Assembly: GCF_025698945.1 (NCBI RefSeq)
Contig: NZ_JAILWM010000001.1
Location: 372,001 to 436,000 of the forward strand
DNA from: Nitrosopumilus sp.
GTDB lineage: Archaea; Thermoproteota; Nitrososphaeria; Nitrososphaerales; Nitrosopumilaceae
Length of the DNA stretch: 64,000 nucleotides
Direction of reading: 5' to 3'
Part shown: positions 1 through 64,000 of the stretch, piece by piece
How the letters are laid out: each line of letters opens with the position of its first letter
Position numbering within the stretch: position 1 is the stretch's first letter
Position numbers and translations under genes: made by a program
Notes under the pieces: generated by a model
The model's input: only the letters and a program-made list of their open reading frames with translations
The model's database searches: none
What the model was told of the DNA's origin: nothing

Positions 1-394
1 ATGGTGTAAAATAATACATGTTGATTATTCCCACAGAATCGATTCTCTGAAAAGTTCCTAGTGTTAGTTTACTGTCCTCACCAACAGGTTTGTCTTTGAA
101 TTTTACGATAATGTTGCAATTGATATCGTCTTGATAGTCTACAATGTCAATATCCCATTTCCAGTTATCTGCTCTTGGGAGGGGAGATTGTTGTTTTAGC
201 ATGTTTACCCATTCAGTAATTCCTGCCCTGATTTCTTTGATGTAGAGTTCTTTTTTTATCTGCGATAGACTCGAGTCTTCTGGAAATGGCTCCAGGCATA
301 CCTGGGGCGCAGAAGCTGCATATGATGGAGTGAAGAAAACTGCAACACCGAGCAGTCCTGCAATAACTATTCCAAGAATCATTACAGATTTCAT
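1..394 (-). CDS. Secreted protein of unknown function, C-terminus beyond window
   Basis: The frame is open for 131 codons from an ATG at 394 down to the first base of the window, so the 3' end is missing. Residues 1-26 form a typical Sec signal peptide (Lys, a long hydrophobic stretch, then TPSYA before ASAPQ). The mature part is polar with scattered Trp and two Cys in the visible portion. It is divergent from the TPR gene at 503. I do not recognise a family. Only the export prediction is firm; function is unknown. Confidence 0.65.
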   Translation of the reverse strand, partial: MKSVMILGIVIAGLLGVAVFFTPSYAASAPQVCLEPFPEDSSLSQIKKELYIKEIRAGITEWVNMLKQQSPLPRADNWKWDIDIVDYQDDINCNIIVKFKDKPVGEDSKLTLGTFQRIDSVGIINMYYFTP

Positions 395-502
395 TATGAT
401 CAAAATGCTTGGTTCGTATAGTTATGTTTTGATCTATGGTATAGTTGATTGTTCATTAACTACTGGTGAATCTATATTATTAACGAAATATTATCAGTCA
501 CA

Positions 503-1000
503 TTGGATGAGAGATTAGTCAGTATGCTTGCTCAAGCTTTTGAATACGCCGAAGATGGAAATTACGATAAAGCACTCAAGCTATATGATGATGTCTTAAA
601 AGAAGATCCAAAAAATGTCTCAGCACTAATTGACAAGGGTGCAACACTGCAAAACATGGGACGAGTCAAACTTGCTATTCGCTCATATGACAAGGCCTTA
701 TCAGTAAAACCAAATCATCTGGATGCATTGCTAAACAAGGGGGCAGCATTACACTCTAATCAAAAGTACCAAGAGGCAATTGATTGCTATGATGCTGCAT
801 TGAAAATTGATAAAAAATGTGCAATGGCACTAGCTTACAAGGGATTATCCCTAGGTGAGATGGGGGAGTTGCAAAAAGCAATCACTCATTTCAAAAAGGC
901 ATTATCCATTGACAAGCACTATGACTTGGCACATATCTCAAAAGAGATTGCTCAGGAATTATTGAAATCCATAAACCAGAAAAAATCTAAAATACAGTAA
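503..1000 (+). CDS. Tetratricopeptide repeat protein
   Basis: 165 aa made almost entirely of 34-residue TPR units (A-x-x-Y-G/A-x-A-L pattern, e.g. YDKALSVKPNHLDALLNKG and similar segments from about residue 15 to 150). Such helical solenoids mediate protein-protein contacts; the partner is not visible. The start is a TTG at 503: a TATA-like ctatatt at about 472-479 sits some 25 nt upstream, as for a leaderless archaeal transcript. An internal ATG at 524 is an alternative. The 3' end overlaps the convergent zinc-finger gene by 14 bp. No signal peptide or membrane segment. Confidence 0.85.
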   Translation: MDERLVSMLAQAFEYAEDGNYDKALKLYDDVLKEDPKNVSALIDKGATLQNMGRVKLAIRSYDKALSVKPNHLDALLNKGAALHSNQKYQEAIDCYDAALKIDKKCAMALAYKGLSLGEMGELQKAITHFKKALSIDKHYDLAHISKEIAQELLKSINQKKSKIQ

Positions 1001-1160
1001 CATCGCCAGGTGCAGGCTCTCTTTTGTTTTGTTTCTCGTTTTCTTTGAAATAATCCTTGTGTGCCAAATTCTGGTGTTCACGCAGTTTCTCTATGTTTTC
1101 AAATCCTTTATGACACAAGTAACATTTTGGCTTGTTCTCATCAACTAGTGGTAAGACCAT
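987..1160 (-). CDS. Small C2H2 zinc-finger protein
   Basis: A 57-aa frame with an ATG at 1160 and TAG at 987. It holds one classic C2H2 finger, C-x2-C-x12-H-x4-H, beginning CYLCHKGF and ending in EHQNLAHKD, followed by a charged tail. Single-finger mini-proteins of this type are common in thaumarchaea and may bind DNA or protein. It overlaps the end of the TPR gene by 14 bp on the opposite strand. The zinc ligands are clear; the role is unknown. Confidence 0.65.
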   Translation of the reverse strand: MVLPLVDENKPKCYLCHKGFENIEKLREHQNLAHKDYFKENEKQNKREPAPGDVTVF

Positions 1161-1233
1161 ATCTGAAATTACCGCACGGATACTTATCTCTTGAGACTAG
1201 AAGGAATATATCATGATGAGTGATGCATAGTTC

Positions 1234-2331
1234 ATGCTTGAACAACTAGTAGGAGAATCTCAAGCTTTAGATCGTGCATTATCTGGCGAAGAACTATCCT
1301 ACAAAGATGGAATGGATCTGATGAATTATGATAATTTACATTTGCTTGCTGCAGTGGCTGACAATGCAAGAAAAAAACTAGTAGGCGATACTGTAACATT
1401 TGCAGCATCATACTACATGAACTACACAAATGTCTGCGCAGCTAGCTGCCAGATGTGCGCATTTTACAGAAAAGATGGCGCAGATGATGCATACACCCTA
1501 ACTCCACAAGAAATTGAAGGACGAGTTGCAATTGCAAAACAGATGGGTGCAACCGAAGTCCACATTGTTGGAGGATTTCATCCAAAACTTCCGCTGGAGT
1601 ATTATGAGGATATGATGAGGACAATAAAAAAGAGCCATCCACAATTAAACATCAAAGCACTTACTGCAGCTGAGATTTACTATTTATCAAAACTAACAAA
1701 AAATTCCACTAAAGAGATTTTATCTCGTCTCAAAGATGCAGGACTTGATTCAATGCCAGGAGGTGGAGCAGAACTGTTCCATCCTGATATTCGTGATAAG
1801 ATTGTAAGAGGAAAATGCACAGGCCAGCAATGGCTTGATGTAATTGAAGAAGCACATACTATGGGAATTCAAAGTAATGTGACAATGCTTTATGGCCACA
1901 TAGAAAAGCCAGAGCACATCATTGATCATCTCATAAAGATTCGAGACCTTCAAAAGAAAACAAATGGTTTTCTAACTTTGATTCCTTTGAAATTCAGTCT
2001 TGACAATACAGAGCTTGAAAAAGAACATCTGGTAAATAATGAATGCTCATCAGTATATGATTTGAGAATTATTGCACTATCAAGATTGATGCTTGCAAAT
2101 GTACTAAATAACATCTCAGTTTACTGGGTTGCATATGGCAAGAAACTAGCTCAAGTTGCACTGTCAAATGGCGGCAGTGACTTGGTTGGAACTGCTTTTT
2201 CTGAGGAGATTTACCGAGCTGCAGGAAAACCAACTGCATCATCAGTTGAGGAATTGGCAACAATGGTAAAAGAGGTAGGTCGAGTGCCAGCTCAGAGAAA
2301 TACTCATTTTGAAATATTACGAAAATTCTAA
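1234..2331 (+). CDS. mqnE: Aminofutalosine synthase MqnE (radical SAM)
   Basis: 365 aa radical-SAM enzyme of the MqnE/MqnC/CofH superfamily. The [4Fe-4S] motif C-x3-C-x2-C is C68, C72, C75 in NVCAASCQMCAFYRK. Features specific to MqnE over CofH are HIVGGFHPKLPLEYY, the PGGGAELF segment and SNVTMLYGHIEKPEH. MqnE joins 3-[(1-carboxyvinyl)oxy]benzoate to the adenosyl group of SAM in the futalosine route to menaquinone. mqnD lies 1 kb away on the other strand, which supports the choice over CofH (F420 synthesis). ATG start at 1234; an upstream in-frame stop precludes extension. The 3' end overlaps the next gene by 4 bp (convergent). Confidence 0.85.
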   Translation: MLEQLVGESQALDRALSGEELSYKDGMDLMNYDNLHLLAAVADNARKKLVGDTVTFAASYYMNYTNVCAASCQMCAFYRKDGADDAYTLTPQEIEGRVAIAKQMGATEVHIVGGFHPKLPLEYYEDMMRTIKKSHPQLNIKALTAAEIYYLSKLTKNSTKEILSRLKDAGLDSMPGGGAELFHPDIRDKIVRGKCTGQQWLDVIEEAHTMGIQSNVTMLYGHIEKPEHIIDHLIKIRDLQKKTNGFLTLIPLKFSLDNTELEKEHLVNNECSSVYDLRIIALSRLMLANVLNNISVYWVAYGKKLAQVALSNGGSDLVGTAFSEEIYRAAGKPTASSVEELATMVKEVGRVPAQRNTHFEILRKF

Positions 2332-2633
2332 CTCAAGTGCTTCTTTATAGAATCAAGCTTCTCTTCCATCTTGACATGCTTGTCACGTCTTGAATCAATT
2401 TTAATTATCACTTCAACTCTTGCAATCCCGAGATTGTGAACTGTCTCCATCATCTTTTTGGCAGCTGAATTTATCGTATCCATACTATCTGACTCTAGAA
2501 TTGTTCCCATTGGGTTTATCTCGTATCTGAGATTATCCATTTTTTGAATAGATTCAATGGCTTTTGCAATGTAGAAACTAGCACTGGTAGTCTTTGTAGC
2601 TATTGGATAGATGCTAATCTCTGCTTGGATCAT
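2328..2633 (-). CDS. MTH1187/YqgV-family thiamine-binding protein
   Basis: 101 aa, the usual length of the MTH1187 (DUF77) family. Recognisable features are the N-terminal MIQAEISIYPIATKT strand, the central NPMGTILESDSMD (YxxxPMGTxxE-type) and the C-terminal RVEVIIKIDSRRDK. Family members are small ferredoxin-fold proteins that form tetramers and bind thiamine. The gene is last in a minus-strand run below mqnD and converges on mqnE with a 4-bp overlap. Cytosolic; no enzymatic role is implied. Confidence 0.85.
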   Translation of the reverse strand: MIQAEISIYPIATKTTSASFYIAKAIESIQKMDNLRYEINPMGTILESDSMDTINSAAKKMMETVHNLGIARVEVIIKIDSRRDKHVKMEEKLDSIKKHLS

Positions 2634-2670
2634 CAGATGTTTTTAGAATATTTAGATTAAAAGCTTTGAT

Positions 2671-2949
2671 TCACTCTGCAGGTTTCTTCTCTTCTTTTTT
2701 AGCAGTGCCTTTTCTTCTTCTAGTACCAAAACTAATCAAAACTAGTAAAAACCCAACACCGATTAAAATTCCTGATAATGTGTTATAGTCCTGCGTCTCT
2801 TGTTGGGCAATCATCAAATCAATTATTTCTTCTTCGGTCATTCCAGATTGTCCTGCAGGCATGTTTGAGCTAACACTTACTGTAAGAACAATTCCTACAA
2901 TAATCATTGCAAGCCCTCCACCTAGAATTTTTTTATCTACTAAAACCAT
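2671..2949 (-). CDS. Small membrane protein, two transmembrane segments
   Basis: 92 aa when begun at the ATG at 2949 (MVLVDKKILGGG); a longer frame reaches 3027 but its extra residues overlap the upstream gene and lack family character. Two hydrophobic helices (about residues 9-27 and 58-76) flank a soluble loop containing TEEEIIDLMIAQQ, and the C-terminus is a KK/EE-rich cytosolic tail. Part of the minus-strand run mqnD - 2993 - this gene - 2328. Family and function not recognised. Confidence 0.65.
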   Translation of the reverse strand: MVLVDKKILGGGLAMIIVGIVLTVSVSSNMPAGQSGMTEEEIIDLMIAQQETQDYNTLSGILIGVGFLLVLISFGTRRRKGTAKKEEKKPAE

Positions 2950-2992
2950 TTTACTAATTATTTCTATTTCATCATATATTAGGTATTTTGCA

Positions 2993-3283
2993 TTAGAATC
3001 CTTCTGGTGGTTTTTGCACAAAGACATTGCACACTAGTGCATCTGTTTTTGAATCTCTATACTGGACATTGCATGAAACAAATTTTCCTTTCAGTGCTCG
3101 CTCCAAGTCTTCTTTTGTAGTCTCACCATATTGTGGTTGTTGCGGATCATCAACTTTTCCAATGATTATCTTTTCTGTTTTACCGTAATCGTCTTGATTG
3201 TCTTTTCTTGTGTGGCTGACTAGCAGTTCAAATGCATTGTTTGTCAAAATTCCAATAACTGGACCGCCGATACCGTCTCCCAT
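2993..3283 (-). CDS. Conserved hypothetical protein
   Basis: 96 aa soluble protein with an opening MGDGIGGPVIGILTNN and a compact alpha/beta pattern (KTEKIIIGKVDD, FVSCNVQYRD, LVCNVFVQKPP). Two Cys (in VSCNV and LVCNV) could be structural. It sits 27 bp downstream of mqnD and 43 bp before the small membrane protein, so the three are probably co-transcribed. No recognised domain. Confidence 0.6.
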   Translation of the reverse strand: MGDGIGGPVIGILTNNAFELLVSHTRKDNQDDYGKTEKIIIGKVDDPQQPQYGETTKEDLERALKGKFVSCNVQYRDSKTDALVCNVFVQKPPEGF

Positions 3284-3310
3284 AATTTCTAAATTTTTTT
3301 TGTACTATAA

Positions 3311-4138
3311 TTACTTGGTGGCAATGCTTAACTCAAAGTCTGGAACTAGATTCTTTTCTTTTGCCATCTCAAAGAGTTTTCTAATTGATTCTTCACCAGG
3401 ATCTCCCATGTTAACAGTAACTTGATTCACATACATTTTGACAAATTTCTCAATCAACTCCCTTGGCTTTCCCCTAGAATACTGCATTGCATATTCTATT
3501 GCATCCTCAAAGTTCTCCAAGCCAAACTCTATTGAGGCCTGCAGATACTTGTCAAATTTACAGATAGTATCCATGCCCAGGTCTGTCCTCATCACATTGA
3601 TTCCTAGCGGTACTGGAAGACCATTAGTTATTTTGTTCCACCATTCTCCAACATCTAGGATTTTGACATTGCCTTCTTGCTCATAAGACAGCTGGGTCTC
3701 ATGAATTACAAGACCTACATCGACTTTACCTGTTTTTACAGCTTCTGGGATATCGCTGAAATTCATCTCGACATAATCAAACTTTCCAATCATTAATTGC
3801 AATAGCAAAAATGCAGATGTCATCTTTCCTGGAATTGCAATCTTGCATTTTTTTATCTCATCAATACTCATCATCTTTTTTGCAGTAACTATTGGACCAT
3901 AACCTATTCCAAAGCTTCCACCACTTCTAAGAATAGTATATCCTGGAATGTATGCACATGCATGAACTGATACTGCAGTTACATCTAGCTGCGGATCAGT
4001 TGCTTTTCGATTTAATTTCTCAATGTCCTCAATCACGTGATTTACTGTAAAGTCTGGAGATGGAACTTTGCCTGTAAACATTCCATAAAACATGAATGCA
4101 TCATCTGAATCAGGAGTATGACCTACAGAAATTTCCAT
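3311..4138 (-). CDS. mqnD: 1,4-dihydroxy-6-naphthoate synthase MqnD
   Basis: 275 aa from the ATG at 4138 (MEISVGHTPDSDDAFMFYG); an upstream in-frame extension to 4171 is not family-like. The periplasmic-binding-protein-like fold with N-terminal GHTPDSDDAFMFYG, the GYGPIVTAKK segment and the central IPGKMTSAFLLLQL is characteristic of MqnD, which converts cyclic dehypoxanthine futalosine to 1,4-dihydroxy-6-naphthoate. Together with mqnE this indicates futalosine-type menaquinone synthesis; mqnA/mqnB/mqnC are not in the window. First gene of a four-gene minus-strand run. Confidence 0.85.
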   Translation of the reverse strand: MEISVGHTPDSDDAFMFYGMFTGKVPSPDFTVNHVIEDIEKLNRKATDPQLDVTAVSVHACAYIPGYTILRSGGSFGIGYGPIVTAKKMMSIDEIKKCKIAIPGKMTSAFLLLQLMIGKFDYVEMNFSDIPEAVKTGKVDVGLVIHETQLSYEQEGNVKILDVGEWWNKITNGLPVPLGINVMRTDLGMDTICKFDKYLQASIEFGLENFEDAIEYAMQYSRGKPRELIEKFVKMYVNQVTVNMGDPGEESIRKLFEMAKEKNLVPDFELSIATK

Positions 4139-4221
4139 ATTTTTGCCTAAAATGGTCGTAATAAAAATCAAAACCCAAACTGAATAGTTTTTCTAATATA
4201 TGTCTGAAATAATTTGTTGTT

Positions 4222-5127
4222 ATGAATTCAATTGAGGCCTATGAGAAAGATATTTTCCTGCAATTAGATTTTCTAAAAAATTTTCAAAAACAAAAAACAA
4301 TTTCAGATGCTCAACAAAAAAATATTCTATTTTCTGGTAGTGGGGACTCTTTGGTCTCTGCAATGTTGGCAGAATCATTCTCTCATGGAATGGTAAAGGC
4401 AATGGATCCACTGGATCTTTTCAAAAATAAACATCTGGCAAAATCAAAGCATGTCTATTTTGTATCCATTTCTGGAAATACCATTACCAACATCAGGGTG
4501 GCAAAGCTTGCAAAAAAATCCACAGCAATAACTGCCCAGCCTAAAAGCAGGCTTGCCAAAGTCTCAGATGAAATAATTCCCCTTGACTCCCCTAATAGTG
4601 GAGTCTTTACTGCTGGCAGTATATCATTTTTAGATAGTACACTAACATGTATTTCACTTGTAAAAAAAATCACAATTCCTAAAAACAATACAATGTTTTC
4701 TCAGGCAAAGTCTGATGCTGCAAAACTAAAAATCTCAAATAGACTATTCATTCTTGGCAACTATGAGACATTCCCACTTGCAATGTATTGTGCTGCAAAG
4801 TTTTATGAGATTCTAGGATATGATGCGCACTATTGCAGAATTGAGCAGTTCTCTCACATGGAGCTCTTCTCTGCAAACAAAGGTGACACTGTAATTATCT
4901 TTGAGGAAAAAAATCCTCACTCTAAACAACTCACAACAAGTCTGAAAAAAATCGGAATTAACGTAATTCATCCCAAGATTCCAAAAGATAAGATCTCCCA
5001 AACACTATACTGTATCTTCTTCTCTCAATTTCTAACATTGTTTGAGGCCAAAAGGAAAAAGAAGAATGACTGCCATTTTGTTACGTCAAAAAAGATTCGC
5101 AATGTTAGTAACCAAATGATCTATTGA
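4222..5127 (+). CDS. SIS-domain (sugar isomerase-like) protein
   Basis: 301 aa. Two SIS-type half domains are visible: the phosphosugar-binding GSGDS loop at residues 39-43 and VSISGNTITN at 81-90 in the first half, and the ILGNYETFPLAMYCAAKFYEIL helix region in the second. It resembles the bifunctional phosphoglucose/phosphomannose isomerase group in architecture, but the catalytic residues of a particular isomerase cannot be assigned by eye. Monocistronic, ATG at 4222, ending 48 bp before EF-2. Confidence 0.65.
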   Translation: MNSIEAYEKDIFLQLDFLKNFQKQKTISDAQQKNILFSGSGDSLVSAMLAESFSHGMVKAMDPLDLFKNKHLAKSKHVYFVSISGNTITNIRVAKLAKKSTAITAQPKSRLAKVSDEIIPLDSPNSGVFTAGSISFLDSTLTCISLVKKITIPKNNTMFSQAKSDAAKLKISNRLFILGNYETFPLAMYCAAKFYEILGYDAHYCRIEQFSHMELFSANKGDTVIIFEEKNPHSKQLTTSLKKIGINVIHPKIPKDKISQTLYCIFFSQFLTLFEAKRKKKNDCHFVTSKKIRNVSNQMIY

Positions 5128-5175
5128 AGATTTGCAAGGCTAAGGTTTAATAGCTGAATCCTAGGGTTTGCGAAT

Positions 5176-7368
5176 ATGGTAAAATTCAAGTCAACTGGTG
5201 AGGTTCTTAAGATCATTAAGAATAAGGATCAGATTAGAAACTTTGGTGTTATCGCTCACGTTGACCACGGAAAAACTACCATGAGTGACAGCCTTTTGGC
5301 AAACTCTGGAATCATTGCTCCATCAGCTGCAGGAAAAGCATTGGCAATGGACTTTGATAAAGAAGAGCAGCAAAGAGGAATTACAATTTATCAGGCAAAC
5401 GTAACATTACACTTTACACAAAAAGACAAAGAATACGTCATTAACATGATCGATACACCTGGTCACGTAGATTTCAGTGGAAGAGTAATTCGTTCACTGA
5501 GGGCAATTGATGGTGCAGTAGTAGTTTGTGATGCAGTTGAGGGAATCATGACTCAAACTGAAACTGTAACTCGAATGGCATTGGAGGAGAGAGTGAAACC
5601 TGTTTTATTTATCAACAAAGTTGATAGACTCATCAAAGAACTCCGTTTAACTCCTGAAAAAATGCAGCAACAACTTGCCGAAGTTGTATCAAACTTTAAT
5701 CAACTAATTGACACATACGCTGAACCTGAATACAAAGAGAAATGGAAAGTATCTATTCAGAATGCCAGCGTGACTTTTGGATCAGCCAAAGACAAATGGG
5801 CAATTAACTTGGATGTTATGAAAGACAAGGGAATTACATTCAAAGATGTAATTGATGCATATGTCAATGAAAAAGTAGATGACTTGGTAGCAAAAGCACC
5901 ATTGGCTGATGCTGTTCTTGGAATGGTAGTCAAACATCATCCAGCACCTCATGAGGCAGTAAAGTATAGAATTCCACAAATTTGGAAAGGTGATTTGGAA
6001 TCAGATGTTGGAAAGGCATTGCTTGCATGCAGTGATGATGGTCCCACAATTATGATGATAGTTAACATGGTTTTAGATCCTGCAGCTGGTCCTGTTGCAA
6101 TTGGAAGACTATTTTCTGGAACTATCAAAGATGGTCAAACTATCAACATTATTGATTCAAAACGAGAAGGAAGAATTCAATCAGTTAATTTCTTTATGGG
6201 AAACCAAAGAGAGCAAGTTGGAGAACTTGGTGCAGGTAACATTCCTGCATTGTTGGGACTCACTGAAGCTCGAGCAGGAAACACATTATCTTCTGTTAAA
6301 GGAATTCCAATGTTTGAAGGTGTCAAATATGTTTCAGAACCTGTTGTACAAATTGCAATAGAGCCAAAACATCCTAAAGATTTGCCAAAACTTGTAGAAA
6401 TTCTCAAACAACTAACCATTGAGGATCCAAACCTTATTGTAAAAATTGATGAGGAAAGTGGAGAGACTATTGTTGCTGGAATGGGTGTGTTGCACTTGGA
6501 TGTTGCAACACACAGAATCCAAGATGCAAAATGTGAAATTGTTACTTCTGAACCATTAATCAATTACAGAGAAACTGTAAAGGGAGGATGTGAGCCAATC
6601 ATGGCAAAATCTCCAAACAGACACAATAAGATTTTCATGAAAGTGGAGCCATTAGAGCCAAAAATTGCCAACATGTTGCGAACTGGTGAAATCAGTGACA
6701 TGAAAGACAAGAAAGTAGTAGCCGATTTACTCAAAGAAGCTGGCTGGGATACTGATACAATTAAGAGAGTTATGAAATTTGATTCACGAGGAAATGTTTT
6801 GATTAATGGAACAAAAGGTGTTCAATTTGTTCAAGAATCAACTGATTCTATCAATTCTGGATTTGAAGAAGTAATGAAAGAAGGACCTCTGTGCAAAGAG
6901 CAGATGAGGGATTGCAAGTTTATCTTTACTCACTTTGTTCCACACGAGGATACAGCACACCGAGGACTATCCCAATTGGGTCCTGCAGCTCGTAGAGCAT
7001 GTATGGGTGCATTACTCACAGCTGGAACTGCAGTATTGGAACCAACACTTGCAATTGAAGTTAGAGTTCCTACTGATTTAGTTGGAAATGTTGCAACTGT
7101 TCTTTCTGGTAAACGTGGTAAAGTGTTAGACATGCAGCAAAAAGGCGCATCAAGTATCATTGTTGGTGAAATTCCAGCCTCTGAGACATTTACTTTGTCT
7201 GAAGAGATGAGAGGACAAACTGCAGGACGTGCAACATGGAATACATCCTTTAAGGCATGGACTGAAGTTCCAAAATCCATGTTGGCAGCAGCAGTAGCTG
7301 ACATTAGAAAAAGAAAAGGACTGTCTCCTGAACCACCAAGTGTTAACGAATTTATCGACAAAGAGTAA
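5176..7368 (+). CDS. fusA: Translation elongation factor 2 (EF-2)
   Basis: 730 aa, the usual archaeal EF-2 length. G-domain motifs: IAHVDHGKTT (residues 26-35), DTPGHVDF (about 93) and INKVD. GTP-driven ribosomal translocase in the cytosol. His595 in TAHRGLSQLG aligns with the histidine that becomes diphthamide in archaeal and eukaryotic EF-2. The rest of the loop departs from the usual HRGPAQ/HRGGGQ pattern. ATG at 5176; a tttaata TATA element lies about 27 nt upstream. Stands alone, not linked to the S12/S7 operon in this window. Confidence 0.95.
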   Translation: MVKFKSTGEVLKIIKNKDQIRNFGVIAHVDHGKTTMSDSLLANSGIIAPSAAGKALAMDFDKEEQQRGITIYQANVTLHFTQKDKEYVINMIDTPGHVDFSGRVIRSLRAIDGAVVVCDAVEGIMTQTETVTRMALEERVKPVLFINKVDRLIKELRLTPEKMQQQLAEVVSNFNQLIDTYAEPEYKEKWKVSIQNASVTFGSAKDKWAINLDVMKDKGITFKDVIDAYVNEKVDDLVAKAPLADAVLGMVVKHHPAPHEAVKYRIPQIWKGDLESDVGKALLACSDDGPTIMMIVNMVLDPAAGPVAIGRLFSGTIKDGQTINIIDSKREGRIQSVNFFMGNQREQVGELGAGNIPALLGLTEARAGNTLSSVKGIPMFEGVKYVSEPVVQIAIEPKHPKDLPKLVEILKQLTIEDPNLIVKIDEESGETIVAGMGVLHLDVATHRIQDAKCEIVTSEPLINYRETVKGGCEPIMAKSPNRHNKIFMKVEPLEPKIANMLRTGEISDMKDKKVVADLLKEAGWDTDTIKRVMKFDSRGNVLINGTKGVQFVQESTDSINSGFEEVMKEGPLCKEQMRDCKFIFTHFVPHEDTAHRGLSQLGPAARRACMGALLTAGTAVLEPTLAIEVRVPTDLVGNVATVLSGKRGKVLDMQQKGASSIIVGEIPASETFTLSEEMRGQTAGRATWNTSFKAWTEVPKSMLAAAVADIRKRKGLSPEPPSVNEFIDKE

Positions 7369-7449
7369 AAAGGCAAAGCCCTTCACTTGAACGTGGAAAT
7401 AGACATAACTAAAGAAAAATCTTAAGTTTGTACAAATTATTCTAAAAAC

Positions 7450-7608
7450 ATGGTAAAATTAACTGATAAACAACATGAGCAACAACAAGAACGCAGATTA
7501 GCAAAATTAGAGAAAAGAGCAGATAATGATGATATTTTAGTAAAGAGACTAAAATCAAGAATTGAGAACTTGGAAAAAGAAGTCAAGAATCTAAAAAAGA
7601 AAAAATAA
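7450..7608 (+). CDS. Small coiled-coil protein
   Basis: 52 aa from the ATG at 7450. The sequence is almost all charged with Leu/Ile at heptad spacing (RRLAKLEKRADND, LVKRLKSRIENLEKEVKNL), ending in a Lys run, so it should be a single coiled-coil helix. Located 81 bp after EF-2, in a stretch of short Lys/Glu-rich genes. Function unknown. Confidence 0.55.
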   Translation: MVKLTDKQHEQQQERRLAKLEKRADNDDILVKRLKSRIENLEKEVKNLKKKK

Positions 7609-7616
7609 GAAAAACA

Positions 7617-7763
7617 CTATTTCTTATTTTTAGTATACGGGATTGAAATACACTTACTACAAAGAAAAGCTGGATCGGTAAGAAGATTGATACTAGCTTG
7701 CAAATTATCTTTAGATTTACAACACATACAGAATTTTTCTTTTATCACTTTCTTTTTTTCCAC
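7617..7763 (-). CDS. Small zinc-ribbon-like protein
   Basis: 48 aa from a GTG at 7763; a GAGG sequence lies about 10 nt upstream. Two CxxC pairs, C12/C15 (in FCMCCK) and C35/C38 (in FLCSKC), separated by 19 residues, fit a zinc ribbon. The short length and non-ATG start lower confidence. Convergent with the coiled-coil gene. Function unknown. Confidence 0.45.
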   Translation of the reverse strand: MEKKKVIKEKFCMCCKSKDNLQASINLLTDPAFLCSKCISIPYTKNKK

Positions 7764-7951
7764 GTTTCAATTTCCTCTTTATGCTATAAAGGCAAGTCCC
7801 TCTGTTTGTGAGAGAATTTAGACCGCATACTATCCAGACTTTGCAATTATTGTTTTTTAAAAATTCTTTAAGATCATTCTTAAGTAATTTAAACGCGTAA
7901 TGAAATTTGGATGAAAATCAAAAACTTGTATTATGTGGATATTATAGAATA

Positions 7952-8191
7952 ATGTCTACAATAGAAGAAAAATGTGAATTTTGTGGCTGTAGTGAAGGAA
8001 ATACAATTTGTTATTATGATTGCGGATGTCATAAATCAAAAGATACCAAAATTCCTGACAGGGATTTGAAAATTACAGCAATCAAGGAAGAAAAATGTGA
8101 ATTTTGTGGCTGTAGAGGCTCTAGTACAATTTGTTATTACAACTGTGGATGCCATAAACCAAAAGCTGAAAAAGTATTGCCAAAAAAATGA
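7952..8191 (+). CDS. Cys-rich protein built from two tandem metal-binding repeats
   Basis: 79 aa from the ATG at 7952 (MSTIEEKCEFCGC); a TTG at 7907 in the same frame would add 15 residues. Two copies of EEKCEFCGC-x4/5-TICYY-x-CGCHK occupy about residues 5-28 and 46-69, each with six Cys and a terminal His, a pattern suited to binding zinc, iron or copper. The copies are nearly identical at the DNA level (7964-8036 and 8087-8159), pointing to a recent internal duplication. No signal peptide, so cytosolic. Family not recognised. Confidence 0.7.
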   Translation: MSTIEEKCEFCGCSEGNTICYYDCGCHKSKDTKIPDRDLKITAIKEEKCEFCGCRGSSTICYYNCGCHKPKAEKVLPKK

Positions 8192-8266
8192 CTCCTCTAG
8201 AATGCTTCCTTTTCTTGGTATTTCCTGATAATGCAGATGTTAAAATAATCCATTTAATCTAAAATT

Positions 8267-8746
8267 ATGACTAGAAAATTAATGCAAAATAATAATGAAG
8301 AACCAGATAATCTTACAAATACTCTAAAGAAAAAACAAACCAAAGTTTTTGATGATGTTTCAAAAAATTATGAACAAACATTAGAAGTAGGAAAACATCT
8401 TGGAAAAGAATCATTTGATAAAATTAATGAGCTAGCCTCAAATGGCACTAATTATATAAAATCAAAACCTTACTGGAAAGCAATTAAAAACAATTCTCTA
8501 AAAATTAAAGAAAAAAGTTTTGATTCTGGAACTGCCATAAAGAAGAAGAGCCCAAAATTTTATAAAAAAATTAGTAATGCATTTTTCAGTTTCTTTGAAA
8601 AATTTGTAGGTAGAATAAAAATAGGAACACAATATGGTCTGGAAAATCTTGAAATTTTAGAAAGATTGGCAAAGCTAAACGAGCTTGGAATTTTAACTGA
8701 TGAAGAGTTTTTAAAACAAAAGAAAAAGATCTTAGAGAGGATATAA
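8267..8746 (+). CDS. SHOCT-domain protein, Lys-rich
   Basis: 159 aa. The C-terminal 30 residues (LAKLNELGILTDEEFLKQKKKILERI region) are a SHOCT domain: two short helices with the L-G-I-L-T-D-E-E-F signature, often found at the end of membrane or oligomerising proteins. The rest is basic, with helix-forming stretches but no clear transmembrane segment. It is followed after 1 nt by a two-helix membrane protein and then by a second SHOCT protein, suggesting one transcription unit. Confidence 0.65.
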   Translation: MTRKLMQNNNEEPDNLTNTLKKKQTKVFDDVSKNYEQTLEVGKHLGKESFDKINELASNGTNYIKSKPYWKAIKNNSLKIKEKSFDSGTAIKKKSPKFYKKISNAFFSFFEKFVGRIKIGTQYGLENLEILERLAKLNELGILTDEEFLKQKKKILERI

Positions 8747-8747
8747 T

Positions 8748-8924
8748 TTGTCTAAAAACCTCACAATTACGATTTTAGCATTAGTGATTTCAATTTTGGT
8801 TGGAATTGTAATTGCATCAAATTATTCTTGGTTTACGCAAGAATGGTCAATTGGGTTTGGCATCATTATTGGTGGGCTAGTTGGAATTGGACTAGTGATT
8901 TATCTCAAAATTATCAGAAAATAA
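8748..8924 (+). CDS. Small two-helix membrane protein
   Basis: 58 aa from a TTG at 8748, one base after the stop of the upstream SHOCT gene. Two hydrophobic helices: LTITILALVISILVGIVIA and GIIIGGLVGIGLVIYL, joined by a loop with SWFTQEW. The tight coupling to two SHOCT-domain genes suggests a membrane partner for them. Function unknown. Confidence 0.55.
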   Translation: MSKNLTITILALVISILVGIVIASNYSWFTQEWSIGFGIIIGGLVGIGLVIYLKIIRK

Positions 8925-8966
8925 TATTTCTTGAATCTTTTTATGATGATATAATTACAATAAAGT

Positions 8967-9494
8967 ATGGAAATAAAATCAGAAAAATCAATTAAAGAAT
9001 ATCTTACAAAATTACCTGATGATACAATAATCAAATATTATCTTGATGTTGAATATAGCCCATTTCCGGTATTAATTATTGAAGAATATACTAGACGATT
9101 CAAAAGAAAGACCAAAAGTCAGATAATCAAAGATCTGAAATTTCAAGCACATCTTGCTAAAAAGAAAACCAAAGAAATAGGCCATATGGCAAAACGAAAA
9201 AAATTCATCGACGATGTAACAAAAGAAAAAACCGATGAAATAATCCACCAAGCAAAGAAAAAGGGTTATGTAATTAGTGAAAAATTAGCTAAAAAAAGTA
9301 ATGCATTTGGTTCTGAATTAAAAAATAGAACAAAATCTGGAATAAAAAGTGGCATTAAAGTTAGCCAAAAATTAACAACTCCTACAAAAGCAAAACTAGG
9401 TTTACTTGAAAAATTAAATGAGCTACAAAAGGCAGGAATAATCACTAAAAAAGAATTCGAAGAAAAAAAGAAAAAGATACTCTCTACAATATAA
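8967..9494 (+). CDS. SHOCT-domain protein, paralogue of the gene at 8267
   Basis: 175 aa ending in LLEKLNELQKAGIITKKEFEEKKKKIL, a SHOCT domain like that of the protein at 8267. The N-terminal 45 residues contain a different, more acidic region (YLTKLPDDTIIKYYLDVEYS), followed by a Lys-rich helical middle. Same strand and closely spaced behind the two-helix membrane gene. The two SHOCT proteins share only the C-terminal domain and general composition, so this is divergence or domain shuffling rather than recent duplication. Confidence 0.65.
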   Translation: MEIKSEKSIKEYLTKLPDDTIIKYYLDVEYSPFPVLIIEEYTRRFKRKTKSQIIKDLKFQAHLAKKKTKEIGHMAKRKKFIDDVTKEKTDEIIHQAKKKGYVISEKLAKKSNAFGSELKNRTKSGIKSGIKVSQKLTTPTKAKLGLLEKLNELQKAGIITKKEFEEKKKKILSTI

Positions 9495-9681
9495 AATTCC
9501 TGGGATTGATGTTTTTTCATCAACACCCATGAATTGTGTTAGGTAATTTCTCTGACAAAATTTGTATTTAACACAAATGGATGATTCCTTAGTGAATTCT
9601 TTATGTGAGTTTTTAATTTTTTGAGCATAAAGATATTCGAAGTGCTTATTTCTTAGCACCACGACTACACATTGTATTCAA

Positions 9682-9813
9682 ATGGTCAAAAACTATTGGG
9701 AAAAAAAATTCAAAAAAGAGCTTGTCGAAGAAGAAGAGAAGCTAAAACAAGAGATTGCTCAGGCTGTTAGAAAAAAATTAGATGAGATTAACGATTCTGA
9801 ATCTCAGTCATAA
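9682..9813 (+). CDS. Small Lys/Glu-rich helical protein
   Basis: 43 aa from the ATG at 9682: MVKNYWEKKFKKELVEEEEK followed by an amphipathic helix and a short polar tail. No domain recognised. It lies alone 187 bp after the second SHOCT gene; composition matches the neighbouring short genes. Could be a chance frame, though codon use and context look gene-like. Confidence 0.4.
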   Translation: MVKNYWEKKFKKELVEEEEKLKQEIAQAVRKKLDEINDSESQS

Positions 9814-10028
9814 CTGTAAAGACATTTGATTCCTAATTCTATTGGGTGAAATTTTTTACTGTGCTCAATTACGCGAAGTTTTATGGTTTTGATAGTTTGT
9901 TGTATATCTACAATTTGTAATCTAAATGAATTAAAACGATGGATGGCTTTGCGAGTCTTACGGAATTAGATTCTCCTGTATTGGGGGATTGGATTTTTTA
10001 TTGAACATGAAAGATAATGTTTTATAGT

Positions 10029-10053
10029 TGACCTGTATTATATAGGTCGACCT
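10029..10053. promoter_or_regulatory. Palindromic operator overlapping a TATA box
   Basis: Directly before the winged-helix gene at 10061, three half-sites surround a TATA-like tattatata (10036-10044): tgacct at 10029-10034, and the perfect 10-bp palindrome AGGTCGACCT at 10044-10053. GACCT and AGGTC also form an inverted repeat with a 9-nt spacer across the TATA element. This layout is typical of an autorepressor site, and the adjacent gene encodes a winged-helix protein. Seen directly; the regulatory role is inferred. Confidence 0.55.
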
Positions 10054-10060
10054 AGTTAGA

Positions 10061-10639
10061 ATGAGTCAATATGAGCCTCGTAAAAATCAGCATGAGCGTG
10101 AAAGAATACTTTTCCAGACAATAAAAGATAATCCGGAATTGCATCATAATTTACTCATAAAAAAAATTGTTCCAGAATTTATGGCCAAAACAACATTTGA
10201 GAAAACAAGAGATGCTTTGCTTCAAAAAGAAATAATTTTAGTAGAGAAAAAAGGAAACATGAAATTCTATCGTCTATCTGAAAATTATGAATTAAATTCT
10301 CAGCACCACATAGAACGAGATACTCATAACACTTTTCATGATTTGAAGATGAAAATTAAAAAAATTGACACTGATTTTTCACACAAGGATATTGATGAGA
10401 AAATTTCTTTTGCATCCAGGCTTTTGTATGATTTAATTCTGGTAGATAATGGGTTCACTGTTCTCGATTCTATCAAAAATCCTAATAAGACACTATATCG
10501 GGATGAGCATCTTACTATCCAACAATTAATCTTTCATGTTTTTGAAATAATTAGAAAAGACAAAGACTCTCAGATCTTATTTCCAGCCATTTTTAGTAAT
10601 GTTGGGACAATCCTGCCAAAACCATCCTTTGAAACATAG
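10061..10639 (+). CDS. Winged-helix transcriptional regulator
   Basis: 192 aa. Residues about 12-75 look like a winged helix: ERILFQTIKDNPELHHNLL, then a recognition-helix region FEKTRDALLQKEIILVEKK and wing NMKFYRLSENYEL. The C-terminal 110 residues are a helical domain (ISFASRLLYDLILVD, LTIQQLIFHVFEIIRK) that may bind a ligand or dimerise. A palindromic operator overlaps its own promoter. Family not named with certainty. Confidence 0.65.
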   Translation: MSQYEPRKNQHERERILFQTIKDNPELHHNLLIKKIVPEFMAKTTFEKTRDALLQKEIILVEKKGNMKFYRLSENYELNSQHHIERDTHNTFHDLKMKIKKIDTDFSHKDIDEKISFASRLLYDLILVDNGFTVLDSIKNPNKTLYRDEHLTIQQLIFHVFEIIRKDKDSQILFPAIFSNVGTILPKPSFET

Positions 10640-10681
10640 TATATTATCTAGTTATTTATTCGGGGTTATTTTATAGTAATT

Positions 10682-10912
10682 ATGGGATTGCTTTATACAA
10701 AATTTTACATGGATTTTGATGAAGAAGAATGGAAACAAATTTCAAATGATCCTATAGTATTTCAAACTCTAAAAGAAAATGTTTCGTTGGACATTGAAGA
10801 CATCTCACATAAATCATACAAACTAATCTTCAAAGAAGGTGGGAAAATTAACATGTTTAGGGTCACTGGAAAATTCCGCCTTACTTGGAATGATGATGAT
10901 GTGCTAAAGTAA
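10682..10912 (+). CDS. Hypothetical protein
   Basis: 76 aa soluble acidic protein, ATG at 10682, 42 bp after the regulator and same strand. Short beta-type segments (YKLIFKEGGKINMFRVTGKFRLTW) suggest a small beta-sheet domain. Not recognised. May be co-transcribed with the regulator and with the next gene at 10946. Confidence 0.5.
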   Translation: MGLLYTKFYMDFDEEEWKQISNDPIVFQTLKENVSLDIEDISHKSYKLIFKEGGKINMFRVTGKFRLTWNDDDVLK

Positions 10913-10945
10913 ACAAAATAATAATGGCAAAATCATTTTTAGGAC

Positions 10946-11176
10946 ATGTCCATAGAGGTGCAAATAAAAAAGATTTTAGATGATTATGAAAATTCATCCC
11001 CTGAACAGATCTTTGCTATTTTAACTGAAATCATTCCTAAATTTCGCAGTAATTTGACGTCAGAATATCTGCTGGAAAAAATTAAAAAAATTCAATCAAT
11101 TAATGATCTGGTTGAAAAAAAGAAACAATGTAAAACCTTACTTCCTTATTTTGATTGGTATCTTCAAGGATTGTAA
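10946..11176 (+). CDS. Hypothetical helical protein
   Basis: 76 aa, all-helical by pattern (VQIKKILDDYENSSPEQIF, SEYLLEKIKKIQSINDLVEKK), ending in YFDWYLQGL. No domain recognised. Same strand and 33 bp behind the previous small gene; ends 2 bp before the convergent gene at 11179. Confidence 0.5.
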   Translation: MSIEVQIKKILDDYENSSPEQIFAILTEIIPKFRSNLTSEYLLEKIKKIQSINDLVEKKKQCKTLLPYFDWYLQGL

Positions 11177-11178
11177 GC

Positions 11179-11604
11179 TCAGTCTGAATATTGTTTGATT
11201 TTAATTAATGCATTTTTGATTAAATCTAGTTGATTTTGTGATTTGCTCATATCACCTATTAGTTTCACAAAATACTCATGTCCAGTATCTTGGGCTTTGT
11301 GAATATCTGCCTCATAACAACAAAGTGCTTTTTCTAAAAATGGTACTTCTTCTTCTAATTGTCTAGCTGATTCTATGCTGTGTAGGTTCTCTTGAATTTT
11401 TTTAATGACCTCGTTGATTTTTGGAATAGTTTTCATTGCTTGAGAATTTAATACTGATGCAAACATTGCAGCAGCATCTTTTAACTCTGGACTGTTTCCT
11501 AGAGTTTTTAATCTATTTTTATAATGGTTTAATGATCTTAGGATAATTTCGTACCCTCCTTCCTCCTTGAGAAAAATTGCCCCCAGCCAAATCTTATTGC
11601 TCAT
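11179..11604 (-). CDS. Hypothetical helical protein
   Basis: 141 aa, strongly alpha-helical, with repeated Leu/Ile heptads (LKDAAAMFASVLNSQAMK, VIKKIQENLHSIESARQLEEE, LDLIKNALIKIKQYSD). No signal peptide or membrane segment. Could be a helical bundle with a partner protein. Family not recognised. Confidence 0.55.
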   Translation of the reverse strand: MSNKIWLGAIFLKEEGGYEIILRSLNHYKNRLKTLGNSPELKDAAAMFASVLNSQAMKTIPKINEVIKKIQENLHSIESARQLEEEVPFLEKALCCYEADIHKAQDTGHEYFVKLIGDMSKSQNQLDLIKNALIKIKQYSD

Positions 11605-11706
11605 TTCTAATGCTAGTTTGTGCTATTATTATAATTTAAATTCTAAACTTGCCACTAGTATAATTTCTACTTGCTGCTAATATATCAGAAAGTCATATTA
11701 TGAATA

Positions 11707-11898
11707 ATGAAATTAAAAAATGAATTTGGGATGAAGAGATTGTTGGCAAGTTGTCCTAATTGTAGTTTAACATCTCTTTACTGTGGAATGATTCCAACTG
11801 AGATCAAATCTTTATCTAACAAAGAAGTGTTGTTTTGCAAGAATTGCAAGTTTGTTATCCCTGTGGATGAATTCAAAAATGCACTATTATCTACTTAG
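11707..11898 (+). CDS. Small zinc-ribbon protein
   Basis: 63 aa with two zinc-knuckle pairs, SCPNCS and FCKNCK, 28 residues apart, fitting a rubredoxin/zinc-ribbon fold. ATG at 11707; a ctaatatatc TATA element lies about 25 nt upstream, favouring this start over the internal Met. Overlaps the convergent gene at 11895 by 4 bp. Likely DNA/RNA or protein binding; partner unknown. Confidence 0.6.
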   Translation: MKLKNEFGMKRLLASCPNCSLTSLYCGMIPTEIKSLSNKEVLFCKNCKFVIPVDEFKNALLST

Positions 11899-12119
11899 GC
11901 ATCAAAGTTTTCTTTAATTGCAGGCTCGTTTCGATTAATTAGGTATAATAGAATTCCAGCCAAGGTAACACCCATCCCGCTAAATCCAATAAATGTCCCC
12001 ATATTTTTAATAAATCGTAAAAGATGATCTTTTTGTCCTAATTCTATAGAATAATACAAAATTAAGCCTGTGACAAACATGATAACGCCTACAGAAATAA
12101 TTATCATGCCAATTTTCAT
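11895..12119 (-). CDS. Small membrane protein, two transmembrane segments
   Basis: 74 aa with helices at about residues 3-27 (MIIISVGVIMFVTGLILYYS) and 41-62 (TFIGFSGMGVTLAGILLYLI), and a soluble tail NRNEPAIKENFDA. Convergent with the zinc-ribbon gene, 4-bp overlap. Family not recognised. Confidence 0.55.
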   Translation of the reverse strand: MKIGMIIISVGVIMFVTGLILYYSIELGQKDHLLRFIKNMGTFIGFSGMGVTLAGILLYLINRNEPAIKENFDA

Positions 12120-12219
12120 GATTGAGGTTTTTCTTTCTAATTAATAAACAAAAAGAACAAAATTGTATTGTGTGACGAATACAGCAAACTCTTTTAATTA
12201 TATTATTTCAGTAATCTGT

Positions 12220-13035
12220 ATGAAGATGCTTTTTGGATTTTTAATACTTGGACTCTTACTTACAGTTACCATACTTCCTGATGCTTTTGCAGAAAATACA
12301 TATTCAGTTAAAATCCCTACTGGTGCTGCAAGTCCTGATGCTCCATATTTTTGGCAAAGTGAAAAAGATGGTGCCACAAATGGGATAGTTGAAATCCTTG
12401 TTGGTGATACCATTAAATGGCAAAATGCCGATACTGCAGCTCATACTGTAACATCCGGAAGTGCAACTGATGGATCAAACGATATTTTTGATAGCGGGTT
12501 ATTTCCACCAGGACAAACATTTTCTTACACTTTTGAAGAAATTGGAACTTATCCATATTTTTGTATAGTTCATCCATGGATGGAAGGTAGTATAATTGTC
12601 ACCGCTGGATATTCAGTAATACCTGATGTTGGAAAACAAGTTGGTGATGGTAAAACATTATTTGATGTAGAATACAAGTTTAATCGATTACTGACGATCT
12701 CGGCAATCAATGTAGACCAGAAATCTCTAATGTTTAGTGTAGTTGGCAATCCAAAATCTGATAATCATAATTTAGAAATTAAATTAGACTCTGAATTAAT
12801 TGATGGTCCCTTTGTTGTTTGGTTGGATGGTAATAAGATATCTGATTTTAGTTCAGTAAAAGATGGAAATTACAATATTTTATCAATTCCTTTATCTGCT
12901 GATTCTAAAACTTTGACAATTGTCGGTACTACTATAGTTCCGGAATTTGGATCATTAGTGATGATGATTTTGAGCATATCAATCATTTCAATTATTGCCA
13001 TAAGTAAGAAATTTGGAATGAGAGTGAAATTTTAA
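12220..13035 (+). CDS. Secreted cupredoxin with PEFG sorting tail
   Basis: 271 aa from the ATG at 12220, about 22 nt after a tttaattata TATA element. Signal peptide 1-24 (cut after PDAFA). A plastocyanin-type domain at about 26-128 carries all four type-1 copper ligands: His75 (AAHTV), Cys115, His118 and Met121 (YFCIVHPWMEG). A second beta domain follows (about 145-238), then PEFG at 241-244, a hydrophobic helix and a basic end, i.e. a PEFG-CTERM signal thought to be processed by an archaeosortase and anchored to the cell surface. Likely an extracellular electron carrier, consistent with the copper-rich electron transport of ammonia-oxidising archaea. Confidence 0.85.
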   Translation: MKMLFGFLILGLLLTVTILPDAFAENTYSVKIPTGAASPDAPYFWQSEKDGATNGIVEILVGDTIKWQNADTAAHTVTSGSATDGSNDIFDSGLFPPGQTFSYTFEEIGTYPYFCIVHPWMEGSIIVTAGYSVIPDVGKQVGDGKTLFDVEYKFNRLLTISAINVDQKSLMFSVVGNPKSDNHNLEIKLDSELIDGPFVVWLDGNKISDFSSVKDGNYNILSIPLSADSKTLTIVGTTIVPEFGSLVMMILSISIISIIAISKKFGMRVKF

Positions 13036-13231
13036 CAAATTATCTTATAATCCCAGAAATTTCTAAATTTGTTCAAAAGTTCAAATTTGAGCCTGTTTTT
13101 TTATTTTTTAAATTAAAATTTTACTTTTTTTAGATCTGAATCACCTAAAATTCATGTCTGTGTTAATTTTTTTTAAAAAGTTATTTTTACTATGTTCGTA
13201 GAGAATCATCAAAAGAAAGATGATCTAATTG

Positions 13232-14710
13232 ATGCAATTGACATTAACTGAAACCATTGAAAAAATATCTTCATTAATTGACTCTGGAAATGGGGATGCG
13301 GGAAGACTGTATCATATTCTTGAATTTCTAAAAAATAATAAACCATTATATCATTCAGATCAGATTTATCTTGAAAAAAAACTAAATTCTTCATTCTCAT
13401 TACAAGATGAAATCTATGAAGAGAATCCTAATCTTCCTAAAATTAAAAATTTAATTGATTCTGGGACCGGGGATGCGGGAAGATTACAACATATCTACGA
13501 TATGCTTGCCAGCAACAAACCCCTGTACCATTCAGATCAAGTATACTTGGAATCCAAACTAAAACCTCATACTATTTCCCAAAATATTACATCACCAAAG
13601 AGTAAAGTCTCACAACAATCTGGCCCTCAAAAGATATCCTCTTCACAAGTTATTTCTAAACCTGTAACTTCAATCACTCGAGGTAGTATGCCTAAGGGTT
13701 GGTCAGCAAACGTCTCTGACGAGTTGATACAAATTTCATCGCAAATAAAAGATGAAGAAAGTAAAATAGAAAAACAAAAAATGGTTTCAAATGAAATAAT
13801 TATTCAACGAACAAAGCTATCTGAATTAACGTCTCACCGAAAAGAATATGAACAAAAAATTATGCAAGAAAAAACATCACTTGAATCTGAGATAAAAAAT
13901 GAAAGACTAAGAATTGAAACCCAAACTAGATTATCTAATGAAATTATTGCACAAAAAGAAGAACTTGAAAAAATAAAAAAAGAAAGAAACGAAATTATTA
14001 AAAAAATTGATTCAGAAAAATCAAAAATATCAAAAGAATTAAACTTGCAAAAAAAGCAACTAGCACAAGCTCAGTTAGAGCAAGAAAAAATAGAACAACA
14101 GGTGCAAAATGAACAAATTTTATTGGCAAAAATGGCTCTTGAACAAAAGAATAGGCTTGTTGAACAGGCAAAAATAGCACATGAAATTAAATTAAAACAG
14201 GCAGAACTAGAAAAAACAAAGCAAGATTATGATGAAATAGTCTCTCAGGTAACCCAAGAAAAAGCAAAATTTGCTGAATCTGAAAAACTCAAGAAATTGA
14301 TAAAATCGCAAGAACTTGAATTGATCAAAGCAAAAGAAGAACGATTGAATCTCATCAACACTATTGCAAGAGAAAAAGATGCAATTGCAAAAAAAACTCT
14401 TGAAGAAAAAGAAAGACTTCGTTCCCAGTTAGATCTTAAAAAACAGCTTAAGAAAGAAGAAAAAACAATTGAATCTCTTAAAATAAAACGAGAAAAAATT
14501 GAAAATCAAATAAAAACAAAAAATAAAAAACTAAAAGAACAACAAGCAAAAATTAAAAAACAAATTATGATAAAAGATAAAAAACTAAAAACATTAGATA
14601 AGCAATCTGCTGATAAATTAAAAAAATCTAATACAAAATCTGTTTCTAAAAAAATATCTAAAAATTCTGCTCCAAAAAAGACTAAGAATATTACCAAGAA
14701 AAGTAAATAA
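13232..14710 (+). CDS. Coiled-coil protein with two N-terminal repeat modules
   Basis: 492 aa from the ATG at 13232 (a TTG 3 nt upstream is also possible). Residues about 9-50 and 68-110 are two copies of a 40-residue module: LIDSG-x-GDAGRL-x-HI, then NKPLYHSDQ-x-YLE-x-KL. After a Ser-rich linker with GWSANVSDELIQISSQI, residues 165-420 form a long coiled coil (E/K/Q-rich heptads), and the last 70 residues are Lys/Ser-rich and probably disordered and nucleic-acid binding. The module recalls short protein-interaction repeats; architecture suggests a scaffold or chromosome-associated role, but this is inference. Confidence 0.65.
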   Translation: MQLTLTETIEKISSLIDSGNGDAGRLYHILEFLKNNKPLYHSDQIYLEKKLNSSFSLQDEIYEENPNLPKIKNLIDSGTGDAGRLQHIYDMLASNKPLYHSDQVYLESKLKPHTISQNITSPKSKVSQQSGPQKISSSQVISKPVTSITRGSMPKGWSANVSDELIQISSQIKDEESKIEKQKMVSNEIIIQRTKLSELTSHRKEYEQKIMQEKTSLESEIKNERLRIETQTRLSNEIIAQKEELEKIKKERNEIIKKIDSEKSKISKELNLQKKQLAQAQLEQEKIEQQVQNEQILLAKMALEQKNRLVEQAKIAHEIKLKQAELEKTKQDYDEIVSQVTQEKAKFAESEKLKKLIKSQELELIKAKEERLNLINTIAREKDAIAKKTLEEKERLRSQLDLKKQLKKEEKTIESLKIKREKIENQIKTKNKKLKEQQAKIKKQIMIKDKKLKTLDKQSADKLKKSNTKSVSKKISKNSAPKKTKNITKKSK

Positions 14711-14713
14711 CTG

Positions 14714-15331
14714 CTATTGGATTTTCATCGTAATTTCTATTCCATTCCCTATTGGGGATGTAATTGTTATTAAATTGGGATTTTTTTTCAGATACTCTGA
14801 GAATTTCTTCATTTGCTCTCTGTATTTTTCTGGATATAGCATGTTATCTGTAATTATAATTCCATTCTTTGCTATTAATGGCAAAATTAAATCAAAATAT
14901 TCAATAACATTTTCTTTATCGGCATCAATTAGAGCACAATCAAAAAATTCCCCATATTCTTTCTTTAAACTAAGTTCTGTTAAAATTTGAAGAGCCTCTC
15001 CATTCATTATTGAAATAGTATCTGCTATCCCTGCTTTTTCAAAATTTGTTTGAGCCCTTTTGATTTTATTTGGGTTTTTTTCAATTGTTATGATTTTGCC
15101 TGATTTTTCGGATATTGCTTCTGCACACCAAATAGTTGAATATCCTACTGACATTCCAACTTCAAGCATATTTTTTGCTTTTTTTAACCTTAAAATCATG
15201 TTAATCAACTCCCCTGTCTCTTTTGTTATTGCAAGCATTCGATCTTCTGGTGGCACATCAGCCTCTCTTGACTTTTCTTTTCTTGACTGCTCTGATAATT
15301 TGTCGAGAACTTGGGCAATGAGATTTTTCAT
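14714..15331 (-). CDS. O-methyltransferase, class I SAM-dependent (COMT/caffeoyl-CoA type)
   Basis: 205 aa. SAM-binding motif I is MLEVGMSVGYSTIWCAEAI, followed by GKIITIEKNPNKIKRAQ and the metal-site segment FDCALIDADKENVIEYFD plus ITDNMLYPEKY, the pattern of cation-dependent O-methyltransferases (Methyltransf_3). Substrate unknown. The 3' end is 4 bp from the end of the convergent coiled-coil gene. Confidence 0.8.
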   Translation of the reverse strand: MKNLIAQVLDKLSEQSRKEKSREADVPPEDRMLAITKETGELINMILRLKKAKNMLEVGMSVGYSTIWCAEAISEKSGKIITIEKNPNKIKRAQTNFEKAGIADTISIMNGEALQILTELSLKKEYGEFFDCALIDADKENVIEYFDLILPLIAKNGIIITDNMLYPEKYREQMKKFSEYLKKNPNLITITSPIGNGIEITMKIQ

Positions 15332-15435
15332 TATATGATATTTATTTAAAATAATTTAACCCTGTCTAGAGCTATTCTACGTTTCAAAAATTTTTAATAG
15401 ATTATATTTAGTAATTTTTGGCTTTAATAGCAGTC

Positions 15436-15816
15436 ATGTCTGCAAAACAGAAAATTGATCTACTAAAAACAGTGCAACATATTCTCAATTTAGATCCTAA
15501 AATGCGATTTGCAGCAATAATTGATTCTAAAGGAAATATACGCGAAGCCATTATGAAGGCAGGAAAAACTAGTCTTAAAACTCAAAAAGAAGAAGAGCAT
15601 TTCTGCAAACAAGTTGCACAACGACGTGCAATGCGAAAAGAATTTGACAAATCTCTTGGCAAGGTCAGATATGTTCATGTAGAACGTGAAAAAGTATCTC
15701 AAATGGTGATTTACACTAAAAGAAATATTGTATATTTTACAATGGAACCTGAGATGCCAATTAATACAAAAATTAGATTAATAACCAAAATCAAGAAAAT
15801 TACTGCTGATATATAG
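15436..15816 (+). CDS. Thaumarchaeal conserved protein (DUF6659-like)
   Basis: 126 aa from the ATG at 15436 (MSAKQKIDLLKTVQHIL); an upstream in-frame TTG would add 6 residues. The order helix - RFAAIIDSKGNIREAIMKAG - helices - VSQMVIYTKRNIVYFTME - helix recalls a Roadblock/LC7-like sensor fold. I recall this type as a family widespread in ammonia-oxidising archaea; the family name is given from memory. Likely cytosolic; function unknown. Confidence 0.6.
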   Translation: MSAKQKIDLLKTVQHILNLDPKMRFAAIIDSKGNIREAIMKAGKTSLKTQKEEEHFCKQVAQRRAMRKEFDKSLGKVRYVHVEREKVSQMVIYTKRNIVYFTMEPEMPINTKIRLITKIKKITADI

Positions 15817-15849
15817 ATAATATTTAGATAATTTTTAATTTCTACAAAT

Positions 15850-16203
15850 ATGACATTTCACAAATATCTAGGCGACTCAAAAATGTTTGAATATGATAAA
15901 CATTATAGAGAATGCCAACAACTAAACAAACCTTTCATCAAGGCAAAAATTGATCCTAGACATGGGAATTATTTTGTCCAAATCGACTTAATGACTTGTG
16001 ATTATGATTTTTCTGAAAAGGAAATTGACACCATTCAAAAACTTGTAGATGCAGAATCTTTATTTTTAAAATCTAAATCTAATTCCATTATGCATGGATA
16101 TCATATTGATAAAGAAATAGCTTGGTTTGATGGCATTTCTACTGAGAATGTTCATGAATTTTGTGAAAAATTGTATGACATTACACAAGAAAATCACCCT
16201 TGA
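15850..16203 (+). CDS. Hypothetical protein
   Basis: 117 aa soluble protein with alternating helix and strand pattern: FIKAKIDPRHGNYFVQIDLM, IDTIQKLVDAESLFLKSKS and IAWFDGISTENVHEFCEKL. ATG at 15850, 33 bp after the previous gene on the same strand. Not recognised. Confidence 0.55.
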   Translation: MTFHKYLGDSKMFEYDKHYRECQQLNKPFIKAKIDPRHGNYFVQIDLMTCDYDFSEKEIDTIQKLVDAESLFLKSKSNSIMHGYHIDKEIAWFDGISTENVHEFCEKLYDITQENHP

Positions 16204-16406
16204 AATCTAATTAAATTTTTTAGGATTTTATCAATTACTAATAATTCCTGCTTTCTCTCTTTAATTGTGGTTTCATTCCATTTTTTTGCAAACTCGGATT
16301 GCTGGTCTAACTTTTCCAATCCTTCGATATTCTTTACAAGGTGAATTTTGTACTCTTGAAGTAAGTCTAGGTGTTTGTTGTGATTTTTTTCACCTTGTGT
16401 TATCAT
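16194..16406 (-). CDS. Small helical protein
   Basis: 70 aa when begun at the ATG at 16406 (MITQGEKNHNKHLDLLQEYK); five more residues are possible to 16421. All-helical, charged (LVKNIEGLEKLDQQSEFAKK, ERKQELLVIDKILKNLI). It starts inside the end of the gene at 16390 (17-bp overlap), so the two are probably translated from one transcript. Its 3' end overlaps the convergent gene by 10 bp. Function unknown. Confidence 0.5.
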   Translation of the reverse strand: MITQGEKNHNKHLDLLQEYKIHLVKNIEGLEKLDQQSEFAKKWNETTIKERKQELLVIDKILKNLIRFQG

Positions 16407-16623
16407 TCCATTTGTCCTCATTCATGTCTGGAAACATATCTTTGATTCTTTTCTTATCTTTTTCCATAGCTTCAATTCTGCTCTCTAGATGACTTTTTAT
16501 GGTAGAATTTAATTCGTTATCCATCTCACTTTGAATTTCTTGAATAACTTTGCATAGTGATCTATAGTATGTAATGTGGTTTTTTCGGGATTCTTCTGAT
16601 TTGTCTTCATTTTTCTCATCCAT
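16390..16623 (-). CDS. Small helical protein
   Basis: 77 aa, highly charged and helical: ESRKNHITYYRSLCKVIQEI, EMDNELNSTIKSHLESRIEA, then KDKKRIKDMFPDMNEDKW. Overlaps the following small gene and probably forms a pair with it. Not recognised. Confidence 0.5.
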   Translation of the reverse strand: MDEKNEDKSEESRKNHITYYRSLCKVIQEIQSEMDNELNSTIKSHLESRIEAMEKDKKRIKDMFPDMNEDKWNDNTR

Positions 16624-16707
16624 TGTGATTCTTTAAATTTTTGAAAATAAGTACTTGTTCATAAATTGAAGATTTACACTAATATTGAAATGTGGTGTTG
16701 ACAAAAT

Positions 16708-16980
16708 ATGAAAATTTTAGTCGATGAAAATTTAGATGGAATGGATGAAAGACTAAAAGAAAAAGGCTTTGAAGCATATAGTGTAAGAAAATTGCAACTA
16801 GAAGGCAAGAAATTAGGTTCAGATTATTCAATCATTAATTATGCTCGTGAGAATAACATGATCATCGTTACCAAGGATACTGAATTCCGTAAAGCAAGTC
16901 AAGAAAATGATTTCCCATTAATTCTCTTAGATGATGAAGAAATGCTTAAAGTGATTTTAGAAAAATTAAAAATTTTTTAA
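16708..16980 (+). CDS. DUF5615 PIN-like protein (toxin-type nuclease fold)
   Basis: 90 aa, standard length for DUF5615. It starts with MKILVDENLDGMDERLKEKGF, in which D6/E7 are the first acidic residues, and continues with the second conserved block IIVTKDTEFRKAS. These are PIN-like acidic metal-site positions. In other prokaryotes such proteins are toxin candidates paired with a DUF433 or HTH antitoxin. Here no DUF433 gene is adjacent; the only neighbour is a convergent winged-helix gene that overlaps by 4 bp. Confidence 0.75.
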   Translation: MKILVDENLDGMDERLKEKGFEAYSVRKLQLEGKKLGSDYSIINYARENNMIIVTKDTEFRKASQENDFPLILLDDEEMLKVILEKLKIF

Positions 16981-17543
16981 TTCATGTTTTTTACATCATA
17001 CTGAGAAATTCTCAGATTTCCAAGAACCTCATTTAAAAAATCATCTTCTGGCTGATGTGCAATAATGTTCATAATTGCATGCCAACAATCATTAATTTTT
17101 CGATTAATTTGAGAATACATTTTATCTTTTTTAAATGTAGGATAAAATGACAGCACTTTCATAATGCCATCTGTTGACTGAACCATGTGAATTAGATGTA
17201 TTAGCCCTCTTAGTCTTTCATGAAATGAATATTTGTTTTCCTTGTTTATAATCTCAAAATTTACTATTTCTTCAAAAATTATTTCGATCTCTTTATGTAA
17301 ATTTTTAAGTTGATTGTTAACAGATTCGTAAAGATTGATCAATTCATATTCAATATGAGATCTACTGTGGACTTTTTTTTCAACTTCCCCTGATTCAACC
17401 AGTGCACTAATTTCTCTATAAACTGTTTTTTCATTACCGACCTTTTTGATTACTCTTTTTGCAAGATCTGTTCCACGAATTTTTCCATTTTCATTGAGTA
17501 TTCTAATTATCTCTGTTTTTATAATTTCTGAATTTTTATCCAT
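16977..17543 (-). CDS. Winged-helix protein
   Basis: 188 aa. The first 70 residues are a winged helix: IIKTEIIRILNENGKIRGTD, recognition helix NEKTVYREISALVESGEVEK and wing HSRSHIEYELI. The remaining part is a helical domain (LRGLIHLIHMVQSTDGIMK, INDCWHAIMNIIAHQPEDD). Convergent with the PIN-like gene with overlapping ends; 15 bp after the gene at 17559 on the same strand. Target unknown. Confidence 0.6.
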   Translation of the reverse strand: MDKNSEIIKTEIIRILNENGKIRGTDLAKRVIKKVGNEKTVYREISALVESGEVEKKVHSRSHIEYELINLYESVNNQLKNLHKEIEIIFEEIVNFEIINKENKYSFHERLRGLIHLIHMVQSTDGIMKVLSFYPTFKKDKMYSQINRKINDCWHAIMNIIAHQPEDDFLNEVLGNLRISQYDVKNMN

Positions 17544-17558
17544 TGTATTTCTAAGACC

Positions 17559-17792
17559 TTATTTCTGATATTTCTCTAGTACTGCTTTTTCTCCTATCTC
17601 ATTAATCTCTCTTACTAACTGTTCCAAGTACTTTATTCCATTTTTAATTGGCTCTTTTTCCAAATTTTTATATTCTAATTTTTGTTTTAAAACTAGTTTC
17701 TCATTGTTGATAAAACTCAATAAACTAACGTTTGATCCCATGTTGAGTTTAATGAAAAAATCAACATATTCATCAACTGATTTTATTCCCAT
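17559..17792 (-). CDS. Hypothetical helical protein
   Basis: 77 aa: SVDEYVDFFIKLNMGSNVSL, followed by a Lys/Glu helix and KYLEQLVREINEIGEKAVLE. Lies just upstream of the winged-helix gene in the same direction, so probably co-transcribed. Not recognised. Confidence 0.5.
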   Translation of the reverse strand: MGIKSVDEYVDFFIKLNMGSNVSLLSFINNEKLVLKQKLEYKNLEKEPIKNGIKYLEQLVREINEIGEKAVLEKYQK

Positions 17793-17871
17793 TAGAGTAT
17801 CTACAACTTGCCAATATTTGTTTGAAACACAGTTAATCTAGGTTTATTTACGATTTTGAGGTAATTTTGTC

Positions 17872-18123
17872 ATGGATAGTTGTGATAGAAGAGTTCGTGC
17901 TTATAAAAATGGGAAAACTTTTGATCAATGCCGGGACATTGCTGAATCAATGAATCCTGATTTTAAAAGACAGATTGATGAAAATGGCAAAGTCTTGTGG
18001 ACTGAAATTCTGGAGCAAGTAGACCATGATGAATTAATTTACAAATTAACTTTGAAATTCTTACGTCGGGACGGGTATGATATAGGTAATCACAAAATAC
18101 CGGAAGTTAAAAAATTTACTTAG
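17872..18123 (+). CDS. Hypothetical protein
   Basis: 83 aa, ATG at 17872, about 25 nt after a gtttatttac TATA-like element. N-terminus MDSCDRRVRAYKNGKTFDQC with two Cys, C-terminus FLRRDGYDIGNHKIPEVKKF. No domain recognised. Convergent with the membrane protein gene at 18116, overlapping 8 bp. Confidence 0.5.
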   Translation: MDSCDRRVRAYKNGKTFDQCRDIAESMNPDFKRQIDENGKVLWTEILEQVDHDELIYKLTLKFLRRDGYDIGNHKIPEVKKFT

Positions 18124-18943
18124 TTGGGTCTATCTTACAACTTCCATCTGAGTTTTGTAATTTTTTTGCCATAATGTATGGAGTGAATAATAAAACTGGA
18201 ATCGATATAGCAATGAATAATGTCTGCAATTGAGTTAATGCAATTGATAATGCTATGCCACTTGCCGTTCCAATAAAAATTGAGAGAAAAGTTCCTGCAC
18301 AAGTAGGACATGCAATAAATAATCCTGTAGCTGCTCCTATTGTACTTACACCCCTGCCTTTTCTTGAAATTGTGTAGGCATTTACTGCAATTGCTGTATT
18401 CAAAGCGACCAAATACGATACAATTACTTGTAAGACTAAATTGATCGGAATTATTTGCAGCCCAACATGTTCAGTCAAATAGATTATTATTTTTGGCATA
18501 TATCCTGGCCCATCGCAACATGGCGCTACAAACCCAGAAGGAATTTCTGCACCATAATGAATTGAAAAATTAACTTCTGGTTGGTACACTAATGTCCCAG
18601 ATACAAGAGAGAAAAAAATTCCATATAGCATAAACGTTAAAACAAAAATTTTTCGTGCTCTCAGGTTCCATACGGTTAGTGCTATTGTAGTTGAAATGTC
18701 GTTTTTCCTTTTTTCTACTTTCTCCTTTTGATATCTGTATAATCCAAATCCAATTGCTCCAAAAGATACCATAAGTGTGATGTAAAATCCATAAGCAATT
18801 CTTTGAATAGAATCCATGGCACTAGGCGTAAAAACTTCTGGATCTTGATATCTTCCATATAAGAAAAACAAAATTACTATTGAGATAAATCCAATTACAA
18901 TCAATTTTTTTCCTTTGTGATGACTTTCAGTCGTGTTTTTCAT
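18116..18943 (-). CDS. Polytopic membrane protein with two Cys motifs
   Basis: 275 aa with about six hydrophobic helices (near residues 13-30, 48-68, 97-118, 158-185, 200-225, 230-255). Two Cys motifs stand out: APCCDGPG in the extracytoplasmic loop after helix 3, and ACPTCAGTFLS in helix 5. These could bind copper or form a disulphide exchange site. The C-terminal tail holds one more Cys (DGSCKIDPTK). Same strand as the CBS-TrkH gene 34 bp upstream. Family not recognised. Confidence 0.65.
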   Translation of the reverse strand: MKNTTESHHKGKKLIVIGFISIVILFFLYGRYQDPEVFTPSAMDSIQRIAYGFYITLMVSFGAIGFGLYRYQKEKVEKRKNDISTTIALTVWNLRARKIFVLTFMLYGIFFSLVSGTLVYQPEVNFSIHYGAEIPSGFVAPCCDGPGYMPKIIIYLTEHVGLQIIPINLVLQVIVSYLVALNTAIAVNAYTISRKGRGVSTIGAATGLFIACPTCAGTFLSIFIGTASGIALSIALTQLQTLFIAISIPVLLFTPYIMAKKLQNSDGSCKIDPTK

Positions 18944-18977
18944 AACCTGATTTTTTACTATAGAAATTAAATTCTAT

Positions 18978-20804
18978 CTAACTTAGTTTAGGAACAAAGA
19001 TGTAGATAATTGCAATTATCTCTAATCTTCCAAATATCATTAAAAATCCAAGAACAATCTTTGTTGCAGGGTCTGTATCAAAATCAATCACACCGGCTGA
19101 AAGCCCACCGGTGGTGATAACTCCTACAGATTCAAAGAATGCATCCTGATATGAGACATTTTCTGAAGATGCAAGATGGAATCCTGTTATTCCTGCTATG
19201 GTTGGAAATAATGCAATAATAATCAAAGTGGCAATGACGTCTTTTTTTGCAATGCTTGACATCTCATCTCTTCTGATTTTACTGAAAAGATTTCTACAAT
19301 CCCTCAAATGGAATAATCTAAATATTTTCAAACCTCCTGCAGTTGAAAATCCACAACCGCCGATGAGCATCAATATAATCAAAATTGTATGTGCAGCTCC
19401 ATTTAGACCTGCTAAACTTTCTTGTTGTAGTCCTGCAGTTGTACTTGCAGATACTGAATAAAATGCACTTTGTAATGGATCTAATCCACTAACTCCGATA
19501 AATAAAGCCGTGGCACTTCCTAAAATTGCAAAATAAGTAAGAACTTCCTTACCAAGTTTTGGTGCAAGAAATTTTTTTCTTACAAATGCATAATGGAATG
19601 TAAATGGTAAAGCTCCTAAAATCATCGCACCCATTAAAATTATTGTTTCCTGCCAAAGCAAGTCATCAAGAATTTCTGAATGTGGCAAGAAACCTCCTGT
19701 TGCAAGAGTACTCATCGCCAATGAAAAATTATCAAGGATATTCCTTTCTCCAAAAAAGTATAGTAAAACTGCTACAATTACAATGTACACTGCAAAAATG
19801 ATTGTAATTGTTGAGAAGAGCTCTTTCATGTGGAGGGTTCTGCCAGAAATAAATCCACGCATGGATTGTAATTTTGATTCTGGATAAAATGCCGTAATGA
19901 CTAGATAAATGAAACTCATTCCTCCTACCAGTTGGGTGTAACTTCTATAGAATGTGAAACTCTGAGATAAGTCCTCGGGATTTTCATATAATGATATGCC
20001 TCCAGTTGTAAATCCTGCCGCACTTGAAAAAAATGCATTACCAAATACTTCGATACTTGATTCATCACCGGGTTGGACATACAGATACGGGACAGTCCCA
20101 AATAATGTTAGCAAAAATAGACTTGAAAATACCAAAATTGACGCTTGTTGAAGGTTAAGACTTGATTTCTCACCATACGAGTTTAGAAAAAAACCTGTTA
20201 CAAGTAAAAGAACGGTTGTAAGATAAATTCCAGTTGCAGTGGTTGTGTCTTCTAAAATTGTTGAAACAATTGCTGGAACCAAAAGCAATACACCTGCAAA
20301 TTGTAATACAAATCCCAAATTCCCTAAAACTGCTTTTACTGGGGGACTTAATAGACGAGGTGCAATTGCAGTAGCATCTCTAATTGCATTTGCAATTGCA
20401 GTTTGAAATATCATTCCAATAACTTCGTTTTTCTTTGATAATACTGGAAGTTTTCTAATATGTCCATCTCTCATTTTATGCAAAGCATCTTGAAGTGTTG
20501 CCTTTTGGTTAATTGTAATAAGAGGAGTACTCATAATGTCTTTTAGTGTAGTAGTTTCTGCGTAAACTGTAACGTCGCTAACCTTACTTAGAATATCTTC
20601 ATCAGTAACAATCCCTACTGGCATTCTGTTTTCATCAGTTACAATAATGTCGTCTGTTTCATAATGTCTTAGCATTCTTGCAGCTTCTCTTGTTAGTGTT
20701 TTCTGACTTAGAATAAGGACATCTTTGTCCATATATTCAGTTACATATTTGCTTAGAACATATGATACTGCACGTTCTGGATTTGTTGACATTAAGCTAC
20801 CCAT
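18978..20804 (-). CDS. TrkH-type potassium transporter with N-terminal CBS pair
   Basis: 608 aa. Residues about 18-135 are two CBS domains (DDIIVTDENRMPVGIVTDED and IRKLPVLSKKNEVIGMIFQT), followed by a TrkH/KtrB-type pore of about 460 residues. The four selectivity-filter segments are visible as SAAGFTTGG, STLATGGF, ASTTAGLQ and VITTGGLS. TrkH proteins carry K+ across the membrane, usually gated by a separate TrkA/KtrA RCK subunit; here no TrkA is nearby and the fused CBS pair (adenine-nucleotide sensors) may do that job. Fusion start ATG at 20804. Confidence 0.85.
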   Translation of the reverse strand: MGSLMSTNPERAVSYVLSKYVTEYMDKDVLILSQKTLTREAARMLRHYETDDIIVTDENRMPVGIVTDEDILSKVSDVTVYAETTTLKDIMSTPLITINQKATLQDALHKMRDGHIRKLPVLSKKNEVIGMIFQTAIANAIRDATAIAPRLLSPPVKAVLGNLGFVLQFAGVLLLVPAIVSTILEDTTTATGIYLTTVLLLVTGFFLNSYGEKSSLNLQQASILVFSSLFLLTLFGTVPYLYVQPGDESSIEVFGNAFFSSAAGFTTGGISLYENPEDLSQSFTFYRSYTQLVGGMSFIYLVITAFYPESKLQSMRGFISGRTLHMKELFSTITIIFAVYIVIVAVLLYFFGERNILDNFSLAMSTLATGGFLPHSEILDDLLWQETIILMGAMILGALPFTFHYAFVRKKFLAPKLGKEVLTYFAILGSATALFIGVSGLDPLQSAFYSVSASTTAGLQQESLAGLNGAAHTILIILMLIGGCGFSTAGGLKIFRLFHLRDCRNLFSKIRRDEMSSIAKKDVIATLIIIALFPTIAGITGFHLASSENVSYQDAFFESVGVITTGGLSAGVIDFDTDPATKIVLGFLMIFGRLEIIAIIYIFVPKLS

Positions 20805-20941
20805 AGTTGGGGATTTTAAATAATTTGGGGTTACGCATTAGTATTGATCGTTAAAAAATTCTTAACCTGAATAAAATCCTCTACTGATCTCAGGATTTTT
20901 GCTATCTTTATAAGGATTGAATGGAGATTATGCGTAATACA

Positions 20942-21367
20942 ATGGAGATTAATCAAGCACAAGAACCAGATTATGAGTCAGTAAAAATAGATTATGTTGG
21001 ATTTGTAGACCCATATGCTGTAGAGGGAATGGTGATTCTCAAGGCAGATAATGGAAAAGAATTCCATATGAGGGCTTTCTCTGGAGAAGTTGCAAGACAT
21101 ATCTCTAGTTTTTCAGAAACAGAGAGTGAACCTGTTCCATCCATATACAAAATGATAGAAGAGATTTGCGAAGAAAATGAACTAGTACTAGTTAAAGTCA
21201 AAATTTATGAAAGTGGGGAAGTTCTAAGAGCGAATCTCTATTTTACTGGAAAAAAAGACTTGGTTTTACGAAACTACCGTGCATCAGATGCTATGGCTTT
21301 GGGGGCATTTTACAATATTCCAATATTGGTACGAAAAAACCTTCTCAAAGAAAGTATGGAAGTTTGA
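20942..21367 (+). CDS. Bifunctional nuclease family protein (DUF151)
   Basis: 141 aa from the ATG at 20942; two further in-frame ATGs lie at 20921 and 20930, but a tttataa TATA box at 20907-20913 places transcription start near 20935-20940, favouring 20942. DUF151 signatures are the N-terminal VDPYAVEGMVILKADNGKEF and the late NYRASDAMALGAFYNIPI. Plant and bacterial members have DNase/RNase activity or stabilise proteins; the archaeal role is not established. Divergent from the TrkH gene. Confidence 0.8.
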   Translation: MEINQAQEPDYESVKIDYVGFVDPYAVEGMVILKADNGKEFHMRAFSGEVARHISSFSETESEPVPSIYKMIEEICEENELVLVKVKIYESGEVLRANLYFTGKKDLVLRNYRASDAMALGAFYNIPILVRKNLLKESMEV

Positions 21368-21416
21368 TATATTCTCATTTAGAATGGTTTTTGTCATAGT
21401 AAATTATTGAATATTT

Positions 21417-21629
21417 ATGAGCAAACAAGAACAAATTATGGATAATCTGTTAAATGTTGATTTAGAAATAATTGACATTATACGAGAACTTCATCAAAAA
21501 CAATGGGATTCGGATTCTTTGAAACAACAAGTAGGGGATTTGCTTAAAATTCGTGATGAAATGGTGGAACAATTAATGACATTTAATGACGATTCCCATC
21601 AGTGTGACTGTGGCCATGAACATGAATGA
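21417..21629 (+). CDS. Small helical protein with Cys/His tail
   Basis: 70 aa: helical body (MDNLLNVDLEIIDIIRELHQ, QQVGDLLKIRDEMVEQLM) and a C-terminal metal-binding-like tail HQCDCGHEHE. The ending resembles nickel or zinc chaperone tails but is very short. Same strand as the DUF151 gene, 49 bp behind. Function unknown. Confidence 0.5.
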   Translation: MSKQEQIMDNLLNVDLEIIDIIRELHQKQWDSDSLKQQVGDLLKIRDEMVEQLMTFNDDSHQCDCGHEHE

Positions 21630-21833
21630 TTATTCATAATTTTCAAAAAAATCCACTGGAAACATCTTCTCAATTTTGTTTACTTCTGACTGATATTTTT
21701 TAATCTTAAATTGAATTGATTCCAAATCTGATTTTTCACATTTACTCTCTTTTTCTTTTAACTCTTTAATTTTTTTTGATAATGTTTTGTGCATTATTGA
21801 ATATTCAGGAAATTTTTCAGGTAAGTTATTCAT
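21630..21833 (-). CDS. Hypothetical coiled-coil protein
   Basis: 67 aa with heptad-like Leu/Ile spacing (HKTLSKKIKELKEKESKCEK, LESIQFKIKKYQSEVNKIEK). Stop codon adjoins the stop of the convergent gene at 21629. Not recognised. Confidence 0.45.
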   Translation of the reverse strand: MNNLPEKFPEYSIMHKTLSKKIKELKEKESKCEKSDLESIQFKIKKYQSEVNKIEKMFPVDFFENYE

Positions 21834-21869
21834 TAGCTAGATTAAATATGCATAAAAATAATACTTGAT

Positions 21870-22262
21870 ATGAAAGTTCTGTTCTTTTCAATATTTTTAA
21901 TTTTATCCGGTACTAATGCTGTTTTTGCGGAAAGCATTACTGCCAATGTTGTTTCTGAAGAAAAAATACATGTAGTTGATGAGCAAATAATGATTACTGC
22001 AGATATTACAAATAATCAGGATATTCCACAAATCTTTGCATATGTCACTCAGGTAACAAATGATGATGGTGTTGTAATTTCTCTTTCATGGTTGACTGGT
22101 TCGTTATCTCCAAAACAATCATTTTCACCTGCACAATCCTGGATACCTACTGAATCTGGCATTTACCACATACGGGTTTTTGTTTGGGAGAGCATTGATA
22201 ATCCTGAAGCATTATCCCCTCCTTTATCTATGACAATTAATGTTCATGACAGAACATCTTAA
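21870..22262 (+). CDS. Secreted beta-sandwich protein
   Basis: 130 aa with a signal peptide (residues 1-20, cut near AVFA). The mature part has an immunoglobulin-like beta pattern: VVDEQIMITADITNNQDIPQ, FAYVTQVTNDDGVVISL, and SGIYHIRVFVWESID. Similar short extracellular domains are frequent in Nitrosopumilus. No catalytic residues seen. A ttaaatatgc TATA element lies about 25 nt before the ATG. Confidence 0.65.
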   Translation: MKVLFFSIFLILSGTNAVFAESITANVVSEEKIHVVDEQIMITADITNNQDIPQIFAYVTQVTNDDGVVISLSWLTGSLSPKQSFSPAQSWIPTESGIYHIRVFVWESIDNPEALSPPLSMTINVHDRTS

Positions 22263-22418
22263 TTTTTCAAAACTGCTTCATAATTCGGCAAACTCATCAA
22301 CAATCAGTTATAGCTTATTTTGATTAATCATCAGCAGTTTTGTTATCTATTTCATAGTATATTATTCTTGTATCAAGTAAATGCCAACCTTTTTGATGAG
22401 TTTTGATTTTATAATTTC

Positions 22419-22667
22419 ATGGTTAATTTTGAAAAACTGTATTACAAAATTGCTTTACAGGTAATCAAAAGATGTCATGGGGCAATCAAAATCACTAAAC
22501 ATGGAAAAATTCTTGAAGTTTATGATCCAAAACGACATATTTGGAGCAAGGGACTTGCTGGTCTTATAATTAAAGAAGAATGCAAAAATGCCAATCTGAG
22601 AGAATGGGAATTTGCTAGTGTTAGGACTTACATCATAAAAGAATTATTGAGCAAATCTGATTCTTAA
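22419..22667 (+). CDS. Hypothetical small basic protein
   Basis: 82 aa, basic: YKIALQVIKRCHGAIKITKH, ILEVYDPKRHIWSKGLAGLI and EWEFASVRTYIIKELLSK. Alpha/beta mix, no signal peptide. Overlaps the convergent zinc-ribbon gene by 4 bp. Could be nucleic-acid binding from its charge; no family recognised. Confidence 0.5.
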   Translation: MVNFEKLYYKIALQVIKRCHGAIKITKHGKILEVYDPKRHIWSKGLAGLIIKEECKNANLREWEFASVRTYIIKELLSKSDS

Positions 22668-22924
22668 TATTCGACTTTTCTAATAATATGGGGTTCTTTT
22701 AGCATAATGATGTCATCTTTTCTTGATGACAATTCTACTTGCCTCAAATTATTACTTGTAATGACTATTAGTGCCTCGCATCGTGAACACAAAATTGTTT
22801 TTCCACATGATCTTTCTTCCCTGATTAGTTCTTTTTCTAGCCTGTCATCTTTTTCACAGGTGGGACATAATCTAGGCTCCTTTGAAATACAAATAATTTC
22901 CTTAATGAAAATGGTTCTTCCCAC
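22664..22924 (-). CDS. Zinc-ribbon protein
   Basis: 86 aa. Two Cys pairs, LCPTCE and LCSRCEALIVI, with an extra Cys in SCGKT between them, match a treble-clef or ribbon zinc site. N-terminus MGRTIFIKEIICISKEPR and C-terminus VELSSRKDDIIMLKEPHI are beta-like. A cluster of TTTCTCAA-type half-sites lies upstream (22985-23089). Role unknown. Confidence 0.55.
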   Translation of the reverse strand: MGRTIFIKEIICISKEPRLCPTCEKDDRLEKELIREERSCGKTILCSRCEALIVITSNNLRQVELSSRKDDIIMLKEPHIIRKVEY

Positions 22925-22984
22925 AGAATTATTGTGACTTTAACACAAAAAAGAGTTTGTATCGCTAATTGGCATCCAGCAGTT

Positions 22985-23089
22985 TTTTCTCAAACATCAA
23001 ACCGTTTTAATTATTTGAGAGAAAACGTTGAGTATTCAATATATTTCTCAATCTAGCCAATTAACATTGGGACTAGTTTCTTGAGAAAA
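22985..23089. promoter_or_regulatory. Cluster of TTTCTCAA / TTGAGAAA half-sites
   Basis: Four related half-sites occur in 105 bp: tttctcaaa (22986-22994), tttgagagaaaa (23014-23025), atttctcaat (23043-23052), and tttcttgagaaa (about 23077-23088). The first two face each other. They lie upstream of the minus-strand zinc-ribbon gene, beyond its start at 22924, and downstream of the RHH gene. A regulator-binding region is a reasonable guess; AT-rich chance similarity is not excluded. Confidence 0.35.
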
Positions 23090-23105
23090 TATATTTTTGT
23101 TGATC

Positions 23106-23246
23106 TTAGATGCACTTTTTGATGATATCATTTACGGCTCTTGAATAACTATATGTAGAATTTTGTTTTTGCATTTTTTTTGCTTGAAATAATCTGATTT
23201 TTTTATCAAGCTCATCTTCGATCATTATTGTGACACGTCTGGTCAT
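23106..23246 (-). CDS. Ribbon-helix-helix DNA-binding protein
   Basis: 46 aa from the ATG at 23246. MTRRVTIMIEDELDKKIRLF is the typical RHH beta strand plus first helix, followed by YSYSRAVNDIIKKCI for the second helix. A TATA-like ataaatac lies about 25 nt upstream, as expected for a leaderless gene. RHH proteins dimerise and repress short operators; the target may include the adjacent intergenic sites, but this is not shown. Confidence 0.65.
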   Translation of the reverse strand: MTRRVTIMIEDELDKKIRLFQAKKMQKQNSTYSYSRAVNDIIKKCI

Positions 23247-23392
23247 GTTATGTATTTCTTAAATTCTGTATTTATGGGATAGATGGTTTATTTTCTAGTG
23301 CCAAATATTTTTCTAAACTAATCACAGTAAAAATTACATAATCTTTGATATTTTTTTGCAATTATTGATACTAAATGTTAAATAGTAAAATT

Positions 23393-23400
23393 GTATATAC
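23393..23400 (+). promoter_or_regulatory. TATA box of the ncRNA candidate
   Basis: The sequence gtatatac, preceded by A-rich tagtaaaa (BRE-like position), lies about 25 nt before the inferred start of the structured RNA at 23421. There is no protein start codon at the matching distance that opens a plausible plus-strand gene. Confidence 0.5.
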
Positions 23401-23420
23401 TATATGATGTCGTTAGTTGT

Positions 23421-23538
23421 AAAATCTGGCGATTAGACTGCGCTACCCCGCAGAACAATAAAGGCAATCAAGCGTTTAACGTTTGACTATGAGAGGGAAT
23501 CTCTCAAAGTTCTGCATTAAGGGGGTTAGCGCCTTTTT
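23421..23538 (+). ncRNA. Candidate structured non-coding RNA
   Basis: About 118 nt with a strong paired core. GCGCTA (23440-23445) pairs with TAGCGC (23527-23532); CCCC (23446-23449) with GGGG (23522-23525); and GCAGAAC (23450-23456) with GTTCTGC (23509-23515). Inside are two hairpins: CAAGCG/CGTTTG (23469-23485, one G-U pair) and GAGAG/CTCTC (23491-23505). A TATA element (tatatac, 23394-23400) lies about 25 nt before the proposed 5' end and a T-run (23534-23538) follows the closing helix. No ORF fits. Not SRP or RNase P RNA by any motif I can see. Strand follows from promoter and T-run. Confidence 0.6.
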
Positions 23539-23586
23539 CATTATTTTACTCTATTGATTAATCATTGATTTTGGATTTCTAGAAAT

Positions 23587-24678
23587 TTATGTTACAATTT
23601 CATCAAGACGATCTTCTTCCTGGGCTCTTTTAATTTCCATGGCAATTCTTCTTCCTATCCCAAATGTTTTGCCGTATTGATATTTTGTATATGGACTAGT
23701 GGTTGCTACAATTGGATTTCCAGGAACGCGCAATGACACATCATATACAATTAACTCCAAATCTTTTGTGATTACACTTTGTAGAGAGAATGGACCAATG
23801 ATTCCTGGGGAATATTCTTTTTTAACTGCGGCCACAAATTTGTCGCCCATTTTGATTACTTTTTCTAGAAGTGATTCTCTAATACTTGCAGGCGTGTGTC
23901 CTACCTCGATATTTTGTAAATCCATGTTTATGTCTAATTGCTGTTTGGCTGGCAAGGCATTATAGTCATGAATATTTGTCTGAAGTCTTCTTTCAATTCC
24001 AATAAAATCAACTTGATCAGAAATTGGTGTATGGAAGAAATTAAAATTCATATAAGTTCCAATTGCCAGTTCTTCAATACTTGATTTTTCAAGATCCTTT
24101 CTTGCAATTATCCCTTGTTTGATTTTATCTTCTGATTTTTCTTTAAAATCTTTGTAAGATGAGACTGTGAAAAAGGCTCTTTCTAGAGGTCTATTTTTTT
24201 CCTGAACTTTAACAATACATGGCTTGTTGATTTGTTTTGGGTCTCTGAATAATTTTGGATACTTTATTCTGGCTTTTTCTAGTAGATAATATTGGCCTTT
24301 TTTTGCTGTTCTTTCTTCAGCTTGGAATAACTTTCTATTGCCAAAGATGGGAACTTTGAATGAATTCTCAATTGTTTTGTATCCAAGATAAACAGTAAGA
24401 GATCTGTGTGGAACTATGATTGTATTTGTATCGCGTATTTTTTTTTGATTTTGAGCTGATGCCATGTCTTTGAATTTATCTAAAATTATTATCTCATCAG
24501 CAATTCTTCTAAATCTTTGATATGGTCCCTCTCTGCCTTTTTGACAAAAAACCATTGTTTGAAAATCTTCATCCTTTGCTCCATCCATAACTTCTAATGC
24601 TGAATGACTTCCTAAAACTCCAATTTTCACATCCGTGTAGTTATTTACTATTTTCTTTATCTCAGAACTTTTAATCAC
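23587..24678 (-). CDS. purP: PurP, formate-dependent FAICAR synthetase
   Basis: 363 aa ATP-grasp enzyme. KIGVLGSHSALEVMDGAKDE at the N-terminus, the CQKGREGPYQRF segment and the C-terminal GPFSLQSVITKDLELIVYD with RVPGNP match archaeal PurP (DUF1246 plus DUF1297). It formylates AICAR with formate and ATP, step 9 of purine synthesis, replacing the folate-dependent PurH transformylase. The remaining pur genes of the window start at 28306. ATG at 24678. Confidence 0.9.
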   Translation of the reverse strand: MIKSSEIKKIVNNYTDVKIGVLGSHSALEVMDGAKDEDFQTMVFCQKGREGPYQRFRRIADEIIILDKFKDMASAQNQKKIRDTNTIIVPHRSLTVYLGYKTIENSFKVPIFGNRKLFQAEERTAKKGQYYLLEKARIKYPKLFRDPKQINKPCIVKVQEKNRPLERAFFTVSSYKDFKEKSEDKIKQGIIARKDLEKSSIEELAIGTYMNFNFFHTPISDQVDFIGIERRLQTNIHDYNALPAKQQLDINMDLQNIEVGHTPASIRESLLEKVIKMGDKFVAAVKKEYSPGIIGPFSLQSVITKDLELIVYDVSLRVPGNPIVATTSPYTKYQYGKTFGIGRRIAMEIKRAQEEDRLDEIVT

Positions 24679-24799
24679 ACTATGACTAGATTGGAGGATC
24701 TAATATAGCTAATTTTCATTTAATCAGATCGTTCTAAATCATAAGATTTTTCATAAAAGAGATTTGATATTAGTTGTGCTATATAATTTTGAACTTCAG

Positions 24800-24919
24800 A
24801 TGGCAGGAGTTATTTTACTTACAGCCATGGCAATTGGGGGAATTTCTTTGTGGCTCAAGAGAAGAAAAGAGCAGAATGGCTTGGAGGCTCTAGATAGAGA
24901 AGATTCTAAAAATATCTAG
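24800..24919 (+). CDS. Tiny single-pass membrane protein
   Basis: 39 aa: MAGVILLTAMAIGGISLWL forms one membrane helix, followed by a basic KRRKEQ and an acidic tail. ATG at 24800. Single-TM mini-proteins are frequent beside redox and membrane genes in these archaea. Lies between purP and ubiX; function unknown. Confidence 0.45.
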   Translation: MAGVILLTAMAIGGISLWLKRRKEQNGLEALDREDSKNI

Positions 24920-24975
24920 TGCTAAGCATGTTTGTTCATCTAATAGATAAAATACTGTAAACTATGTAAATTATC

Positions 24976-25533
24976 ATGAAATTAGTTATTGGAATAACGG
25001 GCAGTACAGGTGTAATTTATGGAATTAGAATGTTGGAGACATTGAAAAAATTAAACGTTGAGACTCATTTGATTATGTCTGAATGGGCTATCAAATGTAT
25101 TGCTATGGAAACTGAACATTCACTTGATTATGTAACATCACTTGCAACTACCATTTCAGATGAAAAAAATATGGCCTCTAGTGTATCTAGTGGAACTCAC
25201 AGAATTGATGGCATGATTGTAGCACCATGCAGTATGAAGACACTATCTTCAATTGCAAACGGATATGATGATACATTAATTGCAAGAGCTGCAGGTGTAA
25301 CAATAAAAGAATCTAGAAAGCTAATTTTAATGGTAAGGGAAACGCCTATGTCTGCAATTCATCTTGAAAACATGTTGAAATTATCCCGATTGGGAATTGT
25401 AATTTTACCACCCGTAACTGAATTTTATACAAAACCAAAAACTATTGATGATATTGTAAATCATGGAGTAGGAAAGTGCTTAGACCAATTCAACATAGAG
25501 CATAACTTATACCCTCGATGGGGTACTTTCTAA
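24976..25533 (+). CDS. ubiX: UbiX-type flavin prenyltransferase
   Basis: 185 aa flavoprotein. Rossmann-like start KLVIGITGSTGVIYGIRMLE, the DGMIVAPCSMKTLSSIANGY block and the RKLILMVRETPMS strand are UbiX signatures. UbiX makes prenylated FMN for UbiD-type decarboxylases; the C-terminal half shows LPPVTEFYTKPKTIDDIVNH. With mqnE/mqnD in the same window it may serve the late decarboxylation of menaquinone synthesis, but no ubiD partner is here. The next gene starts 7 bp later, probably co-transcribed. Confidence 0.85.
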   Translation: MKLVIGITGSTGVIYGIRMLETLKKLNVETHLIMSEWAIKCIAMETEHSLDYVTSLATTISDEKNMASSVSSGTHRIDGMIVAPCSMKTLSSIANGYDDTLIARAAGVTIKESRKLILMVRETPMSAIHLENMLKLSRLGIVILPPVTEFYTKPKTIDDIVNHGVGKCLDQFNIEHNLYPRWGTF

Positions 25534-25540
25534 ATCAAGT

Positions 25541-25969
25541 TTGCCAAAATTTTCATTAGAAAGAATAATTCGTGCTGATAGAGAAAAAGTGTTTGAAATA
25601 TTTTCAAATTATGATAGTTACCAGAAAAGATTCTCAGAACATTATCCATCAATTCGAGTTAGGTCTGTGCGAAACAATGTGGCTGTAGTTGAAGAACACC
25701 TGAATTTTGATAATGAAGAATTTGTAATTATGGCCAAACATGTTTCTGAGAAACCAAAACTACATGAGATTTTTATAATAGGTGGTGATGCTAAGGGAAG
25801 TTACATTAAACAACAATTTGTACAACTTGGCGAAAAAACCAAAGTCGTAGTAGATGTGGATCTAAAAATAAAAGGAAAACAAAAGATAATGTCTCTATTT
25901 AGAAAAAATAATTTTGAAGAAAATTATTCTAAGATATTGGATGATTTTGTAAAAGCCGCTGAAAACTAG
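25541..25969 (+). CDS. SRPBCC (START/Bet v1-like) family protein
   Basis: 142 aa. The typical opening LERIIRADREKVFEIFSNYD of polyketide-cyclase/SRPBCC proteins is followed by beta strands forming a hydrophobic ligand pocket and a long C-terminal helix. TTG start at 25541, 7 bp after ubiX, so probably a shared transcript. May bind a hydrophobic metabolite, perhaps a prenyl or quinone intermediate; that link rests only on the neighbour. Overlaps tatA by 4 bp (convergent). Confidence 0.7.
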   Translation: MPKFSLERIIRADREKVFEIFSNYDSYQKRFSEHYPSIRVRSVRNNVAVVEEHLNFDNEEFVIMAKHVSEKPKLHEIFIIGGDAKGSYIKQQFVQLGEKTKVVVDVDLKIKGKQKIMSLFRKNNFEENYSKILDDFVKAAEN

Positions 25970-26172
25970 TCTGATTTTAATTCTTTATCTTTAAAGTCTT
26001 TGAGTTCTTTTTCACCCTCAATTTTACCCTTTTCAAACTCACCTTTTGCTTTGCCAAAGGTTTTTGCAAGTTCTGGGATCTTTTTTGCGCCAAAAATGAA
26101 TACTACTGCAATGATTATGATGAAAATCCATTCTTGTCCTGCAATGAAATTGGCTAAACCCATTCCTAACAT
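25966..26172 (-). CDS. tatA: Twin-arginine translocase subunit TatA
   Basis: 68 aa with the TatA layout: N-terminal transmembrane helix EWIFIIIIAVVFIFGAKKIP, the FGAKKIPELAKTFGKA hinge and amphipathic helix, then a charged tail. TatA forms the pore for folded, cofactor-bearing proteins with twin-Arg signals. It is 27 bp downstream of tatC on the same strand, an operon. Confidence 0.9.
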   Translation of the reverse strand: MLGMGLANFIAGQEWIFIIIIAVVFIFGAKKIPELAKTFGKAKGEFEKGKIEGEKELKDFKDKELKSD

Positions 26173-26199
26173 TATGTATCTAATTGATTAAATTTGGAT

Positions 26200-26991
26200 T
26201 TAAATGTTCGACTTTTTGCGTTCTTTACGCTCGATGATGATCATGCCTGCAACATATAATGCAATCATAGGTCCTGCAATAAACCACATAGTTACACCAC
26301 TCCCATCAGGAGTAATTACTGCTCCAAAAATAACAATGGCAACTATTGCATACCTGATATTTTTTCTCCAAAAATCTGAATCCACCATGCCAGAAACTGA
26401 AATTGCATACATTACAAGAGGAAGCTGAAATGAAAATCCAAATGCAAGCAAAAACTGTAAAACAAATGTAACAAAATCTATTACATTCAAAAATGTAACT
26501 AGTCCTGCAGATTCTCCGTATCTATACAAAAAATCCAAAATATATGGAATGACAAAATTATATGAAAATAGACATCCTGCAATAAACAGTCCTAGAGCTG
26601 GAATTGTAATGCTTCTACTGACATTGATCTCGTTTTCTTTTAATGCTGGTTTGATAAAGCCTACAAATTCTTTAATTATGATTGGCATCCCAACCACAAT
26701 TCCGACCAATGCAGCAATGTATACTTGTGCAAAGAATGCCTGTCCTGGTGCTGTTTGAATTAATTGCACATCTTGTGGAACTAAATTTGTTTTCATGTGA
26801 TTGGTGATTTGGGCTGCAATATTGTTAAGAGGTTCTGGAGTTGGATAATAGAGAGTTATTGAATTTAGCTCAATTGATTCAAGATGTAGTGAGAGGATTA
26901 ATACTGTAATAATTCCGACTACTAAAACAATTCGTAAAATTCTTTTTCGTAATTCCTCAAGATGCTGATTGAATCCTTCCAATTCTGACAT
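26200..26991 (-). CDS. tatC: Twin-arginine translocase subunit TatC
   Basis: 263 aa with six hydrophobic segments. The N-terminal HLEELRKRILRI motif is the TatC signature for binding the twin-Arg signal; the second loop has the conserved IIKEFVGFIKPALKENE. ATG at 26991. An extended extracytoplasmic loop (about residues 38-70, PTPEPLNNIAAQITNHMK) follows helix 1. Operon with tatA. Confidence 0.93.
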   Translation of the reverse strand: MSELEGFNQHLEELRKRILRIVLVVGIITVLILSLHLESIELNSITLYYPTPEPLNNIAAQITNHMKTNLVPQDVQLIQTAPGQAFFAQVYIAALVGIVVGMPIIIKEFVGFIKPALKENEINVSRSITIPALGLFIAGCLFSYNFVIPYILDFLYRYGESAGLVTFLNVIDFVTFVLQFLLAFGFSFQLPLVMYAISVSGMVDSDFWRKNIRYAIVAIVIFGAVITPDGSGVTMWFIAGPMIALYVAGMIIIERKERKKSNI

Positions 26992-27021
26992 TGGGTATCT
27001 TTATGTTTTAAACTATATCAA

Positions 27022-27489
27022 TCAAGTGGGAATTGGCAATAGTTTTGCTTCAGGAAGTCCAGCTTCTTTTAGCTGCTCTGCACTAATGCCCTCAAATTCC
27101 AAAGAAATAATGGCTTTGGTGTTAAATTTTTCTTCCATCTCCTTTGCTAAATCTGAAATATCTTTTGCAGAGTAGATCTCTTTAGAATCTTTAAGAAATA
27201 TCCTGTCTCCTTTTTCCATCTCTTTACCATTGAATTTCCCTTGAAGAAAACTGGTAATGGAAGGGAGTTCCTTTCTATCTATGTTGTTATGAAAATAACA
27301 AATTCCTTTCACTGATTGATAATCATAGGCAGTGCCGTGTCTATACATGAAGACACCAATGAATTGGGCTGCATCATCGGGTTCTCTCACGCATTTTATT
27401 TCCCAATTAAGCAAGTTTTTCTCATCATAAGCATATCCTGCTAATTCTTCTGATGTAATCTTCCAATATCTCATTCTGCCTTTTGCCAT
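27022..27489 (-). CDS. Conserved protein of unknown function
   Basis: 155 aa from the ATG at 27489 (MAKGRMRYWKITSEELAGYA), with an AGGTGAT ribosome-binding sequence a few bases upstream; a GTG 9 nt earlier is less likely. Contains beta-rich segments (AQFIGVFMYRHGTAYDYQS, GDRIFLKDSKEIYSAKD) and a C-terminal helical part ending in LPEAKLLPIPT. No signal peptide. I do not recognise the family. Confidence 0.6.
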   Translation of the reverse strand: MAKGRMRYWKITSEELAGYAYDEKNLLNWEIKCVREPDDAAQFIGVFMYRHGTAYDYQSVKGICYFHNNIDRKELPSITSFLQGKFNGKEMEKGDRIFLKDSKEIYSAKDISDLAKEMEEKFNTKAIISLEFEGISAEQLKEAGLPEAKLLPIPT

Positions 27490-27583
27490 TATTATCACCT
27501 AAGATAATCATCTATAAATTCCAATATCAATCAAATGGTTGAATTGTTAACCTGTTTTTATAGGAAATACAGTAAATTACAAT

Positions 27584-27739
27584 ATGGGTAATAGAATCAC
27601 TGTTGTCTTGACTCCTACAAATGTTGAAAAACTTCGTGCAATTCAAGCAAAGATGATCAAGTCCTCTGAAAAATCAATTAGCTTCTCACATGTTCTGAAT
27701 TTGGTTGTAAGTGAAGGGTTAAAGAAATTTAAATCATAA
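27584..27739 (+). CDS. Ribbon-helix-helix protein
   Basis: 51 aa, ATG at 27584. MGNRITVVLTPTNVEKLRAI is a good RHH strand and first helix; FSHVLNLVVSEGLKKF is the second helix. A TATA-like tttttatagg lies 22-29 nt upstream, and the 9-mer TTGTTAACC (27544-27552), identical to one half of the bioB operator, lies just before it without a second half. Probably a dimeric DNA-binding protein. Confidence 0.65.
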   Translation: MGNRITVVLTPTNVEKLRAIQAKMIKSSEKSISFSHVLNLVVSEGLKKFKS

Positions 27740-27783
27740 AAAACAAAACAATAATTTTCATGTGTTGTCCCTATTTTTAATAC

Positions 27784-28173
27784 ATGCAAAATGATCAAAA
27801 TAATCCATTATTTCCAATTGAAATTAATGATTATCCAAAACTTTTTGATTATGTTGTAACTGCAACTGGGTTGGTATATTTTCAAACTTTGAAAAGAAAC
27901 TACATTTTAGGCAAATCTATGTCCTTAGATGAATATAACAAACTTAGATTATTGCATGTCTATTATGCAGCAGGAAATAAAAATCCAAAAGAAATCCAAC
28001 AATGGCAAGATATGTGTCTTCAACTTGAAGAGAAAGGAATCTTTGAGAAAAATATGTATCAATCAAAAGAAGATTTGAAAGAAAAATCATTGATTACTAA
28101 AAATCCAGATTATCAATCAGGTCTTTACAGAATCCATGTTGATTACATCAAAAATAAAATCAAATCAAAGTAA
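27784..28173 (+). CDS. Conserved hypothetical protein
   Basis: 129 aa soluble protein: FDYVVTATGLVYFQTLKRNY, SLDEYNKLRLLHVYYAAGNK and ITKNPDYQSGLYRIHVDYIK. Helical and charged, no membrane segment. 44 bp after the RHH gene on the same strand, possibly co-transcribed. Not recognised. Confidence 0.55.
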   Translation: MQNDQNNPLFPIEINDYPKLFDYVVTATGLVYFQTLKRNYILGKSMSLDEYNKLRLLHVYYAAGNKNPKEIQQWQDMCLQLEEKGIFEKNMYQSKEDLKEKSLITKNPDYQSGLYRIHVDYIKNKIKSK

Positions 28174-28305
28174 CTGATTCTAGGCAGGAAATCAAACAAC
28201 ACATGTCCTTAGAATCAGATACCTGCAATTAATTAAAAAATAAGTATAAAAACACAAATTTATTCGGAAGATAGATTAACCTCACTTTTAATTTGCAAAT
28301 TACTA

Positions 28306-28566
28306 ATGCCTGCCTTTGAAGTTGATGTGGTGATTGAAAATAAACCTGGTATCAGTGATCCTGAAGGTCAAACCATACTTAATGATCTTGTTCTTAAAGG
28401 AACACACAAAACCGTTTCAAAAATTAAGACTGCCAAGATGCTCAAATTCACTGTAAAAGAAAAAGATAAAAAAACTGCTCAATCAAAAATTCAAGAAATT
28501 TGTGATGAACTCAGAATTTATAATCCGATGGTAAGCAAAGTAACTTTTAGTTGTCATGAAATTTAA
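28306..28566 (+). CDS. purS: PurS, FGAM synthase small subunit
   Basis: 86 aa, standard PurS length. The typical VVIENKPGISDPEGQTILND and the C-terminal IQEICDELRIYNPMVSK are visible. PurS bridges PurL and PurQ in the three-part formylglycinamidine synthase complex of step 4 of purine synthesis. It precedes purQ by about 530 bp, with a convergent secreted-protein gene in between. TATA candidates lie upstream at tataaaaa (about 28243). Confidence 0.9.
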   Translation: MPAFEVDVVIENKPGISDPEGQTILNDLVLKGTHKTVSKIKTAKMLKFTVKEKDKKTAQSKIQEICDELRIYNPMVSKVTFSCHEI

Positions 28567-28586
28567 AATTATTAAAAATTAAGTTT

Positions 28587-28970
28587 CTAATTTCCTTTTA
28601 ATCCTATGGATTCTTTTAATTCAACACTGTGATCTTTTCCTTGAGTTGAATCACTAGTAGAACTTTCATCAGATATGTCCAACTCCTCATTAATTTCGGT
28701 CTCAGTTGTTTCAGGTTCAGAATTAAATTCTTTTTCAATAGTACCCCATCCCTTCTCTTCTAATTTCTCCGCAGTAGTGGCAGTCACACAAGCTGCATCA
28801 CCTGACATTCTAATCATTAAGGTAAGTCCACTCTTACAAATCACATCTTCTGCAGAAACTCCATTTGACATTTGTTTTCTTGGAGAATCTATCCCCTCTG
28901 AAAAAACAACCGGTGGTAAAAGTCCAATAGAGAGAATTAATGGAATCAATGCAAAAATTACCATTCGCAT
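28587..28970 (-). CDS. Secreted protein with thaumarchaeal Cys motif
   Basis: 127 aa. Signal peptide 1-24 (MRMVIFALIPLILSIGLLPP). The mature domain has VICKSGLTLMIRMSGDAACV followed by TTAEKLEEKGWG, a short two-Cys module I recall as frequent in Nitrosopumilus secreted proteins (from memory). The C-terminal third is acidic and Thr/Ser/Glu-rich, probably disordered. Lies between purS and purQ on the opposite strand. Confidence 0.65.
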   Translation of the reverse strand: MRMVIFALIPLILSIGLLPPVVFSEGIDSPRKQMSNGVSAEDVICKSGLTLMIRMSGDAACVTATTAEKLEEKGWGTIEKEFNSEPETTETEINEELDISDESSTSDSTQGKDHSVELKESIGLKGN

Positions 28971-29099
28971 GTTTTTGTGTGAAATTTACATGAATAAAAC
29001 AATGACTGTTATGATTTATTTCATAAAAGATCGCAATCTATTCCTAATATCTAATTTTTACTCGATTCAGATTAAATATTGCTGAATGTAAATGCAATT

Positions 29100-29780
29100 G
29101 TGAAGGTTGGAGTTGTAGTTTTTCCTGGAAGTAACTGCGATCGTGATATGTATCATGTACTAACAGATGTCTTTCATCTTGATGCTCAATATTTCTGGCA
29201 TGAAAAAGGCCTCCCAAAAAATATTGATGCTGTGATTTTGCCTGGTGGTTTCTCCTATGGGGACAGATTACGTGCTGGAGTAATTGCCGCTCATAGTCCT
29301 GTGATTAAGGATGTACAAAAGATGGCTGAAAAAGGAATTCCGATTTTAGGTGTTTGTAACGGATTTCAAATCCTAGTTGAAGCAGGATTACTTCCAGGTG
29401 TTTTACTAAAAAACGAGTCTCTGAACTTTATGTGTGAGTGGACAAATTTGATAGTTGAAAATAACAAGACTCCATTCACAAATCAGTTTAAACTTCATGA
29501 GAAAATCCCAATACCAATCGCAAATGGTGAGGGTCGATATTATGTAGATGATGACACTCTAAAAGAAATCAAAAAGAAAAATCAGATTGTATTTAGATAT
29601 GAAGAAGTTGTTAATGGCTCCACAAATAAAATTGCAGGTGTATGTAATGAAGATGGAAATGTTGTTGGTATGATGCCCCATCCAGAACGTGCCACAGAAT
29701 CTGAAATTAATCCAATTGATAACAAACCTTCCTCTAGAATTTTTGAATCGTTAATGGTAGAAATGGGTGTTAGAAATTGA
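29100..29780 (+). CDS. purQ: PurQ, FGAM synthase glutaminase subunit
   Basis: 226 aa from a GTG at 29100, giving the canonical start MKVGVVVFPGSNCDRDMYHV; an upstream TTG at 29079 would add 7 unsupported residues. Class I glutamine amidotransferase: nucleophile Cys in LGVCNGFQILVEAG, catalytic His/Glu in MPHPERATESE. Supplies ammonia to PurL. Overlaps purL by 4 bp. Confidence 0.93.
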   Translation: MKVGVVVFPGSNCDRDMYHVLTDVFHLDAQYFWHEKGLPKNIDAVILPGGFSYGDRLRAGVIAAHSPVIKDVQKMAEKGIPILGVCNGFQILVEAGLLPGVLLKNESLNFMCEWTNLIVENNKTPFTNQFKLHEKIPIPIANGEGRYYVDDDTLKEIKKKNQIVFRYEEVVNGSTNKIAGVCNEDGNVVGMMPHPERATESEINPIDNKPSSRIFESLMVEMGVRN

Positions 29781-31942
29781 GTTTAGAATCTCAAGAACTT
29801 GAAGAACTTAAATCCAAGATTGGAAGAAATCCTACCTCCACCGAACTACAAATTGTAGCTGCAGAATGGTCTGAGCACTGTTCTTACAAATCATCAAAAA
29901 AACACCTCAAAATGTTACCTATGAAGGGACCATTGGTAATTACTGAAAAAGGATATGATTCCGGTGTTTTGGATGTTGGTGGTGGATATGTTGTAACTGC
30001 TCATATTGAAAGTCACAACCATCCATCTGCAGTTGAGCCGTATGGTGGTGCTGCCACTGGAGTCGGTGGTGTGATTCGAGATATTTTATCTGCAGGAACT
30101 AGACCTATTGCAATTTTTGATGGATTGCGGTTTGGAAATATTGAAAAAGATCAACAAGCAAGATGGTTATTCAAAAATGCAGTAACAGGAATTGCAGACT
30201 ATGGCAATTGTTTAGGTATCCCTACCATTGGAGGAGAAGTGGAGTTTGACGAATGTTATGAAAACTATGCTCTAGTTGATGTAGCCTCAATTGGCTTTGG
30301 GAAGAAAGAGAATCTCATAAAAAATCACTCTAAGAAAGGAGATTTGGTGGTCTTGTTGGGTGGTTCCACTGGAAGAGATGGAATAGGTGGTTCTCAATTT
30401 GCTTCTGATTCATTAGAGTCTGAAGACCGTTCTGCAGTTCAAATTCCAGATCCATTCATTGAAAAATTAATCATTGAAGCAATTCTTGAGGCAAGAAATC
30501 AAAAACTGATTCATGCAATGAAGGATCTTGGCGGGGGTGGATTGTCTTGTGCTATTTCTGAGACTGCTGATGCACTAGAAATAGGAATTGAGATGGATGT
30601 TGGAAAAGTTCACACAAGAGAATCTGATATGCATCCTGACGAAATAATGGTATCTGAATCTCAAGAGAGAATGTTAATTGTTACTAGTAAAACTAAACTA
30701 AAAAAACTACAAGACATTTGCAAGAAATACCATATTGGGTGCTCTGTAATTGGTCGTGTTACATCTGATAACAAAATGCATGTAAAAAAAGGAAACAAGA
30801 CATTTGCAAATCTTCCAACTGATGTTGTTGCAAATGCAACATTGCTTGATTTACCTTCAAAAAAACCAGTTTATCTTAATTCCATTGAAAATGAAAAGAA
30901 ACTCAAACCTATTTCTGATTATTCTAAAATGATGATGAAGTTTTTAGCATCCCCCAACATTGCTAGTAAGATTTGGATTTATTCTCAGTATGATCATGAA
31001 GTTGGTATAAGGACCGTTGTAAAACCTGGAAGAGATGCAGCAGTATTAAGATTAGATAATGGAAAATTTTTATCTGCAAAAATTGATGGAAATCCTAAAC
31101 ACTGTTTTATTAATCCACGCGAAGGTGCGATTGGTTGTTTTGAAGAGGCATGTCGAAATGTTGTTTGTACAGGAGCAAAACCAATTGGAATGCTAGATCA
31201 CCTTCAATTTGGGAACCCAAAAGATCCTGAAATATTTTGGACATTTTTAGAATCCCTAAAAGGCTTGACTGATTTTGCAAAATTCTTCAAGATTCCATGC
31301 GTTGGCGGTAAAGTTAGTCTTTACAACGAAACCCCGAAGGGACCAATAAAACCAACTCCTGTAATTGGTGTGTTGGGATTAATTGAAAAAAAACCGTTAA
31401 TCACTCAAAAAATCTCAGATGGTGATATCCTTGTAATTGTTGGTCGCACCAAAGATGAAATGGGTGGTTCAGAATATTTTGAATATGTTCACAAATTTGT
31501 TGGCGGTAAATGCCCTGTTGTAAATTTTGATGAATCAAAGAAGAACATGGAATCTGTATTGGAAATTATTGAGAATCAACTTGTAAAATCTGCTCATGAT
31601 TGCTCAAAAGGTGGATTGGCTGTAGCCATATCGGAGTTATGTATGACAAATAATGTAGGTTGTAAAACTTTACTTGAAAAAATTCCAAGTGATAAATTAT
31701 CTGTTGACAGAATTTTGTTTTCTGAGAGCCATTCCAGATATTTGCTAGTAGTAGAAAAGAAAAATCTAAAAGAATTAGAAAAAATCCTTCAAAAACACAA
31801 GACTGTTTTTGCAAATATTGGCAAATTTGGAGGAACTAAAATTGAATTTATACATGATACAAAACCCATAGTAGATCTAAGAGTTGATAAAGCGCAAAAA
31901 ACTTGGTTAAATTCGTTAAGGGATTTGGTTCTTCATGGTTAA
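29777..31942 (+). CDS. purL: PurL, FGAM synthase large subunit
   Basis: 721 aa, the short PurL form that needs PurS and PurQ. N-terminal EWSEHCSYKSSKKHLK, the GYVVTAHIESHNHPSAVEP substrate loop and the AMKDLGGGGLSC segment are diagnostic; a second half with DCSKGGLAVAISELC repeats the fold. ATP-dependent amidation of FGAR. TTG start at 29777 overlapping purQ; its end overlaps purF by 8 bp, indicating translational coupling. Confidence 0.95.
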   Translation: MSLESQELEELKSKIGRNPTSTELQIVAAEWSEHCSYKSSKKHLKMLPMKGPLVITEKGYDSGVLDVGGGYVVTAHIESHNHPSAVEPYGGAATGVGGVIRDILSAGTRPIAIFDGLRFGNIEKDQQARWLFKNAVTGIADYGNCLGIPTIGGEVEFDECYENYALVDVASIGFGKKENLIKNHSKKGDLVVLLGGSTGRDGIGGSQFASDSLESEDRSAVQIPDPFIEKLIIEAILEARNQKLIHAMKDLGGGGLSCAISETADALEIGIEMDVGKVHTRESDMHPDEIMVSESQERMLIVTSKTKLKKLQDICKKYHIGCSVIGRVTSDNKMHVKKGNKTFANLPTDVVANATLLDLPSKKPVYLNSIENEKKLKPISDYSKMMMKFLASPNIASKIWIYSQYDHEVGIRTVVKPGRDAAVLRLDNGKFLSAKIDGNPKHCFINPREGAIGCFEEACRNVVCTGAKPIGMLDHLQFGNPKDPEIFWTFLESLKGLTDFAKFFKIPCVGGKVSLYNETPKGPIKPTPVIGVLGLIEKKPLITQKISDGDILVIVGRTKDEMGGSEYFEYVHKFVGGKCPVVNFDESKKNMESVLEIIENQLVKSAHDCSKGGLAVAISELCMTNNVGCKTLLEKIPSDKLSVDRILFSESHSRYLLVVEKKNLKELEKILQKHKTVFANIGKFGGTKIEFIHDTKPIVDLRVDKAQKTWLNSLRDLVLHG

Positions 31943-33368
31943 GGAAAATTGTGGTGTAGTTGGAATTTTTAGTCTTAGTGGAACCAATGTCGTTCCAATG
32001 GCAATTGATGCACTAAGAGCACTTCAACATAGGGGACAAGAAGCTTGGGGCATTGCCATTCCAAATAAAACTCCCCTAAAGCGATTAGGTCTTGTTTCAT
32101 CTGCCTCATCCGAATTCAAAGCAATCTCTGAGGAATATGCGTCTCCTGCAGTAATTGGGCATGTAAGATATTCAACAATGGGCCGTAGTTCACTTGAGAA
32201 TGCACAGCCTCTAAAGGTAAAAGATCTTTGTATTGCACACAATGGAACAATTGCTAATGTTCAAGAATTATCCAATCTAGTTGGAGGCTGCTCTTTTACT
32301 CCACAAAACGCAAGTGATACTTTAGTTGCGGCTCAAAGACTTGTTTCATTAATTTCTGAAAACGGCCAGATGGGAAAAGCATTATCGATTTTAAAAAATG
32401 AGATGGTTGGCTCTTATTGTTTTACATTTATCTCTGATGATAATTCTGTTTACGCCGCACGTGATCCAAAAGGATTCCGTCCAATGGTTTTAGGTCACAA
32501 AGAATCTGATAATACATACATAGTTGCATCTGAATCATCTGCAGTTTCTGCAGTTGGTGCTAAATTACAGCGCAATGTTAACCCTGGAGAGTTGATCAAA
32601 CTAAGTCAAAAAGGATTAGAGACTGAAATGTTCTCTAATGACACAAAACGAGCACATTGTTCATTTGAGTTTACTTACTTTGCTCACCCATCAAGTAACA
32701 TGGAGGGCACAAACATCTATGTTGCAAGAAAAAACATTGGCAGATTCTTAGCAAAGAAATTTCCAATAAAAGATGCAGATTTGGTAATCCCTGTTCCTGA
32801 TTCCGCTAGGCCTGCAGCATTGGGATATGCCCAAGAACTAGGTGTCTCTTTTGATGAGGGATTACTAAAAGATAGATACAGCAAGAAAGGCCCACTGCGC
32901 AGTTTTATTGAACCTCACCAATCAGATAGAATTGAAATTAACAGATGGATAATTCCAATTAGAGAAATAATTGATGGCAAACATGTTGTAGTGATTGATG
33001 ATAGTCTTGTAAGGGGAACTAGCTCAAAGGCAATCATTAAGGCACTTCGCAGGGCAGGTGCTAGAAAAATTAGTATGGTGATTACATATCCTCCTATAAA
33101 ATTCCCGTGCTATGCTGGAATAGACTTTCCTTCTCAAGAAGAACTTGCAACATTTTCAAATGGTAAGGAAATGAATCAAGATGAGATCACTGAAATGGTA
33201 AGACAAAGTATTGGTGCTGACTTTTTAGGATACAATGATGCTGAAAATCTAGCCGCAGCTGTGGGGATTCCAAAGGACTCAATGTGTTTTACATGTTCTA
33301 CTGGAAACTATGAATCATTAGGAATTACCCCTGAATTTAGAAGTAGAGAAGAGATGAAGGGTGAATAA
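31935..33368 (+). CDS. purF: PurF, amidophosphoribosyltransferase
   Basis: 477 aa. The N-terminal nucleophile Cys is at position 6 (MVKENCGVVGIF), so a five-residue propeptide must be removed. Glutaminase domain with LQHRGQEAWGIA; phosphoribosyltransferase domain with the PRPP loop VVVIDDSLVRGTSS. Near the C-terminus MCFTCSTGNYES and an earlier FPCYAG are Cys sites as in the [4Fe-4S] form. First committed step of purine synthesis. Overlaps purL and is followed by a 1-nt-spaced small gene. Confidence 0.95.
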   Translation: MVKENCGVVGIFSLSGTNVVPMAIDALRALQHRGQEAWGIAIPNKTPLKRLGLVSSASSEFKAISEEYASPAVIGHVRYSTMGRSSLENAQPLKVKDLCIAHNGTIANVQELSNLVGGCSFTPQNASDTLVAAQRLVSLISENGQMGKALSILKNEMVGSYCFTFISDDNSVYAARDPKGFRPMVLGHKESDNTYIVASESSAVSAVGAKLQRNVNPGELIKLSQKGLETEMFSNDTKRAHCSFEFTYFAHPSSNMEGTNIYVARKNIGRFLAKKFPIKDADLVIPVPDSARPAALGYAQELGVSFDEGLLKDRYSKKGPLRSFIEPHQSDRIEINRWIIPIREIIDGKHVVVIDDSLVRGTSSKAIIKALRRAGARKISMVITYPPIKFPCYAGIDFPSQEELATFSNGKEMNQDEITEMVRQSIGADFLGYNDAENLAAAVGIPKDSMCFTCSTGNYESLGITPEFRSREEMKGE

Positions 33369-33614
33369 ATGGAAACCTCATATGTTCTTGTAAAAAGTGA
33401 GATGGCTCATGAGATGGAGGTTATGAAGGAATTACTTCAATTGGATCTTGTCAAAGAAGCAAAGGGAACCTTTGGTGTTTATGATATTTTTGTTAAAATT
33501 GAAGCAAACACTTCTGAGGAAATTGAGAATGTAATTACAAAACACATCAGAAAAATCCCTCATGTTCTTTCAACTACTACTCTCTCAGTAATCCCTGAAC
33601 AAGATGGTAAATAA
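33369..33614 (+). CDS. Stand-alone Lrp/AsnC ligand-binding (RAM) domain protein
   Basis: 81 aa: METSYVLVKSEMAHEMEVMK then AKGTFGVYDIFVKIEANTSE and a final strand HVLSTTTLSVIPEQ. This is the alpha/beta RAM domain of Lrp regulators without the HTH. It begins immediately after the purF stop codon, so is probably made with the purine enzymes; it could sense an amino acid or purine intermediate. Ligand unknown. Confidence 0.8.
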   Translation: METSYVLVKSEMAHEMEVMKELLQLDLVKEAKGTFGVYDIFVKIEANTSEEIENVITKHIRKIPHVLSTTTLSVIPEQDGK

Positions 33615-33676
33615 TTAAAAACTGCATCAGACCAAATTAGGGTTTTTTTATATATGCAATGCAAAACTTGAACAAT

Positions 33677-33958
33677 ATGAGGGCAATTTGGAATGGGGTG
33701 GTCATTGCTGAAAGTAATGATACAATTGTAGTTGAAGGAAATCATTATTTTCCATTTGAATCAATAAAAAAAGAGTATTTCCAGAAGACAGACATGACCT
33801 CCTTTTGTGGATGGAAAGGAATGGCTAATTATTATTCAGTTTCTGTTAATGGGAAGACCAACAAAGATTGTGCTTGGTATTACGCTGAACCAAATGATGC
33901 CGCCTCGAAAATTAAGGGAATGGTGGCATTTTGGAATGGTGTTGAGGTTAAAGAATAA
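33677..33958 (+). CDS. DUF427 family protein
   Basis: 93 aa from the ATG at 33677 (MRAIWNGVVIAESNDT). A tttatatat TATA box at about 33647-33655 predicts a transcript starting near this ATG, so the two earlier in-frame/out-of-frame ATGs are unlikely. DUF427 features: FPFESIKKEYFQ, the FCGWKGMANYYSV segment and CAWYYAEP. Small beta-barrel proteins of unknown role. Confidence 0.8.
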   Translation: MRAIWNGVVIAESNDTIVVEGNHYFPFESIKKEYFQKTDMTSFCGWKGMANYYSVSVNGKTNKDCAWYYAEPNDAASKIKGMVAFWNGVEVKE

Positions 33959-33959
33959 G

Positions 33960-34052
33960 TTATTTTTTAAATAAAATCCAGAGCCTACTGCCAACAAAGA
34001 TTCCTACTGCAGCAATTATCAAAGCTGGCACAATTAAGAATCCTTCATCCAT
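33960..34052 (-). CDS. Tiny single-pass membrane protein
   Basis: 30 aa, ATG at 34052: MDEGFLIVPALIIAAVGIFV followed by GSRLWILFKK, one membrane helix with a basic end (positive-inside). Its stop adjoins the end of the convergent DUF427 gene. Similar mini-proteins occur elsewhere in the window (24800, 49892, 52096, 55346). Confidence 0.45.
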   Translation of the reverse strand: MDEGFLIVPALIIAAVGIFVGSRLWILFKK

Positions 34053-34111
34053 GAATCGTTATATGTTTTATAAAATTAATAGTTTCAAAAAAAGTTCTTA
34101 AATTAAAACAG

Positions 34112-34510
34112 ATGATATATTCCGTGAAGCAATACAGTATTCTAATTGGCATTGGTATTGCGGCTATTGGTATAATGGCAGCTATTTTTGGTTCTGATAT
34201 TTTGAAATTATCTATCTCGACTCAGGAATATGACATATTTGTTGATCCAATTTTAGATAAACAAAATTTGTTTGTAATGGGAAGAGTTACAATACAAAAT
34301 ACAGGATCACAACCCCTAACTAATGTTCGTGTTAATTTTGGTTCAGGCGATACACTAGATCTTGGAACAATCAAAGCTGGGCAAAAAATTATAGTCTCAC
34401 CTCCTCCTGAAAACCCTATGGAATATGTAATGATATCTGCTGATAATGATATTTTTGTAAACAAGGCATACCGAGAGATGCCAAAGATGGTCGGCATGAT
34501 GGGCTCATGA
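34112..34510 (+). CDS. Membrane-anchored beta-domain protein
   Basis: 132 aa. One N-terminal helix (ILIGIGIAAIGIMAAIFGSD) anchors an extracytoplasmic domain with LFVMGRVTIQNTGSQPLTNV and GDTLDLGTIKAGQKIIVSPP, a CARDB/Ig-like beta sandwich. No catalytic residues. Ends with Met-rich EMPKMVGMMGS, which might bind copper. 45 bp before purC. Confidence 0.6.
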   Translation: MIYSVKQYSILIGIGIAAIGIMAAIFGSDILKLSISTQEYDIFVDPILDKQNLFVMGRVTIQNTGSQPLTNVRVNFGSGDTLDLGTIKAGQKIIVSPPPENPMEYVMISADNDIFVNKAYREMPKMVGMMGS

Positions 34511-34555
34511 CCTTTTTGCTAGCAGTTAAATTCCGTGGCTTTCTAGTCTGAATGC

Positions 34556-35380
34556 TTGAAGTTTCTTACAAGTGGTAAAGTAAAGGATCTTTATGATGTA
34601 GATGAAACTACTCTAGTCTTCAAATTCTCTGATAGGGTATCAGCTTATGATGTTAAATTCAGACAGAATATCCCAAAAAAAGGGGAGGTTCTTTGCAAAT
34701 TTGCCGAATTTTGGTTCAATGAATTACCTGTTCCAAACCATTTCGTGAAAAGAAAATCAGATACTGAAATCATTGTCAAAAAAATGAAAATGCTTCCAAT
34801 GGAATGCGTGGTTAGAGGTTATTTTTATGGAAGCCTGGTAAATCGCTGGAAAAACGGCCAAGTCACACTTCCTGATGGGACAGATACTACACTTGCAGCA
34901 AAACTTCTAGAGCCTATTTTTGATCCTACCACAAAATCTGAGCACGACATTCCAGTAAATAAGACAAAAGCATTGGCAATGAATTTGGTCTCTAAGGAGC
35001 AGTTTAACTGGCTTGAAAAAACATCTATTGACATTTACAAAAAGATGGCAGAAATTGCTGATAATGCAGGATTTATTCTGGCTGACTTGAAATTAGAATT
35101 CGGATTACTTGATGGAAAAATTACTTTGGGTGACTCTATTGGGCCTGATGAGTATCGACTATGGCCAAAAGATTCCTTCCAGGTTGGTAAAATTCAAGAG
35201 GCATATGACAAACAGCTTTTACGTGACTGGCTAACTGCAAACGGATATCAAAAACAATTTGAAGATGATCGTGAGCAAGGAAAAGAACCTGTTGCTCCAG
35301 ACATTCCTGAGGATGTAATTAAGAAAATGACTGAGCGCTATGTTATAGCATATGAAAAACTTACAGGTAATACTCTTTAG
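34556..35380 (+). CDS. purC: PurC, SAICAR synthase
   Basis: 274 aa. LTSGKVKDLYDVDETTLVFK, FSDRVSAYDV and the MECVVRGYFYGSL block are characteristic, as is LADLKLEFGLLDGKITLGD. It ligates aspartate to CAIR with ATP, step 7 of purine synthesis. TTG start at 34556 preserves the expected N-terminus; an ATG at 34552 is out of frame. Confidence 0.93.
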   Translation: MKFLTSGKVKDLYDVDETTLVFKFSDRVSAYDVKFRQNIPKKGEVLCKFAEFWFNELPVPNHFVKRKSDTEIIVKKMKMLPMECVVRGYFYGSLVNRWKNGQVTLPDGTDTTLAAKLLEPIFDPTTKSEHDIPVNKTKALAMNLVSKEQFNWLEKTSIDIYKKMAEIADNAGFILADLKLEFGLLDGKITLGDSIGPDEYRLWPKDSFQVGKIQEAYDKQLLRDWLTANGYQKQFEDDREQGKEPVAPDIPEDVIKKMTERYVIAYEKLTGNTL

Positions 35381-35401
35381 TGGATAAATTATACATTGAT
35401 C

Positions 35402-35707
35402 ATGCAAACATCTGAAGATAAAAAAGAACTTGAGACACTTTTAAACATTGTAATCAATCAAATCCCTTCATACTCTAACATGGTAAACTCAGCAAACTGG
35501 GATGTTGATATTCATGACTGCATTTTTGGAATGGTATATCATTCATTTGTTGCAAAATCAACTGATTACATGAATAACAAACTTACTGATAACAATCTTC
35601 CGCGAAATGCTGAATCCACATTTGAGATGATGAATTTAATTTCTGAGGTCTTCAATGAAAGACTGGCTGACATTAGACAAGCCATTGTTTCTGCATCTAA
35701 TCTATAA
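35402..35707 (+). CDS. Hypothetical protein
   Basis: 101 aa from the ATG at 35402. Helical: ELETLLNIVINQIPSYSNMV, DIHDCIFGMVYHSFVAKSTD and MMNLISEVFNERLADIRQAI. Soluble. 21 bp after purC on the same strand. No family recognised. Confidence 0.55.
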   Translation: MQTSEDKKELETLLNIVINQIPSYSNMVNSANWDVDIHDCIFGMVYHSFVAKSTDYMNNKLTDNNLPRNAESTFEMMNLISEVFNERLADIRQAIVSASNL

Positions 35708-35840
35708 TCTGTTCCTGACCATTATTTTTCAACTCGAATTGCATATTTGATTTTTCCAAAAAATATCTCCTGATAGGTATTTTGACAACATAAATTTTCA
35801 AAGCTGGCATTTTTTGATATTTTCTAATATTTTTCAAACC

Positions 35841-35956
35841 ACTACAAGAATTATTCAACCCAAACTAAATTGATTGTAGTGCTATCAATAATACTGATTG
35901 CATTACAATAAATCTTGTAATGATAACAATACATTTGACATCGCTACAAGAATTAT
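35841..35956. promoter_or_regulatory. Intergenic region with TACAA inverted and direct repeats
   Basis: The gap 35708-36038 (331 bp) holds no gene. It contains CATTACAA-N6-TTGTAATG (35901-35922, perfect 8-bp arms), actacaa (35841-35847) facing ttgtagt (35874-35880), and a 13-bp direct repeat ctacaagaattat at 35842-35854 and 35944-35956. All share the half-site TACAA. It precedes the winged-helix gene at 36039, so an operator cluster for that or another dimeric regulator is plausible. Confidence 0.45.
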
Positions 35957-36038
35957 CAGAGTATACAAAAATTGATGCGATTAGACAAAAAAATATGATA
36001 CAAGTAACTTTTAGATCAGATGTAGAGGTAGATTCAGT

Positions 36039-36542
36039 ATGTCTACACTATTAGAAAAGCAAATCAAGGTAAATCGAATTGTTACAACAAGTATTGAACA
36101 TGCACGAGCAATAGAAGACCCTGCACGCGCAAAAATTGTGGAAATTTTGTATCACCAAGCATTGTCTGCTGACCAAATTTCAACTGCTCTAAAAAAGAGC
36201 GGATTTAAAAAAGCGCTAACAACAGTCAGACACCACCTGGAAATTCTAAAAGAATCTGGATTGATAGAGATTGCAAAAATTGAAGAATCTCGTGGTGCTA
36301 TCACAAAATATTATAGCACATCAACAAAACTACTGGACTTTGAAACTCCTGAAAACTTTGACTCGACGTATTCAAAAATCATTGACAATACATCTGTCAA
36401 AATTGAAAAGATTCTCAAAGGCCTTGCTCCAAAAACCTCCAAGACTAAAGGCAAACAATCCCAAGAATATTCTCAATATCTAGTTATGGAGATAATGAAT
36501 AGGGCGATGACAAACGTATTGGAAAATTCAAGCAAAAAGTAA
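36039..36542 (+). CDS. Winged-helix (ArsR-like) transcriptional regulator
   Basis: 167 aa. HARAIEDPARAKIVEILYHQ is helix 1-2 of an ArsR-type domain, ALTTVRHHLEILKESGLIEI the recognition helix, and SRGAITKYYSTSTKLL the wing. The C-terminal part is helical, with a Lys-rich linker GLAPKTSKTKGKQSQEY. A tagaggtag sequence 13 nt before the ATG may act as ribosome-binding site. Repeats upstream (35841-35956) are candidate operators. Confidence 0.8.
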   Translation: MSTLLEKQIKVNRIVTTSIEHARAIEDPARAKIVEILYHQALSADQISTALKKSGFKKALTTVRHHLEILKESGLIEIAKIEESRGAITKYYSTSTKLLDFETPENFDSTYSKIIDNTSVKIEKILKGLAPKTSKTKGKQSQEYSQYLVMEIMNRAMTNVLENSSKK

Positions 36543-36580
36543 TCGGTAAAACCTAAGTATTTCTTAAATTGATATTTGAC

Positions 36581-36895
36581 ATGGTACGTGTTTTCTATTC
36601 TCAAAAAACAGAGGATCTTATCCAAAAGATGACACTGATTAATTGGAGATCACATGTACAAAATGATCTAACACAAGAACATCAGAACATGTCAGATAAT
36701 TGGAAAATGTGTGCGATTGGCGAGAGAATTCGTATTGAAGGTCGTGATCTTGAATCAATAAAAGATCTGTCGCCTGAGGCGATCAGACTAGGATACGAGT
36801 TTTCAGTTGCTATGCAAGAAAAAGATAACGAAAAAGCATTAGAAATCATTACAATGATAGAAAAACTGCCAACTATATGGCGTGATGAAAATTGA
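36581..36895 (+). CDS. Hypothetical protein
   Basis: 104 aa from the ATG at 36581. WRSHVQNDLTQEHQNMSDNW, RIRIEGRDLESIKDLSPEAI and YEFSVAMQEKDNEKALEIIT. Helical; no known domain. Its end overlaps the next gene by 4 bp, so the two are translationally coupled. Confidence 0.55.
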   Translation: MVRVFYSQKTEDLIQKMTLINWRSHVQNDLTQEHQNMSDNWKMCAIGERIRIEGRDLESIKDLSPEAIRLGYEFSVAMQEKDNEKALEIITMIEKLPTIWRDEN

Positions 36896-37299
36896 TTGAT
36901 CAAAAAGTTGTAAAACTGTTTTCAGAAAAAAATTTAGTGTTTATTGCAACAATAATGCAAGATGGTTCACCACAAGTATCTCCGGTATGGGCAAACTTTG
37001 AAAACGAATACATTTTGATTAATACTGCAGAAGGTAGAATCAAACACAAAAACATTTTACGTGATCCTCGTGTTGCAGTTTCTGTTGTATCAAAAGATAA
37101 TCCTCTTGATATGACAACAATTCGTGGAATTGTTGAACAAATAATTCCTGATTATGATTACAAGCATGCAGACAAACTTACACTACAATACATGGGATTA
37201 GATCATTATCCATTCAAACGAGATGGTGAAAAAAGAATTATTTTAAAAATAAAACCAAACAAAATTTTTGTTTTGCCTGAATTAAAAATGAATGAATAA
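36892..37299 (+). CDS. PPOX-class flavin/F420-dependent oxidoreductase family protein
   Basis: 135 aa split beta-barrel protein. FIATIMQDGSPQVSPVWANF and ILINTAEGRIKHKNILRDPR are typical for pyridoxamine-phosphate-oxidase-like enzymes that bind FMN or F420, and VAVSVVSKDNPLDMTTIRGI follows. TTG start at 36892, overlapping the upstream gene. The substrate is unknown. A 32-bp palindrome begins at its last stop-codon base. Confidence 0.8.
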   Translation: MIDQKVVKLFSEKNLVFIATIMQDGSPQVSPVWANFENEYILINTAEGRIKHKNILRDPRVAVSVVSKDNPLDMTTIRGIVEQIIPDYDYKHADKLTLQYMGLDHYPFKRDGEKRIILKIKPNKIFVLPELKMNE

Positions 37300-37330
37300 A
37301 ATGTTTCTAAACTCGAGTTTAGAAACATTT
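37299..37330. repeat. 32-bp perfect palindrome (copy 1 of a four-member family)
   Basis: Perfect dyad centred between 37314 and 37315, with 16-bp arms and no loop; the core is CTAAACTCGAGTTTAG. It starts at the last base of the stop codon of the gene at 36892 and lies between two convergent genes. The same 22-bp core recurs at 40843, 41470 and 41537. It could act as a bidirectional terminator or as the site of a dimeric DNA-binding protein. Confidence 0.8.
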
Positions 37331-37374
37331 GAAAAATAAAATAAATGAGTTAAGAAAAAAGTTAGCAGGACAGC

Positions 37375-37716
37375 TTAACGTCGACGTTTAGCTGCCTTTC
37401 TCTTTGGAGCGGCTCTGCGTTTAGCTGCCTTTCTCTTTGGAGCTGCTTTTTTAGCTGCAGTTCTTCTCTTTGGAGCGGCTCTGCGTTTAGCTGCCTTTCT
37501 CTTTGGAGCTGCTTTTTTAGCTGCAGTTCTTCTCTTTGGAGCGGCTCTTCGCTTTGCTCCACCACTTCGAGTTGCTGCTGCTTTTCGTGCTGCTGCTTTT
37601 CTCTTTCGAGATGCAGCTGCTTTTGCTGCTTCAGCTGCTTTTTTAGCTGCATTTCTCTTTCGAGTACGTGCTGCTTTTTTAGCTGCTTCTGCGCGTTTGG
37701 CTTTAGATATTGCCAT
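37375..37716 (-). CDS. Lys/Arg/Ala-rich histone H1-like protein
   Basis: 113 aa from the ATG at 37716 (MAISKAKRAEAAKKAARTRK). Composition is almost only Ala, Lys and Arg, as in histone H1 tails and bacterial HU/Hc1-type extensions. From about residue 57 a 22-residue unit (AAPKRRTAAKKAAPKRK plus AAKRR) occurs twice and then in part. Expected to be unfolded and DNA binding. The repeated DNA may change length by slippage. No globular domain is present. Confidence 0.7.
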   Translation of the reverse strand: MAISKAKRAEAAKKAARTRKRNAAKKAAEAAKAAASRKRKAAARKAAATRSGGAKRRAAPKRRTAAKKAAPKRKAAKRRAAPKRRTAAKKAAPKRKAAKRRAAPKRKAAKRRR

Positions 37717-37818
37717 AATATTTTTCAAAAGTTATTAGTGTTATATGGTAAAAGTCACACATTACTACGTAATCTATAGTAAAATTTGACACATTTTTTT
37801 CATTTTAGAAAATTGCGA

Positions 37819-38367
37819 TCAACAATTTGTTATACAAACAACAGCTGTATCAACTGTTGATTGTTCTTTTTGTGGTCTGATAATTATTTTGTATTTTTTT
37901 TCTTCATCAAATGGAATATCAAACTGTGTTGTCTTTTCTACTGGTTTGTTTGGCTCTAACCATTCTAACAACAAGTCTTTTGAAGAAAACTCTCCATAAA
38001 CTGCTTCGTGTTTTTGATCTTTTTCATCAACTAGGTAAAATTGTCCTCCTGATAGCAGTGTTTTTTCATCTCCGTTGTTTTTTGCAGTGATTCCGATCTT
38101 AACAAATGTATTTTCTGGTGAGACTTCTTTGTTTCCTTCATTTGTTCCCTCAAATGTAATGATATATTCCACTGGACCTACTGTTATTGGTTGTCCAGAT
38201 ACTGTTTCAATAAAATTAGTCTGATATTGTGTGTACATGTACATTGCAGCACCCATTGATGCAATAATTGCACCAATAACAATAACAACTCCAAGTCCTG
38301 CCATGAAAAACCTGACTTTTTTTGGTATATAGTTGAAACGAAAGTAGAGGAATTTGAATAAAATCAT
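37819..38367 (-). CDS. Membrane-anchored DUF4352-like protein
   Basis: 182 aa (an inner ATG at 38304, MAGLGVVIVIGAIIASMG, is the other possible start). One N-terminal membrane helix, then an extracytoplasmic Ig-like domain: FVKIGITAKNNGDEKTLLSG, FYLVDEKDQKHEAVYGEFSS and a final strand KYKIIIRPQKE, which match DUF4352. Two Cys near the C-terminus (VVCITNC) may form a disulphide. Function unknown. Confidence 0.65.
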   Translation of the reverse strand: MILFKFLYFRFNYIPKKVRFFMAGLGVVIVIGAIIASMGAAMYMYTQYQTNFIETVSGQPITVGPVEYIITFEGTNEGNKEVSPENTFVKIGITAKNNGDEKTLLSGGQFYLVDEKDQKHEAVYGEFSSKDLLLEWLEPNKPVEKTTQFDIPFDEEKKYKIIIRPQKEQSTVDTAVVCITNC

Positions 38368-38656
38368 ATCATAAAGCGTTTATGACTTTTATCAGAATTA
38401 TGGTTGTTTATTGGCAGATCGCTAAAAATAGTTCAAAAATCCCTACCTAGTCATGTTTACTAGTAATCAATCTGAATTTGTAATCTTTTTAGAACATATT
38501 GTAGTTATTTACAAAAATTTCCTAGTATAATTAGATCAAACTTGGGGTTGTTTATTGGTCTCGTTATTTAATCTTGTTTTTATGGGATTTTATGTTTGTA
38601 ATATTTTCATATTACGCACAGTTACTCTTTTATTTCTCATGTTTGGGACTTGTACC

Positions 38657-39307
38657 ATGAACAAAACTGTTCTATTCGGAGCAACAATCACAGCAACTTT
38701 TGCAGTATTGATGTTTGCTACCCCTTTGGCATCAGCTATTACTGGTTTAACTGGTGGTAGTTTGGATGTTACCGGTACAACCATTGATTCTGTAACTTTT
38801 GATGTGTCTCCAAACACACTTGGTGATGAATTTGGTGGCTATGGAGTTTTAACAGATGGAACTCTTGTAGTAGTTACCTCACATCAGGGAGTGTATGACA
38901 GTGAAGGCCAAACATATCCTAACAAACATGTAACTTTTGACGTATGTAATTATGGATTAGTTACTGCCGGATTTTGTGGACCTGAGTGGCATACTCACAT
39001 GGTAGATTTACAAGCAGATACTACTGGAACATGTAATGCTAACGTAAATGTTGGATTACCTGGATTAGAGGTTGCAAATCTTTCATGGGAAGAAGCTACA
39101 TCTCAATTAACTGTTGGAGCACAATCAATTACTGTGGAGAATGTTCCTTCTAGCCAAAACCTAATCAGTTCAATTTCAGGCCAATCTGAAACTTGGATTA
39201 CTGGGGCAATTGCTGGTGCATTAGTTGAATTTGATTTACGTGGTGCAGCAGATGGTAATGGAAACTTACATGTTTGCGTTGAAAACATCGCAGCAACAAT
39301 TCCATAA
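38657..39307 (+). CDS. Secreted beta-rich protein
   Basis: 216 aa from the ATG at 38657, about 25 nt after a cttttatttc TATA-like element; the open frame extends upstream to 38555 but that part is not needed. Signal peptide 1-27 (MNKTVLFGATITATFAVLMF, cut near LASA). The mature protein is Gly/Thr/Val-rich with four Cys and a His-containing segment PEWHTHMVDLQAD. No family recognised. Confidence 0.65.
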   Translation: MNKTVLFGATITATFAVLMFATPLASAITGLTGGSLDVTGTTIDSVTFDVSPNTLGDEFGGYGVLTDGTLVVVTSHQGVYDSEGQTYPNKHVTFDVCNYGLVTAGFCGPEWHTHMVDLQADTTGTCNANVNVGLPGLEVANLSWEEATSQLTVGAQSITVENVPSSQNLISSISGQSETWITGAIAGALVEFDLRGAADGNGNLHVCVENIAATIP

Positions 39308-39861
39308 TTCTATCTTTTTCTTTTATTTTTTCACTAATTTAGAGGGGTTTAGCTTTTACGCATGACAATAAAAGATCATACTAGTCTAGCTGGGAGAGCT
39401 TGGTGGATTGATGGTTGCATTTCATATATAGGCACAAGTGTTACACCCCCCCTCAAAACGCCTGTTTTTGAAAATTTCATAGTGTGCCTAAATACACTAA
39501 AATTCATGGGGGGTTTAACGCCTAGGCATAATTTTACAAAATTGCTCATTTTAGAAAGTTTTCTAAAATTGATGATATCCAGTTGGAAATTTGTACAAAC
39601 AAGTCCGATGAAAAAATTCTAAACGAATCAAAAGCATTGTTTGTTGATTCAAAGGATTGGTTAATTGTCGATTCATTGATCTGTAATATCCAACTATGCA
39701 TACATTTCTTATTCAAAATTATGATTTTACATCCTGCATGTGCATTTGGACACACATTTTTCTAGAATAAGGGGGGTATTTTCACCCCAAACATGTCATG
39801 ATTTTGGTATTTTTCTCATTTGTTGGTAATTTGACCTGTTTATGGTCTTTTAATAAGAGGT
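39308..39861. other. 554-bp gene-poor region with C/G-tracts and small hairpins
   Basis: No convincing protein gene. Contents: a TATA-like catatata (39423-39430); a run of seven C (39446-39452) that can pair with six G (39508-39513) around a small hairpin TAGTGT/ACACTA (39480-39499); and GGGGT-ATTTTC-ACCCC (39773-39788). An open frame about 39529-39765 gives FRKFSKIDDIQLEICTNKSD and lacks an ATG or a recognised homologue; it may be a gene remnant. A structured transcript is possible but weakly supported. Confidence 0.3.
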
Positions 39862-39963
39862 CTATGACATCTGTGTTTTTTGCTCTTTCAACTCATTATG
39901 AACAGTTTTTGCAATGAAATGTACTGCCAATACCAAACCAATCACTTTGAACATGTTATTCAT
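39862..39963 (-). CDS. Micro-operon ORF D: 33-aa membrane peptide
   Basis: ATG at 39963: MNNMFKVIGLVLAVHFIAKT with a short charged tail. One membrane helix. An AAGGAGGTC Shine-Dalgarno sequence sits 8-9 nt upstream, unusually strong for this genome. It overlaps the stop of ORF C by 8 nt. Last of four overlapping tiny ORFs. Confidence 0.45.
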   Translation of the reverse strand: MNNMFKVIGLVLAVHFIAKTVHNELKEQKTQMS

Positions 39964-40045
39964 CTGGTTTGACCTCCTTGGCATCATAGGTATCAAGAAT
40001 CTCGTCTATCATTTTGATGATGCTCAATTTTGAATCATCTCCCAT
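39956..40045 (-). CDS. Micro-operon ORF C: 29-aa acidic peptide
   Basis: ATG at 40045: MGDDSKLSIIKMIDEILDTY followed by DAKEVKPDE; a short amphipathic acidic helix. It overlaps ORF B by 22 nt and ORF D by 8 nt. No separate ribosome-binding sequence is obvious. Existence is supported mainly by the coupled arrangement. Confidence 0.35.
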   Translation of the reverse strand: MGDDSKLSIIKMIDEILDTYDAKEVKPDE

Positions 40046-40146
40046 TTTGTGGTAGCATTTTCTAGTCTTAGCTTGTTGACATTAATGCTGACATTTATCT
40101 CAAAATTCTTGGTCGCATGTCTGAAAAAAATATTGACAATGCTCAT
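40024..40146 (-). CDS. Micro-operon ORF B: 40-aa peptide
   Basis: ATG at 40146, sharing the ATGA junction with the stop of ORF A. Sequence MSIVNIFFRHATKNFEINVS then INVNKLRLENATTKWEMIQN; no membrane helix or known motif. The 4-nt stop/start overlap is the usual sign of coupled translation. Confidence 0.4.
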   Translation of the reverse strand: MSIVNIFFRHATKNFEINVSINVNKLRLENATTKWEMIQN

Positions 40147-40265
40147 TTCACAAACACCATTAAAGTTGCAATTGCGGTCAAGAGAAAAACCTTGTTTTTC
40201 GAAGCCTTGAATTTGAGAATCTGACTTTCTAGAAAGCCTGTTTTTGGTGAAATTATTGTTTTCAT
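40143..40265 (-). CDS. Micro-operon ORF A: 40-aa membrane peptide
   Basis: ATG at 40265, about 27 nt after a TTTTAAAT TATA-like element (leaderless arrangement). MKTIISPKTGFLESQILKFK, then a Lys-flanked hydrophobic end VFLLTAIATLMVFVK. First of four overlapping small ORFs. No family recognised. Confidence 0.4.
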   Translation of the reverse strand: MKTIISPKTGFLESQILKFKASKNKVFLLTAIATLMVFVK

Positions 40266-40326
40266 GATTGTATTATTTTGAATATTGGATTTAAAATCCG
40301 CGTAGGACTGATAAATTATCTATAAT

Positions 40327-40776
40327 CTAGAATGTCTTCATTAAAAATCTGGATGTTTTTTCATGCATTTCAGATACTTTGTCAATTGCATCAAACATTG
40401 TTTGTTGATTGATATTTTCTTTATTGTCAAGTACTACATACACTCCTATTTTCTGCTTTCCTTCTTCTGAGATGAACTTGTTAATTGCCTGAATAGAATA
40501 ACAATAATCATTAACTTTTTTCTCAAACCTCTCTTTTTCTGCCTCATTGAATCCAAGGTATCTTGAGATTTGATTATTTTTCATGACTACCTTTGCACCA
40601 ATTACAAGAATTCCTGGTTGTGATTTTGGCTCAAATACATCCATGGGGATGCCGTATTGCCCTGCATGTTTTATTAGAATTTGAAACGTATTTTCTGAAT
40701 TTTTTACCTCTTCAAAGGATAATCCTTCATGAATTAACCATCTCTCAACGTTATCTCGCATTCTCATCGCACTCAT
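40327..40776 (-). CDS. DUF2299-like archaeal protein
   Basis: 149 aa. N-terminus MRMRDNVERWLIHEGLSFEE, then FQILIKHAGQYGIPMDVFEP and GILVIGAKVVMKNN; the fold recalls the type III chaperone-like DUF2299 family (name from memory). The C-terminal half is helical with IGVYVVLDNKENINQQTM. An AGGTG sequence precedes the ATG at 40776. A 22-bp palindrome lies 67 nt upstream. Confidence 0.65.
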   Translation of the reverse strand: MSAMRMRDNVERWLIHEGLSFEEVKNSENTFQILIKHAGQYGIPMDVFEPKSQPGILVIGAKVVMKNNQISRYLGFNEAEKERFEKKVNDYCYSIQAINKFISEEGKQKIGVYVVLDNKENINQQTMFDAIDKVSEMHEKTSRFLMKTF

Positions 40777-40842
40777 GTTTTACACCTGATTTTAGTTCTA
40801 TATGATTCTAAATTTGATGATTACAAGTCTGAATTTTTAATG

Positions 40843-40864
40843 TTTCTAAATTCGAATTTAGAAA
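40843..40864. repeat. 22-bp perfect palindrome (copy 2)
   Basis: Perfect 11-bp arms centred between 40853 and 40854; core CTAAATTCGAATTTAG. Lies upstream of the DUF2299-like gene start (40776). Differs from copy 1 at only the two symmetric positions next to TCGA. Confidence 0.8.
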
Positions 40865-40891
40865 TAATGTAATCTTTTACCTGAAAAACAA

Positions 40892-41119
40892 CTAGATGTT
40901 TACATTAAATCCTGAATCCATACCTGGCACTGATGATGCAATCAAAATATTGAAAATGATTCCAGCTACCATCATTACTATCCCAAGAAATAAACAGTTC
41001 TTGGCCTTTCTTGGATCATCACGACGTAAAATAAAAAATGCTATTATCCCACCAATTAGTCCTAAAAAAAATGGCAACAAAAACCATGCATTGCTTCTTT
41101 GTTTTTCAGGAAATGACAT
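40892..41119 (-). CDS. Small membrane protein, two transmembrane segments
   Basis: 75 aa from the ATG at 41119 (MSFPEKQRSNAWFLLPFFLG); the longer frame to 41173 would run into the upstream gene. Helices WFLLPFFLGLIGGIIAFFIL and CLFLGIVMMVAGIIFNILIA flank the basic loop RRDDPRKAKN. 13 bp after the gene at 41133, so co-transcribed. Resembles small DUF4190-type membrane proteins, unproven. Confidence 0.6.
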   Translation of the reverse strand: MSFPEKQRSNAWFLLPFFLGLIGGIIAFFILRRDDPRKAKNCLFLGIVMMVAGIIFNILIASSVPGMDSGFNVNI

Positions 41120-41132
41120 CTTATTTTTGAAC

Positions 41133-41378
41133 TTATTTTGAAGCTGCTTTTTTCTGTATCTGTGTGATCTCAATTTCTACTGTTTCAAGTGGATCTTCTA
41201 CTTGATTTCGTCTAATTGAGAACATCTTGGGTTTTTCAAAGTCGTCAGTACAATCAGGACATGCATAAACTAAAACTCTGTGTTCATTTGGCGCCTTTGG
41301 ATTTGATAATCTAGGATAATACACCAATCTTGCACCACAATCAACACAATATCTGTTGGCCCTTCTAGTTCTGACCAA
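41133..41378 (-). CDS. Zinc-ribbon protein
   Basis: 81 aa from a TTG at 41378, with a GGAGG ribosome-binding sequence about 8 nt upstream that supports this start. Two Cys pairs, YCVDCGARLVYY and YACPDCTDDF, about 24 residues apart, make a zinc ribbon. The tail ETVEIEITQIQKKAASK is charged. Possibly a translation- or transcription-linked factor; no family named. Confidence 0.65.
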   Translation of the reverse strand: MVRTRRANRYCVDCGARLVYYPRLSNPKAPNEHRVLVYACPDCTDDFEKPKMFSIRRNQVEDPLETVEIEITQIQKKAASK

Positions 41379-41469
41379 TGTAAACCTCCTGCATTATACT
41401 AGATATGCGATCATCTATTAGATCTATGTTGTCTAATAGAGTAAACTAATTAGTATCAACCGATCAATC

Positions 41470-41491
41470 TTTCTAAATTCGAATTTAGAAA
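41470..41491. repeat. 22-bp perfect palindrome (copy 3)
   Basis: Perfect 11-bp arms centred between 41480 and 41481; same 22 bp as copy 2 (core CTAAATTCGAATTTAG). Lies 92 nt upstream of the zinc-ribbon gene start. Confidence 0.8.
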
Positions 41492-41536
41492 TATGATTAA
41501 TTTAAAATGTTGTGTTTTAACTTTGAAAAAATAATA

Positions 41537-41558
41537 TTTCAAAACTCGAGTTTAGAAA
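41537..41558. repeat. 22-bp palindrome with one mismatch (copy 4)
   Basis: Core AAAACTCGAGTTTAG, centred between 41547 and 41548; one arm pair (41541/41554) is mismatched. It lies 5 bp from the 3' end of tRNA-Asn. The CTCGAG centre matches copy 1. Confidence 0.7.
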
Positions 41559-41562
41559 CAAA

Positions 41563-41639
41563 TGGCGCCGCCCATCAGACTTGAACTGACGACCGTCCGA
41601 TTAACAGTCGGATGCTCTACCACGCTGAGCTAGGGCGGC
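41563..41639 (-). tRNA. tRNA-Asn (anticodon GTT), CCA encoded
   Basis: Full cloverleaf on the minus strand: acceptor GCCGCCC/GGGCGGC, D-arm with AGCTCAGCGTGGTAGAGC, anticodon arm TCCGA-CTGTTAA-TCGGA with anticodon GTT, T-arm with GTTCAAGTC. The 74-nt body ends at 41566 with discriminator G, and CCA is encoded (41565-41563). No intron. A TTAAATC-type TATA element lies about 30 nt upstream. Confidence 0.97.
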
Positions 41640-41712
41640 AACATGTTTGTACCTTGGTAAAAGTGATTTAATCCTTGCGACTATTCAAATTAGACCTAGT
41701 TTTGATTTTATG

Positions 41713-42000
41713 TTAGTTAAATTTTGCAAAAAACTCTTTGATTTCATTTGAATGACTTTCGACTAACTCAATAATTTCGATGTGTTCCTCTGCGGTTGGT
41801 TCTCTTTTATGAACAATTTGAAAAGCACTTAATGCTGAACCGACCATCTCGCCAACAAAAAATCCGCACAAAAAATCCCCCACATTTTCACAATCCCATG
41901 TTTGTCCAACACGTGGCGATGCCCCTGCTGTTTTGTACAATTCTAAAGTCTGTTCAATTAAATCAGTTGTTTGTTTGGAGAATTCAGGATCAAGAGTCAT
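41713..42000 (-). CDS. Conserved hypothetical protein
   Basis: 95 aa: FSKQTTDLIEQTLELYKTAG, WDCENVGDFLCGFFVGEMVG and a C-terminal helix HIEIIELVESHSNEIKEFFA. Two Cys in the middle. Lies 15 bp after uL6 at the end of the ribosomal operon, in the same direction, so it may be its last gene. No family recognised. Confidence 0.6.
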   Translation of the reverse strand: MTLDPEFSKQTTDLIEQTLELYKTAGASPRVGQTWDCENVGDFLCGFFVGEMVGSALSAFQIVHKREPTAEEHIEIIELVESHSNEIKEFFAKFN

Positions 42001-42015
42001 GAAAAATTAGAATGT

Positions 42016-42573
42016 TCACTTGTCTAATCCTTTCTTCTTCTCAAAGACATAAACTCCGTCAAGAAAAACTCTATGATCTTTGTTTTTTACTTTTGATTTT
42101 AATTCGATATTAGCAGCAGTTTGAGTGATATCTGTCAATACCTCTCCCGTTAAAATCACATCTTCGCCTTTTGGAACAACTTTGGTATTTCCAACAATTC
42201 TTGTAACTCTTGGTGCTCTTTCCCCCTGAAAGTTTTCGATTAGTATCTTCTTTCCTTCAACTTTAACTGTAATTGGAAAATGAGAAAATACTACTTTCAT
42301 TTTAATTGTGTATCCTTCTACTAAACCCTCACAAATATTTCTAATAATTGAACGTGCCGTATGCAAAATTGAATAATCTTTTTTTCTAGTTCCAATTGCC
42401 TTTAATGTGACTTTTCCATCAGCAATATCGATATGGACTGGAATGTCTCTAAAATTTTTGAAGGTTTTACCTAGTGGTCCTACAAAACTTAACATGTTTT
42501 TGTTTTGTGTTATTGTAACACCTTCTGGAATTATTACTTCATCTTGAAACTTTTCAACTTGACTAGTAGACAT
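42016..42573 (-). CDS. rpl6: Ribosomal protein uL6
   Basis: 185 aa, the archaeal length. Two structurally repeated domains; the segment GERAPRVTRIVGNTKV and the C-terminal DHRVFLDGVYVFEKKKG are typical. Large-subunit protein near the sarcin-ricin loop. Overlaps uS8 by 11 bp. In other archaea eL32, eL19, uL18, uS5 and uL30 usually follow, but none does here. Confidence 0.95.
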   Translation of the reverse strand: MSTSQVEKFQDEVIIPEGVTITQNKNMLSFVGPLGKTFKNFRDIPVHIDIADGKVTLKAIGTRKKDYSILHTARSIIRNICEGLVEGYTIKMKVVFSHFPITVKVEGKKILIENFQGERAPRVTRIVGNTKVVPKGEDVILTGEVLTDITQTAANIELKSKVKNKDHRVFLDGVYVFEKKKGLDK

Positions 42574-42955
42574 AACCTATCAAAAATCCTCCTATTCCTT
42601 TCTCTGCAGCTTCATGATGCGACATGACACCTTGATTAGTTGTAACTAAAAGCATTCCTCTATTATATGCGGGCAAATACTGCTGTTCCCAATTATTAAA
42701 TTCGTCATTTTTGACTTTGAATCTTGGTGAAATTGCCCCACATTTTGTAATTTTTGCTAATAATTTAATTTTAAATTTCCCTCCTCTTTTATCATCAATA
42801 TGTTCAAACTCTCCAATGTATCCATCTTTTTGCAAAGTTTTGAGAACTTCAATTCCTAATTTTGAAGTTGGAAGAATTGTGCAATCTCCTTTTCTCCTTG
42901 CTTCATTATTGTATAATGTGACAAATAGATTTGCTAAAATGTTCGTTGCTGGCAT
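42563..42955 (-). CDS. rps8: Ribosomal protein uS8
   Basis: 130 aa. MPATNILANLFVTLYNNEAR at the start and GVMSHHEAAEKGIGG near the end are conserved uS8 segments. Binds 16S rRNA helix 21 and helps small-subunit assembly. 4 bp after uS14. Confidence 0.95.
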   Translation of the reverse strand: MPATNILANLFVTLYNNEARRKGDCTILPTSKLGIEVLKTLQKDGYIGEFEHIDDKRGGKFKIKLLAKITKCGAISPRFKVKNDEFNNWEQQYLPAYNRGMLLVTTNQGVMSHHEAAEKGIGGFLIGYVY

Positions 42956-42959
42956 ATTA

Positions 42960-43139
42960 TCACCGATTTTTCCTAAATCCTAGAGAAACAGCTACTTCTC
43001 TGAAACATCGTCTACATATCATCAAGTCATATTTTTGTATAACTGCTGTATAATCACCGCATCTCTTACACCATCTTGATCCTCTGCCAAAATCGTGCTT
43101 TTTTCTTCCTGTTGCTTCATATGATCTGTCTTTTGCCAT
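42960..43139 (-). CDS. rps14: Ribosomal protein uS14 (zinc-binding form)
   Basis: 59 aa from the ATG at 43139, sharing one base with the uL5 stop (TAATG). Zinc ligands are in WCKRCGDY and ICRRCFREVA; KKHDFGRGSRWC and the final SLGFRKNR are typical. Head of the small subunit. Confidence 0.95.
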   Translation of the reverse strand: MAKDRSYEATGRKKHDFGRGSRWCKRCGDYTAVIQKYDLMICRRCFREVAVSLGFRKNR

Positions 43140-43660
43140 TATACTATTACAACTCCAAATTCTTTTGTTAGATATTCTTTTGCTTCTCTACTGGTAATGA
43201 TGTGAGTTTTTCCTACACTAGCTTTATGTTTACTTCTTCTTCTTATTCCAAAACCTGGTCTTGTTAAAGTAACAGAAATTCCGAGTCCTAAAATACCAAT
43301 TTGTGGATCGTATTTTACTCCAGGGATATCAATATGTTCTTTAATTCCAAATGAGAAGTTTCCAAAATTATCAAATGATTTTCCGTTAATTGCATTACCT
43401 TTTGCTTCCAATAATCTTTTTAGTAATTCTACTGCATCATTTCCTCTAATTGTAACTGCTGCACCTATTGGTTCTCCTTTTCTAATGCCCCAATCTCTTT
43501 GTGTTTCTTTTGCATTACGTGCACATGATTTTTTACCTGAAATTTCATCTAGTGCTCTTTTTGCAATTTCAATTACGTCTCCTGATTTTCCTACCCCCAT
43601 ATTGAGTACTACTTTTTCAAGAGAAATTTTTTTCATTGAGGATTTAGTTACTTGAGACAT
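43139..43660 (-). CDS. rpl5: Ribosomal protein uL5
   Basis: 173 aa. ISLEKVVLNMGVGKSGD and DIPGVKYDPQIGILGLG are uL5 signatures; it holds 5S rRNA in the central protuberance. 4 bp after eS4. Confidence 0.95.
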   Translation of the reverse strand: MSQVTKSSMKKISLEKVVLNMGVGKSGDVIEIAKRALDEISGKKSCARNAKETQRDWGIRKGEPIGAAVTIRGNDAVELLKRLLEAKGNAINGKSFDNFGNFSFGIKEHIDIPGVKYDPQIGILGLGISVTLTRPGFGIRRRSKHKASVGKTHIITSREAKEYLTKEFGVVIV

Positions 43661-43664
43661 ATGA

Positions 43665-44381
43665 TCACTTTATTTGAATTACTGGTCCTTCCTTTCCGAT
43701 AGGCATAATGATATCTGCTGGAATTTCGATTTTTCTATCCTCCAATGCCAGAACAACTCTTTTTGGTAGGATGAATGTTCCTTCTTCTAAACTTTCAATT
43801 TTGCCAATCTCTCCTGCATTAATTCCACGTGTTACTAGACCTTGATAACCTGATTCTAGCTTAATTGTTTCAATAATTTTTATTTCTGGTATTTGAATCA
43901 AACAAGTATCTCCAACATTTACTTTTGTATCTGTAATTGTTGAACGACCATCATGGAAACCGATTTGTGTTTTTCCAGAATTAATTGTGGTTTTACTAAC
44001 TACTCTAACAAGTTTTTTAGATTTTTCTGCTTCGTTAATTTTTATTGGTTTTAGTAGCTTACCATCAGTTGGAACTAGACGGTAAATTTCTTTTACATTT
44101 TCTAATTCAACAACATCCATTAATCCAATTGCATGATGAAGTGATTTTCTTACAACTCCATCAATTTTTACTTTTCCTGAATAAATAGCAGTTTTAGCTT
44201 CTCTGAGTGATGTAACAATTTTTAGCATATCTCTTAGAAAAACAGCAGTTGGAACTGAATACTCTTTTTTATGTGGTCCTGGTCTTACTGTAACTACAAA
44301 TCTTTTATCTTTTCTAGTAATTCCCCAAAACTGAGGAGCCATTTGTCGTTTGAGTTTTTTACTTCCTGAAATGCTTACCAT
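43665..44381 (-). CDS. rps4e: Ribosomal protein eS4
   Basis: 238 aa with an S4 RNA-binding part (FLRDMLKIVTSLREAKTAIY and VKIDGVVRKSLHHAIGLMDV), a central beta domain and a C-terminal KOW-like segment INAGEIGKIESLEEGTFILP. An archaeal/eukaryotic protein normally encoded here between uL24 and uL5. Shares one base with the uL24 stop. Confidence 0.95.
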   Translation of the reverse strand: MVSISGSKKLKRQMAPQFWGITRKDKRFVVTVRPGPHKKEYSVPTAVFLRDMLKIVTSLREAKTAIYSGKVKIDGVVRKSLHHAIGLMDVVELENVKEIYRLVPTDGKLLKPIKINEAEKSKKLVRVVSKTTINSGKTQIGFHDGRSTITDTKVNVGDTCLIQIPEIKIIETIKLESGYQGLVTRGINAGEIGKIESLEEGTFILPKRVVLALEDRKIEIPADIIMPIGKEGPVIQIK

Positions 44382-44857
44382 TAACCTTCATCATCCTTTT
44401 TTTTGTTTTTTTCTGCCACTTTTGTTTCTTTAGGCGTCTCTTTTGGATCTTCCTTCGATGTTTCTTTTGCGTCTTTCTTCATTGGTGTTTCTTTTGGCTG
44501 TTTTCTAGGATCTTTGCCTTCTAGCTTTGAAATTCTCCATTTGTCATCGGAATTAAGTGAAGTCACTACTAGGTTTGAAGTGTGAATATAGACATCAAAT
44601 TTATCTCCTTTGGTTTTTTCTTTTTTGATCCCTTCAATTGCTACACTACTTTTCTCAGTAGAAATTTTTGCAACTTTGCCTTCTACTCCTTTAAATTCGC
44701 CTCTTAGAATTTTAACACTATCTCCTTCAATAACACGGACACTTCTTTTCCCATATTTTTTATGGAGGTCTTTTGATAATGCACTTCCAAGTTGTTTACT
44801 TCTCGTTTGGAATGTTGCTTGATAAATCTGATGATTGCGCATTTTAGTTGGTTTCAT
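44381..44857 (-). CDS. rpl24: Ribosomal protein uL24 with long charged tail
   Basis: 158 aa. The KOW motif [18 protein letters not shown] and the N-terminal [18 protein letters not shown] match archaeal uL24, which is usually near 120 aa. The last 40 residues are a Lys/Glu/Thr/Pro-rich tail with repeated KETPKE-like units, probably unstructured. Early assembly protein of the large subunit. Confidence 0.93.
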
Positions 44858-44861
44858 TTTA

Positions 44862-45284
44862 TTATACCACCATTGATGCCAAATTAGCTACTCTTGGCCA
44901 TTTTTCTGTAGCTTCTGCTGCAACTGGTCCTTTGATGTCTGTTCCTTTAGTTTCTCCTTCTGGAGTGATTAATACTGCTGCATTATCTTCAAAACAAACT
45001 CTTACACCATTTAATCTACGAACTGCATATTTTTGTCTGATAATTACTGCACCATATACTTGCTTTCTTAATTCTGCTGGACCTTTTTTAACAACTACAT
45101 TACAAAAATCTCCAACTGCTGCTGCTGGCAATCTTGAAACTCTAGTTTTATGTCTTGGCACATTAATAATTTCTAAAATTTTAGCTCCTGAATTATCTGC
45201 ACAAACAATATTTGCTCCTACTGGAATAGATCTTGTTACATATGGTCTAAATTCTTCTACTCCTTTACCTGCTTGCTTTGCCAT
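44862..45284 (-). CDS. rpl14: Ribosomal protein uL14
   Basis: 140 aa from the ATG at 45284 ([20 protein letters not shown]); an earlier in-frame start would overlap uS17. [20 protein letters not shown] is the family signature. Lies at the subunit interface. 1 bp after the uS17 end. Confidence 0.95.
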
Positions 45285-45285
45285 T

Positions 45286-45609
45286 TTAAGTTCTAACCTC
45301 CACAACTACATAGGATACTGATTTTGATAATGGTCTGCATTCTGCAGTAAGTACATGATCTCCTGATTCTACATCGATACATCCAGGTACATGTGCATGG
45401 ATGATACTTCTTCCTCTAGCATATCTCTTAAATTTGTTAAAGTATACTGGATCGTCTTTTTGTAAAGTGATGGTTTGTTTTGCTTTATTTCCTGTTACTT
45501 TTCCATCAAAGAGTTTTCCTCGAATTGATAACCCTCCGTGGAATGGACAGTTTTTATCAGTACACTCTCTTTCTGGTTCTTTTACTTTTAGCCCAATATT
45601 TCGAGTCAT
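45286..45609 (-). CDS. rps17: Ribosomal protein uS17
   Basis: 107 aa. MTRNIGLKVKEPERECTDKN, then CPFHGGLSIRGKLFDGKV typical of the archaeal form with its Cys pair, and HVPGCIDVESGDHVLTAEC. Overlaps Rpp29 by 4 bp. Confidence 0.95.
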   Translation of the reverse strand: MTRNIGLKVKEPERECTDKNCPFHGGLSIRGKLFDGKVTGNKAKQTITLQKDDPVYFNKFKRYARGRSIIHAHVPGCIDVESGDHVLTAECRPLSKSVSYVVVEVRT

Positions 45610-45872
45610 GTTTTTCCTCCTATTCTATCAAATGATCTTTTGGTTATTCTGGAACCCTCGATGATTATCTCTTTGTTTTCAATTGAGAAACTCCAACTAC
45701 TTGTTGATTTTGCTATTAATTTTTGACCTTTTTTAGTATCTATTGTGAACATTGATTTTGTTTCATCCACAATCCTTCCATTTAATCCTACTACTTGAGG
45801 ATTGGTCGATTGAATAATTCTTGTATTTAATCCAATTAATTCATGTGATGTGATGTTTTCAGCAGTGATCAT
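45606..45872 (-). CDS. rnp1: RNase P protein component 1 (Rpp29)
   Basis: 88 aa. HELIGLNTRIIQSTNPQVVG followed by GRIVDETKSMFTIDTKKG and GSRITKRSFDRIG is the archaeal Rpp29/Pop4 fold. It binds RNase P RNA and aids tRNA 5' processing. Its position between uL29 and uS17 is the standard archaeal arrangement. Overlaps both neighbours by 4 bp. Confidence 0.93.
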   Translation of the reverse strand: MITAENITSHELIGLNTRIIQSTNPQVVGLNGRIVDETKSMFTIDTKKGQKLIAKSTSSWSFSIENKEIIIEGSRITKRSFDRIGGKT

Positions 45873-46075
45873 TTTTCTTTCCTCATCTCATTTAGTCTAG
45901 TTAACATTCTTGCAATATCATGGCGTATTGGTTTTAATTTTCCACTTTCTTTTCTTAATGTTCCTTTAGCTGCATCAACTCTAAGTTTTGATAGTTCACT
46001 TCTACTTTCCTGAATCTTACTTTTAAGATCTTTTTCATTTAATTGCCTTATTGTTTTCATACTTAGTCTGGTCAT
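45869..46075 (-). CDS. rpl29: Ribosomal protein uL29
   Basis: 68 aa two-helix protein: [20 protein letters not shown] and [20 protein letters not shown]. Next to the exit tunnel. Overlaps uS3 and Rpp29 by 4 bp each (ATGA junctions). Confidence 0.95.
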
Positions 46076-46827
46076 TTGAACAAATTCTCCTCTTCTTCTA
46101 ATGTTTCAAGCTCTTTCATTTTTTCTTCTTCTAACGCAATTTGCTCTGATTCAGTTCTTGCTTTCTTTTCAGCTGCTGTTTCATCTCTCATCTTTCCTGT
46201 TCCCTTATCTTTAACTTGTCTGGGTTTCATAGTTTTTTCAGTTCTCATTTCAAATTCTGGAATAAATTTTTCATTTCTTGCAATTCTAATTCTAATTCCA
46301 ATTAACCCCATTGCTGTTTTTACATGTGCAATGTCTTCATCTACGATTACTTCTGCATGATGTCCAGCTCTAGGTAAGATTCCTGCTGTATGTTTTTCAA
46401 ATGCGGAACGATCTCCTCTAAGTTTTCCTGAAATTGTAATCTGTACTCCCATTGCTCCATTTTCCATAATTTGTTTTAGTGTCCACATTGTGGCTCTTCT
46501 AAATGCAGTTCCTCGTTCAAGATGTGCAGCCATTCTATTACACATTACACTTGGAGATAATTCTGGTTTTTCAATCTCAACAACCGAAATTTGTGGGTTT
46601 TTTAATCCAAAATCTGTTGCAAGTTTATCTGTTAACTCACGAATTCCAGAACCTTTTCTTCCAATTACTATTCCAGGTCTTGTAACATGCAATGAAACTC
46701 TTGTTCCTGTTGGTGTTTTTGAAATCTCTGCATGCGAAAATCCTGCTTCTTTAATTGCAATTCTTAGATAATCTTTGAGAAGCATCATGTTATAGTTGTC
46801 TTTGATTACGTTTTTGACTGCAGACAT
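46072..46827 (-). CDS. rps3: Ribosomal protein uS3
   Basis: 251 aa with a KH domain ([20 protein letters not shown]) and the S3 C-terminal domain ([32 protein letters not shown]). The last 50 residues are an acidic/basic tail ending in [12 protein letters not shown], longer than in many archaea. mRNA entry site. Confidence 0.95.
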
Positions 46828-46829
46828 TT

Positions 46830-47288
46830 CTAAATCTCCTGTGCCACCAATTCTACATGTGTAAGTACATTGTTTTTGGGAGTTGCTCTGCCCATGGCTC
46901 TTGGAATAAATCTTTTAACAATTACGCCTTTGTGAACTGTTGCATTAACAATTTTTAATCTATCTAAATCCATTCCTTTGTATTCTGCATTTGATTCTAA
47001 ATTATCTAAAACCTTGATGAATTCTTTGGCTGTTTTTTGTGGATATCGTCCAGACATCATTCCCGGATCTGCTTTATGCCCTACTTGATTCTTAAATCGT
47101 CTAAATGCAATTGCTCTGTCTTTATTAATTACGGCTTGAAGATAGTCTCTAGCTCTTTCAATTGACAGTCCTTTTATTGAAACTGCAACTTCACGTGCAT
47201 GTTTGTGGGAAATATCTTTCTCTCTTAGTGAAGAACGTACATGACGTGTTGGGTCATAATTTTGGAAAGCGTAATTGAATCTACCCAT
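46830..47288 (-). CDS. rpl22: Ribosomal protein uL22
   Basis: 152 aa from the ATG at 47288 ([20 protein letters not shown]). A GTG at 47297 overlapping the uS19 stop (GTGA) would add three residues and cannot be excluded. [20 protein letters not shown] and the tip [14 protein letters not shown] are conserved. Lines the exit tunnel. Confidence 0.93.
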
Positions 47289-47293
47289 AATTC

Positions 47294-47689
47294 TCACTTC
47301 AATGGAACGTAGAGACTGGATCTTGATGCACCAACACCTGGGGCACCGTGTGAAACTCTCTTGTTTGTTATGACATATTCTCCCAAGTAATGTCCAATCA
47401 TTTCAGCTCTGATATTGACTGGAACAAAATCTTTTCCTGAGAAAACATTTACTGTAACTCCTACCATGTATGGCAGAACAATCAAATCTCTAAGGTGAGT
47501 TTTGATAGGATTCTTTAATTTACCTGCTTTTGCAGCTTTAATTTCTTCAATTAATTTTCTTTTTCCATCCGTAATTCCTCTTGTAAGTGATCGTCTTTGT
47601 CTAGCATTAAATAATTGGAATAATTTCTCTAATGACATATTTTCCAATTCCTCTTTAGGAATTCCTTTATACAAAAATTCTTTAACCAA
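47294..47689 (-). CDS. rps19: Ribosomal protein uS19
   Basis: 131 aa. FSGKDFVPVNIRAEMIGHYL and TNKRVSHGAPGVGASR are typical. In most archaea it follows uL2, but here it is preceded by uL23 with only 41 bp between the two. Confidence 0.95.
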   Translation of the reverse strand: MVKEFLYKGIPKEELENMSLEKLFQLFNARQRRSLTRGITDGKRKLIEEIKAAKAGKLKNPIKTHLRDLIVLPYMVGVTVNVFSGKDFVPVNIRAEMIGHYLGEYVITNKRVSHGAPGVGASRSSLYVPLK

Positions 47690-47730
47690 TCTTATTCTCC
47701 TCTGTTAGTGTTCGAGTTTTGTGGTCCATA

Positions 47731-47997
47731 TTATAGCATTCCTATCTTTGTTGCCAAATCCCTTGCTTTTTCTGTATTTTCAAACTGAACAAATGCTTTT
47801 TTGCCATAAATAGTTCTAGCCGTGTTTACATTTGTCACTTTTTCTTTGTAAAGTGTATTGACAGCTTCTGCAATCTGTGGTTTACTTGCTGATCTTTCGA
47901 CAATGAAACATATTTTATTTTCACTTTCAACCATTGCAAACGTCTTTTCTGTAATGTAAGGTTTGATTATGATTTTACTAGCTTGATCTACATTCAT
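47731..47997 (-). CDS. rpl23: Ribosomal protein uL23
   Basis: 88 aa: IIKPYITEKTFAMVESENKI and VNTARTIYGKKAFVQFEN. Tunnel-exit protein contacting SRP and nascent-chain factors. Overlaps uL4 by 4 bp. Confidence 0.95.
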   Translation of the reverse strand: MNVDQASKIIIKPYITEKTFAMVESENKICFIVERSASKPQIAEAVNTLYKEKVTNVNTARTIYGKKAFVQFENTEKARDLATKIGML

Positions 47998-48806
47998 TTT
48001 GTTTTCACCATGATCTCCAAATGTGTTGATTTAATTTTTCCAATTTCTTCAATTGCTGATTTTGAATATACTGTTAATCTAATAGGATCAGAACCTGGTG
48101 CTAAATCCAATACACTTAGTTCCTTGACACTTGTAGCTTCTATTCCTGGTAGTGCACCAATTGCTTTTCTAAGATTTGTTGCATCTTTAGTTACAAACAA
48201 AACGCTCTTTCCAACCTTTTTACTTCTGCCTCTAAGTGATGGTTTTCCTGAACGTGGTTTTCTTGATTGTAATCTTTTTACATCTTGTGATAGTTTTAAT
48301 GATTCTAATATTTTGGAAACCTCACTTGCTTTTGCAATATTTTCAATATCGTCTGACACAATAATTGGAAATGATTCGATGCCATTGATTTTGTGGCCTC
48401 TTGATTCTATGAGATCTTTTGATGCAGTTGCAGCAATTGCAGAACACAATGCTAGTTTGTTTTCTTTTTTGTTTAATTTTTTGTAAATTATTTTACCTAC
48501 AATAGGTGGATGAGCTTGTCTGCCGCCTCTAGTTGATGCTACTTCTCCTCCTTGGCCTTGTCTTCCACCTCCACCGCCTCTCATTCTTGCAACACGTGAT
48601 ACGCCTTGACCTGTTGGAGGATCATTTGAGTCAGCAACAACGTCTTGTCCTGCTGATGGGTGTCTTCCTTGTGGTTGGAATTTGTGGGAATTTAGATTGG
48701 TGAATGCCTTGTGAATTAATTCTCTTCTAAACGGAGTTGAGAAAATTAATGGAAGTTCTATTTCTCCATCCTTTGTTCCACTGGTTGTGTATAATGTAGT
48801 TTTCAT
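47994..48806 (-). CDS. rpl4: Ribosomal protein uL4
   Basis: 270 aa. The tunnel loop has ARMRGGGGGRQGQGGEV with TRGGRQAHPPIVGK; the first part reads IELPLIFSTPFRRELIHKAF. Shares one base with the uL3 stop. Confidence 0.95.
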   Translation of the reverse strand: MKTTLYTTSGTKDGEIELPLIFSTPFRRELIHKAFTNLNSHKFQPQGRHPSAGQDVVADSNDPPTGQGVSRVARMRGGGGGRQGQGGEVASTRGGRQAHPPIVGKIIYKKLNKKENKLALCSAIAATASKDLIESRGHKINGIESFPIIVSDDIENIAKASEVSKILESLKLSQDVKRLQSRKPRSGKPSLRGRSKKVGKSVLFVTKDATNLRKAIGALPGIEATSVKELSVLDLAPGSDPIRLTVYSKSAIEEIGKIKSTHLEIMVKTK

Positions 48807-49798
48807 TAGATAACTACCTCCAGAATATTTGGTTTGATAACTTTGGTTGGAGCATTTCTGATTTGACTTCTTAATTTAATCAGTCTTCTATATGTTCCTG
48901 GAACTGAACCTTTTAGAATGATGAAATCACCTTTTACTAATCCAAAATGTTTGTATCCGCCATCAGGATTTATTTTGATTTGTTCATCATCTGTATTTCC
49001 CATTATCATAATTCTTTTGTCATATTCAATTCTTTGATGAAATCCCATTTGTCCTGCTCTTGGTACAGTATACATGACACTTTGTGGTGAGATTGGACCA
49101 AGTGAACCTACCTCTCTAACGGTCTTTCTAGATTTATGCTGTTTCTTTTTTACTCCCCATCTCTGAATAACTCCTTGCCATCCTTTACCTTTTGTAATTG
49201 CAGCTACATCAACAGTAGCGCCAGTTTCAAAAATTTGATCAATTTTAATTTCTTTTCCAAGTAATTCTTTAACATGTGTAAATTGTTTTTGTATGTCTCC
49301 TCCACTAACTGATGCTTCAAAAATATATGGTTTCTTTTGTTCCAATCCTGCAGCACTAGGAGACACTGCAACAATTGCAAAAATTTCTTTAATTTTTCCT
49401 AATCTTTTTTCTGCATTTTCTAATGCACCTTCTTTGTTTTTTAGTGTAATTTCTTTTGCGATAAATTTTGGTATGTCTTCTGCATACACATCAAATTCTG
49501 CATGCATCCCATTATGATCCTTAGAATACCCTCTTACTCCCAAAATTAGGACTGGCGGAGTAACTAAAACAGTGCCAAGACTAACTAATTGTTTTCCTGC
49601 ATTAGGTGTTTTATCTCGATCATCAATAGTTACAATTTGAACACAACCAGCTTTGAAACCGCAATGAGCTAGAATTCTGGGCTCTTCAGAATCAATTTTA
49701 GGCCATGCTCTAATTCTTGCTTCCATGCTTTTAGCACGTCCTCTAGGGGAATATGCAAGACTTCCTCTTCTTGGTTGATGGTTCTTTCTAGCACCCAT
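48806..49798 (-). CDS. rpl3: Ribosomal protein uL3
   Basis: 330 aa, archaeal length. MGARKNHQPRRGSLAYSPRG, TKGKGWQGVIQRWGVKKKQH and GQMGFHQRIEYDKR are diagnostic. First gene of the 16-gene ribosomal operon. Its promoter has a TTTAATAG TATA box about 26 nt upstream (49824-49831) with a BirA-like inverted repeat just beyond it. Confidence 0.96.
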   Translation of the reverse strand: MGARKNHQPRRGSLAYSPRGRAKSMEARIRAWPKIDSEEPRILAHCGFKAGCVQIVTIDDRDKTPNAGKQLVSLGTVLVTPPVLILGVRGYSKDHNGMHAEFDVYAEDIPKFIAKEITLKNKEGALENAEKRLGKIKEIFAIVAVSPSAAGLEQKKPYIFEASVSGGDIQKQFTHVKELLGKEIKIDQIFETGATVDVAAITKGKGWQGVIQRWGVKKKQHKSRKTVREVGSLGPISPQSVMYTVPRAGQMGFHQRIEYDKRIMIMGNTDDEQIKINPDGGYKHFGLVKGDFIILKGSVPGTYRRLIKLRSQIRNAPTKVIKPNILEVVI

Positions 49799-49844
49799 GA
49801 TTAAAACGCATCATCGATTACCCTCTATTAAACCATGTGAGATA

Positions 49845-49876
49845 TCGTTAACCAGTTTAAAATTAATGGTTAACCA
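49845..49876. promoter_or_regulatory. BirA-like inverted repeat before the uL3 ribosomal operon
   Basis: TCGTTAACC (49845-49853), 14 nt, GGTTAACCA (49868-49876): 7-bp perfect arms GTTAACC/GGTTAAC, same spacer as the bioB box and one base different in each 9-mer. It lies 13-16 nt upstream of the TATA box of uL3 (49824-49831), the same geometry as at bioB. Same regulator likely; biotin control of ribosomal genes would be unexpected. Confidence 0.65.
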
Positions 49877-49891
49877 ACTATACCTAAAATT

Positions 49892-50002
49892 TTATGGTTG
49901 AAACAAATCTTTAACTGAATTCCAAATTGTGAAAGCACCTATAATAATTCCTAGAAATCCGATCCCAATAGCCAAAAGTAAGAAATTTTTTCTTTCTTTC
50001 AT
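49892..50002 (-). CDS. Tiny single-pass membrane protein
   Basis: 36 aa, ATG at 50002: MKERKNFLLLAIGIGFLGII then IGAFTIWNSVKDLFQP. One membrane helix with a basic start. Follows the SPOUT methyltransferase gene by 1 bp on the same strand, so co-transcribed. Function unknown. Confidence 0.5.
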   Translation of the reverse strand: MKERKNFLLLAIGIGFLGIIIGAFTIWNSVKDLFQP

Positions 50003-50003
50003 A

Positions 50004-50816
50004 CTATGAATTATTTTCAGCATTAATTATTGCTAGTGTTCCAAGCAGTGCTTCTTCAAGTCGTACTGTTTGTGTTGCTTGATTTGGAAAAAAGTTTAGT
50101 GTCTTAGCATTTTGTACATTTTTCATTTTTCCACTTAGAATTTCATGAACTCCTTTTTCTGGAGATCCAAACACCACTAGCGTGTCAAGATCTGATTTTG
50201 TGTATTTTGATAACTGTTCTCTAGTTGCGGTTTTTCCTTTTCTTGATGTAATTATTATGTTGCCTTTCCATTCTGATAACAATGAAAAGAGATTTGCTCT
50301 TTCTTTTACCGAGTATCCCCAATAAAACGGAATTTCATTTCTGTTAATCTCTTTTACTGATAATTTTGGATACCCTTCTTTGAATTGTATCGTGACTCTT
50401 TTACCTACAGGTGTTTTTCCAAAAAATGGAATTAGTTGATTTATCCCTGCATCCACAAATTTTTTACCTTTAATACTTACAACGATTCCTTCTCTAATAT
50501 CTCCACGAATAATTTTTTTTGGATTGGCAGGTGTGATGTGACTTGGAATTTTTAACGGCTGCAGTACCCCTGCAAATTTTAAATCGTTCATTTTTGGAAA
50601 CAATCTTCTTCTCAAAAACTGGGGTGTTTCTAAATATTTTAAAATCATTAACATCAATGCCCCATCTGTTTTATTTTCTCCTTCTTGGTACACATAGATT
50701 GTATCGATTTTAAAAATTGCACATGCTCTTGCTAATACCGATATCTTTCTAGTTTTATCTATCTTCAATGATTCATCTGAAAGTGATGATTCGGGTATTG
50801 CTACAGATAACTTCAA
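50004..50816 (-). CDS. SPOUT-class RNA methyltransferase (DUF171/COG2106)
   Basis: 270 aa. N-terminal VAIPESSLSDESLKIDKTRK and IFKIDTIYVYQEGENKTDG, then YLETPQFLRRRLFPKMNDLK; C-terminal knot residues LDTLVVFGSPEKGVHEIL and NFFPNQATQTVRLEEALLGT. The family is usually encoded just before uL3 in archaea, as here, and the human homologue acts on 28S rRNA. RNA target here not known. Confidence 0.88.
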   Translation of the reverse strand: MKLSVAIPESSLSDESLKIDKTRKISVLARACAIFKIDTIYVYQEGENKTDGALMLMILKYLETPQFLRRRLFPKMNDLKFAGVLQPLKIPSHITPANPKKIIRGDIREGIVVSIKGKKFVDAGINQLIPFFGKTPVGKRVTIQFKEGYPKLSVKEINRNEIPFYWGYSVKERANLFSLLSEWKGNIIITSRKGKTATREQLSKYTKSDLDTLVVFGSPEKGVHEILSGKMKNVQNAKTLNFFPNQATQTVRLEEALLGTLAIINAENNS

Positions 50817-50848
50817 TCTAATTAAATCTCACAATCTTTTAATGATAA

Positions 50849-51595
50849 TTAATTTTTCTCGTGTGGGTATTTCTCTTTTGCAATTTTTGCATAATTTGTA
50901 ATTTGTTTATCTGAGACCAATTCATACAAGCCAGTATCTGTTTTGATACATGCCATTCGAATGTGACTTGTACCTTCTTTATCTTCACTAGATAGATAAA
51001 TCCCTGCAGTAGCTAAAACTGATGCATCTTCTAATGAAAGATCTTGATTGTAAGTTTTTTCTAAAAAGTCTGTCACTTGTTCAGAACCTGAACCAATTGC
51101 AATTGCATCATATGAAATGTATGTTCCACTTGGGTCTGTGAGGTATAATTGAGGTGTATTGTTCACAACTCCTCCCAAAATTAATGCAACACCAAATGGT
51201 CTTACTCCAGCATACTGTGTATATTGTTGAGATTGATCTGCTAAGTGTTTGGCAATTGTTTCAACTTCAACTGGTTCATCATAAATCATTTTGTTACTTT
51301 GTGAGAAAAATCTCGCATTATCTACTTGACTTCTTGCATCTGGAATGTATCCTGCAGCTGCAACTCCGACATGATCATCAATTTGAAAAATCTTTTGAGC
51401 CGTATCTGAGATTTGTAGTTTTCTTGGTTTTTCTTCGACTGCAATTATGATTCCGTCTTTACATTTTACCCCCACGGCAATAGTGCCTCTTCTAACAGTT
51501 TCAATTGCATACTCTACTTGGTAAAGTCTACCGTCAGGAGAAAATACTGTAATAGCTCTGTCATAACCTTGTTGTGCAGGAAGCATTTGAATCAA
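50849..51595 (-). CDS. psmA: Proteasome subunit alpha
   Basis: 248 aa. GYDRAITVFSPDGRLYQVEYA region is the alpha-type signature (N-terminal gate helix), with TIAVGVKCKDGIIIAVEEKP and ALILGGVVNNTPQLYLTDPS. Forms the outer rings of the 20S particle. ATG at 51595; divergent from the DUF371 gene. Confidence 0.95.
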   Translation of the reverse strand: MIQMLPAQQGYDRAITVFSPDGRLYQVEYAIETVRRGTIAVGVKCKDGIIIAVEEKPRKLQISDTAQKIFQIDDHVGVAAAGYIPDARSQVDNARFFSQSNKMIYDEPVEVETIAKHLADQSQQYTQYAGVRPFGVALILGGVVNNTPQLYLTDPSGTYISYDAIAIGSGSEQVTDFLEKTYNQDLSLEDASVLATAGIYLSSEDKEGTSHIRMACIKTDTGLYELVSDKQITNYAKIAKEKYPHEKN

Positions 51596-51638
51596 ATGCT
51601 TTGAAAGTTTAATTTAAGTCTAGCCTATCACTTTTGCC

Positions 51639-52055
51639 GTGAGGTATCAAATACAATTTTCTGGACATGAAAATATTAGATCAAACCATACAAAAACTAT
51701 AGAAATTACAAAAGAGTCTCATTTAACCCCTCAGGGTGATTGCATAGTTGGGGTAAATGCAACTTCAAGTTGTGCCGATTTACCATTGGGATTAAAAGAA
51801 AAACTAAAAAATTCCAATACTGTTGTAACCCTTTCCATCACTGTTGGTGAGTATGAATTTGTAATAGTTGGCAAGGGCCATCCTGAACTACTTTTAACTC
51901 ATAATGAAGACATTGTTATTAGAAAAAGTGATTTTATCTGCCCACGAACGTTAGCAATAAAATGTGACAAATCTTCTGATCTGCTACCACGAGAGATGGT
52001 TTCATTATTGCAAGATCCTAGAACAAAAGGGATCTTTACTATTGATGTTGATTAA
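51639..52055 (+). CDS. DUF371 family protein
   Basis: 138 aa from a GTG at 51639. FSGHENIRSNHTKTIEITKE, the LTPQGDCIVGVNATSSCADL block and ICPRTLAIKCDKSSDLLPRE are the conserved parts of this archaeal family of unknown role. Possibly metal or nucleotide binding; not shown. Confidence 0.85.
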   Translation: MRYQIQFSGHENIRSNHTKTIEITKESHLTPQGDCIVGVNATSSCADLPLGLKEKLKNSNTVVTLSITVGEYEFVIVGKGHPELLLTHNEDIVIRKSDFICPRTLAIKCDKSSDLLPREMVSLLQDPRTKGIFTIDVD

Positions 52056-52095
52056 GAATGTGACAATTTTATACTCTTTATTTCTATTTTCTATT

Positions 52096-52215
52096 ATGGG
52101 TCGTAAAACCAATTTTTTCATTTTGATTCCTTTGGCAGTATTTGCTGCAATTATTCTTGGATTTGGAATGTATAACACATTGTGTAAAAATGTGAATATC
52201 CCTTTGAATTGCTAG
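52096..52215 (+). CDS. Tiny single-pass membrane protein
   Basis: 39 aa from the ATG at 52096: MGRKTNFFILIPLAVFAAII and LGFGMYNTLCKNVNIPLNC. One membrane helix and two Cys on the outer side. 40 bp after the DUF371 gene on the same strand. Confidence 0.5.
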   Translation: MGRKTNFFILIPLAVFAAIILGFGMYNTLCKNVNIPLNC

Positions 52216-52303
52216 ATTTACTTAATTTCTTTTCAAATATTTCCTGTTTTGGTTAATTCTGATTTAGCAAGAATCTCTTAAAGCATGTCTCTTTAGATTT
52301 TTT

Positions 52304-52642
52304 ATGGTAAAAACCATTGAATTACCAATATCAAAATTGCCTACTGATTTAGAATTAAAAAAACTAAAAGAATATTTTAAAGAAATGCCTGTTCAAGAAA
52401 TATTAACCGGACTCAAATTTGCAAAGAATCGATGGTCTGCAAAGGATGCTGGAACCTTAAAGGTGGGTAGAAAAAGTATTATTCAAAAAGAAATTCATTC
52501 TGTCACAACAGAACAAGCTCAATGGAGATTAAAAAATTGGAAGATGATGATTGCAAATTATCGCAGACGTGGATATAGTTATCCTACAATATCGAGAATT
52601 AAAAAAATTTTAATTCAAAAAAGTAAAAAGAAATCAAAATGA
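52304..52642 (+). CDS. Conserved basic protein
   Basis: 112 aa: LKKLKEYFKEMPVQEILTGL, FAKNRWSAKDAGTLKVGRKS and WRLKNWKMMIANYRRRGYSY, with a Lys-rich end. The basic surface suggests nucleic-acid binding. Converges on the CdvB-like gene. No family recognised. Confidence 0.55.
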   Translation: MVKTIELPISKLPTDLELKKLKEYFKEMPVQEILTGLKFAKNRWSAKDAGTLKVGRKSIIQKEIHSVTTEQAQWRLKNWKMMIANYRRRGYSYPTISRIKKILIQKSKKKSK

Positions 52643-52658
52643 AAATTAATCATTCATC

Positions 52659-53309
52659 TTAGATAAAAACATCTGATTTTTTTTCTACAATCTGGTGTTT
52701 GAGACTATCTGGAACATCTGGAATTACAGCTTTAGTTTGACCTGCAATTACACTATGTGCTTCCTCAAGAATTGCTAATGTGTCAGCATTTGTCTCTGTT
52801 CCAACACTCATAGTTTCACCCATACTCATTGATGATCCTGACATAACATCGCCTAATATCTGTGACAAGTCTTGCATAGATGCATTTGCCTCAGGCATAA
52901 TTCCATTTAGTGATGGACTGAGACCTTTGATAATAGACATGCAAGGACTTAGTGTAACTACTACATCGCCCAGTTCTGAAACTGTGTCTAATCTAAGCTT
53001 GATCTGTTCCATACTGAGTTTTGCACCGCTAACCATATTCTTCATCTTTCTGACTTGTGCTAATTCGCTTGCATAAGCTTGTGCGTAACCATTCTTGTTA
53101 TTTCTTTGAGCATTTACTATTTTTTCAAAAATAATATCATGTTTTTTCTTTAGTTTTTCATCTATTGAATCTAATTTTGAGATTTGAAATTGTAATTTTT
53201 TTTGTGCAAAATCAATTTTGTTTTTTAATGGTTCATCTGGTCTTACTTTACCCATAAATTTTTGGGATATGCTTTCTCCTTCTGTTTTATTCCAAGAATT
53301 ACTTATCAT
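52659..53309 (-). CDS. CdvB-like ESCRT-III (Snf7) protein
   Basis: 216 aa. Long basic helical core (DFAQKKLQFQISKLDSIDEK, LAQVRKMKNMVSGAKLSMEQ) followed by VVTLSPCMSIIKGLSPSLNG and an acidic C-terminal helix region DTLAILEEAHSVIAGQTKA. This is the Snf7 fold of the archaeal cell-division protein CdvB. No C-terminal winged helix or clear MIM2 motif is present, so it matches the shorter CdvB paralogues. Forms membrane-remodelling filaments. cdvA and cdvC are not in the window. Confidence 0.85.
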   Translation of the reverse strand: MISNSWNKTEGESISQKFMGKVRPDEPLKNKIDFAQKKLQFQISKLDSIDEKLKKKHDIIFEKIVNAQRNNKNGYAQAYASELAQVRKMKNMVSGAKLSMEQIKLRLDTVSELGDVVVTLSPCMSIIKGLSPSLNGIMPEANASMQDLSQILGDVMSGSSMSMGETMSVGTETNADTLAILEEAHSVIAGQTKAVIPDVPDSLKHQIVEKKSDVFI

Positions 53310-53403
53310 GCCTTATTTTCCTTGATCATTGTGGAAAATTTTGTTTTAAACAGGTTTGTCACTCTTCCTAGTGTAACTGGAGTTACAACTGGGGTTGGTT
53401 ACA

Positions 53404-54510
53404 TCATCCAAAAGTGAATGTAAATATTTGAAATCCTTTACCTTTAATCTTAATTTCCATAATATGTGATGAACTAGAATCACTACTGACTATATTGTAT
53501 AATCCAGGTTCCGATACAACCAGACGATTATCAGAGATGATATCTTTTCCAGCATCTTGTTGAGTTAAAGGACTGTCATCAAGAAATATTTCTAATTCTG
53601 CATCATTTGAAGTGACAATGTTTACTTCTTTTGCATTGTATTGTAGTTTGATAGAGCCAACATCCGAAACTAACTCCATACTATCTGCTAAATTAATCCA
53701 TTCTCCTATTGGATAGAATTTATGAAGATCAATTTTTTTAGGATTTGAATATTTGACTAATTTTTCTGGTTGAAATCCCTCATCACTTCCTAATTGATTT
53801 CTATTTTGAGCAAAGTTATATCCAAAATACAATTCTGGTGTTCTAAAAATTGTATGTTCGAATTCTTCAATTGTGACTAGAGGGACCGCAGATGGCACTT
53901 GAATTCCAAGTGACAATGATCTTTCTTCTAAAAGTTTCTGAATTACTTTTTCCGTTTCTTGATATCCTCCCTCTCCGATATGATCGTATCTGATGAATCC
54001 TTCATGATCAGCAATGTATTTTCTTGGCCAATATCTATTCTCAAAAGCTTTCCATGTTTCCATGTCGTTATCTAATACTACGGGATAATTAATTCCATAT
54101 TTGTCAATGGCCATCTTTACATTTTCAGGATCTTTTTCAAATTCAAATTCAGGTGAATGAATTCCAATAATTAGTAATCCCTGATCTGAGTATTTTTCGT
54201 CCCATGCTGTAATGTATGGGAGTGTTCTGATACAATTGATGCAACTATATGTCCAAATATCATAGAGAACTACTTTATCTTTAATTTTATTTTTTAACTC
54301 TTCTGAAGATGTATTGAGATAATATTCTATTCCAACTAGTTCCGGAGCTTTTTTGAATCTTGATTTATCTATTTTATCTGCAGAATCAGATTCCAAAATG
54401 TTGTTAGATGAAATACTTTCATCAAATGATGAGAAAATCATACTCATTATGCCTACTGCTGTAACTATTACTATGCTAAGAATTAATGCTGTTTTGATTT
54501 CTTGTTTCAT
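53404..54510 (-). CDS. Membrane-anchored TlpA/DipZ-type thioredoxin protein
   Basis: 368 aa. Membrane anchor at 6-28, a thioredoxin-like domain (about 55-200) with the redox motif C90-x2-C93 in WTYSCINCIRTLPYI, and a C-terminal beta domain as in DipZ/TlpA-like proteins (ELYFGYNFAQNRNQLGSDEG, EVNIVTSNDAELEIFLDD). Extracytoplasmic disulphide reductase, probably receiving electrons from the CcdA protein encoded 4 bp upstream. Confidence 0.85.
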   Translation of the reverse strand: MKQEIKTALILSIVIVTAVGIMSMIFSSFDESISSNNILESDSADKIDKSRFKKAPELVGIEYYLNTSSEELKNKIKDKVVLYDIWTYSCINCIRTLPYITAWDEKYSDQGLLIIGIHSPEFEFEKDPENVKMAIDKYGINYPVVLDNDMETWKAFENRYWPRKYIADHEGFIRYDHIGEGGYQETEKVIQKLLEERSLSLGIQVPSAVPLVTIEEFEHTIFRTPELYFGYNFAQNRNQLGSDEGFQPEKLVKYSNPKKIDLHKFYPIGEWINLADSMELVSDVGSIKLQYNAKEVNIVTSNDAELEIFLDDSPLTQQDAGKDIISDNRLVVSEPGLYNIVSSDSSSSHIMEIKIKGKGFQIFTFTFG

Positions 54511-54514
54511 TTAT

Positions 54515-55249
54515 TCACCCCAAAAATAACAATTCATTGAGAAGTGGAAAATTTGCAATGTATGCTAATTGATTTGTAAAAACCAATACTCCCAACACCA
54601 CAATGAATCCCCCTAATATTACATTATAATATTTTAGATGTTTTCCCATCATTCTAATGATTCTAGTGGCTCTTGAATAAAATATTCCAATTAAAATAAA
54701 TGGAATTCCTAAACCTAATGAATATACTAAAAGTAAATTAAATGCAACTGAGGGTGTGGTTGCAGCTAATGTGAGAATTGTTCCAAGAATTGGTCCTACA
54801 CATGGAGTCCATCCTGCTGCAAAAGCTAATCCAAACACAAAAGACATTGGATAACTTGCCTTTGTTCTTTGAGGAAAGAATTTTTTTTCTACATTTAATT
54901 TATTAATTTTTGTTGATAATAGTAAAAATATTCCAAACCCTATAATGATTATTCCTCCAATTTGGTTTAAACCTTCAACAATATTTCCAGTTGATGTTGA
55001 TAGAACACTGTTAATAATTACGCCTAGAGTTGAAAACACTACCGAAAATCCCAAGACAAAAAATACTGAATTTAGTACAATGTTTGCTCTGTTAATTGTA
55101 ATTGTTTTGGACCCTTTATTTTGATTTAATTCTGAGAGTGTTGTTCCGGAAATATATGCAAGAAAAGCTGGAATCATAGGTAAAATACATGGAGCTACAA
55201 AAGATCCGAGTCCTGCAAGTGCAGCAACGGCAAGAGTGATTTCAGCCAT
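54515..55249 (-). CDS. ccdA: CcdA/DsbD-type thiol transporter
   Basis: 244 aa with six hydrophobic helices. The two redox Cys are C21 (FVAPCILPMIPAFLAY) and C150 (AAGWTPCVGPILGT), as in CcdA, which moves reducing power from cytosolic thioredoxin to outer proteins. In operon with the TlpA/DipZ-like gene. Relevant to copper-protein and cytochrome maturation. Confidence 0.9.
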   Translation of the reverse strand: MAEITLAVAALAGLGSFVAPCILPMIPAFLAYISGTTLSELNQNKGSKTITINRANIVLNSVFFVLGFSVVFSTLGVIINSVLSTSTGNIVEGLNQIGGIIIIGFGIFLLLSTKINKLNVEKKFFPQRTKASYPMSFVFGLAFAAGWTPCVGPILGTILTLAATTPSVAFNLLLVYSLGLGIPFILIGIFYSRATRIIRMMGKHLKYYNVILGGFIVVLGVLVFTNQLAYIANFPLLNELLFLG

Positions 55250-55345
55250 AAGTTATTTTTATGATTTTTCCTTTAAAGCCTTCTTCCATATCTTTACCCA
55301 ATGTTTGTGCAATCCGTTTTTAACTAGGTAATTGACAATTTTATT

Positions 55346-55450
55346 ATGAATAAGAGATTCATTATAGTAGGTGTTGCTTTGGCAATTGTAATTACTCTTG
55401 CAGTAATCATTGGATCCCCTGCTCTTGGCGGCTTTGATTCTATGCGTTAA
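55346..55450 (+). CDS. Tiny single-pass membrane protein
   Basis: 34 aa, ATG at 55346: MNKRFIIVGVALAIVITLAV then IIGSPALGGFDSMR. One membrane helix or signal anchor. Convergent with bioF, 3 bp between ends. Function unknown. Confidence 0.45.
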   Translation: MNKRFIIVGVALAIVITLAVIIGSPALGGFDSMR

Positions 55451-55453
55451 TCA

Positions 55454-56581
55454 TTAAAATCGCTTAAATCCCTTCTCAAAGATATCTAGCGTATAATCAA
55501 TATCTGTTTTTGTTAGCCATGCAGTCACTGAAATTCTTAGTCTTGCCTGATTTTTAGGAACTGTTGGATATCTTATAGGTTGAGCATAAATCCCATTTTT
55601 AAATAAAAATTTTCCAAAATCCAAAGATCTCTTTTCATCTCCAATCAGAATTGGAATAATTTGGGTCTTTGAGTTAATTTCATAACCTATTTTCTTAAGG
55701 CCCTTTGATAATTGTAAAGTGTTTTTCTCTAATCTCTTTTTCTGTTTTTCTCGGTTTGTTTCAATTCTCTTTAAGGCATGTTCCACTAAAAATGATGGTA
55801 ATGCAGATGTATAGATAAAGGATTTTGCTTTGTTAATACATAAATCAATTACATTATTTTGTGATGCGACATATCCTCCAAAAGATCCTAAACCTTTACT
55901 TAAACTACTGATATACACATCAATTTTTTTTGCAACATTAAAATGACTTGGAGTTCCTTTACCATCTTTTCCAACCACGAAATCCCCATGTGCATCATCA
56001 ATTATGGTAATCGCATTATTTTTTTCAGAAATTTCGGTAATTTCATCAAGTAAAGAATAGTCTCCATCCATACTAAAAACCCCTTCACTGATTATGAACT
56101 TGTTTTTTGCTTTTGATTTTATTTTCTTCTTCAAATCTTTCATGTCATTATGTTTGTAAATCATCACTTTTGCATTTGATAGTTTACAGGATTCAATAAT
56201 ACTTGCATGATTCAACTCATCACTTAAAATCAAATCTCCTTTATTTGCCATTGATGATATTGTTCCTAAATTCGCCATGTAACCTGTAGGGTAAATTAGA
56301 CTTTTTTGTTGTGATTTGTGCTTTGCAAGAATATTTTCTAATTTTTCATATGATTTATCGTTCCCAGAAACAAGTCTTGAGCTTGATTGTAATTGATTAA
56401 TCTGAATCTTGGTTATTGGTAAGCCCAAATAATCATTTGAACATAAGTTAAGTAATTTTTTTCCATCAATAATTATGTCTGCTTTAGTTGCTTTTCCATA
56501 TCGTAATGTTCTATACAGATTGTTTTTTCTTATCTTTTCTAGTTCTAAATCAATGAAATTTAGTTTACGCTTTAAGGCCAA
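55454..56581 (-). CDS. bioF: 8-amino-7-oxononanoate synthase BioF
   Basis: 375 aa alpha-oxoamine synthase with PLP. LLNLCSNDYLGLPITKIQ, TIIDDAHGDFVVGKDGKG and the PLP lysine in ISSLSKGLGSFGGYVAS are diagnostic. It condenses pimeloyl-thioester with alanine. KBL (2-amino-3-ketobutyrate CoA ligase) is similar, but the bioB-bioA context decides. TTG start at 56581, overlapping bioB by 17 bp. Confidence 0.88.
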   Translation of the reverse strand: MALKRKLNFIDLELEKIRKNNLYRTLRYGKATKADIIIDGKKLLNLCSNDYLGLPITKIQINQLQSSSRLVSGNDKSYEKLENILAKHKSQQKSLIYPTGYMANLGTISSMANKGDLILSDELNHASIIESCKLSNAKVMIYKHNDMKDLKKKIKSKAKNKFIISEGVFSMDGDYSLLDEITEISEKNNAITIIDDAHGDFVVGKDGKGTPSHFNVAKKIDVYISSLSKGLGSFGGYVASQNNVIDLCINKAKSFIYTSALPSFLVEHALKRIETNREKQKKRLEKNTLQLSKGLKKIGYEINSKTQIIPILIGDEKRSLDFGKFLFKNGIYAQPIRYPTVPKNQARLRISVTAWLTKTDIDYTLDIFEKGFKRF

Positions 56582-57542
56582 TCTTCTCTATCATTTCTCT
56601 GTCTTTTTTAGCCTCATTTCCACCCATAGTCAAGTATCCTGAAGTAATAATTCCGTTTGCCCCACTTTGAAGTAATTCTTCACCAGAGTCTTCTAAATTA
56701 AGTTCCCTGCCTCCTGATATTTTGATCACTGATTCTGGTAATAGGAATCTTATCACTGCAAAAATTCTAACTATTTCTGAATTTGGAAGTTGTGTTTGTA
56801 ACTCTAATGGCGTTCCTGGAACTGGAACAAGTATGTTGATGGTAACTTCTTCAGGATATATTCTTGCTAATTCCATCGTCAACTCAAATCTTTGTTCTCT
56901 TGTCTCTCCAAGACCAATAATTCCTCCTGTGCATAATTCCAATCCTGCATCTCTGGCAATTTTTAAAGTATTCAATCTGTCTTCATATGTGTGTGTTGTA
57001 CAAATTTCTGAAAATTTAGATTTTGCAGTTTCTAAATTATGATTGTATCTTTTTACATTTAATTTTTTTAATTTTTCTGCTTGCTCCTTAATGAGAAATC
57101 CTAAACTACATTCAACACTTATTCCAACTTTATTATTAATTTGAGAAATTATTTTGCATACTTTTTCAAAATCTTTTGGTGATGGCTCTCTCCACGCTGC
57201 AACTAGACAATAGGATTCAGCTCCTTCTTGTTTAGCTTTTTCTGCTTTGAGAACAACTTCTTCTGGTGATGGTAATTGATATGTTTCGATACCTGTATCA
57301 AAAAAAGCAGATTGCCCACAAAATGTACAATCTTCACTACATGCATTTTTTTTGATATTGTTTAATTGTTCAACATCCACTTTTTGACCATTAAAATCTC
57401 TTGTAATTTCATTAGCACATTGTGCAAGATCTTTTAGATTTTCATCTGGGATGTTAAATAATTCATGTGCCTCCTCAAATGACAATCCATTTCCAGAAAA
57501 AACTTTCTCTTGACATTCTTTAATGAATTTCTGTACTTTCAT
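56565..57542 (-). CDS. bioB: Biotin synthase BioB (radical SAM)
   Basis: 325 aa from the ATG at 57542 (MKVQKFIKECQEKVFSGNGL). [4Fe-4S] motif C68-x3-C72-x2-C75 in NACSEDCTFCGQS; SAYCLVA-like SYCLVAAWREPSP and YNHNLETAKSKF follow, with ELCTGGIIGLGE. Inserts sulphur into dethiobiotin. A TATA box (57561-57570, minus strand) lies about 20 nt before the ATG and a perfect BirA-type operator immediately upstream of it. Confidence 0.95.
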   Translation of the reverse strand: MKVQKFIKECQEKVFSGNGLSFEEAHELFNIPDENLKDLAQCANEITRDFNGQKVDVEQLNNIKKNACSEDCTFCGQSAFFDTGIETYQLPSPEEVVLKAEKAKQEGAESYCLVAAWREPSPKDFEKVCKIISQINNKVGISVECSLGFLIKEQAEKLKKLNVKRYNHNLETAKSKFSEICTTHTYEDRLNTLKIARDAGLELCTGGIIGLGETREQRFELTMELARIYPEEVTINILVPVPGTPLELQTQLPNSEIVRIFAVIRFLLPESVIKISGGRELNLEDSGEELLQSGANGIITSGYLTMGGNEAKKDREMIEKIGLKA

Positions 57543-57582
57543 GTTCTGATTTAATAATATTCTATTTATAACAATAATGGAA

Positions 57583-57614
57583 TTGTTAACCATTGACAAA
57601 AGGGTGGTTAACAA
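57583..57614. promoter_or_regulatory. BirA-type biotin operator before bioB
   Basis: TTGTTAACC (57583-57591), 14 nt, GGTTAACAA (57606-57614): perfect 9-bp inverted arms. This is the bipartite BirA box known from bacteria and reported in some archaea. It starts 13 bp upstream of the bioB TATA box (57561-57570) and ends at the bioA stop codon, so a bound BirA would cover the TFB/TBP entry side and switch bioB-bioF by biotin level. Confidence 0.85.
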
Positions 57615-58937
57615 CTAAATTAATTGAGATTTGGCTGCTTTAATGGTTTTAATCACTCGTTTTAGGAGTAAATTTAGTTCATTCTCAGTTATTGCTAAGG
57701 GAGGAACTATCATAACGATATTTCCCAATGTTCTAAGATAAATTCCGTTTTTCTTTCCTTCTTCAAAAAATATTTTGTTAATTGATTTTTTAGGGCTAAC
57801 TGGAGTTTTTCTCTCTTGATTTGAAACAAGTTCAATTCCCATTAACATTCCTTTATGTCTAATGTCTCCCACAATATCTATTCCAGATATTTCTTGATAG
57901 TACTTTTCAAAAATTTTTTGTGTTTTTTGTATTTTTTTGATCAGATTATTTTTTTCATACATGTTTAGATTTTCAATAGCAATCGAGGCAGCTATTGGGT
58001 TTCCAGTATATGTGTGTCCGTGAAATAGATGTTTCCATTCATTGAATTCTCCTAAAAATGAATTATACACTTTTTTGTTTGCCAATGTTGCAGCCATAGT
58101 AAGATATCCGCCAGTCAACATTTTACCAAATGCAACAATATCTGGAATACTTTTTTGTTTCTTATATTCTATCATTGATCCTAACCTGCCAAATCCGGTA
58201 GCGATTTCATCTAGTACTAATAATACATCGTGTTTTTTACATAATCTGCTAATTCTTCTTTGAAAATTATCTGGATAAATTATCACTCCTCCTGCCACTT
58301 GTGCCCCGCTTTCCATTACAAATGCTGCAATGTCATTATTTTTTTGAAATTTTTTCTCAATTTTTTCTATACATTGACTTTCGTAGTCTGAAAAAGTTAG
58401 TCCATTTGGAATTCTATACCTGTTAGGTGCTGGAAATTGTATTGTAGAAAATAACTGTTTTTTAAATTTTTTAAAAAATTCTGGAACATATCCTACGGAC
58501 ATTGCTCCGAATGTATCTCCATGATATCCATTTTTCAATGTTGCAATTTGTGTTTTTTTTGATTCACCAATATTTTTCCAATATTGTAATGACATTTTGA
58601 TTGCAATTTCCATTGCCGATGAACCATTATCAGAATAAAATACTCTGTGCATTCCAGGGGAAACCTCTATCAGTTTTTTTGCTAATTTTTCTGCAGGTCC
58701 ATTTGTAAGATTAAACATTGATGAATGTTGAAGCTTTTTACTTTGATTTTGAATACATTTGATTAATTTTGGATTTGAGTGTCCCCAGACATTGCACCAC
58801 ATAGATGCAACTGCATCTATCATTTTATTTCCATTAGAATCTGTTAGCCAAACCCCCTTGGCACTTTTTATCTCATCAAATGATTCCCATTCACTCATTT
58901 GGGTATTTGGATGCCATACAAAACTGGTATTTTTCAA
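57615..58937 (-). CDS. bioA: DAPA aminotransferase BioA
   Basis: 440 aa class III aminotransferase. ASMWCNVWGHSNPKLIKCIQ, the YHGDTFGAMSVGYVPEFFKK block, LVLDEIATGFGRLGSMIEY and PLP lysine in VAFGKMLTGGYLTMAATLA. Transfers an amino group from SAM to 7-keto-8-aminopelargonate. TTG start at 58937. Divergent from bioD with a 74-bp shared promoter region. Confidence 0.93.
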   Translation of the reverse strand: MKNTSFVWHPNTQMSEWESFDEIKSAKGVWLTDSNGNKMIDAVASMWCNVWGHSNPKLIKCIQNQSKKLQHSSMFNLTNGPAEKLAKKLIEVSPGMHRVFYSDNGSSAMEIAIKMSLQYWKNIGESKKTQIATLKNGYHGDTFGAMSVGYVPEFFKKFKKQLFSTIQFPAPNRYRIPNGLTFSDYESQCIEKIEKKFQKNNDIAAFVMESGAQVAGGVIIYPDNFQRRISRLCKKHDVLLVLDEIATGFGRLGSMIEYKKQKSIPDIVAFGKMLTGGYLTMAATLANKKVYNSFLGEFNEWKHLFHGHTYTGNPIAASIAIENLNMYEKNNLIKKIQKTQKIFEKYYQEISGIDIVGDIRHKGMLMGIELVSNQERKTPVSPKKSINKIFFEEGKKNGIYLRTLGNIVMIVPPLAITENELNLLLKRVIKTIKAAKSQLI

Positions 58938-59011
58938 ACATTTTTTATTATTTTTTTGTTCTTAATAATCAAACGACAAGATTAATCAACATTAATAATT
59001 CATAATATTTG

Positions 59012-59698
59012 TTGAAATCACTATTCATTTCGGGAACTGATACTGATGTGGGCAAAACCTATGTCACTGCCGGGTTGGCGATACTTCTTCGAAAAATGAA
59101 TATTGATGTGGGTGTTATGAAGCCATTTGCTGCCGGCATAGCACAAAAAAAAGGTTTCAAATCCGAAGATGTTGAAATTATTGCAAACGCTGCACAAGTA
59201 AGTGATCCTGAAAATTTGTTGAATCCGCAATTTTTCCCTATTCCTGCATCCCCATTTACTGCTATGAAATCACTAAAAATTAAACCAAAAATTGACTTGG
59301 CTCTTTCAAATTTTAAAAAATTATCGAAACTTCATGATATGCTATTAGTTGAAGGAATGGGTGGAATTATGACACCAATTCTAAAAAACTATTTTGTTAC
59401 AAATTTAATCAAAGACATGAAAATTCCTACAATTATTGTCACACGAACTAAAGTTGGAACCATTAATCATACTATAATGACGGTCAATATGTGTCAGAAA
59501 TATAAAATTCCTATTCGAGGAATTATCATCAATGATTTTGATTCAGATGGTTACAAAACAAATGAACTTTCTCGTGATTTGAATGATTTAACTGGTATTC
59601 CTATTCTGGGTTCAATTCCTTTTATTGAAGATGTTGGTGATTCATCAATATACAAAATTTTTAAGAAAAATCTTAACATGAAAATCATTTTAAAATAA
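59012..59698 (+). CDS. bioD: Dethiobiotin synthetase BioD
   Basis: 228 aa from the TTG at 59012 (a second TTG at 59009 is equally possible). P-loop FISGTDTDVGKTYVTAGLAI, then DVGVMKPFAAGIAQK and LVEGMGGIMTPI. Closes the ureido ring with CO2 and ATP. Divergent from bioA. No bioC, bioH, bioW or bioZ gene for the pimeloyl precursor is in the window. Confidence 0.93.
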   Translation: MKSLFISGTDTDVGKTYVTAGLAILLRKMNIDVGVMKPFAAGIAQKKGFKSEDVEIIANAAQVSDPENLLNPQFFPIPASPFTAMKSLKIKPKIDLALSNFKKLSKLHDMLLVEGMGGIMTPILKNYFVTNLIKDMKIPTIIVTRTKVGTINHTIMTVNMCQKYKIPIRGIIINDFDSDGYKTNELSRDLNDLTGIPILGSIPFIEDVGDSSIYKIFKKNLNMKIILK

Positions 59699-59702
59699 TT
59701 AC

Positions 59703-60254
59703 CTAAATCCTTAAAATTTTGAATTTGTTTGTACCACCAACATTGGTGAAATTGGCTATCTCAAAGATAATTTTGGAAAAGGTATTATTTTCTTTAGATA
59801 ATACAAACAATTTCTTTTCAATAGAAATATTTTCAGATAAAACGACCCAAATATTTTCTGATATTTTCTGACATTTCTCTAATTGAGTAATTCTTTCTTC
59901 AATAACTTTCATCTTTGAGGATTTTGGTATGCAAATTAATAATGTCTTTTCTGGATCACTCTCAAGTGTTTTTGTATCTGGAACTACTATGTCTAACTCG
60001 ATTCCCTTGTACTCTATATTTCTTTGACTTGTAATCAAGGCATTTGTAAGTAGATAATGCAAAATACCTGTTGCCAAAATTCCCACAACTTCATCTTTTT
60101 CCCCTAATGTGAGTACGTTATCATAACAATTTTGGATAATCTCATCAATTATCTGATCAAATCTCTTCTCTGAAATTAATTTTGGAATAGTTTCTGAATT
60201 TTTGATATAATCAAATAGATACGCCTTTACTGGATTTGGAACTTCTTCCATCAT
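59703..60254 (-). CDS. Conserved hypothetical protein
   Basis: 183 aa: AYLFDYIKNSETIPKLISEK, a hydrophobic helix EVVGILATGILHYLLTNALI, and an alpha/beta C-terminal part (TLLICIPKSSKMKVIEERIT, ENIWVVLSENISIEKKLF) reminiscent of a restriction-like or Rossmann-type fold. Overlaps the HMG-CoA synthase gene by 4 bp, so translationally coupled. Family not recognised. Confidence 0.6.
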   Translation of the reverse strand: MMEEVPNPVKAYLFDYIKNSETIPKLISEKRFDQIIDEIIQNCYDNVLTLGEKDEVVGILATGILHYLLTNALITSQRNIEYKGIELDIVVPDTKTLESDPEKTLLICIPKSSKMKVIEERITQLEKCQKISENIWVVLSENISIEKKLFVLSKENNTFSKIIFEIANFTNVGGTNKFKILRI

Positions 60255-61645
60255 TCATTAAAGATGTAACGTCTTTCGCCTCTAGTTTCTTTTTGAGTAT
60301 TCACATTAACTAACACAAATTCTTTTTCTGAATGCAGCATCGCTTCCTCAGGTGTCAATTTGTTCTCATGCAGTTCTTCATATTCATCCCATGTTAGTTT
60401 TTTCCTAGGTCCAATCTCTACTTCCAAATTCATATTTTTTACCATCTCTTTGTATTCAGGCTGAATAACTCCGCTGAATACCATGGCGCTACTTCCACTA
60501 CCATATGATCCAAAACCAAATCTTTTTCCTTCCAAATCTATTCCTTTTTGATATTCAAATTCTAAACAACTCCTAAACCCAAGATACAATGAAGCAGTAT
60601 ACAAATTTCCTATCATGCTAGATGCAATTAATGAACTTGAAAGTTTTGATTCATACACTTCTTGATATTGTTGAGTTTTTGTAAATAGTTTTGTAAATTC
60701 ATGATCTCTTGCCATGAATTCTTCATCGCTTAAAACAGATTCAATTGTACCACGTGGATCTTTCGGAACTGGTTCTTCCATGCCAATTTCTTGTAATACT
60801 TTTTTCCATCTGGGTAGTTGCCTCCATTCATGTCTAACTAAATATGCTAATGCCTTCTTTCCCATGTTGCTATATGGCAAGTGCATATTGATATAGTCCA
60901 TATGATCAAGTATTGTCTCACCTGGTTCAATTTTGATCAAACCTGATGAAATCACTTTTTTCTTGTATGCTTCTAAAGCTTTTCTTACCTGTATCATATA
61001 CAACAGATTAGAATACTGTCCATGAACTATTGGGGTTTCTTTTCCAAATGGTCTGTAAAAATCATATTCATCTTTAATTGATGTACTAGTTACTTTAGGA
61101 TCAAATGATAATAAACGAGGATTGTCATTGAGAAGCATCACCACAGCTCCAGCACCCTGAGTCATTTCTCCACTTGAACCCATGTCATATTTTGCAATGT
61201 CTGACACTACTACAAGTGCATGTTTTCCTTCTGCTTCTCCTGCTCTAATCCAATTTGTATTGTCATACAGAGCATAGGACCCACTCACACATGCAAATTT
61301 TGTTTCTACTCCGCCACAATGCTCAAATGCACCTTGACCATAGACTTGTTCCAGCATTCCAATAACATAGGAATTCATAGCCTTTGATTCATCAAAAGCA
61401 GATTCTGTTGAAACATACAGCCTTCCAATATCTTCAGGAGATAGTTTGTTTCGCTGCATAATTTTCAAACAAGCATTTGCCGCTAAACAAGCAGGATCTT
61501 GATTGGCATCAACGATTGCCATCTGTGATACGCCTAAACCTTTTTGTAATTTTACAGGATCTAACCCTCTAGCTGCAGCAAAATCAGCTGCATCAATATA
61601 CAATCTTGGAATATAGATTGCGATATCATCAATCCCTGCTGCCAT
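60251..61645 (-). CDS. mvaS: Hydroxymethylglutaryl-CoA synthase
   Basis: 464 aa thiolase-fold enzyme. Catalytic Glu81 (VSTESAFDES) and Cys119 (KFACVSGSYAL) are present, with GSSGEMTQGAGAVVMLLND and GSYGSGSSAMVFSG. Condenses acetyl-CoA with acetoacetyl-CoA in the mevalonate route to archaeal isoprenoid lipids. Longer than typical archaeal HMGS (about 350 aa), closer to the eukaryotic/bacterial length. Confidence 0.93.
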   Translation of the reverse strand: MAAGIDDIAIYIPRLYIDAADFAAARGLDPVKLQKGLGVSQMAIVDANQDPACLAANACLKIMQRNKLSPEDIGRLYVSTESAFDESKAMNSYVIGMLEQVYGQGAFEHCGGVETKFACVSGSYALYDNTNWIRAGEAEGKHALVVVSDIAKYDMGSSGEMTQGAGAVVMLLNDNPRLLSFDPKVTSTSIKDEYDFYRPFGKETPIVHGQYSNLLYMIQVRKALEAYKKKVISSGLIKIEPGETILDHMDYINMHLPYSNMGKKALAYLVRHEWRQLPRWKKVLQEIGMEEPVPKDPRGTIESVLSDEEFMARDHEFTKLFTKTQQYQEVYESKLSSSLIASSMIGNLYTASLYLGFRSCLEFEYQKGIDLEGKRFGFGSYGSGSSAMVFSGVIQPEYKEMVKNMNLEVEIGPRKKLTWDEYEELHENKLTPEEAMLHSEKEFVLVNVNTQKETRGERRYIFNE

Positions 61646-61750
61646 AAGCTTGGCTCCGATATTTCACTAATAAGGTTATTGTGTAAATTCTAACTAACTA
61701 GGTATGGAAATTTTCATACATTTTTATAATTTTTCTATCTGATCGCTAAT

Positions 61751-62455
61751 TTATTTTGCAAGCTCTGCTTCAAAGATGCTTTCAAAGACATCATAAGGCT
61801 GTGCTCCAAAAATTCGTGTGATTTTCCCATCAGGACCTATCACAAAAAATGCAGGAGTGCCTGTCAACTCTAATTTTTTTGCATCTTCATTACTTGCTAG
61901 AATTGTTTTAGAATGAATTCCCTCAATCATGCACTGTGACCATTGATCTATGTTTAATTCTAGTTCTTGGGCAAATCTTAAAAGATTTTCAGATGATGCC
62001 CAACCATTGTTTTCACCAGTCCAATTGGAATATAGAATATCATGATATTCCCAGAATTTCCCTTGATCATTTGCACAATGTGCACCATGTGATGCATTTA
62101 CAGAATCAGGGCCAATTATATTATAATCTTTGAAAATCATTCTTACTTTACCAGTTTCAACATAATTTTCTAAAACTGAATCTTCTGTGGTATGAAAGAA
62201 CACATTACAAAAGTGACATTGATAATCTCCAAATTCAACTAGTGTTATCTTTGCATTTGAATCCCCTAAAATTGGAGATCCATTTGACAAGAACGTTTCC
62301 ATGGTAATTTGTTGAGGTCCAATCTGTTCTAATTCGGGAGTAGGTTCCAAAACAAGTTCTGATTCATTTGTAACATTATCAAACATTAAGAATATGGTCA
62401 TTAGTGAAACTGATGCAATAATAGCACCAATTGCTAATGATGGACCATGTAACAT
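61751..62455 (-). CDS. Membrane-anchored DsbA-like thiol oxidoreductase
   Basis: 234 aa. N-terminal helix 6-25 anchors an extracytoplasmic thioredoxin-fold domain (Thioredoxin_4 type) with C80-x2-C83 in FGDYQCHFCNVFF and the cis-Pro loop LTGTPAFFVIGPDG. Probably a disulphide oxidase or isomerase for exported copper and cytochrome-like proteins, working with the CcdA/TlpA pair at 53-55 kb. Confidence 0.88.
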   Translation of the reverse strand: MLHGPSLAIGAIIASVSLMTIFLMFDNVTNESELVLEPTPELEQIGPQQITMETFLSNGSPILGDSNAKITLVEFGDYQCHFCNVFFHTTEDSVLENYVETGKVRMIFKDYNIIGPDSVNASHGAHCANDQGKFWEYHDILYSNWTGENNGWASSENLLRFAQELELNIDQWSQCMIEGIHSKTILASNEDAKKLELTGTPAFFVIGPDGKITRIFGAQPYDVFESIFEAELAK

Positions 62456-62669
62456 ACCTCTAATTTTTTATCAATACATTTAGTCGTTTGTGATTTGGTC
62501 TTATTTCATGTTAAAATTCACATTTTCAACCTTAAAATCGCCTTTTAAAGAAAACAGTTTTGTTTTTCGTGAAATCTAAAAATATAAAAAATTTAATGTT
62601 ATCTATCTGATTTTAACACTCTTATTTTTATAAACAATTTTAATTTGTGATAATATAGGAAAACAAATA

Positions 62670-63626
62670 ATGGGAATTAAAGATGATGTTTTGATAGTTG
62701 AAGATAGTCCTGCTATTGGGATGCTTTTAAAGAGTTATTTGGAAAAGTTAGGGTTCTCTCAAATTCATATTTGTAATAATGGCGCTAGCGCGATATCTAC
62801 ATTTAATGATCTTATTGAACAAAAAAAATTACCTATTGTATTTCTTGATTATATGCTTCCTGATATGGATGCACGTTCCATTCTTACCCAAATTTTAACA
62901 CTTCAACCAAATGCACGAGTTATTTTAGAAACCGCCACAGAGAAAGATGATGAAGGAATTAAGGAACTAATTAGGTTAGGTGTTTACCAATACATTGAAA
63001 AACCAATAAGGTTTGAAAGTCTAAAAAATATAATTGATACATTAGAAAAAGAAGAATCATTTTTTCAAAAAGAATCTGAGCAAATTACTATGTTAAAAAA
63101 TGCCGAGGAAAAAGTTTTAGAAAAAACCCACGAACAAATTGATTTTATTTTAAAATCAACACATCAAATTAGTCATAACAAAATTACAAATATTTTAGGT
63201 TATTCTACTGATGCTGTTACATCATATTTGCAAAAGTTACTTCAAGAAGGAAAAATTATTGAAATTGGGGAGAAAAAAGAAATTGCTTGCAATCAATGTG
63301 ATTCTGTAAAAACATCTCAGGTATTTTTTTGTCCCAATTGCAAAGGATCCAATTTTAGATCAGGTAAATTGATAGAACATTATGATTGTGGAAATATTAC
63401 AGAAGAACAATCATATCAAGATGATATATGCCCGAACTGTAAAAAAGAAATTAAAGCATTGGGGGTTGATTATAGGATAATGAAGAATCACTATATTTGT
63501 AATGATTGTAAGGAATTTTTTCCAGAGATTTCAACTGAATACATTTGTTTAAAATGTGAAAATAAATTCAAACTAGAAGATGGAAGGTGGAAAAACAGTA
63601 CATGTTATAAAGTTGTTAATATGTAA
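62670..63626 (+). CDS. Response regulator with winged helix and zinc ribbons
   Basis: 318 aa. Residues 5-125 are a CheY-type receiver: E11/D12, phospho-acceptor D60 (VFLDYMLPD), T90 region (ILETATE) and K111 (YIEKPIRF). A coiled linker leads to a short winged helix (about 165-205, ITNILGYSTDAVTSYLQKLL). The C-terminal 110 residues hold four to five CxxC pairs: CNQC, CPNC, CPNC, CNDC, CLKC. Likely a phosphorelay-controlled DNA or RNA-binding protein. The adjacent kinase is not in the window. Confidence 0.85.
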   Translation: MGIKDDVLIVEDSPAIGMLLKSYLEKLGFSQIHICNNGASAISTFNDLIEQKKLPIVFLDYMLPDMDARSILTQILTLQPNARVILETATEKDDEGIKELIRLGVYQYIEKPIRFESLKNIIDTLEKEESFFQKESEQITMLKNAEEKVLEKTHEQIDFILKSTHQISHNKITNILGYSTDAVTSYLQKLLQEGKIIEIGEKKEIACNQCDSVKTSQVFFCPNCKGSNFRSGKLIEHYDCGNITEEQSYQDDICPNCKKEIKALGVDYRIMKNHYICNDCKEFFPEISTEYICLKCENKFKLEDGRWKNSTCYKVVNM

Positions 63627-64000
63627 TGATTCCATTTTTTACCAAGTACTCTATTCCCTGAACAAATGTTTTATCATCAATAGAGCCATCAGCCCACCAA
63701 CCTGCATTAGATTTTATCCATACAGGTATTACTTCTTTATCTGATGTGATTTGAGATTTTTCAGATACCATAATGATTCCATTTTTTACCAAGTACTCTA
63801 TTCCCTGAACAAATGTTTTATCATCAATAGAGCCATCAGCCCACCAACCTGCATTAGATTTTATCCATACAGGTACCGATACTACCAAATTTGAATTAAT
63901 TTTTCCAATTGTAACTATGTCATAATTTTTCTCTTTTAACATCTTGAGGAGATCAACCAAATTATCAAGATTATTTTGATTAGGAGAATTCACATATGTT
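63616..64000 (-). CDS. Protein with two WIKSNAGWWADG repeats, 5' end beyond window
   Basis: The frame stays open to the window edge, so the N-terminus lies outside; an in-frame GTG at 63993 is not necessarily the start. Two 33-residue repeats (PVWIKSNAGWWADGSIDDKT followed by FVQGIEYLVKNGII) are separated by a short linker. This repeat is widespread in thaumarchaeal surface proteins. The repeats are identical over 105 bp of DNA. Overlaps the end of the response regulator gene by 11 bp. Confidence 0.75.
   Translation of the reverse strand, partial: TYVNSPNQNNLDNLVDLLKMLKEKNYDIVTIGKINSNLVVSVPVWIKSNAGWWADGSIDDKTFVQGIEYLVKNGIIMVSEKSQITSDKEVIPVWIKSNAGWWADGSIDDKTFVQGIEYLVKNGIITY
63624..63728. repeat. 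105-bp perfect direct repeat, copy 1
   Basis: Identical to 63771-63875 with no mismatch. It encodes one repeat domain of the protein at 63616 and includes the stop codon of the response regulator gene. Confidence 0.9.
63771..63875. repeat. 105-bp perfect direct repeat, copy 2
   Basis: Identical to 63624-63728; in the same reading frame, 147 bp apart (49 codons). An in-frame domain duplication by recent unequal recombination or gene conversion. Confidence 0.9.

Follow-up and report, generated by a model that had tools for sequence, protein, structure and literature searches.

What is encoded at positions 23421-23538 of this window (the whole 64,000-nt stretch of Nitrosopumilus sp. DNA that was analysed), and on which strand? 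The sequence-only reading had placed there a structured non-coding RNA of no assigned family, standing free between a ribbon-helix-helix gene and purP. The flanks are as it described, since a 46-aa ribbon-helix-helix-like ORF (23106-23246) and purP (Pfam PF06849/PF06973) both lie on the minus strand. The 46-aa ORF, upstream of the RNA gene, has no Pfam match but is conserved at the locus among about 15 species of Nitrosopumilus. Two other small proteins, a cysteine-rich one of 86 aa (22664-22924, minus strand) and one of 82 aa (22419-22667, plus strand), occur genus-wide at the purP locus, also without a Pfam match.

Fold, covariation and strand

The minimum-energy fold of 23421-23538 (-40.5 kcal/mol, z = -4.1, with none of 200 shuffles equally stable) is the one drawn earlier, in which three interrupted closing-helix segments (GCGCTA/TAGCGC, CCCC/GGGG and GCAGAAC/GTTCTGC; 23440-23456 with 23509-23532) enclose two hairpins. 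The reverse strand, being complementary, is expected to fold too and does, and the strand therefore cannot be told from energy alone.

On the plus strand, the closing helix is made up of an outer part, P2 (23440-23449 with 23522-23525 and 23527-23532), with 97.5% of alignment cells paired and both-side changes in 8/10 pairs among divergent copies, and an inner part, P3 (23450-23456 with 23509-23515), with 96.5% of cells paired and both-side changes in 7/7 pairs. P4 (23468-23475 with 23479-23486) is a variable hairpin in which about 90% of cells are paired and compensatory changes are numerous. P5 (23490-23495 with 23501-23506; 85% of cells paired) is a conserved hairpin with a GNAAU-type loop, and its core GAGGNAATCTC is almost invariant between genera. 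P4 and J1 are the freely varying parts of the domain. The motif ACGAGAGGA in P5, which we took to resemble a sarcin-ricin loop, was dropped as it is not conserved between genera.

Compensatory changes in the helices, set beforehand as a test of the fold, were found both in an alignment of 69 copies (A1) and in a divergent set of 88 distinct rows (A3). In A1, 91.7% of cells were paired, compared with at most 45% when the strands were slid. A3 was fitted to the structure and hence leans towards it; in this set at least one change on both sides was seen in 36/39 pairs, 88% of cells were paired versus at most 49% with the partner strand slid, doubly changed cells numbered 428 versus 118 ± 11 in shuffles, and the covariation score was 0.38 versus 0.17 in shuffles. 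Some of the compensation can be read directly, as GCAGAAC/GTTCTGC becomes GCGGGAC/GTCCCGC or GCAGGAC/GTCCTGC.

Within P2 and P3, G-U cells (n = 93) far outnumber A-C cells (n = 11), which identifies the plus strand as the RNA. A minus-strand reading, as the leader or 3' end of a neighbouring gene, was rejected on these counts together with the position of the TATA box and the ORF described below. The RNA, its strand and its structure are thus supported by comparison between copies, and the element is almost certainly a real RNA gene.

Promoter spacing and the nine-codon reading frame

A TATA box, TTAAATAG, lies at 23378-23385 on the plus strand, with its first T 29 nt before a start codon. This T is found at -29 in 181/222 copies and at -28 in another 22 (203/222 together). 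In front of 761 ordinary ORFs from these genomes, TATA-like pentamers are most frequent at -28/-30, a peak that came from this larger set with looser words since exact 7-mer counts within the window alone are too sparse, and leaderless starts are therefore usual in these genomes. With the TATA centre about 26 nt before the start codon there is no room for a 5' UTR, and we infer that transcription begins at the ATG itself. The predicted leaderless transcript is about 132 nt long (23407-23538, plus strand), with its 5' end set by the TATA spacing and its 3' end by a U-run. Many copies have a second motif, approximately NNTATA, about 10 nt before the ATG (23392-23404 here, between TATA box and ATG), which is perhaps a proximal promoter element.

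The promoter-like signal of the sequence-only reading was sound insofar as the element has a promoter of its own, which is an archaeal TATA box; a sigma-70-style scan, which is uninformative for an archaeon, gave nothing above chance for the element. As to the claimed terminator-like signal, the U-run at 23534-23538, directly 3' of the closing helix, fits an archaeal terminator, and the terminator scan that accompanied the promoter scan found none. A T-run within 25 nt occurs in 190/215 copies compared with 72% in shuffles, only modestly above what composition gives.

The start codon opens a reading frame of nine codons, MSLVVKSGD* (23407-23436, plus strand; ATG TCG TTA GTT GTA AAA TCT GGC GAT TAG). 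When one rule was applied to 225 distinct copies, start, frame and stop were kept in 222, and 204 had exactly nine codons; lengths of 7, 8, 10 or 12 codons occur in a few copies. Start codons are mostly ATG (n = 208), with GTG (n = 9) and TTG (n = 5) as minor forms, and the stop codons are TAA (n = 121), TAG (n = 64) and TGA (n = 37). ATG, exactly nine codons and the TATA spacing coincide in 189/225 copies versus 0.4% of local shuffles. The three copies without a called ORF are a decayed one with 24% GC (L244), a doubtful match (L234) and one in which no TATA box was recognised. A spacer (23437-23439) separates the stop codon from the structured domain and measures 3 or 4 nt in 188/222 copies.

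The claim that no protein fits the element therefore does not stand, and the 5' boundary at 23421 cuts into the ORF; the start of the element lies near 23407, about 14 nt upstream. The RNA is structured as proposed, but owing to the conserved ORF at its 5' end it is not purely non-coding.

A FastTree tree inferred only from the domain implies about 47 switches of stop codon and about 12 changes in ORF length; with some 100 nt behind the tree such counts are inflated, but the frame persists in all cases. If the 170 substitutions on a spanning tree of the ORFs fell at random, 28 ± 5 ORFs would be broken. Comparison thus bears out the promoter spacing and the conserved start, frame and stop, and the mini-ORF is very probably translated.

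The peptide itself varies. Other clades have MPKDIIPID*, MRKDANPID* or MQKDVKSTA*, the peptides of paralogues and of genera differ widely, and only the initiator residue is conserved across all copies, with no control-codon run for any one amino acid. The synonymous share of ORF substitutions is 0.19 versus 0.25 ± 0.04 expected, a comparison of limited power in so short an ORF; as synonymous changes are not enriched, the peptide sequence does not appear to be a target of selection, as it would be in a dual-function sRNA. It is therefore distinctly unlikely that the nine-residue peptide is the product of a mini-gene or dual-function RNA in which the domain provides stability or termination, although the conserved start, frame and stop are what such a gene would have. 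Locally alike peptides also recur within genus groups (MQKDVKSTA in several genera, M-x-K-D/R-A/V-N in others), which could reflect a functional peptide and to that extent speaks against the reading we prefer below. The covariation of the domain, on the other hand, goes far beyond the needs of a stability element.

Part of the ORF can pair with itself (23409-23416 with 23426-23433, plus strand). The mean z over 117 distinct ORFs is -2.4, and the register of the hairpin varies by genus. It was not retained as a conserved 5' unit because only 70.6% of cells are paired in a fixed register and several copies at the aro locus described below (locus C) have no such hairpin, yet retain the ORF.

Distribution and genomic loci

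Using blastn, the element was found in 54/60 sampled genomes of the genus (its own included), mostly at two sites per genome. Two covariance models were built, R1 from 69 copies and R2 from 91 divergent copies. R1 was positive in 206/400 genomes of the order (E ≤ 0.01), all belonging to one family and covering 18 genera. When 28 genomes representing 16 further families of the order were searched with high sensitivity, a single match appeared, at chance level (E 0.84), and R2 had no match outside Nitrosopumilaceae in a 300-genome sample of the phylum. The family name rests on the named records that carry copies, which are Nitrosopumilus, Nitrosarchaeum, Ca. Nitrosomarinus and marine group I. 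Judged by these homology searches, the structured RNA is present in nearly all sampled Nitrosopumilaceae genera, including the small genomes of genus g35.

Genomes usually have one to four copies. With R2, weak members were also detected in genus g43, and the count for the source genome rose to three. This third copy (C1:121223-121348 of the source genome; L241:3724-3849) is diverged, is flanked by aroA-like and aroC-like genes of the opposite strand, and has the ORF MRNRVNSNK* without the hairpin; similar copies exist in other genera. In genus g33, two diverged tandem copies about 300 nt apart (L119:1195-1316 and 1501-1624) each have a TATA box and an ORF. The decayed copy mentioned above (L244:2634-2761), seen in one genome, has degraded helices and an ORF that ends at codon 5, which looks like the ongoing loss of a redundant paralogue.

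No copy was detected in the Nitrosopumilaceae genera g40, g41 and g47, among them three g41 genomes about 0.8 Mb in size, which may represent loss or divergence past the reach of the models. Typical copies in two sequences titled Nitrososphaeraceae (L267 and L294) were attributed to misnamed bins, the coordinates of L294 being those of a genome (G234) placed in the family of the window. A pattern match in Rhodobacteraceae (L306) was dismissed as chance.

The copies occupy a few inherited loci, where the gene names other than purP are our reading of the sequences. At locus A, that of the window, the neighbour is purP. At locus B, the neighbours are an SDR gene and a secreted hypothetical protein, and locus B is probably ancestral because the weak g43 copies also sit there. 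At locus C the copy is flanked by an aroC-like and an aroA-like gene, both on the opposite strand, and other copies lie near TFB-like and CorA-like genes.

The next downstream gene is convergent in 196/221 copies, in line with the claim that the element is not the leader of a plus-strand gene, and there would therefore be no cis target. As few independent loci stand behind these neighbour counts, they support a transcript that stands by itself and should not be read as a statistical law. A cis element, either a leader or attenuator of the downstream gene or an antisense or terminator element for the convergent neighbour, would be suggested by the co-directional gene within 300 nt in 25/221 copies and by the 3' end of the element abutting the convergent gene at locus B. 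Such an element is very unlikely given that neighbours differ between loci A, B and C and in other genera, and that no downstream family is common to all loci. A leader-peptide attenuator was rejected for the lack of a consistent co-directional gene or gene family downstream and of a control-codon run.

Known RNAs and the possible role of translation

An RNA that is conserved, structured and present in several copies per genome could be a diverged housekeeping RNA (RNase P, SRP, tmRNA or snoRNA) or a mobile element. Rfam 15 at the gathering cut-off gave no match over the element and only a distant tRNA elsewhere in the window, which agrees with the lack of an assigned family in the sequence-only reading. 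At E ≤ 10, the best match to the element was snoR21 on the minus strand (E 8.5, 17.8 bits versus a 45-bit cut-off), and this is not credible. The archaeal RNase P RNA of the genome (RF00373) was identified at C1:184998-185278, outside the window, with 188.9 bits, and its SRP RNA (RF01857) at C5:81086-81397 with 108.3 bits, both scores exceeding the cut-off. ARAGORN was negative for tmRNA, and the ORF starts with ATG, GTG or TTG. Box C/D or H/ACA guides were rejected since the 5' TGATG is kept in some genera only, no 3' ACA box is conserved and no guide family of Rfam matches. No relative was found in phages, plasmids or IMG/VR viral contigs, which together with the few inherited loci speaks against a mobile or viral origin. 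All of these origins are therefore scarcely credible. Complementarity to the rRNA operon was not better than that of shuffled segments.

We found no description of this RNA in the open-access literature, and several known systems resemble the element in part. The rnTrpL/peTrpL RNA of Sinorhizobium meliloti is a ribosome-dependent attenuator sRNA with a leader peptide, a short transcript in which a very short ORF (14 aa) is followed by structured RNA and which acts in trans (PMC7298713). It is a released trpE(G) leader with tryptophan control codons (PMC7298713), whereas the Nitrosopumilaceae RNA lacks both a downstream gene and a conserved control codon and has the leaderless start of an archaeal transcript, and the two are not homologous. 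The ribosome-occupied sRNAs of Haloferax volcanii are likewise archaeal and ribosome-associated, many without evidence of a conserved protein, but they were found by Ribo-seq, belong to another phylum and are not one structured family, and the abstract describes no common sequence or nine-codon layout (PMC12482152). The Nitrosopumilaceae RNA is predicted from sequence, and the likeness to the Haloferax sRNAs is a resemblance in kind that does not imply a relation. Tan1 of marine group II Euryarchaeota is also a free-standing, structured ncRNA of marine archaea outside Rfam; by its description it is set apart as a 229-nt RNA of another phylum, known from abundant transcripts (PMC5069720). Like tmRNA, the element would be a stable RNA with a short reading frame ending in a stop codon, but it has no tRNA-like domain or CCA end, and its ORF has a start codon of its own right at the 5' end. 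We regard the element as a member of an RNA family not described before, matching no family tested.

An ORF of nine codons at an exposed 5' end has room for about one ribosome, which, given general ribosome footprint sizes, would extend into P2 when the stop codon is in its A site. For this reason we prefer, tentatively, a free-standing leaderless RNA that is a translation-dependent regulator acting in trans, with ribosome-gated folding of its domain. Transcription would start at the ATG and a ribosome would initiate on the bare 5' end, translate nine codons across the small hairpin and terminate 3-4 nt short of the base of the compact P2-P3-P4-P5 domain. Selection would keep translation and termination at this site rather than the peptide. 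A single ribosome at codon 10 would open the lower part of P2 and so decide whether the domain folds and binds its partner, on which the domain would act in trans. We infer transcription, actual translation, ribosome-gated folding and trans action from sequence, and the gating step follows from geometry only.

It is also conceivable, if rather unlikely, that the domain acts in trans without any gating by the ribosome and that the mini-ORF merely serves the 5' end by providing stability or a harmless leaderless start. The domain is indeed the most strongly conserved structure, P4 and J1 are free to vary, and the loci are free-standing. The exact ORF length and the fixed distance of 3-4 nt between stop codon and P2 nevertheless exceed what an innocuous start would need. 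Should the preferred, ribosome-gated reading hold, the element might represent a new class of RNA, a possibility we regard as slightly more doubtful than that reading itself, in which translation as such is conserved, about one ribosome is stopped at the foot of the domain, and the RNA serves as a stand-alone translation sensor in ammonia-oxidising archaea.

Nitrosopumilaceae, which drive nitrification, rank with the ocean's most abundant cells, and few small RNAs have been described in them. Retention across the family, including in genomes of about 1.2 Mb, makes a core role likely, and a covariance model is now available for a gene that would go unnoticed in current annotation. If the preferred reading is true, the RNA would be a clear-cut natural example of a short ORF that is valued for being translated, and it would connect ribosome activity with RNA structure in archaea in a way that can be tested.
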